Assembly (NCBI GenBank): GCA_016926795.1
Contig: JAFGNW010000031.1
Location: 1-40,330, forward strand
Direction: 5' to 3'
Length of the DNA: 40,330 bases
DNA from: Candidatus Zixiibacteriota bacterium
GTDB taxonomy: Bacteria; Zixibacteria; MSB-5A5; GN15; FEB-12
Shown: positions 1 through 40,330 of the stretch, piece by piece
How positions within the stretch are numbered: the first letter of the stretch is position 1
Layout of the letters: every line of letters starts with the position of its first letter
The notes under the pieces: model-generated
The model's database searches: none
The model's input: the letters and a program-made list of their open reading frames with translations, nothing else
Told to the model about the DNA's origin: nothing
Position numbers and translations under genes: made by a program

Positions 1-82
1 GGATCTTTCGGCGGTATTTGCATACCCAAACTACATGGTACTGCAAACAATACATACTATGCGCTGTCTTGATTACTTCCAT
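1..82 (-). CDS. tnpA: IS200/IS605-family transposase TnpA, N-terminal fragment cut by the window edge
   Basis: The minus strand from an ATG at 82-80 reads 27 codons without a stop to the window edge. The peptide contains YHVVWVCKYRRKI, which matches the start of the Y1 HUH transposases of IS200/IS605 elements (usual form YHxVxxxKYRRK). The HUH motif and catalytic tyrosine would lie beyond the edge, so activity cannot be judged. The hairpin just upstream (115-132) fits the left end of such an element. The frame was read by hand because it is too short for normal ORF calling. Confidence 0.8.
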   Translation of the reverse strand, partial: MEVIKTAHSMYCLQYHVVWVCKYRRKI

Positions 83-114
83 GACAGCAATATACCGCCT
101 CAAGGCTCATTCAT

Positions 115-132
115 CCACGGCTAAAGCCGTGG
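115..132. repeat. IS200/IS605 subterminal hairpin
   Basis: CCACGGCT-AA-AGCCGTGG is a perfect 8-bp stem with a two-base loop, 33 bases upstream of the tnpA start. IS200/IS605 ends carry such hairpins, which TnpA recognises in single-stranded form. The sequence CCACGGCTTTAGCCGTGG is typical of many elements of this family. Confidence 0.7.
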
Positions 133-156
133 TGTTCTGTCTACGACCGCATAAAA

Positions 157-182
157 AACGGCGGGTCGTAAAACCCGCCGTT
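157..182 (-). terminator. Rho-independent terminator
   Basis: AACGGCGGGT / ACCCGCCGTT forms a perfect 10-bp stem with a 6-base loop. On the minus strand it is followed by TTTTAT. It would stop transcription arriving from the clpB side before the IS200 element. Confidence 0.75.
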
Positions 183-385
183 AAAAAGGAGAACTGAAGG
201 AGTCCATTCCTGATGCTTGCCTATACTTGTAATCCCTGATGCCTTACAGCAATTTCCTCTTTATATATAAATAACCTTTATCGAGTCGGCTTGGTTCCCG
301 TTATATAAAAATAACGGTGAGGCTTTTTTCATGCCCCGCCGAGCCAGAGTGTAAGGTAGGAATATAGCAGTCTTTTTGTTCTTTT
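183..385. other. Gene-free stretch with one hairpin; function unknown
   Basis: No convincing gene is seen here. A stem CCGTTAT/ATAACGG (298-304 with 311-317), extended by GCTT/AGGC (289-292 with 320-323), is followed by six T on the plus strand (324-329), so it resembles a plus-strand terminator although no plus-strand gene precedes it. On the minus strand a 23-codon ORF (about 260-331, beginning MKKASPLFLY) has a weak upstream purine stretch. Neither is supported well enough to call as a gene. Confidence 0.35.
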
Positions 386-415
386 GTCGAAACCGCAAGG
401 GTTTCGTCCTACAGC
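386..415. repeat. Short palindromic repeat, family A copy 1
   Basis: A 30-base unit centred on the hairpin GAAACC-GCAA-GGGTTTC. A near-identical copy lies at 3624-3653 on the other side of clpB, in the same orientation. Confidence 0.7.
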
Positions 416-420
416 CACTC

Positions 421-492
421 TGTCATCACCGCGAAAGCGGGGATCCAGGTTATCTTTCCTTTCCTGGATTCCCAGTTAAGCTGGGAATGACA
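421..492. repeat. Palindromic repeat, family B copy 1 (TGTCAT ends)
   Basis: A 72-base imperfect palindrome beginning TGTCAT and ending ATGACA, with inner arms GGATCCAG...CTGGATTCC. A longer relative is at 3450-3541. This kind of GTCAT...GCGAAAGCGGG...CTGGATTCCCG unit is known as a dispersed intergenic repeat in many unrelated bacterial genomes. Confidence 0.75.
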
Positions 493-507
493 TAAGAAAA
501 TCTATGT

Positions 508-560
508 GTCGAAAGTCTTTCCTTCGCTTAGCTCAGGAACGAGTCGACATTTCGACCTAC
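508..560. repeat. Intergenic repeat, family C copy 1
   Basis: A 53-base block bounded by GTCGAAA and TTTCGAC. It matches 3558-3610 at 50 of 53 positions by eye, and in both places it follows a family B unit by 15-16 bases, so B and C act as one composite unit. Confidence 0.75.
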
Positions 561-630
561 GATTCTATCAGGGTCAGATGCTGACATCTGCCGCTCACAT
601 TAATCTTCCGCCCATGTTACTAAGTTTCAC

Positions 631-656
631 TCATGCTTCGACTACGCTCAGCATGA
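631..656. repeat. Short palindromic repeat, family D
   Basis: TCATGC...GCATGA are inverted arms around TTCGACTACGCTCA. The right half (CTACGCTCAGCATGAC) recurs at 3717-3732. Confidence 0.55.
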
Positions 657-687
657 CTTTGTTGTACTTTTATAAGTTCGCCCCCAA

Positions 688-715
688 GTCACCCTGAGCG
701 GAATCGAAGGGTGAC
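688..715. repeat. Short palindromic repeat, family E copy 1
   Basis: GTCACCCT...AGGGTGAC inverted arms around GAGCGGAATCGA. The copy at 3757-3783 differs at one of 27 shared positions. This unit is also a widely dispersed intergenic repeat in bacterial genomes. Confidence 0.75.
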
Positions 716-736
716 CGGTATTCTCATCCTAAAAAC

Positions 737-782
737 GTCATTGCGAGCGTAGGTGCCGAAAGGCACCGGAGCGTGGCAATCT
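737..782. repeat. Short palindromic repeat, family F
   Basis: Outer arms ATTGC...GCAAT enclose the perfect hairpin GGTGCC-GAAA-GGCACC (752-767). It lies 10 bases beyond the clpB stop codon and could act as a 3' mRNA stem-loop for clpB. Confidence 0.6.
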
Positions 783-792
783 ATTTCAAAAA

Positions 793-3423
793 CTAAACAT
801 CCACGGTCTCATTACTTTTTGTCTGCTCGCCTTTGGCCCTCAACTGCAGTTCGTTGTCGGCGTAATCGACGTGAAGGGTCTGCCCCGTTTTCAACTCCCC
901 GGCCAGGACCATCTTCGCTATCCGCTGGGACAGTTCTTTATTGATAAACCGCTTTATCGGGCGGGCGCCGAAAGTCTGGTCATAACCGCTGCGGGCGATA
1001 TATTCCACCGCCGGCTCCGACACCCTCAGAGTGATATCTTTTTCGGTTAAAATCTTCTGCAAATAATCCAGTTGCAAGCGGACGATATTCTTTATCTCCT
1101 CGTCGGTGAGCGAGGCGAAAACAATCGTCTCGTCGATACGGTTCAAAAACTCCGGTCGCAGGGTGCGGCGGAGGGTTTCCAGAACGTTCTGTTTCATGTT
1201 TTCATAGACAATCTCACGATTACCATCGGTGATACCGGTCGATTCCTTCTGAATATATTCCGCGGCGATATTCGAGGTCATTATCATAATCGCGTTCTTG
1301 AACGATACCGTCCGCCCCTGGTTGTCGGTCAAGCGGCCGTCGTCGAGTACCTGCAGCAGGATATTGAACACCTCGGGGTGCGCCTTTTCGATTTCATCGA
1401 GCAGCACCACCGCGTACGGGCGTCGCCGGACCGCCTCGGTAAGCTGACCCCCTTCGTCATAACCGACATACCCCGGCGGCGCCCCGATCAACCGCGATAC
1501 GGAGAATTTCTCCATGTATTCAGACATATCCAGACGGATGATGGCTTCCTCGGTACCGTAGAGAAATTCGGCCAGCGCCCGGGCCAGCTCAGTCTTCCCC
1601 ACCCCGGTCGGGCCGAGAAAGATAAAAGAACCGATCGGTCGGTTGGGGTCGGACAGACCCGCCCGCGACTGACGGACAGCGTCGGCCACAGCCATAACAG
1701 CTACGTTTTGGCCGATAACCCGTTTATGCAGTTCATCCTCAAGCCGCAGCAGTTTCTCCGACTCCGATTCCGTCAGGCGCGTTACCGGGATACCGGTCCA
1801 TTTGGAGACGACCTGGGCTACTTCGTCGGCATCGACAACTTCCTTGAGCAACTGACGCTTCTCCTGGATAACCGTAAGGGAATGCATCAAGAACTGCAGT
1901 TTTTTTTCGGCGTCGGCGATTTCACCGTATTTTATCTTGGCGGCCGTTTCATAATCGGCGCTGCGCTCGGCCTGGGCGGCACGGTGTTTCAGGCTCTCGA
2001 CTTCCGACTTGATATTACTGATAGCCGTAACCGTCTCTTTTTCCTTCAGCCATTGGGTCTTCATATCATCGCGCTGAGCGTAAAGGTCGGACAGCTCTTC
2101 CTCGATGGGTTTCAGGCGTTCCCGGGCGTCTTTTTCACGCTTGACGCCTTCCTTTTCGATTTCAAGCTGTCGGATACGCTTTTCTACCGCGTCCAGTTCG
2201 TCGGGCATGGAGTCGATGGATATGCGCAGTTCCGCGGCGGCTTCGTCGATAAGGTCGATAGCCTTGTCGGGCAGAAAGCGGTCGGCGATATAGCGGTCGG
2301 AGAGTTTCGCCGCCGCCACGATAGCGCCGTCGGAAATCTTGATACCGTGGAAGACCTCGTAGCGTTCGCGAAGGCCGCGCAGAATCGACACCGTTTCTTC
2401 GACCGTCGGCGGCTCGATTAATACCGGCGCGAAACGGCGTTCCAAAGCGGCGTCCTTTTCGATATGTTTGCGGTACTCATCGAGAGTGGTCGCGCCGATA
2501 AAGCGAATCTCACCGCGTGCCAGGGCCGGTTTGAGCATGTTCGAAGCGTCCATCGCTCCCTCGGCTGCCCCGGCGCCGACAATCGTGTGCATCTCGTCTA
2601 TAAAGAGAATGGTTTTCCCCTGCGAGCTTTCCACTTCTTTCAAAATGGCTTTCAACCGCTCCTCGAACTCGCCACGGAACTTGGAACCAGCGATAAGCGA
2701 GCCCAAATCCAGCGCCACCAATTGACGGTCTTTCAGGGTTTCGGGGACTTCACCTATAGCGATTTTCTGCGCCAGCCCCTCGACCACCGCCGTTTTACCC
2801 GTCCCCGGCTCGCCGATAAGCACCGGGTTGTTCTTGGTGCGCCGGGATAGTATCTTGATTATACGACGGATTTCGTCGTCGCGGCCGATAACCGGGTCGA
2901 GCTTATCTTCCCGAGCCATAGCCGTCAAATCCCGCGAATATTTTTCCAGCACGGCGTATTTGGTTTCCGGGTTGTCGTCGGTGACACGGGTTTTGCCCCG
3001 GATGGAGCTTAACGCTTTGAGCACCTCGTCCCGTTTGATGCCGTTGTTTTTAAGAATCTCCTGCGCCTTGCTCTTTACTTCCAGAAGCGCCAGAAACAGG
3101 TGTTCTACCGAAACGTATTCGTCCTTGAAGTTTTTCAGCTCGTTCTCGGCTTTGTAAAGCACCTGGGAGAACTCGTTCGACGGATAGAGCTGGCCGCCGG
3201 TTTGGTGGGGCAGCATCTTTATGGCGTTCTCGACCTCGCCGGCCAGTTCCTCCGGGTCAACACCCAGCTTTTTGACAAGCTGCCCGACCAGCCCCTCTTC
3301 CTGTTTTAAAAGGGCGGCGAGAAGATGTTCGGGCGTGATTTGCGGATGTTGCTCCGCCTGGGCCAGCTGCTGGGCGTACGACACGGCGTCGATGGACCGC
3401 TGGGTAAATTTATTGAAATTCAT
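793..3423 (-). CDS. clpB: ATP-dependent disaggregase ClpB (Hsp100)
   Basis: ClpB is a cytoplasmic hexameric AAA+ machine that pulls polypeptides out of aggregates together with DnaK/DnaJ. The 876-residue length is normal. Visible parts in order: two Clp N-terminal repeats (about 1-145), first AAA+ domain with Walker A GEPGTGKT (204-211) and Walker B ILFIDE (272-277), the coiled-coil middle domain (about 405-530) that docks DnaK and separates ClpB from ClpA/ClpC, second AAA+ domain with GPTGVGKT (604-611), and the C-terminal D2-small domain. The start [10 protein letters not shown] fits the family and GCAGGTGATGACAG precedes it. It is the last gene of the hsp20-dnaK-dnaJ-clpB series, but 360 bp of repeats separate it from dnaJ, so it may have its own control. 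No obvious heat-shock operator is seen upstream. Confidence 0.97.
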
Positions 3424-3449
3424 CTGTCATCACCTGCTTTATCATTTAT

Positions 3450-3541
3450 TGTCATCCCCGCGAAAGCCGAAGGTGCGCCGGGGCGTGCGGGGATCCAGTC
3501 CTCAACACTTTCCTGGATTCCCGGTCAAGCCGGGAATGACG
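3450..3541. repeat. Palindromic repeat, family B copy 2, with 20-base expansion
   Basis: Same ends and arms as 421-492 but 92 bases long. The extra 20 bases lie in the left hairpin, where GCGAAAGC is expanded by a stretch containing GGTGCGCCGGGGCG. Confidence 0.75.
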
Positions 3542-3557
3542 TAAAGAAAGTTTATTT

Positions 3558-3610
3558 GTCGAAAGTCTTTCCTTCGCTTAGCTCAGGAACATGCCGACAT
3601 TTCGACCTAC
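3558..3610. repeat. Intergenic repeat, family C copy 2
   Basis: Matches 508-560 at 50 of 53 positions by eye, in the same orientation and with the same spacing from the family B unit. Confidence 0.75.
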
Positions 3611-3623
3611 AAATCATAGCCCT

Positions 3624-3653
3624 GTCGAAACCGCAAGGGTTTTGACCTACAGC
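3624..3653. repeat. Short palindromic repeat, family A copy 2
   Basis: Near-identical to 386-415 (GTCGAAACCGCAAGGGTTT core). In this array it lies after the B-C block, whereas in the first array it lies before it. Confidence 0.7.
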
Positions 3654-3665
3654 TTCTTATTTCAT

Positions 3666-3706
3666 GTCGGGTTTCTCGTTCCGCTTTGCGGCACTCGGAA
3701 CCCGAC
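3666..3706. repeat. Inverted repeat with GTCGGGTT arms
   Basis: GTCGGGTT (3666-3673) and AACCCGAC (3699-3706) are perfect 8-bp inverted arms. The intervening sequence holds a second small stem, CCGC-TTT-GCGG (3681-3691). Confidence 0.6.
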
Positions 3707-3756
3707 CTGGTTTGCCTACGCTCAGCATGACATTTTTAATTTAATTTCCCTATCAA

Positions 3757-3783
3757 GTCACCCTGAGCGGAGTCGAAGGGTGA
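3757..3783. repeat. Short palindromic repeat, family E copy 2, abutting the dnaJ stop
   Basis: GTCACCCT...AGGGTGA, one difference from 688-715. Its last base is directly next to the dnaJ stop codon (3784-3786), so the unit forms the first stem-loop of the dnaJ 3' end. Confidence 0.75.
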
Positions 3784-4725
3784 TTACTCACCCCACTCGT
3801 CGAGCAGTTTTTTCTGCTTTTCAGTCAGCTTGTCCGGGATGCGGACTTTAATCTCGACATACTGGTCGCCCTGGGCGCCGCCGACCGCCAGCCCCTGCCC
3901 CTTGAGCCGAAGTTTCGTCCCCGGCTGGGTGCCGGGCGGCACGGTCAGCATTATCATTTTGGACAGCGTCCGCACTTTTTTCTTGCAGCCCAGCGCGGCT
4001 TCTTTGAAGGAAATCTCCACCGAGCTGTAAATGTCGTTGCCTTTGCGTTCGAAATTCTGGTCGGGCATGACTCTCACCGTTATAATTAAATCACCTTTTT
4101 GTCTTGTCAGAGGGTCCTGCTGGCCCTGGTCGCGCAGGCGTATTTTACCGCCGTCGGCGATACCGGCCGGGATTTTCACCGCCAGCTTTTTGTCGGAACC
4201 CTGTAACTGAATCGTTCGCCGCGCGCCGTGCACGGCTTCCATGAACGTTATGCTTAATGTCGTGTGTATATCCACCGCTTTCGGACGCTGGTCGTGGGGT
4301 TTCCGACCGGGCCCGAACGAGGTTGCCTCACCGAACGGCGAGCCGCCGCCAAATAACGACGAGAAGAGGTCATCGAGACCGCCGATATCCTCGAACCCGC
4401 CTCCGCCGCGCTTTCCCCGCTGGCCGAAATTGGTAAAGAAACTGAAAGCGCCGGGGCCGAATCCGCCCTGGCCGGCAAAACCGCCCGGTTGCGGCCCGCC
4501 GGCGAAAGCCCCGTATTTGCGCAGGGTGTCGTATTCCGATTTCTTCTTGGGGTCGGAGAGCGTTTCGTAAGCCTCGGAAATCTCCTTGAATTTCGCCTCG
4601 GCCGTAGCGTCACCTTTATTGCGGTCGGGGTGATATTTCTTGGCCAGGGTGCGAAAACTCTTTTTGATTTCGTCGGCGGAGGCGTTTTCGCTCACACCCA
4701 GTATTTCATAAAAATCCTTGGCTAT
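3784..4725 (-). CDS. DnaJ-family co-chaperone without zinc finger (CbpA type), apparent AUA start
   Basis: A type II Hsp40 that would stimulate DnaK ATPase and deliver clients. From the proposed start the protein has about 313 residues: J domain (about 1-70, beginning xAKDFYEILGV, with HPD in KKYHPDRNKG), a Gly/Phe-rich linker (about 75-130), and the two beta-rich C-terminal substrate domains. The CxxCxGxG zinc-finger repeats of classical DnaJ are absent, so it is closer to CbpA/DnaJB. Start choice: the usual first codon position carries ATA (4725-4723), nine bases after a very strong AGGAGG (4740-4735), and the following codons give the canonical AKDFYEILGV. The next ordinary start, GTG at 4695, would delete helix I of the J domain. 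Either AUA is used or this is a point mutation or sequencing error. It lies 105 bp after dnaK. Confidence 0.9.
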   Translation of the reverse strand: MAKDFYEILGVSENASADEIKKSFRTLAKKYHPDRNKGDATAEAKFKEISEAYETLSDPKKKSEYDTLRKYGAFAGGPQPGGFAGQGGFGPGAFSFFTNFGQRGKRGGGGFEDIGGLDDLFSSLFGGGSPFGEATSFGPGRKPHDQRPKAVDIHTTLSITFMEAVHGARRTIQLQGSDKKLAVKIPAGIADGGKIRLRDQGQQDPLTRQKGDLIITVRVMPDQNFERKGNDIYSSVEISFKEAALGCKKKVRTLSKMIMLTVPPGTQPGTKLRLKGQGLAVGGAQGDQYVEIKVRIPDKLTEKQKKLLDEWGE

Positions 4726-4734
4726 CGAATATCA

Positions 4735-4740
4735 CCTCCT
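4735..4740 (-). promoter_or_regulatory. Shine-Dalgarno site that fixes the dnaJ start
   Basis: On the minus strand GAAAGGAGGTGAT is a near-perfect anti-16S match. It stands nine bases before ATA-GCC-AAG-GAT, and no ATG, GTG or TTG in the dnaJ frame lies within reach of it. Confidence 0.8.
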
Positions 4741-4812
4741 TTCACATTCGAACGAGCCCGGCTATTTTTAAACAACCGGACTCTCAAGGACTGCTAATAT
4801 TATACAAGTTCC

Positions 4813-4830
4813 ACTCTTCGAAGGAAGAGT
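4813..4830. other. Stem-loop at the dnaK 3' end
   Basis: ACTCTTC-GAAG-GAAGAGT is a perfect 7-bp stem with a tetraloop, immediately after the dnaK stop codon. No T-tract follows on the minus strand, so it is more likely an mRNA-stabilising or processing stem than a terminator. A TATAAT (4804-4799, minus) follows but has no good -35 partner. Confidence 0.5.
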
Positions 4831-6768
4831 TTATTTCATTTCCTCGAAATCAGCGTCAATCGGCTCGTCCTTGCTGTCAGCAATCCCACTACCGTTGTTG
4901 CCGGGGTTGGCTTGCTGTTTCATCCTATCCCCGGAAGAGAAACCCGCTGCGTTATCGGCCTGCTGGCGGTTGACGTTCTGGTACATTTCCGATGAAGCCG
5001 CGTGCCAGAGCTGGTTCAGGGCTTCCACCGAAGCCGTCATTTCCTCGACATTTTCGCTCTTGAGGGCTTCTTTGACCCGGTTGATCCCGGCCTCGATTTT
5101 GGCCCTGGTGTCGGCGCTCAGCTTGTCGCTGGTTTCCTTGAGTTGCCTTTCGGCCTGGAAGACGGCGGCATCGGCCTGGTTGCGGGCTTCCACCCGGCGC
5201 TTTTTGTCTTTATCCTCGGACTCGTGTTTTTTGGCGTCCTCGACCATGCGGTCGATTTCCGCCTCGGAGAGACCCGACGAGGCCTCGATACGGACATTCT
5301 GCGATTTACCGGTGGCCATGTCTTTGGCCGCCACATTGAGAATGCCGTTGGCATCGATATCGAACGTCACCTCGATTTGCGGGATACCGCGCGGCGCGGG
5401 CGGAATACCGTCGAGAACGAATCGGCCAATGGTCTTATTATCAATCGCCATTTCGCGTTCGCCCTGCAGGACATGGATATCCACCTGCGGCTGGTTGTCG
5501 GCGGCGGTTGAGAATATTTGCGACTTCCTGGTCGGGATGGTTGTGTTGCGTTCGATCAATTTGGTCATCACACCGCCCAGAGTCTCGATACCCAGTGACA
5601 GCGGGGTAACGTCCAGAAGGAGTACCTCGTTGACGTCGCCGGAGAGCACGCCACCCTGAATAGCGGCGCCCAGCGCCACCACCTCGTCGGGATTGACCGA
5701 ACGGTTCGGTTCTCGGCCAAAGAAGCTCTTGACCAGCTCGACCACTTTGGGCATACGGGTCATACCGCCGACCATAATGACGTCATCAATCTGGTTGATT
5801 TTCAGACCGGCATCGTCCAGGGCCTTCTGAACCGGCTCCATCGAGCGTTTCAACAGGTCGTCCACCAGTTGTTCATATTTGGCGCGCGTCAGGGTCAGGT
5901 TAAGGTGTTTGGGACCGTTGCTGTCGGCGGTAACAAACGGCAGGTTGATATCGGTCTGCAGGGTTGAGCTGAGCTCGATTTTGGCCTTCTCGGCAGCTTC
6001 CTTTAGCCGCTGAAGCGCCATCGGGTCTTTGGAGAGGTCGATACCGTCGGACTTTTTGAACTCCGCCACCAGCCAGTCGATAATGCGTTTGTCGAAATCA
6101 TCGCCGCCCAGATGGGTATCGCCGTTGGTCGAGAGGACCTCGAATACGCCCTCGGAAAGTTCCAGGATGGAGATATCGAACGTACCGCCGCCCAGGTCGT
6201 ACACGGCCACCTTGCCGGTCTTCTTCTTGTCCAGACCGTAAGCCAGCGAGGCCGCGGTCGGCTCGTTAATGATCCGTTTGACCTCGAGACCGGCGATTTT
6301 ACCGGCGTCCTTGGTCGCCTGTCGCTGCCGGTCGTTGAAATAGGCCGGCACCGTAATTACCGCTTCCCGGACAGCATGGCCGAGATATTCCTCGGCGGTC
6401 TTTTTCATCTTGGCCAGGATCATAGCGGAAATTTCCTGCGGCGTGTATTTCTTCCCCTGCATCTCAACCACCGGCTCGCCGTTCTCATTAGCCGTAACTT
6501 TATATGGGAAATTCTTGATTTCTTCTCTGACCTCGTCAAACTTGCGCCCCATCAAACGTTTGATGGAAAAGATCGTGTTCATCGGGTTAGTGACCGCCTG
6601 GCGTTTGGCTACCGTACCGGCCAGCCGTTCGCCGCTCTTATCGGTCGCCACCACCGAGGGCGTTGTCCGGGAACCTTCGGAGTTGGTAATAACTACCGAT
6701 TCCTTGCCCTCGATAACCGCCACCACACTGTTGGTGGTCCCCAAATCTATACCTATAATTTTGCTCAT
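4831..6768 (-). CDS. dnaK: Chaperone DnaK (Hsp70)
   Basis: Cytoplasmic ATP-dependent chaperone working with the downstream DnaJ-type protein and ClpB. The 645-residue length is typical. The nucleotide-binding domain (about 1-385) begins [15 protein letters not shown] and contains the second phosphate loop [10 protein letters not shown]. The substrate-binding domain follows, and the acidic tail ends [11 protein letters not shown], close to the usual EEVK end. AGAGGTGATAAT precedes the ATG. An apparent terminator between hsp20 and dnaK sits only 31 bp from the start codon, leaving almost no space for a separate promoter. dnaK is therefore probably fed by read-through or by a promoter inside hsp20. 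GrpE and HrcA are not in this window. Confidence 0.98.
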
Positions 6769-6799
6769 ATTATCACCTCTTTTTTTCTCGGGTCAAAAA

Positions 6800-6824
6800 A
6801 AGGCTGGCCTTACTGACCAGCCTT
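6800..6824 (-). terminator. Terminator or attenuator between hsp20 and dnaK
   Basis: AAGGCTGG / CCAGCCTT makes a perfect 8-bp stem with a 9-base loop, followed on the minus strand by TTTTTGACCC. It ends 31 bp before the dnaK ATG, so it may act as a partial terminator that sets the Hsp20 to DnaK ratio. Confidence 0.7.
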
Positions 6825-6853
6825 CCTCTTTATTACCCGGTTTTGTAACAACC

Positions 6854-7291
6854 TTATGAAATCCGGACGTCAATTTCTTTAGGCTTCACTTCTTCGAGTT
6901 TAGCCAGCTTGACCGTCAGCATACCGTCTTTGTAGTCAGCCGAAATCTTGTCGCTGTTCACGGTGTCCGGCAGGGTGAAAGAACGGCAGAAACTGCCGGT
7001 GCTGATCTCGGTGCGGACATAGTTCTCGTCCTTCTCTTCGCTGGAAAACTCACGCTTGCCGCTGATGTTGAGGACGTTATCCTTAATGGTTACCTTGATG
7101 TCTTCTTTCTTCATGCCGGGTAATTCGAAAGTCAGGGCGATATTATCCTTACCGTCGATAATATTTACGCGCGGCACGAAATCGGAATCCCGTTCGGCCC
7201 AGACGGTCGGGAAAGAGAAGAAATCGTTGAACAGCCGGTCGATCTGCCGGTTCAGACCGTCTTTTTTCGGTTTAAAGGTTAAGTACGTCAT
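6854..7291 (-). CDS. Small heat-shock protein, Hsp20/alpha-crystallin family
   Basis: ATP-independent holdase that forms oligomers, binds unfolding proteins and passes them to DnaK/ClpB. The 145 residues fit the family. The alpha-crystallin domain spans about 38-140: it starts with the usual FVPRVNIIDGKD, contains LPGMKKEDIKV, and ends with the conserved DGMLTVKLAK strand (the G-x-L motif). The C-terminal I-x-I anchoring motif is seen as IDVRIS. A strong AAAGGAGG precedes the ATG. It is the first gene of the chaperone series. Confidence 0.95.
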   Translation of the reverse strand: MTYLTFKPKKDGLNRQIDRLFNDFFSFPTVWAERDSDFVPRVNIIDGKDNIALTFELPGMKKEDIKVTIKDNVLNISGKREFSSEEKDENYVRTEISTGSFCRSFTLPDTVNSDKISADYKDGMLTVKLAKLEEVKPKEIDVRIS

Positions 7292-7351
7292 TTTAGTATC
7301 CTCCTTTATTATTTGTTTTTTTCTTTCATTTTGTCATTCGCGTAATAATAT

Positions 7352-7367
7352 ATCATAGCCCGTGCCA
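7352..7367 (-). promoter_or_regulatory. Sigma-54-like element upstream of hsp20 (imperfect)
   Basis: TGGCACG (7367-7361) is an exact -24 box. The -12 box is ATGAT where TTGCW is expected, so the important GC is GA. Read as sigma-70, TTGGCA-N15-TATTAC is possible but also imperfect. Confidence 0.25.
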
Positions 7368-7476
7368 AAAAATATAACTCATTGTGCTACTATAAGTTGA
7401 GATTGGCGCCTTATGTCTACCATAAAAAAGGCAGTCAAAATGGCGTACATGCTGGCAGAATGGCAGTAAAAAGAAT

Positions 7477-7506
7477 GCCTTAATGACTGTCTACTGTCAT
7501 TAAGGC
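7477..7506 (-). terminator. Rho-independent terminator after the HEAT-repeat gene
   Basis: GCCTTAATGAC / GTCATTAAGGC is a perfect 11-bp stem with an 8-base loop, followed on the minus strand by ATTCTTTTTA. It stands 19 bp after the stop codon at 7526 and closes the three-gene unit that starts near 13.7 kb. Confidence 0.8.
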
Positions 7507-7525
7507 ACTCTTAATATTGATAATT

Positions 7526-9742
7526 CTATTTGCGGTCTAAAATATCGGTGATAGCCTTCTGGACCGGTGAATTTTTGAAAAATATTTTTTGCGTGGTGGA
7601 CATATTGTCCTGGTAGTTCTTTATGCTCGACAGGGACTTATCATCGCCGAGCTTACCCAGAGCTTTAATTATAGCCAATCGGAGTTCATCTTTGGAAATT
7701 CGGCCACCGGTGATATTTGACAGTTCTTCCGGGTCTTCGAGAAGCCGGGTCAAAAAGGTGCCGGCATCCCGACCGCCGAGCTTTCCGAGCACGGCGACAA
7801 TACGCGGGGCATCGGCAGGATTGCGTTTGGCGATATCTATTAATAAGGGTGTCGTTTCCTGGTTACCGACAATACCGATGGCGTTGATAGCACTGGTACG
7901 TATTTCCTGTACGGGGTCCTCGGCCATGAGAATTAGCAGGTCGATAGCTTCCTCGCCGGAGATTTTTTCCAGGGCGGCGACTATTTCGCGCCGAACCCGG
8001 ACATCGTTATCGGCGATTCGCAACCGAAGCGGTACCAGGCCTTCCTCATCGCGAAGCGACCCCAGCACGAAAATGGAATTGCGCACCACGTACCATTTGT
8101 TGTCGGGCAGTTCATGGCGGTCAACATCCCGGTCGAACCAGGTATCGTCCATTATGATGCGCGAGAAGACGCGCAGCGAAGCCTTACCCAGTTCCGCAAG
8201 GATACGCAGCGACTGCTGGCGAATCTGGCGAATCGGGTGAGAAATTATTTGCGACAGGGCAAAAGCTATTTCCTCCGAACCGATAGCTATCAAGACATCC
8301 CGGATATAATTGGCGGTTTCATGGTTGCCCTTAATCATGGTGTTTATTAATTGATCGATGATATCCTTCCGGTTAATACTTTCGAAGGCTTTCTTCACGG
8401 TCATGGAATCATAGATAGTGACACCTTTGCTGATCTGGCGCCGCATGGCCATATTGCCAGTCAATTTGGCCATCAGGTCAAAACGTTCCTCGCGGCGGCA
8501 TTTCTCGAAAAGCTGCCAGATGAATTCCGAGTATTCATAAGTCTCGCGTTTGGTCGCCAGGCGGGTGACGACATCGTTAACGAGGCTGTCGAAAAGGCTG
8601 CGGTCGATATCGGCTTTGAGCTGCTCGGTGATATTCAAGAGAATGCCCAGTGCTTTCTGGCGATACTGGGGGTCGGCGTTGCTCATGTAATCCATCAGAT
8701 GGCAGACCACTTCGCTGGCCTTACCCTGCTGGCCGGTTTTCAAAAGCCGATAGAAAGCATCGGTAAATTCCTCGGAATCGTGACCTTCGCTGTCGGGCGC
8801 GAAATATTCCTCCAGCAAACCGTCGATACGATTTCGCGAACTGATTCTGATTTTACCCGTTTCCGTCTGGTGTTCGTCAAGCCCCCCCTGGTCGATAATC
8901 CTTTGTTTGATGACGCCGTCAAGTTGCTCGACAATTCTCTCCCGGTCGGGGTGACCGGAAATTAACTTGAAGATCGAGGTAATCATACTGAAAGCCGCAG
9001 CTTTTTTACCCTCTTCGAACTCGGAATTAACCCGTTCAGCCAGCTCGGAGAGAATAGTCCTGATTTTATCGGACTGTATGACAGCCACTTTTTCCGGCAG
9101 GAGATAAGTGATTATTTCCGGGTGGAAATCGACAAATTTTTCCGTCAGGTAGTCCGGGTCAGCCTCTACAAAACTCACCAGGATCCTGATATCCTCACCC
9201 AGCTGGTCCAGGCAGAACTTTTTGACGGAGAAATCTCCCTCGACATCACCCCGGTACAATTTCCAGTTTTCGAAAAGCTGAAAAGCATGGGGCGAGTTGA
9301 CCTGAATGGTGTCGATACCTTTTTCTTCGAGAAAACGACTCAGTTGATAATAAGGGTCGCGCGGACTTACTCGACGGACGAATTGTTCGACGAATGCGGT
9401 CAGGTTTTCACGGGTCATATCCCGGTCGAACAACAGGGCGTTGATATCGCGCAGCTGCATAAACTGGATAATGTGGCCGTTGAAGACGGTGTCTTTCAGG
9501 CGAATATTGAGCAGGTAGAGGTTTCCCTGCTGAATATTGAAGTTAATGTATCTTTTGAAATAAAATATTTTGCCGAAATGGAAATACGGTTTGTCGAGCG
9601 CCTTGTCCGAGACCGGGTGTCCGGGGCCGTAGATAGACACTTTTTTGCAGGCCATGGCCAGTTCCCGCACCAGGGAATGGGCCATATCGCTGAGATTGGT
9701 TTTCAGGATAGCTTCATTGATCGGTTTGGATAGGTTTGTCAT
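7526..9742 (-). CDS. HEAT-repeat protein with an unrecognised N-terminal domain
   Basis: A 738-residue protein without signal peptide or membrane segment, so probably cytoplasmic. The C-terminal half (about 480-735) carries repeated helical pairs with HEAT/PBS-lyase signatures such as DNDVRVRREIVAALEKI, DPVQEIRTSAINAIGIV and ELRLAIIKALGKLGDDKSL. Such solenoids bind other proteins. The N-terminal part (about 1-330) is not a family I can name; it contains KKVSIYGPGHP at 33-43, a phrase seen in some bacterial signalling proteins. The gene overlaps the BamB-like gene by 29 bp and has its own GGAGAG before the ATG, so translation is probably coupled to an outer-membrane operon. A scaffold or regulatory role is inference only. 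Confidence 0.85.
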   Translation of the reverse strand: MTNLSKPINEAILKTNLSDMAHSLVRELAMACKKVSIYGPGHPVSDKALDKPYFHFGKIFYFKRYINFNIQQGNLYLLNIRLKDTVFNGHIIQFMQLRDINALLFDRDMTRENLTAFVEQFVRRVSPRDPYYQLSRFLEEKGIDTIQVNSPHAFQLFENWKLYRGDVEGDFSVKKFCLDQLGEDIRILVSFVEADPDYLTEKFVDFHPEIITYLLPEKVAVIQSDKIRTILSELAERVNSEFEEGKKAAAFSMITSIFKLISGHPDRERIVEQLDGVIKQRIIDQGGLDEHQTETGKIRISSRNRIDGLLEEYFAPDSEGHDSEEFTDAFYRLLKTGQQGKASEVVCHLMDYMSNADPQYRQKALGILLNITEQLKADIDRSLFDSLVNDVVTRLATKRETYEYSEFIWQLFEKCRREERFDLMAKLTGNMAMRRQISKGVTIYDSMTVKKAFESINRKDIIDQLINTMIKGNHETANYIRDVLIAIGSEEIAFALSQIISHPIRQIRQQSLRILAELGKASLRVFSRIIMDDTWFDRDVDRHELPDNKWYVVRNSIFVLGSLRDEEGLVPLRLRIADNDVRVRREIVAALEKISGEEAIDLLILMAEDPVQEIRTSAINAIGIVGNQETTPLLIDIAKRNPADAPRIVAVLGKLGGRDAGTFLTRLLEDPEELSNITGGRISKDELRLAIIKALGKLGDDKSLSSIKNYQDNMSTTQKIFFKNSPVQKAITDILDRK

Positions 9743-10874
9743 TTTTCTCTCCGAAACAAATTATTTTTCCCTTCTGGGTGACTGCGAACACCCGCCGCCC
9801 GTCGGTAACCGGCGCCAAAGCTATTGCCCCGGTCAACTGCCTTTCGTCCACCGGTGAGCCGTCCGAGGCTTTCAGCACAAACAGTTTCCCCGTCATGGTG
9901 CCGGCGATGACGAATTCGCCGACGGCAATCGGGGAAGCCTTGATTACCTCGCCGGTTTCAAAACGCCACAGCTCGCGTCCGGAGGCAGCTTCCAGAGCCA
10001 CCAGGCCGCCGCCGCTGTGCCCTATAAACAGCCTCTCCCCCGCCAGTACCGGGGAATTCCAGATTGGTCCGGAGAGTTTAACCTGCCAGACGGATCGGCC
10101 GTCAACGGGGTCATACGCGCTGACATGGCCCGTAATATCCGCGGCATAAACCAGCTTGTCCGCGATAACCGGACTGGCCAGCGGTCCGGGAGCTTCGATA
10201 CGATAAAGCTCGCGACCATTGGTTGCCGAAAGGACGTAAAGCTTACCGTCGACTCCGGGCTGAAAAAGCTTCCCGTCCCGGTAAGAAACCGGGGCGACAA
10301 TTCTGCCTTCAGTATCAGCCTGCCAGAGCAGTCGGCCGTCGACGATATCAAAAGCGGCTATTAAGCCTTCCCCGGAACTGATAATTAAGCTGTTTTCTAA
10401 TATTATCGACCCGGCAGCGGCATCCTTTACATGCCGTTTCCAGAGCAAATGATTATTTAACAGGTTGATACAGCGAAGATAATCCTTCCGGGGGGCAAGG
10501 GAATAATATGCCAGAGAGTCTTTTATAACCAAACCGGTTTGGGGTATCCCTTTGCATTTAAGTTTGCCGAGATACTCACCGGTAAATATATCGTAATACC
10601 TTATTTTTTTCTTGGTATCGGGATAAACCAGGATATTGTAATAAATCGTTACCGGCCCGGCCGGTTTGCCGGTTGTCGAGGTTTCCCAGAGAATATTCAG
10701 CTTACCGTTGAAAGAACCGTTTTCAAGCGTTCCGGAAGCTGCCCGGTCACCGTGATAGAAAGGCCAGGCTGAAGGCTGCTCCATAGCCTCATGTTTCAGC
10801 CGATAATTACTACTACAGCCAAAAGCCAGTAACAGCACCAGAAGAAGAGTGGGTACAATTATCCGTTCAGCCAT
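9714..10874 (-). CDS. BamB-like beta-propeller lipoprotein (PQQ repeats)
   Basis: From the ATG at 10874 the protein has 386 residues. It begins with a lipoprotein signal peptide, MAERIIVPTLLLVLLLAFGC, with the lipid-bearing cysteine at 20. The rest is an eight-bladed-type PQQ propeller with repeats such as GKLYVLSATNGRELYRIEAP, GHVSAYDPVDGRSVWQV, GGLVALEAASGRELWRFETG and GKLFVLKASDGS. This matches BamB, the BAM accessory lipoprotein, and similar quinoprotein-like propellers. Start choice: an ATG four codons upstream exists, but the chosen ATG overlaps the stop of the barrel gene as TAATG and leaves an ideal signal peptide. The pairing with a BamA-like barrel supports an outer-membrane role. 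Residues for true PQQ binding were not identified. Confidence 0.85.
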   Translation of the reverse strand: MAERIIVPTLLLVLLLAFGCSSNYRLKHEAMEQPSAWPFYHGDRAASGTLENGSFNGKLNILWETSTTGKPAGPVTIYYNILVYPDTKKKIRYYDIFTGEYLGKLKCKGIPQTGLVIKDSLAYYSLAPRKDYLRCINLLNNHLLWKRHVKDAAAGSIILENSLIISSGEGLIAAFDIVDGRLLWQADTEGRIVAPVSYRDGKLFQPGVDGKLYVLSATNGRELYRIEAPGPLASPVIADKLVYAADITGHVSAYDPVDGRSVWQVKLSGPIWNSPVLAGERLFIGHSGGGLVALEAASGRELWRFETGEVIKASPIAVGEFVIAGTMTGKLFVLKASDGSPVDERQLTGAIALAPVTDGRRVFAVTQKGKIICFGEKNDKPIQTDQ

Positions 10875-13681
10875 TAAAAATTCCACCCGAAAAAGAAGTC
10901 AAAATCGGTTGCGGAGCTGATGGTTTCGAAATCGGTAGTCCGGCTGAAATCGAAGCGCAGAAGAACCACATAACCCAGACTGACCCGGAAACCAGCCCCG
11001 AAGGAGCCGTAGAACTGGTCGAACTGATCATCCCAGGCCGAGCCGAGGTCGAAGAAAAGAGCCCCGCGAATACCCCGGAAACCCAGCCCGCCGACCGGGA
11101 AATCAATCAGCAAATCATCGATAAGCGGGAACCGGAGTTCGTTGGAGACGAACAGGACGTTGCGGTTATAAAAAGCCCGGCGGTCAAACCCTCGAAAAGA
11201 CCAGCTGCCGCCGAGATAGATACGCTGGGGTTCGATTCCGGCCGAGGTATAGCCGAAAAGACGATTGGCAAAAGCCGAATACTGGCCCAGCCGCAGGTAA
11301 TGCCTTATATCGACCATAGCCAGCCGGTTGTAATTGCGGGTATCGCTTATGGAACTGGTCAAACCCAGCGACAGGTTGTACCTGCAGCCCTCGATAGGTC
11401 CGGAAATATCCCAGATAGAGTTGTCGTAAACCCAGCGGATATAATTGGTCATCAGAAATCCTTCCCGGTCAACCTGGCCGTAACGCCGGTCCTTGTTATA
11501 GTAGCGGGCGAAAGTGCTGAACTCGAGCCGTTGGAATTTCGACAGGGGGTAACTTAACAACGTCAGCAACCCGGCCTGTCGTTCATCGTAATACTGGTCG
11601 TAATCATTATAATATTCGTCGAACAGGTGAAAGGCCCCCAGCCCCCAGTTGACTCTCCTCTCCTTGTTGATATAAGTCAGGCCGAAGTTGGTCGAGGAAA
11701 GAAAATCGTCCTTGGTATCGGCGTTGTTGGCCAGCAGAAAATAAAAAGCATGATTGCCGAGCATATCTGATACGGCCGCCTGGAAACCGCCGATAGAGCC
11801 GTAAACCGGGTCGTAGGCTATCGATGACTGGGCGATATCAAAAGAAAATTCGGGGTTGTATTTAATAGTCGTTTCGTAATATTTCATATCGATAAGCTGC
11901 GGTTTCCAGCTGCTGATTGCCGCCGGCGGTGGCTGCTCGACTGCGACCGGATGGTTTTCCAGTTCCATCTGAAAAATCTGAAACGACATATCCTGATAGC
12001 CGGTATAGGTGAGGTGTCGACCGTCGGAAGTCAGGCGGGGGTCGAAAACTCCGGTGACATAAGTTGATTGCCGGGTCAAAACGCCGTCGTTGTCGAGGTA
12101 ATAAAGGTTAAAAGTTCCCTCGCGATTGGAACTGAAATAAAAACCGTTATCGACCGGTTCTGGTGTCTGGTCCATAAACTGACCGAAAGTGAGCTGGGTG
12201 ACGGTGCGTCCGGCGAGCTCAAGTTTGAATATGTTCAAGGCTCCCTCGCTGCCGCCGGCGCCCCGGTCCGAGGAGAAATAAATCGCCCGGCCATCATGGG
12301 AAAAGGCCGGGTCAACATCATAATAAAAGTCGTCGGTGACGGCCTGAAAAGTACCTTTCGTAATATCCAGAATATACAGGTTCGCCAACCCGACTTTCTT
12401 AACCCCGGTAAAGACCACCTGCTTTCCGTCGGGCGACAGGCGCGGGGAACGAATCGCCACCAGATCATCGAAATCATATTGCTTCGTAATTTTACCCGCG
12501 TTTAAATCATAAATATAAATGACATCGTTCTCTTTCGACTTGGAAACGAAAACTATCAACCCGGAATCGTTGGCGTCGATGCCGGAACGGGTCAGGTAGA
12601 GCGACTCGAATCTGGCGGAGCGTTCCCCTTTGAGTAAGGTCTTAATACCTTTTTGCTCTTTCAATCGCGGCTTCATGTAGATTCCGGAATAACCCCGACG
12701 GTTGGCCTTGTAAACCAGCCAGTCAGCCGTACCGTGTCCGTCGTCCCATTGCACGGGCACTCCCTTGAGGGCAAAACCGCCCCGGGTCAATTGCTCCGAT
12801 TCCATTTTGGGCAGGTCCAGTTCCCCCAGTTCGGGAAAATATTTCTTCTTCAGGTAATACTGCCATTTGCGGGACAGTTCGATGATATTATCCCCGAGAG
12901 TGATTTCTATTATATCATCAAAGTTTTTCCCTTTGTGCCAATTTTCGAACAACAGTGTCAGTTTATCGGGACCGTAATAATCATCGATGAAGGCGCAAAC
13001 CGACTGCCCCAGCTTGTACAAGAAATAAGAACCGTTATAGATATACAGGTGGGATACGGGCACCAGGCGGTCGTTGAGGACCATATCTTTGATAAACATG
13101 TCGGCGTCGGTATCCCAGCCTTCCGACCAGAACTCGGCTATACCTTCGATAAACCACAGCGGCGGGTAGGGAAAACGAAGGCGCGCCTGGCGGCTGAAGG
13201 TATCTTCGAGCTTGGAAAAAGTAAAGACGTGCACCAGTTCGTGCTTGATGACATGGTAAAACTCGAAATAGGAGCCATGAAACGGCACTGCTACCCGACC
13301 CTTCATGAATTCGGTAAAACCGCCCACCGATTCGGGAATCAGGCTGGGCAGGATATTGGTCTGGGAAAAATAACTCGAAGCGGAATAAATAATAAGAGGT
13401 ATGCTCTTGTTGACTTCATGGTTGAATTTCACCGATAGTGAGTCGTACATATTCTCGGCAATACGGGCAGCGATGCGGGCAACTTCGGCTTCTTCCTCGT
13501 AAAAATATATCTTGAAATGCTCGCTCTCCATCACCTGCCATTCGAAATCGGTGTACTGGACCTTGTTGCGGCCGAAATAATACTGCCCGGAAGCCGTTTC
13601 AAAACTCACCAGGAGCAAAAGAAAGCCGACCAAAAACCCGAGCGGGCGAGCTGATAAATATTTTATACGAAAGCACTTCAT
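10874..13681 (-). CDS. Gluzincin-like peptidase / TolB-type propeller / BamA-like barrel fusion protein
   Basis: A large secreted outer-membrane protein, about 935 residues from the chosen ATG (an upstream ATG at 13744 would add 21). Domains in order: a signal peptide (MKCFRIKYLS... ending near FETASG), a peptidase-MA-like gluzincin domain with HELVH and, 28 residues further, the third-ligand motif EGIAE (168-172 and 200-204 counted from the upstream ATG), a PD40/TolB propeller (about 380-610; e.g. SPRLSPDGKQVVFTG, DPAFSHDGRAIYFSSDRG), and a C-terminal Omp85/BamA-type barrel (about 680-956) ending in the aromatic signal FFFGWNF. No POTRA domains are apparent. The zinc ligands look intact, so proteolysis is possible but unproven. 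The stop codon overlaps the next start (TAATG). The start is uncertain because neither ATG has a strong ribosome site. Confidence 0.85.
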   Translation of the reverse strand: MKCFRIKYLSARPLGFLVGFLLLLVSFETASGQYYFGRNKVQYTDFEWQVMESEHFKIYFYEEEAEVARIAARIAENMYDSLSVKFNHEVNKSIPLIIYSASSYFSQTNILPSLIPESVGGFTEFMKGRVAVPFHGSYFEFYHVIKHELVHVFTFSKLEDTFSRQARLRFPYPPLWFIEGIAEFWSEGWDTDADMFIKDMVLNDRLVPVSHLYIYNGSYFLYKLGQSVCAFIDDYYGPDKLTLLFENWHKGKNFDDIIEITLGDNIIELSRKWQYYLKKKYFPELGELDLPKMESEQLTRGGFALKGVPVQWDDGHGTADWLVYKANRRGYSGIYMKPRLKEQKGIKTLLKGERSARFESLYLTRSGIDANDSGLIVFVSKSKENDVIYIYDLNAGKITKQYDFDDLVAIRSPRLSPDGKQVVFTGVKKVGLANLYILDITKGTFQAVTDDFYYDVDPAFSHDGRAIYFSSDRGAGGSEGALNIFKLELAGRTVTQLTFGQFMDQTPEPVDNGFYFSSNREGTFNLYYLDNDGVLTRQSTYVTGVFDPRLTSDGRHLTYTGYQDMSFQIFQMELENHPVAVEQPPPAAISSWKPQLIDMKYYETTIKYNPEFSFDIAQSSIAYDPVYGSIGGFQAAVSDMLGNHAFYFLLANNADTKDDFLSSTNFGLTYINKERRVNWGLGAFHLFDEYYNDYDQYYDERQAGLLTLLSYPLSKFQRLEFSTFARYYNKDRRYGQVDREGFLMTNYIRWVYDNSIWDISGPIEGCRYNLSLGLTSSISDTRNYNRLAMVDIRHYLRLGQYSAFANRLFGYTSAGIEPQRIYLGGSWSFRGFDRRAFYNRNVLFVSNELRFPLIDDLLIDFPVGGLGFRGIRGALFFDLGSAWDDQFDQFYGSFGAGFRVSLGYVVLLRFDFSRTTDFETISSATDFDFFFGWNF

Positions 13682-13800
13682 CTTCAAAACCAGGTAACAT
13701 ATACCTCTATTTAATATAAACGATTTTCGACGGGGCATATCCATAAAATTAATATAAAAAACAATATCTTATAATTCGGTCATTTTCGCATAAAGTTAAG

Positions 13801-14790
13801 TCACTGGACAATGCCGGTTTCAAGGCCGCAATTCCGGCACTTCCCTCCCCGCACTCCTTCCGTTACAGTGTGATAACCGCTTCTCCGCACCAGCAAATAC
13901 CCGCATTCGGGACAGTAAGAATTGGAACCGTCCGGCAGTGCGACATTGCCGAGAAAAACATATTTTAGTTTCTTCCGGGCGATATCCTGTGCTTTAAGCA
14001 GGGTATCCGATGGTGTGGCGCCGGTATTCATCCGGTAATTGGGAAAATAAGCCGAAAAATGCAGCGGTATTCTATCCGACAGCGAGGCGATGAAATTGAC
14101 CAGTTCGCTCAATTCTTCCTCGGAATCATTTTTACCGGGGATTACCAGGTTGGTAATCTCAAGGTGCATATCGCTTTCGGCCATGCGTTTGATATTGTCG
14201 AGCACCGGCCGCAATTTACCTTTGCAGATTTTCCGATAAAACTCCGGACGCATCGATTTCAAATCGATATTGGCGGCGTCAAGCAACGGCAGGAGTTCCT
14301 CCAGCGGCTCCGGGCTTATATAACCGTTGGAAACCAGCACCGTCTTAAGACCTTCCCGTCGCAAAAGCGGGGCGGTATCCAGGATATATTCGTACCACAT
14401 CAACGGTTCGGTATAGGTATAAGCGACCCCGATGGAATTGTGACCTAAGGCGGTTTCGACTAGTTTCTCCGGCGACACATAAAAAGTAGAGGTTTTTCTC
14501 TGAGAGATAGTCCAGTTCTGGCAGTGCAGGCATTGAAAATTACAGCTGTTCGGCCCGGTGGAAAGAATATCCGCGCCCGGGTAAAAATGGTAGAGAGGTT
14601 TTTTCTCAATCGGGTCAACCGCCAGGGTAACCAGTTCACCATAGTTGTCTGTCACCAGTTCACCGCCGCGATTGAATCGGCTTTTGCAAATACCCTTTTG
14701 TTCGTCCCGCAAGCGGCAGTTGAAAGGACACAGGTGACAGATAACCCGGTTATCCGGTCGTTTTTCGTAATGTGCCGCCTCTTTTATCAT
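13801..14790 (-). CDS. amrS: AmmeMemoRadiSam-system radical SAM enzyme AmrS
   Basis: A 329-residue radical SAM protein of the PflA-like group. The SAM-cluster motif CNFQCLHC (CxxxCxxC) is at 83-90. The N-terminal cysteine set CHLCPFNCRL...GICKSR (18-35) and the phrases DPIEKKPLYHFYPG and GVAYTYTEPLMWYEY are typical of AmrS. The C-terminus is a zinc-ribbon-like segment with CPECG and CRNCG. The reaction of AmrS is not established. The family is named for its linkage with AMMECR1 and Memo proteins, neither of which is in this window. It starts one base after the stop of the heptosyltransferase-GmhB gene, so it is the last gene of the uppP unit. A pyruvate formate-lyase activase role is unlikely, as no glycyl radical enzyme is nearby. 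Confidence 0.9.
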   Translation of the reverse strand: MIKEAAHYEKRPDNRVICHLCPFNCRLRDEQKGICKSRFNRGGELVTDNYGELVTLAVDPIEKKPLYHFYPGADILSTGPNSCNFQCLHCQNWTISQRKTSTFYVSPEKLVETALGHNSIGVAYTYTEPLMWYEYILDTAPLLRREGLKTVLVSNGYISPEPLEELLPLLDAANIDLKSMRPEFYRKICKGKLRPVLDNIKRMAESDMHLEITNLVIPGKNDSEEELSELVNFIASLSDRIPLHFSAYFPNYRMNTGATPSDTLLKAQDIARKKLKYVFLGNVALPDGSNSYCPECGYLLVRRSGYHTVTEGVRGGKCRNCGLETGIVQ

Positions 14791-14791
14791 G

Positions 14792-16369
14792 TCATCTCTC
14801 TTTTACTATATATTTTACGGCCTCGAGGAGATTATCAAAAGCGATATTTTTATCATTTATAAGGGAAATTTTTATTTTCCGCTCGGTCTGGCAGCCGTAG
14901 CCCGTTCTTACCAGAAAGGAGTCAACTCCCAAAACTCGCCCCAGGTTAATATCCTTGAAGGTATCCCCGATAACCGCGGAGCGCCTTAAATCGACTCCCA
15001 GCGCCCTGGCGGCTTCTTCCGGCAGGCCGGCAGAGGGTTTGCGGCAACGACATTCATAAGCAAACTCACTGACCGTACCTTCGGGATGATGCGGACAATA
15101 ATAGAGACCGTCGATTTCAATCCCCTCAGCGCTGAGCATCTCCAGCAGGCGGGCGTTCATTTTTTCGACACTTTCAAGGCTGAAAAAGCCCCGCGCCACT
15201 CCCGATTGATTGGACACGATGATAATTTTAAAACCGTTTTCACGGGCTAATCTCAACGCTTCCATGGCCCGCGTTTCAAACTCGATTTTAGCTGGGTCGG
15301 ACAGGTAATCCTTATCGACAATGACGGTGCCGTCGCGGTCGATAAACAGGGCCGGATATTTATTTATGCCCGATTGCAGTATCTCGGCGGCCTGCTCGAA
15401 GACCGTTTCCGGTTCGATACGGGTGAAACAGAATCGTTTCTCCCGGTAACAGGGTTTTTTCCCGTGCAACGAGCAGGGGCGGCAGGGTTCGTCAACTTCG
15501 ACCACCCGGTCAAACAGCCCCCGGGGGGCAAAACCCAGCACGGGATGGGTCGGCCCGAAAACGGCCAGGGTGGGTGTGCCCACGGCCGATGAAAGGTGGG
15601 CCAGACCGGAATCGTTGGCTATGGTCAGTTCCGATTGTGCAATAATCTCTTTCAATTCCTCGACCGGGTAATCAACCAACTCAAAAAAGTCTTCTGCGGG
15701 CAGCCGCTCTTCGAGACTGGTTTTACCCATATCAGGGTTCAATACCGACCAGATAATTTTATAACCGAATTCCTCGTGCAGCTTGTAAGCCACCTCGGCG
15801 AAATTGTCAAGCCCCCACTGTTTGTTGGCATGCGCCGCACCGGGCGCAAAAAAGACATATTTATTTCCAGAAACAAACGATATCGAGTTGATTACCTTCT
15901 TCCGGCTGGTTCTGATAACCGGACGGCGGGCAAAGACCTTTCCTCCCAGCTGCCTGACAACATCGTTGTACAGGTCAATCGTATGCGGCCAGGACAGAGG
16001 AATTTGTTTCTTGCGAACGATATTAACCCGTTCCAGGCGCCGTTTGGGATATACCACGCAGTGATTTGAGGTAACCATTTTCCCGGCCAGCCAGGAACGG
16101 AAATTACCGTGTAAATCGACTATAGTGTCAAAATTATAATTATCCAGCCGGTTGAGCAGGCGGTAATATTCGAGAGTTCCGGCGTTATCCGTCAGGCTGA
16201 CAATTTCATCAATCCCGTCGAACATCGCCACCAGGTTTTTAAACCGCTCTTTGGTGAGGAATACAATGTGACTTTCGGGAAAATTTATTTTCAGATTCAG
16301 AATACAGGCCGAGGCCAGGATGATATCCCCTAGAGAGCTGAACCGGACAATTAAAAATTTCCTCTTCAT
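14792..16369 (-). CDS. Fusion of ADP-heptose heptosyltransferase (GT9) and heptose bisphosphate phosphatase (GmhB, HAD)
   Basis: A 525-residue fusion of two lipopolysaccharide-core functions. Residues 1-335 are a GT9 heptosyltransferase: start MKRKFLIVRFSSLGDIILAS, sugar-nucleotide motif NDSGLAHLSSAVGTP (252-266), and the late cysteine cluster CRPCS...CYREKRFC. Residues 339-525 are a HAD phosphatase of the GmhB type: nucleophile loop FIDRDGTV (D344, D346), VSNQSGVARG, the zinc ligands of CPHHPEG...ECRCRKP (C425 to C442), and GDTFKDI. GmhB dephosphorylates D-glycero-D-manno-heptose 1,7-bisphosphate on the way to ADP-heptose, the GT9 donor. Start choice: the ATG inside TGATG that overlaps the uppP stop; an upstream in-frame ATG would overlap uppP by 43 bp. 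Histidinol-phosphatase activity is an alternative for the HAD half. Confidence 0.92.
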   Translation of the reverse strand: MKRKFLIVRFSSLGDIILASACILNLKINFPESHIVFLTKERFKNLVAMFDGIDEIVSLTDNAGTLEYYRLLNRLDNYNFDTIVDLHGNFRSWLAGKMVTSNHCVVYPKRRLERVNIVRKKQIPLSWPHTIDLYNDVVRQLGGKVFARRPVIRTSRKKVINSISFVSGNKYVFFAPGAAHANKQWGLDNFAEVAYKLHEEFGYKIIWSVLNPDMGKTSLEERLPAEDFFELVDYPVEELKEIIAQSELTIANDSGLAHLSSAVGTPTLAVFGPTHPVLGFAPRGLFDRVVEVDEPCRPCSLHGKKPCYREKRFCFTRIEPETVFEQAAEILQSGINKYPALFIDRDGTVIVDKDYLSDPAKIEFETRAMEALRLARENGFKIIIVSNQSGVARGFFSLESVEKMNARLLEMLSAEGIEIDGLYYCPHHPEGTVSEFAYECRCRKPSAGLPEEAARALGVDLRRSAVIGDTFKDINLGRVLGVDSFLVRTGYGCQTERKIKISLINDKNIAFDNLLEAVKYIVKER

Positions 16370-17142
16370 CAGAGAAAAAGATACAGTCCTACCAGCCCGA
16401 TGGCAAAACAATAATAGCTGAAATACTCAAATTTTCCCTTTTTGATGGTCGTCAGAACGCCGTAAACGGCCAACAACCCCATAATAAAGGCCATAATAGC
16501 GCCGACGAAATACTGACCGTAGAGGGCACCGTCAAGGGCCAGCAGGTCCTTGAATTTCAAAACGGCTGCGCCGCCGATAGCCGGTACGGCCAGCAGGAAG
16601 GAAAACTCCGCCGCGGTCGAGGGTTTCACTCCTGAGTACAGACCGAAAGCGATGGTCGTCCCCGAGCGGGAAATACCCGGAAAAATAGCCAGAGCCTGAC
16701 CTATACCCATAAACAGTGCCGATGACAGCTTTAGCGGTTTTTCATCCTGTTTGATAAAGCGGGTCAGGAGTAAAATAACACCGGTGACCAGGAGCATAAC
16801 CGAGGTCAAGGCCGGGTTGGAGAAGGCTCTTTCAAAAAAATCCTCGAGCAGGAAACCGACCAGGCCGGCCGGGATAGTCCCGAGAATCAGGAATCCGATT
16901 ATTTTTCGTTCCTCTTTCATTTCAGCGACAAACAGCGATTGCACCAGACGGTAAATTCTCCCCCGGAAATAAACCAGCACCGACAGCAGCGTTCCCAGAT
17001 GCACGACTACCTCGAACGATACGCCCGGGTCGGTAACGCCCAGTATTTCCTGGGCAAGGACCAGATGCCCTGAGGACGAAACCGGCAGAAACTCGGTCAG
17101 GCCCTGTAAAATCCCCAGTATGACAGCGTCGAGATAAGACAT
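16369..17142 (-). CDS. uppP: Undecaprenyl-diphosphatase UppP (BacA family)
   Basis: An integral membrane enzyme of 257 residues that dephosphorylates undecaprenyl diphosphate to recycle the lipid carrier for peptidoglycan and O-antigen; its loss or gain affects bacitracin sensitivity. Both signature motifs are present: GLTEFLPVSSSGHLVL near the N-terminus (residues 15-30) and FPGISRSGTTIAFG in the middle. About eight hydrophobic segments are visible. The start MSYLDAVILGILQG fits the family. It is the first gene of a unit with the heptosyltransferase-GmhB fusion and amrS. A terminator hairpin ends only 5 bp before its ATG, so its ribosome site would lie in the stem on read-through mRNA. A separate promoter was not located. 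Confidence 0.96.
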   Translation of the reverse strand: MSYLDAVILGILQGLTEFLPVSSSGHLVLAQEILGVTDPGVSFEVVVHLGTLLSVLVYFRGRIYRLVQSLFVAEMKEERKIIGFLILGTIPAGLVGFLLEDFFERAFSNPALTSVMLLVTGVILLLTRFIKQDEKPLKLSSALFMGIGQALAIFPGISRSGTTIAFGLYSGVKPSTAAEFSFLLAVPAIGGAAVLKFKDLLALDGALYGQYFVGAIMAFIMGLLAVYGVLTTIKKGKFEYFSYYCFAIGLVGLYLFL

Positions 17143-17147
17143 AAATG

Positions 17148-17172
17148 AAAAGCCCCGCCGGGCGGGGCTTTT
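17148..17172 (-). terminator. Strong GC-rich terminator directly before uppP
   Basis: AAAAGCCCCGCC / GGCGGGGCTTTT is a near-perfect palindrome with almost no loop. On the minus strand it ends in CTTTTCATTTATG. It should end transcription of the gene at 17191-17826, yet it covers the position where the uppP ribosome site should be. Confidence 0.8.
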
Positions 17173-17190
17173 ATAATCCTTTTATATTGT

Positions 17191-17826
17191 TTACAGAACG
17201 TTATAATCGATTCCGAAAAAGAGACCATCGTTACCGTCGAGCTGAAACTCACCGTACAATTTTATCAGGTCCGAAACTTCGAAACAGACCCCACCGTTAA
17301 AACCGAATTTCAATTCCGACTCGGAACCGCCGCCATCGGGGCTGTAATGCTCCATGCGCAGATTGAACCGGGCATAAGGCGCCAGGATTTTGCCGCTGGA
17401 GGTTTCAAACGGATAGGAACCGATAACCATCGCCCCAATTTCAAAAACCGAGCCGCCTTCGAAATCGATATATTCCAGAAAACCGCCGGGCGCCAGGTCG
17501 AACGGATTATCGGGATCTTCCGCGATACTGAGCATCTGGTATCTGAAATCGCCGCCGAGAACCAATCCGGCATCTCCGGCGTCGGGGTCATAAATGCCGA
17601 GTCTAAGGCGGCCGTTGGTATAGGCAGACAAACCGTAATCGAAACTTCCGAAAAAGCTGGTGGCATTATCCCCCAGGCCGATGCCGCCGCCCAGGTATCC
17701 CTTGCCCTGCCCCAGCGCTTTCGCTGTCGTCAGACATCCGAAAGCGGAACCAGCGGCGTCGATAGCCAGGACATTCCCGGTCAAAAAAATTGCTGTTGCA
17801 AATACGATGATGATTACTTTTCTCAT
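17191..17826 (-). CDS. Predicted outer-membrane beta-barrel protein, unknown function
   Basis: A 211-residue protein with a clear signal peptide, MRKVIIIVFATAIFLTGNVLA, with likely cleavage after VLA. The mature part is rich in Gly and alternating polar/apolar stretches (e.g. GKGYLGGGIGLGD, GRLRLGIYDPDAGDAGLVLG, LIKLYGEFQLDG), typical of a small outer-membrane barrel of eight to ten strands. The last residues (FFGIDYNVL) lack the usual terminal Phe, so the barrel call is tentative. I do not recognise a named family. It is transcribed away from the symporter gene and closed by a strong terminator at 17148-17172, so it is probably a single-gene unit. Confidence 0.7.
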   Translation of the reverse strand: MRKVIIIVFATAIFLTGNVLAIDAAGSAFGCLTTAKALGQGKGYLGGGIGLGDNATSFFGSFDYGLSAYTNGRLRLGIYDPDAGDAGLVLGGDFRYQMLSIAEDPDNPFDLAPGGFLEYIDFEGGSVFEIGAMVIGSYPFETSSGKILAPYARFNLRMEHYSPDGGGSESELKFGFNGGVCFEVSDLIKLYGEFQLDGNDGLFFGIDYNVL

Positions 17827-17890
17827 ATCTTTTCCCTTCTAAATATTCCTTTTCATTTTAAGTTAAGAACTTATTCTCCTCGTAAAACCG

Positions 17891-17932
17891 TGTCAACTAA
17901 AAAGCTTTAATAAAATCTTTATTTTGTTGACA
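17891..17932. promoter_or_regulatory. Divergent TTGACA boxes between the barrel gene and the symporter
   Basis: Two exact -35 hexamers point away from each other: TTGACA on minus at 17896-17891 and on plus at 17927-17932. The -10 partners are weak (TAAGTT on minus at 17 bp; TATTTC on plus at 15 bp). The plus box lies inside an inverted repeat TTGAC-N7-GTCAA (17927-17943), which could be an operator. Confidence 0.35.
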
Positions 17933-18031
17933 ACCGTCGTCAATAAATATTTCTTCAAACAACATGTTGATACTTAGTACCTTTACCTATAACTATCTTC
18001 TGAAAAAAACAACCTGACAGGAGAATAATAA

Positions 18032-19408
18032 ATGGCGAATGAGATCAGCTCCAACTCTGAAACTGTTCCCAGTCGCGGGCAATGGGCCAGTCACCTCGGT
18101 TTTATCCTGGCCGCAGCCGGTTCGGCTATCGGTCTGGGAAATATCTGGAAATTCCCCTATATCACCGGCGAGTACGGCGGGGGCGCCTTTGTCCTGGTTT
18201 ATTTAATTTGTGTCGTAATCGTCGGCCTGCCGCTGATGATTGCCGAAATCATGATCGGTCGCCGGGCGCAACAGAATCCTGTCGGAGCTTTTCAGGAATT
18301 GCACCATAAAAACAGCCCCTGGCAACTGACCGGCTGGCTGGGCGTAGCCTCGGGTTTCCTGATTCTCTCGTTCTACAGCGTCGTGGCCGGCTGGGCCATC
18401 GCCTATATTTTTAAATCAATCGTCGGTTTCTCCGGCAGCCCGGAACAGATTCAGAATCAATTTACCGAACTGGTGGTCAGTCCCTTCGATTCCGTCCTCT
18501 GGCACAGCGTCTTCATGATGCTGTGTATCGCCATCGTCATCGGCGGCGTTCAGCGCGGGATTGAACGCTGGTCGAAAATTCTCATGCCGGCGTTGTTCGT
18601 TATACTGATCGGGCTGATGTTCTACGGCCTGTTCTTCACTCACGGCGGCTCGCAGGCTCTGGAGTTTCTCTTCAAACCCGATTTTTCGAAACTCTCCGCC
18701 GAGGCCGCCCTCTCCGCCCTGGGGCACGCCTTCTTCACCCTGTCGCTGGGCATGGGGGCGATGATAACCTACGGCAGCTATATGAAAAAATCTGACAATA
18801 TCTTTAAAAACGCCGTGATGGTATCCTTCCTCGACACCCTGATCGCCCTTATGGCCGGGACGGCTATTTTCTCCCTGGTGTTTCATTACGGGATGGAGCC
18901 GGGGCAGTCGGTGGGACTTATTTTCAAAACTCTGCCGGTACTCTTCAAAGAAACCGGGCCCGGCATATCGGTACCGTTTTTTATCCTGCTATCTTTTGCC
19001 GCGCTGACGTCGGGGATAAGCTTGCTCGAGGTAGTAGTTTCATATTTTATCGACATACGCGGCTGGAGCCGGGCCAAAGCCACTTTCCTTCTCGGTGGCG
19101 CTATTTACCTGTTCGGCCTGCTCTCGGCTATTTCGTCGATAACCCTCCCCTTCCGGGGAAAGGACCAGGGAATTTTCGATATTCTCGATTTCGTAACTAC
19201 CAACTATATGTTGCCGGTCGGGGGGCTTTTGACCTGTTTGTTCACCGCCTGGGTGTTTAAAAGGAAAGCCAAAATCGACGAGTTCGGTTCCGGTGATACC
19301 TTATATCGAGTTTTCGATATAATCATAAAAGTCGTAACGCCGATAGCGGTTATTATCGTTTTACTGCATGGATTGGAGCTGTTGCCTTTTATGGATTACG
19401 GGAAGTGA
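18032..19408 (+). CDS. Sodium-dependent transporter, neurotransmitter:sodium symporter (NSS/SNF) family
   Basis: An inner-membrane LeuT-fold secondary transporter of 458 residues with about 11 hydrophobic segments, the usual number for bacterial members. The first helix carries the family signature WASHLGFILAAAGSAIGLGNIWKFPY, which includes the unwound Na+/substrate site (AGSAIGLGNIWKFPY), followed by GEYGGGAFVLVYL. Bacterial NSS proteins usually import amino acids with Na+. The substrate here cannot be told. A clear ACAGGAGAATAATAA precedes the ATG. It stands alone on the plus strand with galT six bases downstream, so the two are probably one unit. Confidence 0.95.
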   Translation: MANEISSNSETVPSRGQWASHLGFILAAAGSAIGLGNIWKFPYITGEYGGGAFVLVYLICVVIVGLPLMIAEIMIGRRAQQNPVGAFQELHHKNSPWQLTGWLGVASGFLILSFYSVVAGWAIAYIFKSIVGFSGSPEQIQNQFTELVVSPFDSVLWHSVFMMLCIAIVIGGVQRGIERWSKILMPALFVILIGLMFYGLFFTHGGSQALEFLFKPDFSKLSAEAALSALGHAFFTLSLGMGAMITYGSYMKKSDNIFKNAVMVSFLDTLIALMAGTAIFSLVFHYGMEPGQSVGLIFKTLPVLFKETGPGISVPFFILLSFAALTSGISLLEVVVSYFIDIRGWSRAKATFLLGGAIYLFGLLSAISSITLPFRGKDQGIFDILDFVTTNYMLPVGGLLTCLFTAWVFKRKAKIDEFGSGDTLYRVFDIIIKVVTPIAVIIVLLHGLELLPFMDYGK

Positions 19409-19414
19409 GAAAAA

Positions 19415-20410
19415 ATGCCTGAATTCCGCCAGAATAAAGCCACCAAAGAATGGGTTATCCTGGCTCCCGAACGGGGTAAACGACCTTCGGATTTTATAAA
19501 GGGACTAACGCCCCGCGCTACGGTTCCGCCCTATAAAGATGACTGTCCCTTTTGTCCCGGCAACGAACATCTTACCTACGAACCGATTTATGCCCATCCT
19601 GCCGGTAAGGACTGGCAGGTGCGGGTGGTTCCCAACAAATTTGCCGCCCTGCAAGCCGACCTGACCGTTACCCGCCACCGGGTCGGTTCATTTTTAACCG
19701 CCGACGGTTTCGGTATCGCCGAGGTCGTTATCGAGCATCCCCGACACAACCAAACTCTGGCAACGATGGAGATTACCGAGGTAGCCGAGGTATTGCGGGC
19801 CTACCGCGAGCGCCAGATAGAAATCAGCAAGAACGACAAAATAAATCTCGTCACGATTTTCCGCAATCACGGCGCCCGGGCGGGTACCTCGCTGGAGCAT
19901 CCCCATTCGCAGATAATCGCCACCCCGATTGTCCCGCCCCATGTTCGCTATCCTATGGAACAGGCTGTTTTGCACTATGACGAATTTGGTCGTTGTGTCT
20001 ATTGTGAGATGGTTGCCGAAGAAATTCGGCAGGGAGACAGGATTATCGTCGAATCACGGAATTTTGTCGCCTTCTGCCCATTCGCGGCCCGTTCACCTTT
20101 CGAATGCCGGATATACCCTAAAAAACACAAAGCCACTTATATCCTTATCGAGGATGACGAGATCCTGGAGTTGGCTTCGGTTCTTCGCGAAACCCTGGCG
20201 CGGTTATATATAGGTTTGAACAATCCCGACCACAATTATATAATCCGTTCGGCGCCGATAGGCGACCATGACACCCGGCACTTGCACTGGTACATGGTCA
20301 TAATCCCCAAAATATCCACCCCGGCGGGATTTGAAATCGGTTCGGGGATATACATCAACACCGCCTCGCCGGAAGAAGCCGCGGAGTTTTTGACTCAGGT
20401 AAAAATTTAA
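19415..20410 (+). CDS. galT: Galactose-1-phosphate uridylyltransferase GalT
   Basis: A cytoplasmic Leloir-pathway enzyme that swaps UMP between UDP-glucose and galactose 1-phosphate. The 331 residues carry a zinc-binding CPFC (44-47) in DDCPFCPGNE, FRNHGARAGTSLEHPHSQI with the catalytic HPHSQ motif (the histidine that forms the uridylyl intermediate), and the C-terminal HxH-type segment DTRHLHWYMVIIP. The length fits the shorter bacterial/archaeal type. It starts six bases after the symporter stop, with GGAAGTGAG as ribosome site. It is convergent with the SbcD-like gene, and only six bases separate the two stop codons. No galK or galE is in the window. Other nucleotidyltransferase activity of the same HIT-related family (e.g. 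on ADP-sugars) cannot be excluded. Confidence 0.93.
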   Translation: MPEFRQNKATKEWVILAPERGKRPSDFIKGLTPRATVPPYKDDCPFCPGNEHLTYEPIYAHPAGKDWQVRVVPNKFAALQADLTVTRHRVGSFLTADGFGIAEVVIEHPRHNQTLATMEITEVAEVLRAYRERQIEISKNDKINLVTIFRNHGARAGTSLEHPHSQIIATPIVPPHVRYPMEQAVLHYDEFGRCVYCEMVAEEIRQGDRIIVESRNFVAFCPFAARSPFECRIYPKKHKATYILIEDDEILELASVLRETLARLYIGLNNPDHNYIIRSAPIGDHDTRHLHWYMVIIPKISTPAGFEIGSGIYINTASPEEAAEFLTQVKI

Positions 20411-20419
20411 TCCGGATTA
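20408..20419. other. Palindrome formed by two convergent stop codons
   Basis: TAATCCGGATTA is a perfect 12-base palindrome. Its first three bases are the galT stop and its last three are the stop of the minus-strand SbcD-like gene. No separate terminator is seen for either gene. Confidence 0.7.
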
Positions 20420-21535
20420 TTCTTCTGACAGGTTCAGATATTTCAGCGCCTCTTTGGTCAGGCGGTCTTTGTCGAATCCCTGTAAATCGACTGTATCGAG
20501 ATAAGCTATGAAACTCTCGTCCAGCCTCCCTATCGCCGAGCGGCCGAATTGTGATGCGCTCTCCTCGGTCTTTTCCTTCTCGAAACGAACGTCCAGTGAA
20601 AAACTTTTCTGCTTCAGTTCCGCCATAGCGTCGGGCGGGATGGTTCTCATGATTTCCTCGGTCACTCCCTCGACCTTGACCCGGACAATTTTATCCGAAC
20701 TGTCAACTTTTTCCAGCTCCTGCCGGATAAGTTCAGCCAGTTGGTCGCCGCGCTTGCCTCGGGCGTCGATAGGCTGAAGGTCCACCATCGGCCGGCTCCT
20801 GATTTCGTGAAAGACGATTTTGAACGGCTCCAGCTCGACCTCAATAAGTCCCTTGGCGGCTTCCCGCTCGGACTGCGAGAGCCGCTCGGTGGAACCGGCG
20901 TAAAAGGCCCGGTCGGCTACCCGGCAATAATTGTGAAAATGCCCGAGAGCGGTATAGTCGAACCGGTTCATGATTTCGAGAGGCAGTTCCTGCTCGCCCA
21001 GGTCGGCCATGGAAAACTCGGGCATGCCCGAAGCCACCCCGTGCAGAATCAATACATTATACCGGGCGTTTTTATCCGGAATACATTTAGCCAGTTCAGC
21101 TTTCTGGATATCCGTCGTCAGACAGTGCGGCAGGGTGAAAAATTTGACACCGTTGATTTCAAAAATATCGAGTTTCGATTCGGCGGCGATGTACAAGTTG
21201 TCGATTTGCCGGTAAACGTCCAGCGCCGCTCCGATATGGGGCTGTTTGGGGGCATCGTGATTGCCGGTGATAATTATGGTCGGGATACCGTTTTGTTCGG
21301 CCAGCCGGTAGAACTGTGCCCCCGCGAGAGCCATGATTCGGTTGAGGGGCCGGACAGTATGAAAAACATCACCGGCGTGAATGCAGACATCGGGTTTCAG
21401 GGCTATTATCCGGTCCACCGCCTCGATAAAACCGTTGATTATATCCTCCTGGCGCAGCGTCAGACCGCTCTGACCCCGCCGGTAATGGTTCTCTCCGGCG
21501 CCCAGGTGACTGTCGGCGAAATGACAAATCCTCAT
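20417..21535 (-). CDS. SbcD/Mre11-type DNA repair exonuclease (metallophosphoesterase)
   Basis: A 372-residue calcineurin-like phosphoesterase of the SbcD/Mre11 group, which trims DNA ends and hairpins with two Mn ions. The metal motifs are present in order: DSH (FADSHLG, 8-10), GD (HAGDVFH, 55-56), GNHD (91-94), a later HGV, and LGHFHNY. The C-terminal third has the capping-type region of SbcD. The ATPase partner SbcC/Rad50 is not next to it here, which is unusual since the two are often adjacent. The start MRICHFADSH is natural for the fold, although the ribosome site is weak. The gene ends six bases from galT in convergent orientation. Confidence 0.88.
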   Translation of the reverse strand: MRICHFADSHLGAGENHYRRGQSGLTLRQEDIINGFIEAVDRIIALKPDVCIHAGDVFHTVRPLNRIMALAGAQFYRLAEQNGIPTIIITGNHDAPKQPHIGAALDVYRQIDNLYIAAESKLDIFEINGVKFFTLPHCLTTDIQKAELAKCIPDKNARYNVLILHGVASGMPEFSMADLGEQELPLEIMNRFDYTALGHFHNYCRVADRAFYAGSTERLSQSEREAAKGLIEVELEPFKIVFHEIRSRPMVDLQPIDARGKRGDQLAELIRQELEKVDSSDKIVRVKVEGVTEEIMRTIPPDAMAELKQKSFSLDVRFEKEKTEESASQFGRSAIGRLDESFIAYLDTVDLQGFDKDRLTKEALKYLNLSEE

Positions 21536-21584
21536 AAGCTCGAATATAAAAACAAAAGCTCGCGGTTCAAATCACAAAGATATT

Positions 21585-23552
21585 CTAAAAAGAAATATAT
21601 TCCGCGGGAATAATTTTGTTATAACGCAGTAAATCGGCGCTCAACTGATACAGGGCGTCAGCTTTCATACGAATACTGTCCGCTAGGACAGTATCGCGCA
21701 GGGCCAGGTTATCTGAATAATCACGATTGATGAAGTCATAAACCAAAGGCCGCTTGTTGTCCAGCCCCATGAAGGCGATATAGTCGTTTTCTGCCCAGCC
21801 TATTCCCTGCCCGGAAATCCACAGCGCGAAACCGTCGTTTTCCCCGAGACTCAGCAAATCCCGTCCCAGCGCGGCCCGGTACGGCAGGTTCAGCAGTCCG
21901 GCGACCGTTGGCAGGATATCCACCTGGGAGCTGATGGTCGCTTTTATCCCCGGCTCGATAATCCCCGGAGCGTAAAGTAAAAACGGAATGTGCTGATTCT
22001 CGAAGATATCGAGCTGGCCGCCGTGGTGGGTATGGTCACCGGTTATGATAAAAATCGTGTTTTTGAAATAGTCAGCCTTCTCGGCCATTTTGAAAAACTC
22101 CCCCAGTGCCCAGTCGGAATAACGGTAAGCGTTAAGAAAAGCATATTCGGGATGGTCCTGTTCGTCGAAAATGGCGAAGCTCTCATCGGGCAGCTTGTAC
22201 GGGGCGTGGTTGGTGACGGAAAAAATCATCCCGAAAAAGGGCTGCCCGTCGAGACGGTTGAACTCCTCATGGGCGCGCATAAAAGCATACTCATCGTCGT
22301 ATCCCCAGGTCCGTTCCGGCCCGCCGCAGTCTTTCAATTCGTTTTTACCGATAATGAGGTCGAACTTCTCGTGCACCAGCATATTTTCCAGGTTGTCGAA
22401 ATCCAGCAGCCCACCGTGGACGAAAATATTCCGGTAATTTTGTTTTTTTAAGAGATTACTCAAAGAACCGAAATTGTCCATCAATTCCGCCCGGCGCATG
22501 ACCGGTACCCCCACCTGGTCGGGAATGCCGGTAAGAGTGGAAAACAGACCCGAGGTGGAGCGAAACCCGGTGGCGAAAAAGCGATTGAAAAAAAGACCCG
22601 AATCGGCCAGCCGGTTGAATATCGGCGTTACGCCCAGGCGGTCGCCGTCGGGACCAACAAATTTCCCCGTCCAGCTCTCCATCAGAATTATCACCACGTT
22701 ATAAGGGACGATGGTGTCGGTCTCCCGGGTTTTTTTTATAAAGATAGGATAGGCCGGATCGATGATGTTATTGTCCTCAATGCCCAGCAACCCAAGGCTT
22801 ACCTGACGGGCTCTTTCGGAATCCATCAGGTCCACCCGGCGGGTCTTGCCCAATGAACGAAAAGCCAGGTGGGGGCTGTTGACAGTCAGGATATTGACGG
22901 CGTTGTAAGTACTGATGAAGGAATCCGCCGTTCGCAGAGGCACCCGCTGCAACCCGCCCCGCCCGAGTATCGCCAACAACGGTACCAGGACGAGATAAAC
23001 GAGAAGATACGTTTTCAACGGAAGCGGTTCAAAACGGGTCAGTTTCAGTTTTTTTACAACCAGCCGGGCAAGGCCAATGAAAACCGCCAGAAACAACAAA
23101 GTTAGAATCAAGTAATGAGGTTTCTCGATAACGGCGGTTTTTAAAATCGGCAGAAAAGCACTGTCGAGATAAGCGAACGCTTCATAACCCAGCCGTTTAC
23201 GGGCGTGCTGAAAATACTGCAGGTCAGCCGTCAGCAATAAAAAGAAAACTATAATGACGACATGGGCGGCAATTATCCAGAGCCAGCGAAACAGCCTGAA
23301 GCGGTTAATAAAGGGCAGGCAGGATAAAACCAGAATTGCGGTCAGTCCCATGGCACTGATGGCGGCGTCGAAACGCATCCCGTGAATAAAACCCGATAAA
23401 ATCTCAACGACGGGGACGCTGTCGAAATCGGCGTTGTAAACGATAAAAAACAGAAACCGAAAGAACGAAAACATCGCCATCGAAAACACAAAAACAAAAC
23501 CGAAAAACTTCAATTCCCGGGTGAAAATATTCCCTTTACCGGCCACGAGCAT
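21585..23552 (-). CDS. LtaS/MdoB-type membrane sulfatase-fold phosphotransferase
   Basis: A 655-residue inner-membrane enzyme. About five transmembrane helices fill residues 15-195, followed by an extracytoplasmic sulfatase-fold domain (about 285-600). Key residues visible: E292 in ILMESW, the nucleophile threonine T333 in FRSTSG, and the metal residues of IITGDHTHHGG. Relatives transfer phosphoglycerol or phosphoethanolamine from lipids to an acceptor: LtaS makes lipoteichoic acid, MdoB/OpgB decorates periplasmic glucans. In a heptose-LPS organism a glucan- or lipid-A-modifying role is more likely, but this is inference. The ATG directly touches the GAAAGG ribosome site, so GTG two codons later (23546) may be the true start. 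The NtrC-type regulator is 124 bp upstream on the same strand. Confidence 0.9.
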   Translation of the reverse strand: MLVAGKGNIFTRELKFFGFVFVFSMAMFSFFRFLFFIVYNADFDSVPVVEILSGFIHGMRFDAAISAMGLTAILVLSCLPFINRFRLFRWLWIIAAHVVIIVFFLLLTADLQYFQHARKRLGYEAFAYLDSAFLPILKTAVIEKPHYLILTLLFLAVFIGLARLVVKKLKLTRFEPLPLKTYLLVYLVLVPLLAILGRGGLQRVPLRTADSFISTYNAVNILTVNSPHLAFRSLGKTRRVDLMDSERARQVSLGLLGIEDNNIIDPAYPIFIKKTRETDTIVPYNVVIILMESWTGKFVGPDGDRLGVTPIFNRLADSGLFFNRFFATGFRSTSGLFSTLTGIPDQVGVPVMRRAELMDNFGSLSNLLKKQNYRNIFVHGGLLDFDNLENMLVHEKFDLIIGKNELKDCGGPERTWGYDDEYAFMRAHEEFNRLDGQPFFGMIFSVTNHAPYKLPDESFAIFDEQDHPEYAFLNAYRYSDWALGEFFKMAEKADYFKNTIFIITGDHTHHGGQLDIFENQHIPFLLYAPGIIEPGIKATISSQVDILPTVAGLLNLPYRAALGRDLLSLGENDGFALWISGQGIGWAENDYIAFMGLDNKRPLVYDFINRDYSDNLALRDTVLADSIRMKADALYQLSADLLRYNKIIPAEYISF

Positions 23553-23599
23553 CCTTTCATCTTTCAGCGATAAACCAGACGTTAAGGTAATACCGTTTC

Positions 23600-23628
23600 A
23601 ATATAACAAAAAGAAACAGGGCAGACAA
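23600..23628 (-). promoter_or_regulatory. Sigma-70-like promoter for the LtaS-family gene
   Basis: TTGTCT (23628-23623), a 17-bp spacer and TATATT (23605-23600) on the minus strand, about 48 bp before the start codon. The -10 matches five of six and the -35 four of six. Confidence 0.4.
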
Positions 23629-23676
23629 AATGAATGTCGCGAAAAGAAAGAAATAAATTTTCGGGAAGGCCGGCTA

Positions 23677-25107
23677 TTAATAGATGCCGTATTTGGCGAT
23701 TCGGTCGCGGAGCGTGTTTCTTGAAATGCCCAGCGTTTCCGAGGTTTTTACCTGGTTGCCGTCGAAATGCTTCAGGCAGGAAGCTATAACCGCCCGCTCA
23801 AGGGCTGATTCCAGCAGGTGATAAATCTGCCCCTGGGAATTGTTGATGAGCCTGGGCATGATGGGGTCGACGATTTTCTTGAAAGTCTCGGCATAGTCGT
23901 CCTGAAGGGTGTTGAGATCGATTTCAACCTTGGGATTGCTCTCGGTCAGGCTGGGGAAATCCTCTATCTGCAACATCTCGTTTTTGGACATGACCATAGC
24001 CGTATGGATATTGTTTTCCAGTTCCCGGACATTGCCCGGCCAGTGAAACCGGCTTAACTGCTGGACGGCTTTCTTGGAGATTTTTTTATCGGTAACGTTC
24101 TGCTGCTCGGAGAATTTCTTAACGAAGTAATCGATAAGAAGCGGAATATCCGACCGGCGTTCCCTGAGAGGCGGCATATAAATAGAGACTACTTTAAGAC
24201 GGTAAAAGAGGTCGACGCGGAAGGAGCCTTCCTTCATACAGTTGACCAGGGATTTGTTGGTGGCGGCGATTATCCGGACGTTGACGTTAACGGTTTCGTT
24301 ACCGCCGACCCGTTCGAAACATTTCTCCTGAAGAACGCGGAGAAGTTTCGACTGCGTCAACATCGACATATCGCCGATTTCATCAAGGAACAGGGTGCCG
24401 TTGTTGGCCTGTTCGAACTTGCCGATTCGTTTATAATAAGCCCCGGTGAAAGCGCCCTTCTCGTGCCCGAACAATTCCGATTCCAGCAGGGTCTCGGGAA
24501 GAGCCGCGCAATTGACGGACAGGAATGCGTTGTTTTTACGGGGAGAGTTGCGGTGAATAGCCCGGGCGACCAGTTCCTTGCCGGTACCGGACTCGCCGAA
24601 AATAAGCACCGCCGCCTCGGTCTTGGAAACCTGGCCGATCAATTTGGCTATTTCGACAATCTCCGGCGACTGGCCGACGATTTCGTTGATTTTTTCTATT
24701 CGAGGTTCATCGACATCCGACCGGAGCGGTCTCCTGATGGTGGGATGATAACCGCAGGCCTTGTTGACGGTGTCAATCAATTTTTCGATTTCGAACGGTT
24801 TGGTCAGATACTCGTACGCCCCTTCGCGCATCGCCTCGATGGCGTTCTCCGTCGAGACAAAACCCGATATCATAATCACCGGCATTTCCGTCTTGAGTTG
24901 CTTGATTTGCTTAAGCACATCAAGACCGGACAAAGTAGGCAGGTTAACGTCGAGCATAACCAGGTCGACATCGTTATTCTCTTCGAGAAATTCGGTGACC
25001 CGGTTTCCGTCTTCCAGAAAATTGAATTTGTACTTGTCCGAATCAAAAAGATTCGCCAGTGATTGCGAAATTTCTTTATCGTCGTCAACAAGAAGTATCT
25101 TTTTCAT
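23677..25107 (-). CDS. NtrC-family sigma-54-dependent response regulator
   Basis: A 476-residue transcription activator with three domains. The receiver (1-120) has the acidic pair DDD (8-10), the phospho-acceptor D53 in MLDVNLP and K103 in TKPF. The AAA+ sigma-54 interaction domain (about 140-375) has Walker A GESGTGKE (171-178), the sigma-54 contact loop GAFTGA (218-223) and Walker B LFLDEIGD. The C-terminal Fis-type helix-turn-helix ends with ASETLGISRNTLRDRI-like sequence (here TSETLGISRNTLRDRIAKYG). It should open sigma-54 promoters when phosphorylated. No histidine kinase is adjacent, so it is an orphan in this window. A candidate sigma-54 site lies about 90 bp upstream of its own start. 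Confidence 0.95.
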   Translation of the reverse strand: MKKILLVDDDKEISQSLANLFDSDKYKFNFLEDGNRVTEFLEENNDVDLVMLDVNLPTLSGLDVLKQIKQLKTEMPVIMISGFVSTENAIEAMREGAYEYLTKPFEIEKLIDTVNKACGYHPTIRRPLRSDVDEPRIEKINEIVGQSPEIVEIAKLIGQVSKTEAAVLIFGESGTGKELVARAIHRNSPRKNNAFLSVNCAALPETLLESELFGHEKGAFTGAYYKRIGKFEQANNGTLFLDEIGDMSMLTQSKLLRVLQEKCFERVGGNETVNVNVRIIAATNKSLVNCMKEGSFRVDLFYRLKVVSIYMPPLRERRSDIPLLIDYFVKKFSEQQNVTDKKISKKAVQQLSRFHWPGNVRELENNIHTAMVMSKNEMLQIEDFPSLTESNPKVEIDLNTLQDDYAETFKKIVDPIMPRLINNSQGQIYHLLESALERAVIASCLKHFDGNQVKTSETLGISRNTLRDRIAKYGIY

Positions 25108-25197
25108 AGTCTCTCTTTTTAATTCAGATATATATAAATAATATCGACGGAAATTTGTTTTTATATAGCGAAAAAATGTAAAGGTACCCTTGAAAAT

Positions 25198-25213
25198 TGC
25201 AGTTTTATAGCCA
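25198..25213 (-). promoter_or_regulatory. Candidate sigma-54 promoter upstream of the NtrC-type regulator
   Basis: On the minus strand TGGCTATAAAACTGCA keeps the essential GG-N10-GC spacing of sigma-54 promoters: TGGC as -24 and CTGCA as -12 (consensus TTGCW). It lies about 90 bp before the start codon. The ACG part of the -24 box is not matched. Confidence 0.4.
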
Positions 25214-25328
25214 GTTTTCGTCGCCGGTGAAAAGCATTTGTTTTTTTAAACTTAACTGTTTCTAAATGAACCATTCGACCGACTGCCGATAATGGAATTA
25301 ACAATCTATTATAGGGGGATAAAAAGAA

Positions 25329-25354
25329 ACCGGCGAAAAAGAGATTCCGCCGGT
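25329..25354 (-). terminator. Rho-independent terminator of the PEGA/FN3/membrane-protein unit
   Basis: ACCGGCG / CGCCGGT stem with a 12-base loop, followed on the minus strand by TTCTTTTTATCC. It lies 28 bp after the stop at 25383. Confidence 0.7.
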
Positions 25355-25382
25355 CAGATATTTTTTACATATATAAGGAGGC

Positions 25383-26225
25383 CTATTCCCTTTCTTCCTC
25401 GATTAAAAACCGTACAGCTGTACCCATCCAGAAATAATCGGCCAGCAGTTCGGCCCCCAAACCGGCGAGAATAATCCAGTATACCAGTTCCGGTTTGAAC
25501 TTGACGATCAGGACATCGGTGGGAACAGCGGAGATATAATAAGGAACAAACATAATGATCGCCGCCAGGACGAAGCAGGTTATCGGCCGGCGGAGAAACA
25601 GTCTCACTGACCGCCCCAGAGCCTTGAGAAAATTGTCCCGGAAGACGACAACCGCGGGAAGGGCAAAGAAGAAGAGAGCCAGGATAACGGCCAGGATAAA
25701 AGGCAGGATAACGAACCGGACCGCCATCAGCCGCCGGGGGGAATCCTGGTGAAAGGCCTGCAGCAGGTCCGGCAAATAGAAATTAACCGCCACCGTCAAA
25801 CCGTTGATAACCACCCAGACCAGTACCAGGGGCAGCCACAGCGACAGAAGGGATTTAAAGGAGGTTCGGGCGGGTCCGGTGATTTTCCCGAAACCATCCG
25901 TGAACAATGCCGCCACTCCGCCCAGCACCAGGCCTTCCAGTAACAGGCCCAGAAGAAGTTTCCCCCAGCCGAAAAAATAAGGCAGATACAGAAATTGTCC
26001 GGGATAATGGCTGAACGCCTTAAAACTGTCTTCTCCAAACAGGGATACCCAGGTACTGACAAGGGGATAAAACAACGGGGAAAGAAAATTATAATGAGCG
26101 TATAAAAGCAGCCAGATTAATAAAAAATAACCAAGGAGTAAAAGCCAGATTCGCAACCGTCCGACATGTTTAAGAGTATCGAGAAAAAGAACAATAATCT
26201 GGTTTATACTTTTAATCAGACCCAT
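25383..26225 (-). CDS. Integral membrane protein of unknown function, about six helices
   Basis: A 280-residue very hydrophobic protein. Predicted helices are near 26-44, 88-110, 127-148, 168-190, 213-233 and 242-262. There is no signal peptide, no catalytic motif and no cysteine or histidine pattern that suggests an enzyme. It contains a basic segment FLKALGRSVRLFLRRPITC, a layout seen in uncharacterised bacterial membrane proteins of the DUF4013/DUF975-like kind, but I cannot assign it to one. AAAGGATAG precedes the ATG. It follows the FN3 lipoprotein by 24 bp and is the last gene of the unit before the terminator, so it may serve the same envelope function. Confidence 0.75.
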   Translation of the reverse strand: MGLIKSINQIIVLFLDTLKHVGRLRIWLLLLGYFLLIWLLLYAHYNFLSPLFYPLVSTWVSLFGEDSFKAFSHYPGQFLYLPYFFGWGKLLLGLLLEGLVLGGVAALFTDGFGKITGPARTSFKSLLSLWLPLVLVWVVINGLTVAVNFYLPDLLQAFHQDSPRRLMAVRFVILPFILAVILALFFFALPAVVVFRDNFLKALGRSVRLFLRRPITCFVLAAIIMFVPYYISAVPTDVLIVKFKPELVYWIILAGLGAELLADYFWMGTAVRFLIEEERE

Positions 26226-26249
26226 AAGCTGCTATCCTTTTAATCCCGC

Positions 26250-27512
26250 CTACCTGGTGATGACGACTTCGTTGGAGCCGGTGGCGGCCCCGCTGCGGTC
26301 ATAGACATAAACCTTGTAATGATAGGTACCCGAAGCGGCAGCGTAGTCGTCGAAGGAAGTGATATTCCGGTCGTTGATATAGGTAATCATCAGCGATGCC
26401 GACGGCGGGTCCGCCAGGGCGCTGTTATCCCGGAATAGGCGATAGGATTCGAAATCGACATCATTGTTACGCGACCAGCTCAGGTGGATGGTTTCGGAAC
26501 CGCTGGTGTTGCCGGCCAGCACCACCGCGACGGGAGGAACGTTTACAAACGCTATGACGCTGTCGGATATTTTCGAGGCGAAATTCCCGGCGGCGTCGAT
26601 AAAATGTCCCGTCAGCTGGGTATCTATCAGATTCAATCCCTCGGGCAGGTAATAATCGACCGTATAGATGCCGTCATCGGCGGTCATATCGCCGCTGGTG
26701 CCGTCATCGTACAACTTGACAGAATCAGCCGGGCCGAACAAAACATAAGCCTTCCCGTCGAGCTCTCTCGAATCGGGACCGAAGTCGCCGCCGTCAAGAC
26801 CCAGCGTAACCATATCGCCGACCGCGAACGTCTGACCGTAAGGGGTGAAGAACACCGAATCGATTTCCGAACGGGTATCGAGGACGATATCGTCGGAGAC
26901 CGGCCGGTTGGACCGGGTACCGTCGGTGAAAATAAACCCGGCATAAACGGTTTTCAATCCATCGCCCCCGGACAGGTTAAAGCTTATATTGGACGAGAAA
27001 GGCCGGTAATCAGCATCGATAAAAAGGGAATCTTCCGAGAGAATGACATGGGAGGCGCTGATGGAAGTGTTCACCTGTACCGTCACCTCGCGATGATTGA
27101 TATATTCATCGTCACCTTCGATTCTGATGGAAAACAAACCTATTTCAGACGAGACCGGCGAAGACCGCTCCCCCTCGATGCCGCTGGGGTCAACCGCCGC
27201 TACCCGGAAAAAGTAGGTCCGGTTGACGGCCAGACCGGTGATGGTAGTCGAGTAGGTGACGGTGCTGTCGCGCAAAATGTAATCGGTCGCCCCGGCCTCG
27301 GCCGCGTAAACCCGAAACCGTGCTACCCTGTCGCTGTCGGACATTTCCCAGGTCAGCGTGACCTCCCGGTCGTTCAATAAAATCGTCACATTTATAGGCG
27401 CCCGTAACGGGTCGGGCAGCGACTGCAACGGCGTTTTGGAATCAATCTGACGACTGCATCCGGCCGCCAGAAGCACCAGACTACAAACCGTGAATAATAT
27501 TTTTTTCATCAT
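26250..27512 (-). CDS. Lipoprotein with fibronectin type III domains
   Basis: A 420-residue lipoprotein: signal MMKKILFTVCSLVLLAAGCS with lipid-bearing Cys19. An FN3 domain spans about 38-128 (DREVTLTWEMSDSDRVARFRV, NRTYFFRVAAVDPSGIEG), a central beta-rich region about 130-320, and a second FN3 domain about 325-418 (IHLSWSRNNDVDFESYRLFR, GTYHYKVYVYDRSG). The central part includes a phrase DDGTSGDMTADDGIYTVDYY resembling carbohydrate-surface or choice-of-anchor type modules. FN3 modules mediate binding, so it is probably an envelope-anchored binding protein. There is no catalytic motif. GAGGGGCTG is the ribosome site. The gene sits 12 bp after the PEGA-DUF5683 gene. Confidence 0.85.
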   Translation of the reverse strand: MMKKILFTVCSLVLLAAGCSRQIDSKTPLQSLPDPLRAPINVTILLNDREVTLTWEMSDSDRVARFRVYAAEAGATDYILRDSTVTYSTTITGLAVNRTYFFRVAAVDPSGIEGERSSPVSSEIGLFSIRIEGDDEYINHREVTVQVNTSISASHVILSEDSLFIDADYRPFSSNISFNLSGGDGLKTVYAGFIFTDGTRSNRPVSDDIVLDTRSEIDSVFFTPYGQTFAVGDMVTLGLDGGDFGPDSRELDGKAYVLFGPADSVKLYDDGTSGDMTADDGIYTVDYYLPEGLNLIDTQLTGHFIDAAGNFASKISDSVIAFVNVPPVAVVLAGNTSGSETIHLSWSRNNDVDFESYRLFRDNSALADPPSASLMITYINDRNITSFDDYAAASGTYHYKVYVYDRSGAATGSNEVVITR

Positions 27513-27524
27513 CAGCCCCTCCCC

Positions 27525-28265
27525 CTAAAAGCTCTTGGTCAGGGTTAGACCGATAGTCCCGCTACCGGTTTCAGGTTTCAGCGCCAGGCCCTTGACGGAA
27601 AAGGTGCCGCTTTCCTGAGGAAAGAAAAAGAGAGCGTCAAGGACGCTCAGGCTCCAGGCGCCGATAACCGCCCCGATGGTGATTCGGCGGATAGTTTCCG
27701 CGTCATAGGCTTCCTCCCGGTTGTCCCTTAGATTCAGGTAACTGGTCCGGATATCGGCGTAACTGCCGCCGTGAATAATGGTTGAATCATATGCCCGTTC
27801 ACTGGCTGTTAAATCATCATATTTATCGTTGTAATCATTATCGGCGATCAGATAGGCCGCCACGGAACCCACCGCCAGCAGATTAAAAAAGAAACTCTTG
27901 GTTCTCTGTTCAGCGTAAAGCTGACCCCAGCCGGGCACTACCAGCGACCGAACCGCCGCTTTGATTCTCGTTTTCGGTGTGAGCGTAACCGTGAGTTCCT
28001 GGGGTTTGGAAGGGTCCAGCATCACCCGGGTTGAATATTTCTCAAAGCCGAATCTTTTGACATCGACCCGGTACTCACCGAACAGGGGCTGCTGGAAAAC
28101 AGTCGGCGTGATACCAACCACCACCGCTTCCCCTTTAAGTGTAACCTCCGCCCCGGCCGGGGATGATTTCACCGTGAAATTTCCCAGGGCCGTTCCCTGA
28201 GCGTTCAATATGACGGGTAAAAGAACGAATAACAGGCAGGCTGTCAAAATCCTTTTTAACAACAT
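27525..28265 (-). CDS. PEGA domain / DUF5683 protein, secreted or membrane-bound
   Basis: A 246-residue protein. It starts with the signal peptide MLLKRILTACLLFVLLPVILNAQG. A PEGA domain (about 30-98) has VKSSPAGAEVTLKGEAVVVG and the usual strand FGEYRVDVKRFGFEKYS. Then comes a DUF5683-type region with the conserved LVVPGWGQLYAEQRTKSFFF (from about 108), followed by a hydrophobic helix and a second helix near 205-225. PEGA domains are found in surface-layer-like and envelope proteins, and their ligand is unknown. It is the first gene of a unit with the FN3 lipoprotein and the six-helix protein. A promoter candidate is listed at 28315-28343. Confidence 0.85.
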   Translation of the reverse strand: MLLKRILTACLLFVLLPVILNAQGTALGNFTVKSSPAGAEVTLKGEAVVVGITPTVFQQPLFGEYRVDVKRFGFEKYSTRVMLDPSKPQELTVTLTPKTRIKAAVRSLVVPGWGQLYAEQRTKSFFFNLLAVGSVAAYLIADNDYNDKYDDLTASERAYDSTIIHGGSYADIRTSYLNLRDNREEAYDAETIRRITIGAVIGAWSLSVLDALFFFPQESGTFSVKGLALKPETGSGTIGLTLTKSF

Positions 28266-28314
28266 AACCCCTTTCCATGGTTTATGTTATAAGTCAACTT
28301 TCCTTAATATCGGA

Positions 28315-28343
28315 ATAATACAAGAATTATCCATTATAAACAA
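28315..28343 (-). promoter_or_regulatory. Sigma-70-like promoter for the PEGA/FN3 unit
   Basis: TTGTTT (28343-28338), a 17-bp spacer and TATTAT (28320-28315) on the minus strand, 50 bp before the PEGA gene start. The -10 matches five of six and the -35 three of six. Confidence 0.35.
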
Positions 28344-28352
28344 GTTAAAAAA

Positions 28353-28374
28353 AAGACCGTCCTGAAACGGTCTT
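28353..28374 (-). terminator. Rho-independent terminator after the sugar transferase gene
   Basis: AAGACCGT / ACGGTCTT is a perfect 8-bp stem with a 6-base loop, followed on the minus strand by TTTTTTAAC. It lies 26 bp after the stop codon. Confidence 0.8.
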
Positions 28375-28400
28375 GAATCTGCAATTTCGACTGAAAACTC

Positions 28401-29339
28401 CTAACAGGCGCCCTTACCGGTAAAGACGACCACGAAGGTTTTCAGAATAATTTTGATATCGTAAAAGATCGTCCAGTTTTTAATGTACTGGAGGTCATAC
28501 TTGACTTTTCGGGCGACGCTGGCAATCGAGGAATCATAACCGTTTTCAATCTGAGCCAGGCCTGTCAAACCGGGCTTGACATCGAGCCGGCTGGTGTAAT
28601 CATCCACCTTGGTGGAGAGGTCCTTGACAAAATTCGGCCGTTCCGGTCGGGGGCCGACCAGCGACATATCCCCTTTAAGAATATTAATAAACTGGGGGAT
28701 TTCATCAAGGCGGGTTTTCCGCATGAAAGAGCCCAGGCGGGTGATTCTGGGGTCGTTCTTGGTAGCCCAGACCGGACCGCTCTTTTTCTCGGCGTCGGAT
28801 ACCATCGTCCGGAATTTTATTACATCGAAAGGCTTGCCGTGATAGTTTTCGCGGCGGCGGTCGCGGTCGCGCTGCTCGGAAGCGATGCCGACTTTCTGGT
28901 GATAGCGACGGTCATTTTTGCGACGATTGACACCTACCCGCAGCTGGGTATAGAAGATCGGGCCGGGCGAATCCAGTTTTATCAAAATCGGTAGAATAAT
29001 CATGAACGGTAAAGCCAGAATCAGTCCAACCACCGCTCCCAGAATATCGATTGACCTTTTCACCGCATTATTAAACATCACTTTTAAATGCTCCGGCCTG
29101 GTTAACGCTTCAGGTACGGCAAATATATAAAATGTTGAAAAAAGAACAAACAATAATCCGAACATTTCTGCCATAAAAAATTTCAGCTTGAAAATCAGGT
29201 CATAAGCCAGTTCGGGGGTGTAGAGGTACGGGCGGGTTAAATCCAAACCGGAGGCTATACCGTAGTTAATATTCCTCTGGTTCAGGACTACCGTGGTGTT
29301 TTCAGTATTTGTGTTTATTTTATTGATATTATTTTTCAT
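28401..29339 (-). CDS. Polyprenyl-phosphate sugar phosphotransferase (bacterial sugar transferase family)
   Basis: A membrane enzyme that moves a sugar-phosphate from a nucleotide sugar to undecaprenyl phosphate, the first step of an exopolysaccharide or O-antigen unit. From the ATG at 29339 it has 312 residues; an in-frame start ten codons upstream is possible but lacks a ribosome site. Visible: a hydrophobic helix near 60-80, the re-entrant membrane helix in KRSIDILGAVVGLILALPF, and the catalytic region FRTMVSDAE, RLDEIPQFINILKGDMSLVG and GPRPERP. Unlike WbaP or WcaJ it has only one N-terminal helix. Between LRVG and PFDVIKFRTM lies an unusually basic 28-residue insert (about NRRKNDRRYH...RDRRRENY). 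No other polysaccharide cluster genes are adjacent. Confidence 0.92.
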   Translation of the reverse strand: MKNNINKINTNTENTTVVLNQRNINYGIASGLDLTRPYLYTPELAYDLIFKLKFFMAEMFGLLFVLFSTFYIFAVPEALTRPEHLKVMFNNAVKRSIDILGAVVGLILALPFMIILPILIKLDSPGPIFYTQLRVGVNRRKNDRRYHQKVGIASEQRDRDRRRENYHGKPFDVIKFRTMVSDAEKKSGPVWATKNDPRITRLGSFMRKTRLDEIPQFINILKGDMSLVGPRPERPNFVKDLSTKVDDYTSRLDVKPGLTGLAQIENGYDSSIASVARKVKYDLQYIKNWTIFYDIKIILKTFVVVFTGKGAC

Positions 29340-29462
29340 TGAATCTTCTAATTTAGTAATCAGTATCAATCAAGTTCTGAGCAAATAGACTGCCAGAATT
29401 TTTCATTGAAGATAAAACTTATAGAGATTTAATATTTTTTTTGAGGGGTTCGTAACGCCTTG

Positions 29463-29501
29463 TCCGGCAACAGACAATAAATGACACAAGATCTGTCCGG
29501 A
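29463..29501. promoter_or_regulatory. Inverted repeat in the sugar transferase leader
   Basis: Arms TCCGGcaACAGA and TCTGTCCGGA pair over 10 bp with a two-base bulge and a 17-base loop. It is the only GC-rich island in this leader. It could be an operator or a leader RNA structure. Confidence 0.35.
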
Positions 29502-29620
29502 ATCAATATTTTTTAATATTTTGTTAAATATAATTATGAGACTCAGAATTTATAAAAAAAAGTCATAATAGGTGCATTTCATTGCGCAACAAGTTGGTAA
29601 ACAAGTGCAATCCTCACAAA

Positions 29621-29644
29621 AAAAGCCGGTATTCACCGGCTTTT
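29621..29644 (-). terminator. Rho-independent terminator after the PorV-like gene
   Basis: AAAAGCCGGT-ATTC-ACCGGCTTTT is a perfect 10-bp stem with a tetraloop, followed on the minus strand by TTTGTG. It lies 20 bp after the stop codon. Confidence 0.85.
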
Positions 29645-29664
29645 CAAGGAGTTACATAACTATA

Positions 29665-30606
29665 TTAATTGTTCATAAAAAATACAAGCGAGAAACGATG
29701 AATATCCTCGGAAGTATAATTATCTTTTAGCGTATAAGCGTAATCGAATTGTACTTTGTTGAACCTGACACCGGCACCCATAGATAACCCGGTCCCGGAA
29801 TCATCGGTCTGGTCAAAGTAATATTTGTAACCGGTTCTCAGAAAATAATGCTGTTCGAAATTGAGCTCAACACCGTAACGGATTATCGACCGGCCATAGA
29901 TCTTCTTCTCGAATTCCAGGGCAGTGATAAACGACTCGTTGAACGGCTGGGCGGCAATACCGATCCGGGTGGTGGCCGGAAGCTTTTCCTCGGTATTCTC
30001 AAATTTCATCCTGGTTCCGAAATTACTGGCGACCAGAGCAAAGGTGAATTTGTTCATGACGCAACGCAGTCCGATATCGGCCGCGAAAGCGGTGGCACTG
30101 GCCTCATCCAGATTCTGGCTGATAATTTTGCCGGTCAAGCCGACTGCGAGATTTTCGGTAATTTCAAAACCGGCTGAAAGGGCTCCAGCCCAATCGTAAG
30201 CGGTCAATTCGCCGGTATAAAAGCCCTCCTGGTCATATCCTTCGATTTTCCCATAGCTGAGGTAGGTCATCGAAGCCGCCAGGACGGTTCCGTTATCAAG
30301 GGAATAAGCAAAAGAGCCGTGTTCCAAATTGATATCCTGATACCATGAAAAATGACCCAGCATGATTTCATGGTTATCCAAACCGGCCAAACCGGCAGGG
30401 TTCCAGAAGGTAGATACCGCGCCGTGAGAAACGGCGGTATAAGCGCCGCCCATGCCCGCAGCCCGGGCACCCAGACCGATTTGTAAAAAGTCGGCCGAAG
30501 TTCGCCCGCCGTCGGAGGCGGCTACTGAGATTTTGCCGAATAAGGCTACAATGATAAGCAGCAATATCCAGGAAAAAACAATCCGATTTATGGTTCTTTT
30601 ATGCAT
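29665..30606 (-). CDS. PorV/PorQ-family outer-membrane protein
   Basis: A 313-residue predicted outer-membrane barrel. A signal peptide spans about 1-30 (hydrophobic core IVFSWILLLIIVALFG). The family signature follows: FLQIGLGARAAGMGGAYTAVS and FWNPAGLAG (about 40-76). The rest alternates Gly/aromatic-rich strands (e.g. GVELNFEQHYFLRTGYKYYF, MGAGVRFNKVQFDYAYTL) and ends RFSLVFFMNN. In Bacteroidetes PorV takes part in type IX secretion, but relatives occur widely without it. No other type IX gene is seen here, so the role is open. GGAAAGGG precedes the ATG. It appears to be transcribed alone, with a strong terminator after it. Confidence 0.88.
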   Translation of the reverse strand: MHKRTINRIVFSWILLLIIVALFGKISVAASDGGRTSADFLQIGLGARAAGMGGAYTAVSHGAVSTFWNPAGLAGLDNHEIMLGHFSWYQDINLEHGSFAYSLDNGTVLAASMTYLSYGKIEGYDQEGFYTGELTAYDWAGALSAGFEITENLAVGLTGKIISQNLDEASATAFAADIGLRCVMNKFTFALVASNFGTRMKFENTEEKLPATTRIGIAAQPFNESFITALEFEKKIYGRSIIRYGVELNFEQHYFLRTGYKYYFDQTDDSGTGLSMGAGVRFNKVQFDYAYTLKDNYTSEDIHRFSLVFFMNN

Positions 30607-30893
30607 TTAATACCCTTTCCAAACAATTTCCGTATTTGTTATGGCAAGGTCGATGCCGGTAGAACCGCTTCATTTTATATGTCGCTAATATTTTCGGATT
30701 GTCTTTTGAGGTTTGTAAGCTGTTGTAATTCAACCCATTTCCATTGCTAATAAAAGTTTACGCTCACAACCCCTGGAAATAATATTCCAGTTGTCACTTC
30801 AATCCTTGAAATAAAATGGAAGTTTATTGAGCAACTCCCATTAATACTCGATAATTAACCTCCTCAATCATTGGTCAAATAACCGTTTAACCC

Positions 30894-30975
30894 GGTGTGT
30901 CCAAAAAACCCACATCTTTATCTTAATTGTCGGAACATTGAACACAAATTTTACTAAAGATATGGGCTGTACACC
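30894..30975. repeat. Imperfect 82-bp inverted repeat
   Basis: CCCACATCTTTA (30909-30920) pairs with TAAAGATATGGG (30955-30966) at 11 of 12 positions, and an outer GGTGT (30894-30898) pairs with ACACC (30971-30975). It could be an operator, a structured RNA or the remnant of a small element. Confidence 0.4.
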
Positions 30976-31242
30976 ACACTTCATTAAAGGGGTAGAAACA
31001 GCTTTTTAAGGCGGTTGTCAACAAAAAACAGGAAAATATTTCCTACTTCAAGTCACTATAAGACAATGGGTTACATTATCAAAAAAGTGATATTACCCTA
31101 TTTCAAATAAAAACTTTTTTTTATGACCGCAACGCAAAATCATTAAATTATATCTATAATTCCACTTTCAAGGTCTGCGGTGTTTCAATTTTAAAAAAGA
31201 AGAATATTGTCCAGAGACCATGGTTCTTTTATCGTTTAATAT

Positions 31243-31271
31243 GGAATAAAAGCCTGATATATCTTTATTCC
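31243..31271 (-). terminator. Possible weak terminator after the M48 gene
   Basis: GGAATAAA / TTTATTCC is an 8-bp stem with a 13-base loop, 18 bp after the stop codon. The stem is AT-rich and no T-tract follows, so it is a weak call. Confidence 0.3.
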
Positions 31272-31288
31272 GGAAAAAGGGGACAGCG

Positions 31289-32116
31289 CTAGTTGCCTTT
31301 TGGCGTCGACCCGGACGGCAGGCGTTGCAACATCGCCTGATACTTACTCTCGCCGACCTTGAGGTTCGCAGGAATAGCGCCCATCTCGGCAATCTGACGT
31401 TGAGTGTTCTGGATACGTTCCTGCGTATCGGGGTGGGTACTGGAGAGCTTTTCGAATATATTCGGTTCCCCGCCTCCACCCAGGGCTGACAGCTTGTCGA
31501 ACATACCCAAACCCCTGTGCGGGTCATAACCGGCTTTGACCAGGTAATGCATACCGAAATAGTCGGCTTCGCGTTCGTTGTCCCGGGAATATTCGGAGAA
31601 AATAAGCATCATCCCGAGATTGATAGCCAGATTTAAGGCTTCCCCGGCACCTTCCCCGCCGAAAACGAGGTCGTAAGCGGTGGCCACTCCGAGCGCCGCC
31701 TGGAGGCGTTTGACACCGTGCCGGGCAACCACGTGAGAAATTTCATGAGCCAGCACCATTGCCATTTCCGCCTCATTGTCCATTTCCCTCAGAAGACCGG
31801 TATAGAAGTAAATAAATCCCCCCGGAAGGGCAAAGGCGTTGACCTGGTCCGATTCAATGACCGTAAAATGATATTCGATATCCTTACGGTCACTTATTTT
31901 GGCGATATTCTGGCCCACCTCGTTCAGATAGTTTTGCCAGACGGTATCGGCCAGGACCTTTTCGGTCTGAGCCAGTTCGTCGGCTATGCCCTGCCCGATA
32001 CTCACTTCCTGGCTGGTGGGGATGACAATAAACGATTTTTTACCGCCGGGACCGGTGGTGGCGCAGGCAAGAATCAAAGCCGCACTTATTACAATGAACG
32101 TCCGAAATCTTTTCAC
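31289..32116 (-). CDS. M48-family zinc metalloprotease, lipoprotein
   Basis: A 275-residue envelope protease. The signal peptide ends in a lipobox LILAC with Cys18. The catalytic zinc motif HEISH is at 124-128 (VLAHEISHVVARHG). The third ligand is in NEREADYFGMHYL (the E of READ), as in the LoiP/YcaL and BepA groups. GFIYFYTGLL before the motif is also typical. Relatives degrade misfolded outer-membrane proteins, often next to the BAM machinery. No TPR domain follows, so it resembles LoiP more than BepA. The start is GTG, preceded by GAGGGAA. It is the last gene of a unit with the TPR, GH57 and small membrane-protein genes. Confidence 0.92.
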   Translation of the reverse strand: MKRFRTFIVISAALILACATTGPGGKKSFIVIPTSQEVSIGQGIADELAQTEKVLADTVWQNYLNEVGQNIAKISDRKDIEYHFTVIESDQVNAFALPGGFIYFYTGLLREMDNEAEMAMVLAHEISHVVARHGVKRLQAALGVATAYDLVFGGEGAGEALNLAINLGMMLIFSEYSRDNEREADYFGMHYLVKAGYDPHRGLGMFDKLSALGGGGEPNIFEKLSSTHPDTQERIQNTQRQIAEMGAIPANLKVGESKYQAMLQRLPSGSTPKGN

Positions 32117-32132
32117 GAATATTCCCTCAGGC

Positions 32133-32531
32133 CTATAGTTTAGACTTGTCGGCCAGATCGCTGATAATCGGCAGCCGGTAATTTTTCCCCTGCAGGCCGA
32201 AATATATCCCCGCCACGGAAAAAGCGGCGGCGACTATCAAAACAGCCTTGAACACGAAATCGGAAATGTTGTCGATTAAGAAAACGACCGCTATTATTTC
32301 GATTAAAAACAGCATTACACCCTGACGGGCATGAAACCGCGCTTCCCGGTTTTCCTTCATGTTTAAAAGCGGGATAAAACAGAGAAACGGGATATAGGCC
32401 ATAATCGCCGCCAGGCGGCCGTCATCGGTCTTGAACTCGTTATCGGTCTTGAACTCGCTGTCGGAGTTGAGGTCGGGGATGGCTCCCGAAGGCTCTTCGT
32501 CGGACTGGTTATTGAAAAAGGATTTGTTCAT
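32133..32531 (-). CDS. Small membrane protein, DUF4870-like
   Basis: A 132-residue protein with an acidic, polar N-terminal tail (1-38) and about three hydrophobic helices (near 42-55, 72-90 and 93-112). AAIMAYIPFLCFIPLL and EARFHARQGVMLFLIEII match the pattern of DUF4870/Tic20-like small membrane proteins. The function of these is unknown. The tail carries a tandem duplication EFKTDNEFKTDD that is nearly identical at DNA level (about 32432-32461), which points to a recent slippage event. GGAGGATAA precedes the ATG. It lies 28 bp after the GH57 gene and 16 bp before the M48 gene. Confidence 0.75.
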   Translation of the reverse strand: MNKSFFNNQSDEEPSGAIPDLNSDSEFKTDNEFKTDDGRLAAIMAYIPFLCFIPLLNMKENREARFHARQGVMLFLIEIIAVVFLIDNISDFVFKAVLIVAAAFSVAGIYFGLQGKNYRLPIISDLADKSKL

Positions 32532-32559
32532 TTATCCTCCATGACTGTCTCGGTTATCA

Positions 32560-34692
32560 TCACGAAGGCCAAAATATCTCCTTGTTCTTCTCCGGGACAT
32601 CGAGCTGTATCGGCTCGTCTTCCGGCCAGCTTTCCAGCTTTTTATCACCGTCGAGCAGGGTAAGGTTAAAACTCAGGAAACCGTATCCGTTGAGCCAGAG
32701 ATAATTACGCTCGATAGCCAGCTCCAGGATGTCATCCAGGAAGAACTGATATTGCCCGGATATTTCGCCCGCGAAATAATCGTCACCGGCTTTCAACTCC
32801 AGAACCAGGGGATTGGCTGTGAAAAAAGCCAGGACGAATTTCAAATCTTTTATTAATTCTATATTCTTTTTATTACAGAAGTCAAGCCGAATATAAAAAC
32901 GATTATGGTCGAAAGCGAAATGTATGCCCGAGATATACCTTTCCACCCGGTGCATGGCCCCACCGGCTTTGAGACAATCAAAATAACCGGCCCCGGCCCA
33001 TTCGTAGAAATGGGTCACCCGGCCGTCGATCTGGGCAGTAATCATATCGTAGGGTAAGATAGTAAAGGATGCCGAGGCCTCACCGTGAATAGGTACGTTC
33101 AACTCGGGCGGCTTATCCGTTCCCAACAGGTCATAAACCGCCGAAAGGTGACCCCGAAAGATTTTGTCAAACTGGTCGTTGTGCATCCCCTGATGTTCGT
33201 CGCCGTACCACCAACACCAATCGGAACCCTCGGCGATATATACCTGCTTCCAGGCGGCGGAAATTTTCCCGCCATCAAAATCAGGATGCTCATTCTGAAA
33301 TTTCACAAGGGTTTCCCGGGTTTTGCTGAGCAGGTCCCAGGCGGTATTATCTTCGTGATGCCCGATCCAGATACGGAAATTGTGGTTAATCCAGGAACCG
33401 GCCAGAATCGACGTCAGCGGCCGGGATTTCACTCGTTGGGCGGCCTCGGTCATGGTAACCAGCTCGATTTCGGGGTCGTCGTTAAGCGTCCGGTAAAAAA
33501 GATGCAGAAAATCACTGCCGTCGTTGAGAAAATATTCCCAGGCGTTTTCACCGTCGAGGATGACCGGCACAACCACATTATCGAGACGGTCTTTGAATAT
33601 TTTCCCCAGGTCTTTCAGGTAATCAACAAAATCCTCGACCGCCTTGACCGGCGTCCAGCCCGAATAAACAAAACCGATTCGGTCGGAGAGGTTATGGTCA
33701 CGGAAAAACAATTTCAAGCCCGGCCCGTATTCATAGACGGTATGCAGGGGGTTTTCTTCCCGTTTGAGATTGGATTTCATCAGCGAATGATACAGAATCT
33801 CCTCATCCGTTGCCGTCCAGGTCAGACCGTGCCGTAGCATCATTTCCAGGACCTCTTGGGATACCGAACCCTCCGAAGGCCACATACCGGCCATGGGTCG
33901 ACCGAACAGTTCGGTGAATTTGTCTTTCGACATAATAATTTGCCGCTCGGCGTCCTCAGGGTGAACAAACCGTTTCCGGGGCAACTTGATACTCGGCAGA
34001 GCTTCCCGGGCACAGTCGGTATCACACAAAAGCGGCAGGATGGGATGATAATAGGGAGTGAAAGAGATATCAATCCTACCTTGTTCATAAAGGTCCCGGT
34101 AAGTCGGAATTATCCGCGCCAGAAATTTTAGCTGCCAGTCCAGCAGACTGTTTTTGTCCTGCTCGGTATAATTTTTTTTTTGCGCCAGGAGAGACCTGAC
34201 CGGTTCTTCCTGTCGGAAGAGCGGGTCCACCCAGACTAAATTGGACCAAACCTGCAAATCTCTTATCTCACTGGAGGAAAACAAGCTGGGCAGGGTTTTC
34301 TTGTGATTGATATCCCGGCTGTATTTTACGTAAAGTTCCCGGTAACGATTGTAGGGCTCTATCATGTGGGTCGGATTGGCCGAAAAAAAGCTGTCCAGAA
34401 TCTCCAGTTTCAACTCATTGTTTAAATCTTCCGCTTTCATACGGGAGAGCTCCAGATGCCGGTCGGTGCCGCCCCGTAAATAAAGTTCGATCTGGTCGAG
34501 CAGCGCGGGTACCAGATTGAAAGTAACCTTGACGTTCTCATACCCGGCCGCGTTGAGGGGCATATCAAGATAATCTTTGAGGGCGTGAAGGCGCACCCAG
34601 GGCATCGCCAGCCGGTCAGAGTTGGGTTCGCAATAATTAGGCTGGTGCATGTGCCATAAAATGGCAACTTTTATAGCTGTTTTCTGAGACAC
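32560..34692 (-). CDS. Glycoside hydrolase family 57 protein (alpha-glucan acting)
   Basis: A 710-residue GH57 enzyme. The five family regions are visible: HMHQP (14-18), region 2 in GRIDISFTPYYHPILPLL (206-222), the nucleophile E274 in MWPSEGSVS, the acid/base D380 in VILDGENAWEYF, and WCWWYGDEH (492-500). Family members cleave or branch alpha-glucans such as starch and glycogen (amylase, amylopullulanase, branching enzyme). Which reaction applies here is unclear. The C-terminal part (about 540-710) is beta-rich and may bind the glucan. No signal peptide is present, so a cytoplasmic glycogen role is likely. The start is GTG, nine bases after the TPR gene stop, without a clear ribosome site, which suggests translational coupling. 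Confidence 0.93.
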   Translation of the reverse strand: MSQKTAIKVAILWHMHQPNYCEPNSDRLAMPWVRLHALKDYLDMPLNAAGYENVKVTFNLVPALLDQIELYLRGGTDRHLELSRMKAEDLNNELKLEILDSFFSANPTHMIEPYNRYRELYVKYSRDINHKKTLPSLFSSSEIRDLQVWSNLVWVDPLFRQEEPVRSLLAQKKNYTEQDKNSLLDWQLKFLARIIPTYRDLYEQGRIDISFTPYYHPILPLLCDTDCAREALPSIKLPRKRFVHPEDAERQIIMSKDKFTELFGRPMAGMWPSEGSVSQEVLEMMLRHGLTWTATDEEILYHSLMKSNLKREENPLHTVYEYGPGLKLFFRDHNLSDRIGFVYSGWTPVKAVEDFVDYLKDLGKIFKDRLDNVVVPVILDGENAWEYFLNDGSDFLHLFYRTLNDDPEIELVTMTEAAQRVKSRPLTSILAGSWINHNFRIWIGHHEDNTAWDLLSKTRETLVKFQNEHPDFDGGKISAAWKQVYIAEGSDWCWWYGDEHQGMHNDQFDKIFRGHLSAVYDLLGTDKPPELNVPIHGEASASFTILPYDMITAQIDGRVTHFYEWAGAGYFDCLKAGGAMHRVERYISGIHFAFDHNRFYIRLDFCNKKNIELIKDLKFVLAFFTANPLVLELKAGDDYFAGEISGQYQFFLDDILELAIERNYLWLNGYGFLSFNLTLLDGDKKLESWPEDEPIQLDVPEKNKEIFWPS

Positions 34693-34701
34693 GTAGTAAA
34701 A

Positions 34702-35388
34702 TTACGTTTGTGGTTGAGGCCGCCCTTTTTCATAGAACATACGTTCCGCCTTGATAGCCACGGCGGTACCTTTATATTTATCGAGGATTATATCCAGGTG
34801 CGCCCGGGCATTTTCGAAATTATCGGCTTTAACGAAATTCCTGACCGCCCCGAGTTGATAATCGCCGTAGAGGGGTCCGTCCGGAAAAGCTTCGCAGGCG
34901 TCGGCAAATTTCTGCCCGGCCTCGGTATAGCTGCCCTGATTCTCATAACTGGCGGCAATACCCGCCAGAGCGGCAGCCAGATAATATTTGTCGTCGCGAT
35001 ATTCCCGGGAGTATTTTTCGAAGAAACGGATAGCTTCGGCGTAATTCTTGTTTTCGTAATTGACCTGACCCAGCATAAAGGTCGCCTCTCTGGCCACGGT
35101 CGAACTACCGTAGTCATCCACAATCTGATTCAAGCTCAAAATGGCGATCTGGTTGTTACCGTTTCGATAATCCAACAGGGCCCGGGCAAATTTGTAAGCC
35201 GATTCTTCCTCTTTAGTTGCCTGTGAATTTATATAATAGGCGACCGCGGCAATCACCAGAATGACACCGACGATGCCGATGACGTAGAACTGCCAGTTAT
35301 CCTGGAACTTCTGTTTGGATTCCAGCATAAAGGTGGTGAACTTGTCTTCCTTAATTTGCCTTTTGCTGAGCTTGACCTTGTTTTGCAT
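34702..35388 (-). CDS. Membrane-anchored TPR protein (YfgM/Tol-Pal system-like)
   Basis: A 228-residue protein with a basic cytoplasmic N-terminus (1-33), one transmembrane helix (about 35-53, WQFYVIGIVGVILVIAAVAYY) and a periplasmic TPR array (about 60-220; e.g. AREATFMLGQVNYENKNYAEAIRFFEKY, AALAGIAASYENQGSYTEAGQKF). This layout matches YfgM, an ancillary SecYEG/PpiD subunit, and related envelope TPR proteins. It is the first gene of the unit ending with the M48 protease, which would fit envelope protein quality control. TTGGAG precedes the ATG. The partner of the TPRs cannot be read from the sequence. Confidence 0.82.
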   Translation of the reverse strand: MQNKVKLSKRQIKEDKFTTFMLESKQKFQDNWQFYVIGIVGVILVIAAVAYYINSQATKEEESAYKFARALLDYRNGNNQIAILSLNQIVDDYGSSTVAREATFMLGQVNYENKNYAEAIRFFEKYSREYRDDKYYLAAALAGIAASYENQGSYTEAGQKFADACEAFPDGPLYGDYQLGAVRNFVKADNFENARAHLDIILDKYKGTAVAIKAERMFYEKGRPQPQT

Positions 35389-35455
35389 TTAAAAACTCCA
35401 ACATCCGATTCAATAATATAGTCGGTAAAAAATACCCAACAGATTAGAAAAAATG

Positions 35456-35495
35456 AGGGCGGAATTTCCGTTGACAAATCCTGAAACACCGCCCT
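35456..35495 (-). terminator. Rho-independent terminator after the FadL-like gene
   Basis: AGGGCGG / CCGCCCT stem with a 26-base loop, followed on the minus strand by CATTTTTTC. It lies 14 bp after the stop codon. Confidence 0.6.
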
Positions 35496-35509
35496 GATTC
35501 TTATACTTA

Positions 35510-36892
35510 TTAAAAATACCCTGTAAACGTCAGATTAAAGTGATGATACCGGTTCTCCAGTTTCTGGTCAATACCGTAGATTTTATTCACTATATCGTTA
35601 GAGCTGTAAGTATAGGCCAGGTCCAGGTAAATCTGTTCCCAGTGTACGCCGATGCCCGCTGAAAAATTATAATTGATCGCTTTTGCGGTAGTCACCACCT
35701 GGTAAACCGAATCCAGAATCACCACCGAATCTACCCTCAACTCCGAACTGCTGAGAGGCAGGTAAGCGAAACCCAGTCTCAGGGGTATCAGCGGGAATAA
35801 TTCCATGCCGGTTTCCCACATGTACTCCGCACCCATGCGGATTGTAAAAACGTCCTGCCAGAGCGGGTCGGTTTCCTCGAAGGTTTCTTCCTTGTCACCG
35901 CCGGGCTTAATGGAAAACTCCGTCCGGGTTTTTACCATATTATCCTTGAATCCGCGGTACTCCATATCCATCGACACCAGCATTTTTTCACTGAGATTAT
36001 AACCGGCTCCCAACCCTATGATAACCGGCATTTCCACTTTTTGAAGGATATCATCGACGAAGACGGTGTCCGTCCAGTTGTTTTTCACCAGCCCGTTATA
36101 TCTGGTTATTCGATATCTTGATTCATCGGTGGTAACCTTGGCGTCGTACGGAGTTTTAATCACGAGTCCGGCATTCAATTTCTCGGTGTTGTATTTAAAA
36201 CCAATGGTGAAATTGACGCCCGAGAAAGCGGACGTATCGATAACCGTATAGTCTTCCTCAAAGAATATTTCCTGGTCATAGGAATCATCCCGCACCAGGT
36301 TTTCAAGGACAGTGTAAGCATGTTCCTCAGAGACCGATTTGCCGGTCAGGATGTTCGCCGAGAGACCGAACGAAATGTTTTCATAAATTCTGGTTCCGAA
36401 ACCGATATTGATCTGGTAAGGGCCACCGTGATATTCACCGTCCGCGCTTATCGCTCCGGGATTTACGTTCCCGAACGCGTTAATATAGTAAAAAGAGGTG
36501 TCATAGGCACTGTTGGAGTAATCATCGAAGGCTTTGCTGTAACAGATGGAGCCGACGAACTGATGCCCCTTGATACGTAAAGGGGCCAGGAAACTCAGAA
36601 AAGTAATATTGTTAAACGAACCCGTTTGATCCAGCTTTGTCCCTCTGTAATCGAACTTCCCGCGAGGCATGAAAGAACCGAAACTGATACCGAGGATCGG
36701 TTTTTCATGAACATACAACCCCGCCGGATTCCAACTGACGGCTGATATGTCATCCGAGACACCCAGGAAAGCTTTGCCCATACCTTCGGCACGAGCGCCG
36801 CCACCGTTAAAATCAATACTCTGTAACTGACAAAAAGCTGTCGTTGTGAGGGTTAAAAAGATTACCAAGAACTTAAACAACGACCATCTCAT
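35510..36892 (-). CDS. OmpP1/FadL-family outer-membrane transport protein
   Basis: A 460-residue outer-membrane barrel. The signal peptide MRWSLFKFLVIFLTLTTTAFC precedes the family start GGGARAEGMGKAFLGVSDDISAVSWNPAGLY (hatch region, about 30-60). Many amphipathic strands follow, and the C-terminus HHFNLTFTGYF ends in Phe, as needed for barrel insertion. FadL proteins pass hydrophobic compounds such as long-chain fatty acids across the outer membrane. The substrate here is unknown. The N-terminal motif is shared with the PorV-like protein at 29665-30606, so the two are distant relatives. AAGGAG lies ten bases before the ATG, and a good sigma-70 promoter lies at 36955-36983. Confidence 0.88.
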   Translation of the reverse strand: MRWSLFKFLVIFLTLTTTAFCQLQSIDFNGGGARAEGMGKAFLGVSDDISAVSWNPAGLYVHEKPILGISFGSFMPRGKFDYRGTKLDQTGSFNNITFLSFLAPLRIKGHQFVGSICYSKAFDDYSNSAYDTSFYYINAFGNVNPGAISADGEYHGGPYQINIGFGTRIYENISFGLSANILTGKSVSEEHAYTVLENLVRDDSYDQEIFFEEDYTVIDTSAFSGVNFTIGFKYNTEKLNAGLVIKTPYDAKVTTDESRYRITRYNGLVKNNWTDTVFVDDILQKVEMPVIIGLGAGYNLSEKMLVSMDMEYRGFKDNMVKTRTEFSIKPGGDKEETFEETDPLWQDVFTIRMGAEYMWETGMELFPLIPLRLGFAYLPLSSSELRVDSVVILDSVYQVVTTAKAINYNFSAGIGVHWEQIYLDLAYTYSSNDIVNKIYGIDQKLENRYHHFNLTFTGYF

Positions 36893-36954
36893 CCTATAAA
36901 CTCCTTATATAAAGAACCATCATATTCGAAAAATCGGTTATTTTACAAGTTCAA

Positions 36955-36983
36955 AATATATACGAACTATAGACGCATGTCAA
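36955..36983 (-). promoter_or_regulatory. Sigma-70 promoter for the FadL-like gene
   Basis: TTGACA (36983-36978), a 17-bp spacer and TATATT (36960-36955) on the minus strand. The -35 is perfect and the -10 matches five of six. Transcription would start about 55 bp before the ATG. Confidence 0.7.
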
Positions 36984-37040
36984 ACGATTTAATCTATTTT
37001 TATTTAATTCTATCTTCCAAATTTTCAATAATTTGAGGCA

Positions 37041-37063
37041 AAAAAAAGGCCTTCGGGGAGGCC
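37041..37063 (-). terminator. Terminator after tRNA-Arg
   Basis: GGCCT / AGGCC short stem with a 6-base loop, followed on the minus strand by seven T. It starts seven bases after the tRNA 3' end. Confidence 0.75.
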
Positions 37064-37069
37064 AATTTA

Positions 37070-37143
37070 TACCCCCGGCAGGATTTGAACCTGCGGCCTG
37101 CGGTTTAGGAAACCGATGCTCTATCCACCTGAGCTACGGGGGC
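37070..37143 (-). tRNA. tRNA-Arg, anticodon CCT
   Basis: Read on the minus strand: acceptor GCCCCCG / CGGGGGT, D arm GCTC...GAGC, anticodon loop TTCCTAA with anticodon CCT (reads AGG), T arm GCAGG-TTCAAAT-CCTGC, discriminator A. The length is 74. The first anticodon-stem pair is a T-C mismatch. CCA is not encoded. A perfect TATAAT lies 19 bp upstream (37168-37163), but without a good -35. Confidence 0.93.
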
Positions 37144-37209
37144 ATATCACACAATAAAATCAATTATATTGAAAAAACAAATATTCTTTTATAAAACGGT
37201 TCCCCGGCC

Positions 37210-37734
37210 TTACTCGGAATCATAAGAAATAAGGTAATTTACGTCATAACCAGCGAGTTTATCGGCGAAGGGAAAGAAAACCAGCCCGATTAAACATGCA
37301 ATTCCCGCCACTTCACCCTTGAGCCGCTCAATCAATTTGCAGGCGGCTACCAAAGTCCCCCCGGTAGCGATTAAATCATCGACTATGACCACCCGCTCCC
37401 CGGGAGATACGGCGTCGGCATGAATCTCCAGAGAAGCCGTACCGTACTCGAGGGCATAATCCTCGGCAATTGTTTTATAAGGTAGTTTACCTTTTTTGCG
37501 AGCCACGATAAAGGGAAGATTCAGACGGTCAGCCAGCGCCGCACCGAAGATAAAACCCCTAGACTCGATACCCAGAATCTTCTCGGTTTTACGGGACCGA
37601 ATAAAATCCTCCATTTTATCGAGAGCCATTTTGAACCCGACCGGGTCGGCAAAAAGGGTGGTTAAATCATAAAAGTTAACACCGGGTTTAGGGAAATCCG
37701 GTACCGAGCGAATATACTTTTTTAATTCATCCAT
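37210..37734 (-). CDS. apt: Adenine phosphoribosyltransferase
   Basis: A purine-salvage enzyme joining adenine and PRPP to AMP in the cytoplasm. From the ATG at 37734 it has 174 residues. Family marks: PDFPKPGVNFYDLTTLFADP near the start, IESRGFIFGAALADRLNLPFI in the middle, and the PRPP loop RVVIVDDLIATGGTL. Start choice: ATG overlaps the acylphosphatase stop as TGATG; a TTG one codon earlier is less likely. It is the last gene of the LOG-like/acylphosphatase/apt unit, so adenine released upstream could be salvaged here. Confidence 0.96.
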   Translation of the reverse strand: MDELKKYIRSVPDFPKPGVNFYDLTTLFADPVGFKMALDKMEDFIRSRKTEKILGIESRGFIFGAALADRLNLPFIVARKKGKLPYKTIAEDYALEYGTASLEIHADAVSPGERVVIVDDLIATGGTLVAACKLIERLKGEVAGIACLIGLVFFPFADKLAGYDVNYLISYDSE

Positions 37735-38024
37735 CAATTATAGCCCCTAAAAGTTATCTCAAAATTATCATATTTACCTGTGAACTCGACCCATTTGACG
37801 TTAACCCGGGTCACGGAGGCACCGTAAGGACCGACTTTCAATTCATCGATAAGAGCTTCAACAGCACTGCGGTCACCCTCGACACAAACGAAAACCGAAC
37901 CATCGGGGTCATTTTTGACCCAGCCGGTTAATTTAAGGTTGGTCGCATGACGGTAGCAGAAATAGCGATAACCCACTCCCTGCACGACACCGCGAACGGA
38001 AATTTCAGCTCCGACCTGATTCAT
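37734..38024 (-). CDS. acyP: Acylphosphatase
   Basis: A 96-residue small enzyme that hydrolyses acyl phosphates. The family signature VRGVVQGVGYRYFCYRHA includes the phosphate-binding Arg20. WVKNDPDGSVFV includes the catalytic Asn38. The ATG overlaps the stop of the upstream LOG-like gene by four bases (ATGA), and its own stop overlaps the apt start, so the three genes are translationally coupled. The physiological substrate of bacterial acylphosphatases is unclear. Confidence 0.95.
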   Translation of the reverse strand: MNQVGAEISVRGVVQGVGYRYFCYRHATNLKLTGWVKNDPDGSVFVCVEGDRSAVEALIDELKVGPYGASVTRVNVKWVEFTGKYDNFEITFRGYN

Positions 38025-38494
38025 TTTTTTCGGACGGCTAATTCCAGAGCCAGCTCGGCGGCTTCGACCGGATCCTCGACCTGTATTATGTCATCACCGA
38101 GTTTCCAGGCGGAGATTGAAATAACGGGCTTGTTGAAAAGCCTGGCAAACGCCATCTCTGAAAGGGTGCCGTACTTGCCCGGCAGAGCAATCACGACATC
38201 GGCCGCTCGCACCACGATTATATTCCGACCTTCGCCGAACCCGGTGGGAATGGCGTAGTCGATATAGGGATTAGCGTCTTTCTTGTCATCGGTGGGTAAA
38301 ATACCGATTGTCACCCCGCCGCCTTCTTTGGCCCCCCGGGCGGCTCCTTCCATTATTCCCCCCATTCCGCCGCAAACGATGACACCACCGTTTTCAGCGA
38401 TGTGTTTTCCGACCTGTGCCGCCATATCGCGAAGTTTCTTGGAACACTTGCTGGCTCCAATTACGGCAATGACGGGCTTGTTCCTAGTTGGCAT
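38021..38494 (-). CDS. TIGR00725/LOG-like SLOG-fold protein
   Basis: A 157-residue Rossmann-like protein of the SLOG superfamily (TIGR00725 type, related to LOG cytokinin-nucleotide phosphoribohydrolases and to DprA-like folds). The nucleotide-binding start IAVIGASKCSK, the loop VCGGMGGIMEGAARGAKEGG and the motif ALPGKYGTLSE are visible. LOG enzymes have PGGxGTxxE. Here the second Gly is Lys, so catalytic activity is uncertain. LOG enzymes release a free base from a nucleotide, and apt in the same unit salvages adenine, which fits but does not prove such a role. CAGGA precedes the ATG. Confidence 0.88.
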   Translation of the reverse strand: MPTRNKPVIAVIGASKCSKKLRDMAAQVGKHIAENGGVIVCGGMGGIMEGAARGAKEGGGVTIGILPTDDKKDANPYIDYAIPTGFGEGRNIIVVRAADVVIALPGKYGTLSEMAFARLFNKPVISISAWKLGDDIIQVEDPVEAAELALELAVRKK

Positions 38495-38570
38495 TCAGTT
38501 CCTGCTTTCCAGATGAAAGGGCACGGATACAGCTTCGGCTCAATCAATATTTTCACTGATTAATAAAAAA

Positions 38571-38644
38571 TCGGGGCGACTGGATTTGAACCAGCGACCT
38601 CTTAGTCCCGAACCAAGCGCGCTACCAACCTGCGCCACGCCCCG
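38571..38644 (-). tRNA. tRNA-Pro, anticodon CGG
   Basis: Read on the minus strand: acceptor CGGGGCG / CGCCCCG, D arm GCGC...GCGC, anticodon stem CTTGG/CTAAG with loop TTCGGGA (anticodon CGG, reads CCG), T arm GCTGG-TTCAAAT-CCAGT, discriminator A. The length is 74. CCA is not encoded. TTTTTTA follows the 3' end. Confidence 0.94.
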
Positions 38645-38657
38645 AATCAAGAAACTA

Positions 38658-38685
38658 ATTATAGAATAATTTTTCGACTTGTCAA
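38658..38685 (-). promoter_or_regulatory. Consensus sigma-70 promoter for tRNA-Pro
   Basis: TTGACA (38685-38680), a 16-bp spacer and TATAAT (38663-38658) on the minus strand, 13 bp before the tRNA 5' end. Both hexamers are perfect, so this organism evidently uses the standard housekeeping consensus. Confidence 0.85.
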
Positions 38686-38738
38686 TGATTTTATCGGTCG
38701 GTTACGACGATTTATAAGCCCCGGACTTTCGTTGTACG

Positions 38739-39503
38739 TTAAAATTTAAATTTGATTTTCCGCAGTTCTTCCATCGAGACGAAATCGGTAAAGTTAAGTC
38801 TCAGGGGGGTAATGGAGACAACTTTTCTCTGGATAGCCTCAAAATCGGAACCCCGGGTAGTTTTCCATTTAGCCCGTCCCCCAATCCAGTAATAAGCCTT
38901 GCCCCGGGGGTCGGTTTTGTGAACGATAATGTCCTTGTATTGCCGCATACCCAGCGTGGTAATCTCGTATTTGGTATAAGGCCGGCCGCCGTTAAGAGGG
39001 AAATTGATATTGATAAAAGTGGCCGGGTCAATTTTCAATTTATCATATATTTTAACGAATTTGGCTATAAATTTGGCCGCCTGGTCGAGTTTCGTTCCCG
39101 GCTCATAATTGGCCATGGAGGCCGCAACAGAGGGGATACCCAGGATGGAACCTTCGATAGCCGCCGCTACGGTGCCCGAATAAGTGACATCGTCCCCCAT
39201 ATTGGAGCCGTGATTGATGCCCGAAATTATCATGTCGGGGCGCTTCTTTTTGAAAAGCAGGTGAACGGCCAGCATGATACAGTCGGTCGGGGTGCCGTCG
39301 GTGATATAACAATTCTTGTCGATTTTATGCACGCGCAGCGGCCGGTTCAAAGTCAGCGAATGGGAACTGGCCGACTGTTCCTGGTCGGGCGCCACCATGT
39401 ACACGCGGGCTATCCGGGATAGTTCCCGGTACAGACAATTAATACCATCTGAGAAATAACCGTCATCGTTGGTTATCAGGATGGTCTTCTTTTTTTCAGA
39501 CAT
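38739..39503 (-). CDS. surE: 5'/3'-nucleotidase SurE
   Basis: A 254-residue enzyme, the usual length, that removes phosphate from nucleoside monophosphates and short polyphosphates. The metal site ILITNDDGYFSDG (N12, D13, D14) and SGINHGSNMGDDVTYSGTVAAA are intact. GTPTDCIMLAV is also typical. The start overlaps the DinB-like gene by eight bases. SurE is stress-linked in many bacteria. The pcm gene that often accompanies it is absent here. Confidence 0.97.
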   Translation of the reverse strand: MSEKKKTILITNDDGYFSDGINCLYRELSRIARVYMVAPDQEQSASSHSLTLNRPLRVHKIDKNCYITDGTPTDCIMLAVHLLFKKKRPDMIISGINHGSNMGDDVTYSGTVAAAIEGSILGIPSVAASMANYEPGTKLDQAAKFIAKFVKIYDKLKIDPATFININFPLNGGRPYTKYEITTLGMRQYKDIIVHKTDPRGKAYYWIGGRAKWKTTRGSDFEAIQRKVVSITPLRLNFTDFVSMEELRKIKFKF

Positions 39504-39951
39504 ACGGCACGTCCAGGTTCTGCATTCGCATCAGCATGAATATCTGCCCCCGGTGTCGCGCCTGGTGTTCCACCACATGCCAGACCAGCCAGCGTTTGGA
39601 CACCTTTTCATCTTCACCGGGAATTTCGTAAAAGACCCGGTCCCAGTCGTCAATCGTTTCGTTTTCGAGATAACGGGTAAATTCATCAAAATACCGCTCC
39701 AGTAATTCGAGTATTTCGGGCAGGGTGGTTATGTTCTGGAATCTGCTTTGGTCGAATTCCGTTTCTTTTTTCAAGGCCACGATGGTTATCCAGGCATATT
39801 CCGTTTCGGCAATATGCACCAGCAGTCGGCCGATGGAGTTGGGATGTCCGGGGGCGGTCCAGGCCAGTTGTGAAAGAGTCAGGTCAGCCACAGCCGCTAA
39901 AAGCTCCTTGCGGACGGTATAATAATTGGAGAATAACTCGGCCAATTTCAT
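39496..39951 (-). CDS. DinB-family protein
   Basis: A 151-residue four-helix-bundle protein of the DinB/YfiT type. The three metal-binding histidines expected in the family can be placed: H47 in GRLLVHIAETEYAW, and two in VWHVVEHQARHRGQI near the C-terminus. Functions in the family include thiol S-transferases, and most members are unknown. It overlaps surE by eight bases and follows the glycosyltransferase by 46 bp. The ribosome site is weak. Confidence 0.87.
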   Translation of the reverse strand: MKLAELFSNYYTVRKELLAAVADLTLSQLAWTAPGHPNSIGRLLVHIAETEYAWITIVALKKETEFDQSRFQNITTLPEILELLERYFDEFTRYLENETIDDWDRVFYEIPGEDEKVSKRWLVWHVVEHQARHRGQIFMLMRMQNLDVPYV

Positions 39952-39997
39952 AAGCTTAAGTTTAATTTAGAAACCCTCTAAAAGCAAGCGGAAGTTA

Positions 39998-40330
39998 TCA
40001 GGCCCAGATGCGCTTCCAAATCTGGCGAATAAAACGAAAGGTGTCCTTGAGGGGATTGATGTACGACGGGGAGCCGTCGTATATTGTCGATACGGGGACC
40101 TCGCCGATAGGACAGTCCAGGGCGCCCATCTTGAAAAGCATTTCCGACTCGAAATCATATTTGACCGTTTTCAGTTGTACCGCTTTCAATATCGCGGTCG
40201 GCATAAGGCGAAAGCCGGACTGGCTGTCGCGCACCCGCTGACTGGAAAAAACCGATATTATAAGCGAGGTGAGATTATTGGACAGCCATCGGGGAAAGGG
40301 CATATCCGCGAGTTTTATCCGGCGGGTCCC
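39998..40330 (-). CDS. Glycosyltransferase family 2, C-terminal part (cut by the window edge)
   Basis: The frame is open to the right edge: residues GTRRIKLAD precede the first internal ATG at 40303, so about 110 C-terminal residues are visible. GTRRxxLADMPFPRWLSN and RVRDSQSGFRLM match the later part of DPM1-type GT2 enzymes, which transfer a sugar from a nucleotide sugar, often to polyprenyl phosphate. The catalytic DxD lies outside the window. No transmembrane helix follows, so it belongs to the soluble type. The acceptor cannot be told. Confidence 0.88.
   Translation of the reverse strand, partial: GTRRIKLADMPFPRWLSNNLTSLIISVFSSQRVRDSQSGFRLMPTAILKAVQLKTVKYDFESEMLFKMGALDCPIGEVPVSTIYDGSPSYINPLKDTFRFIRQIWKRIWA

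Follow-up and report, generated by a model that had tools for sequence, protein, structure and literature searches.

Introduction

Most of what is known about outer-membrane (OM) assembly comes from Proteobacteria and, more recently, from Bacteroidota. Omp85 proteins in general are assembly or translocation factors according to main-text passages of Heinz and Lithgow 2014 (PMC4104836). In BAM, BamA combines N-terminal POTRA domains with an Omp85 barrel that carries the loop-6 RGF/Y motif, and it is partnered by the propeller lipoprotein BamB, which in E. coli docks on the POTRA domains (BamB-BamA POTRA structures 4xga and 4pk1). For LptD, the zinc peptidase BepA, a separate M48 protein with TPR that acts on BAM, has a promoting as well as a degrading role, so that a peptidase docked there can help barrel intermediates or destroy them (PMC8423444).

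Two kinds of Omp85 protein depart from the BamA plan in ways that matter here. The same passages describe a WD40-Omp85 subfamily, in which a TolB-like propeller is present, POTRA domains are missing and the architecture is reminiscent of a BamA-BamB fusion, as well as a 'Metallo' Omp85 group with a different domain, PF00149 (PMC4104836). In the patatin-Omp85 proteins PlpD and FplA, a patatin lipase and a POTRA domain are fused N-terminally to the barrel, and the enzyme domain of PlpD stays in the periplasm (PMC11116518).

Here, we analyse a locus in a stretch of 40,330 nucleotides (the window; contig JAFGNW010000031.1 of assembly GCA_016926795.1) from a Candidatus Zixiibacteriota bacterium, which encodes an Omp85 protein with its own zinc peptidase domain and propeller, referred to as GPB, followed by a BamB-like lipoprotein and a HEAT-repeat protein (Table 1). 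The GPB family is near-universal in Zixibacteria and has related proteins in many other phyla. If one chain unites an Omp85 barrel with a peptidase, it would offer a simple way to study how insertion is balanced against proteolysis and whether POTRA domains are required.

Table 1. Coordinates of the genes, domains and motifs of the GPB locus in the window
Feature	Position	Strand	Remarks
GPB gene	10874..13744	-	956 aa; peptidase-propeller-Omp85 protein
GPB signal region, residues 1-53	13586..13744	-	unconserved; predicted hydrophobic helix 28-46
GPB MA-clan (gluzincin-type) zinc peptidase domain, residues 54-305	12830..13585	-	Pfam PF13485
GPB HELVH zinc motif, residues 168-172	13229..13243	-	H168, E169, H172 invariant
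GPB EGIAE, residues 200-204, third zinc ligand E200	13133..13147	-	E200, G201 invariant
GPB TolB-type beta propeller, residues 316-605	11930..12799	-	PD40, PDB TolB profile match, Foldseek
GPB Omp85 16-strand barrel, residues 633-956, C-terminal Phe	10877..11848	-	PF01103, AlphaFold2, Foldseek
GPB GGSWSFRGF, Omp85 loop-6 motif, residues 845-853	11186..11212	-	between predicted strands 11 and 12
BamB-like propeller lipoprotein gene	9714..10874	-	386 aa; overlaps the GPB stop codon (TAATG)
Lipobox cysteine C20, BamB-like protein	10815..10817	-	invariant in 27 orthologues
HEAT-repeat protein gene	7526..9742	-	738 aa; same transcription unit as GPB, optional
Intrinsic terminator hairpin with U tract	7471..7512	-	-25.8 kcal/mol, z -8.47 (folding)

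Results

GPB is a predicted POTRA-less Omp85 protein with an intact zinc peptidase motif

In Pfam, GPB matched Peptidase_MA_2 (33.4 bits; cut-off 32.4), PD40/TolB repeats and, weakly, ShlB, while Omp85 PF01103 gave a borderline match of 24.1 bits (cut-off 24 bits); relatives outside Zixibacteria reached higher barrel scores (42 and 37.5 bits). No POTRA model matched GPB, and the N-terminal POTRA domains of BamA were thus not found. Among 28 orthologues, the HExxH residues H168, E169 and H172 together with the downstream Glu ligand E200 and the adjacent G201 were invariant, which places the N-terminal domain with the MA-clan zinc peptidases; also invariant was GGSWSFRG (residues 845-852) of loop 6, and the C-terminus FFFGWNF was nearly fully so. 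Mean pairwise identity in this set was 0.77 for loop 6, 0.63 for the peptidase, 0.62 for the barrel and 0.49 for the propeller, which puts loop 6 among the best-conserved parts of the protein.

The profile of these orthologues matched TolB in the PDB with an E-value of 1.6e-16. An AlphaFold2 model of the whole chain, of moderate confidence (pLDDT 74.6, pTM 0.68), contained 16 barrel strands over residues 633-954, and in Foldseek it matched TolB (E 1.6e-12) as well as BamA barrels (E 7e-11; TMt 0.61 for 7r1v). In total, these observations strongly support that GPB joins a zinc peptidase and a TolB-type propeller to an Omp85 barrel without POTRA domains. A preliminary description of the window had proposed these three parts, including the intact HELVH and EGIAE motifs and the lack of visible POTRA domains, and had named failure of the barrel part to adopt an Omp85 fold as evidence against its reading; the predicted structure does form this fold. 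Moreover, HExxH was present in 120/120 full-length homologous sequences, a set with 18 sequences from outside the phylum and eight paralogues; some entries of the whole set are the same gene from two collections. Because the motif is kept in homologues across phyla, catalysis by GPB is probably under selection.

The second gene encodes a BamB-like lipoprotein

The second protein, described beforehand as a BamB-like propeller lipoprotein, bears out this assignment: it has the lipobox LAFGC, matched PQQ_2 with 118 bits, and gave an AlphaFold2 model (pLDDT 93.5) that Foldseek aligned to BamB with TMt 0.72-0.83. This places it among propeller lipoproteins of the BamB fold; at 127.5 bits it is below the curated BamB equivalog cut-off of 285 bits (TIGR03300), and unrelated generic PQQ-type propellers match the profile as well or better. 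No second PQQ_2 match of BamB size occurs in the genome. The gene most likely starts with the ATG at 10874 inside the GPB stop codon, a GTG-started open reading frame listed at 10886 being merely the longest reading.

The three genes overlap and lie in a transcription unit that probably begins upstream

The three minus-strand genes overlap as previously stated, GPB and the BamB-like gene by one base and the BamB-like and HEAT genes by 29 bp, and the common terminator claimed for them was found as a stable hairpin. In a consensus terminator scan, sites were no commoner than in shuffled sequences and this hairpin was missed; it was shown by folding instead. Upstream of GPB, genes for a radical SAM protein, a heptosyltransferase-GmhB fusion and UppP are read in the same direction. 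Because these genes overlap or are closely spaced, the transcription unit probably begins upstream of GPB and has more than three genes, so that of the proposed three-gene operon the overlaps and the terminator stand but its upstream border probably does not. On the 3' side, the locus is followed by genes for Hsp20, DnaK, DnaJ and ClpB. Gene order around GPB is largely kept within the same taxonomic order.

GPB and the BamB-like gene are tightly coupled in Zixibacteria

GPB was matched in 130 of the 133 Zixibacteria genomes, including 79 of the 79 good ones, and the BamB-like protein in 119/133. Among the 118 genomes with a listed place of GPB, 110 have the BamB-like gene directly 3' on the same strand; in the eight exceptions, the two matches are on different contigs (four genomes), the BamB-like match is missing (three) or it lies elsewhere (one). 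Of 27 inspected Zixibacteria junctions, 25 are a T(A/G)ATG stop/start overlap, the remaining two having TAGTG and TGATTG, respectively. As the genomes share ancestry, the counts are not counts of independent events.

The HEAT protein matched HEAT_2 repeats (79 bits), and apart from these repeats nothing else in the genome matched it; no signal peptide was seen by eye, and the protein looks cytoplasmic. Its gene adjoins the GPB/BamB-like pair in 48 of 74 named Zixibacteria loci with an adjacent BamB-like gene. Where the locus leaves room to see it, it is present in 36/51 cases and missing from 15/51, and it does not lie beside the pair in the five genomes of other phyla that have the pair. This distribution speaks strongly against the HEAT protein being a core component of the machine, which the preliminary description had made it; of the three-gene order, it is the pair that is kept across the phylum and in five genomes beyond it.

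The pair occurs in other phyla and may have a single origin

The GPB profile had matches at 1e-30, some with partial coverage, in 50 of 156 sampled genomes outside Zixibacteria, and full-length homologues in other phyla rule out that GPB is restricted to Zixibacteria. Eighteen strong homologues from 17 of the outside genomes contain HExxH in 18/18 and RG(F/Y) in 16/18 cases. Five of these genomes have a BamB-like gene directly 3' of the GPB homologue (L174, L175, L176, L177 and L180); among the other 13 fetched homologues, 12 are without a BamB-like neighbour and one ends at a contig edge. In two outside genomes, G236 and G135, the best BamB-like match is on another contig than the GPB homologue.

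In a tree of 54 sequences, the five paired outsiders grouped with the Zixibacteria orthologues (SH-aLRT 89) in a clade that also holds L179, which has no BamB-like neighbour, and L178, at a contig edge. This grouping suggests, with modest support, that the pairing arose once. Separately, PQQ-type propellers seem to have expanded in a 3.0 Mb genome outside the phylum (G235), where the BamB-like profile has 81 matches, and a plasmid of Salinibacter ruber encodes a partial match to the peptidase-propeller part of GPB.

GPB is additional to a normal BamA

Most relatives searched have a second, longer protein of about 1,100 aa with GPB-type architecture. In the genome analysed here, this paralogue (1153 aa; L079:12973-16434, contig C230) is encoded directly 3' of murA, as in all four loci inspected, which include L080, L083 and L086. 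The Zixibacteria paralogue forms a separate deep clade in the tree and has no BamB-like neighbour. Since it shares this feature with 12 of the outside homologues, the peptidase-propeller-Omp85 fusion can, judging from gene content, work without a BamB-like partner.

The preliminary description had also raised the question of whether the genome has a normal BamA with POTRA domains. Such a BamA, with five POTRA domains, is encoded beside Skp and LpxD; the genome also has a BamD-like protein, two TamA-type proteins that adjoin large proteins, one of which was confirmed as TamB, and a patatin-POTRA-Omp85 protein of the PlpD type (L090:12931-15543, contig C244). GPB is, therefore, a machine additional to the normal BamA, and the presence of BamA-Skp-LpxD and the BamD-like protein rules out that it replaces a missing BamA. 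Similarly, the genome has M48 peptidases, which weakens the idea that GPB replaces BepA.

Discussion

The GPB pair resembles BamA/BamB in its Omp85 barrel with the loop-6 motif and in its propeller lipoprotein partner; unlike BamA, GPB lacks POTRA domains and has its own zinc peptidase and propeller. In being POTRA-less with a TolB-like propeller N-terminal to the barrel, it has the architecture of WD40-Omp85, for which main-text passages of the 2014 paper mention neither a peptidase domain nor a BamB-like partner (PMC4104836). GPB shares with PlpD and FplA an enzyme fused N-terminally to the barrel, with a zinc peptidase and a propeller in place of the patatin lipase and the POTRA domain. Finally, it resembles BepA in that a zinc peptidase of the HExxH type would work at the periplasmic face of an Omp85 barrel, as shown for BepA and proposed for GPB; the BepA peptidase is a separate protein whereas the MA-type domain of GPB is covalently fused to the barrel. 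Thus, the earlier statement that no described system has this set is correct in part: POTRA-less propeller-Omp85 proteins were already described in those passages (PMC4104836), and a search of largely open-access journal papers found none that mentions the intact peptidase on such proteins or their pairing with a BamB-like lipoprotein. What is new here, as far as these sources go, is the intact zinc peptidase and the strict BamB-like partner.

We propose that GPB and the BamB-like protein form a two-protein OM complex that acts on OM proteins from the periplasm by a BepA-like logic, a reading to which we give a probability of about 0.4. The N-terminal domains of GPB would lie in the periplasm because the predicted strand number of the barrel is even. 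The two propellers would replace the POTRA domains and keep substrates, i.e. unfolded or stalled β-barrel or surface proteins, at the seam of the barrel, the zinc peptidase would clip misfolded or unprocessed chains as BepA docked on BAM does, and the HEAT gene would be a co-transcribed neighbour outside the complex. The even strand number, the topology of PlpD and the BepA precedent argue for an OM-anchored peptidase on OM protein intermediates. The reading is further supported by the conserved HExxH, the adjacency in 110/118 genomes, the 25/27 overlapping junctions, the five outside pairs in one clade, the conserved loop 6, and a BamB-like protein that is the only one of its size and type in the genome. 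Against the complex, E. coli BamB docks on POTRA domains, which GPB lacks, and 12/13 of the other outside homologues as well as the paralogue have no BamB-like neighbour; against a role in quality control, the M48 peptidases could do the job of BepA. Beyond domains, motifs and gene coupling, we infer the mechanism of GPB: it probably checks or assembles OM proteins, and protease-coupled assembly or export, as envisaged in the preliminary description, may be the outcome. A more far-reaching version, which we regard as doubtful, makes GPB a second BAM-type machine that lacks POTRA domains and predates the phylum. Two propellers would then stand in for the POTRA domains, the protease would be part of the insertase, and folding versus destruction of OM proteins would be decided in one polypeptide.

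Other readings share parts of this evidence. The invariant RG of loop 6, the strict partner and the near-universal presence in Zixibacteria would also fit a dedicated assembly or export platform, i.e. an additional insertase of BAM or TAM type that serves a single surface-protein class, with the peptidase as a client-trimming maturation protease rather than a quality-control enzyme, and assembly or translocation is the general role of Omp85 proteins in the passages cited above (PMC4104836). No conserved client gene adjoins, however, the neighbours being UppP, heptosyltransferase-GmhB, radical SAM and heat-shock genes, and we hold this platform to be rather unlikely. Alternatively, the barrel might be an anchor only, with the enzyme acting on periplasmic peptides, lipoproteins or peptidoglycan-linked material and no protein being inserted or moved. 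TolB-type propellers act near Pal and peptidoglycan, and the proximity of the paralogue to murA in 4/4 loci points in the same direction. PlpD, moreover, is a precedent for an Omp85 scaffold that carries a periplasmic enzyme (PMC11116518). Nevertheless, a near-invariant loop 6 and a coupled BamB-like partner would be needless for anchoring, which makes a pure anchor unlikely.

Display of the peptidase on the cell surface after passage through the barrel, as in autotransporters, follows the model first proposed for PlpD and one of two proposed for the 'Metallo' Omp85 group in the same passages (PMC4104836); for PlpD it was overturned by experiment (PMC11116518), and a folded peptidase with a propeller would presumably not pass a 16-strand barrel, so that we consider surface display very improbable. 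Least probable of all is a three-part machine with the HEAT protein as an obligate scaffold: the overlapping genes, the common terminator and the frequent adjacency of HEAT to the pair speak for it, but many loci dispense with the gene, it is absent beside the pair in other phyla, and the protein appears to be in the wrong compartment.

Other genes in the window

Several further genes of the window are recorded here in their own right. The radical SAM gene directly 5' of GPB (13801-14790) encodes an AmmeMemoRadiSam-type enzyme (TIGR04337, 326 bits); many relatives have it in this position, and others have the locus without it. At 14792-16411, a single protein combines a heptosyltransferase with a heptose bisphosphate phosphatase of the GmhB type, and its gene overlaps that of UppP. 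A protein of 211 aa (17191-17826) without a Pfam or NCBIfam match adjoins UppP in most relatives. Finally, the M48 zinc peptidase encoded at 31289-32116, the N terminus of which resembles that of a lipoprotein (ILACA), is a separate candidate for periplasmic quality control.
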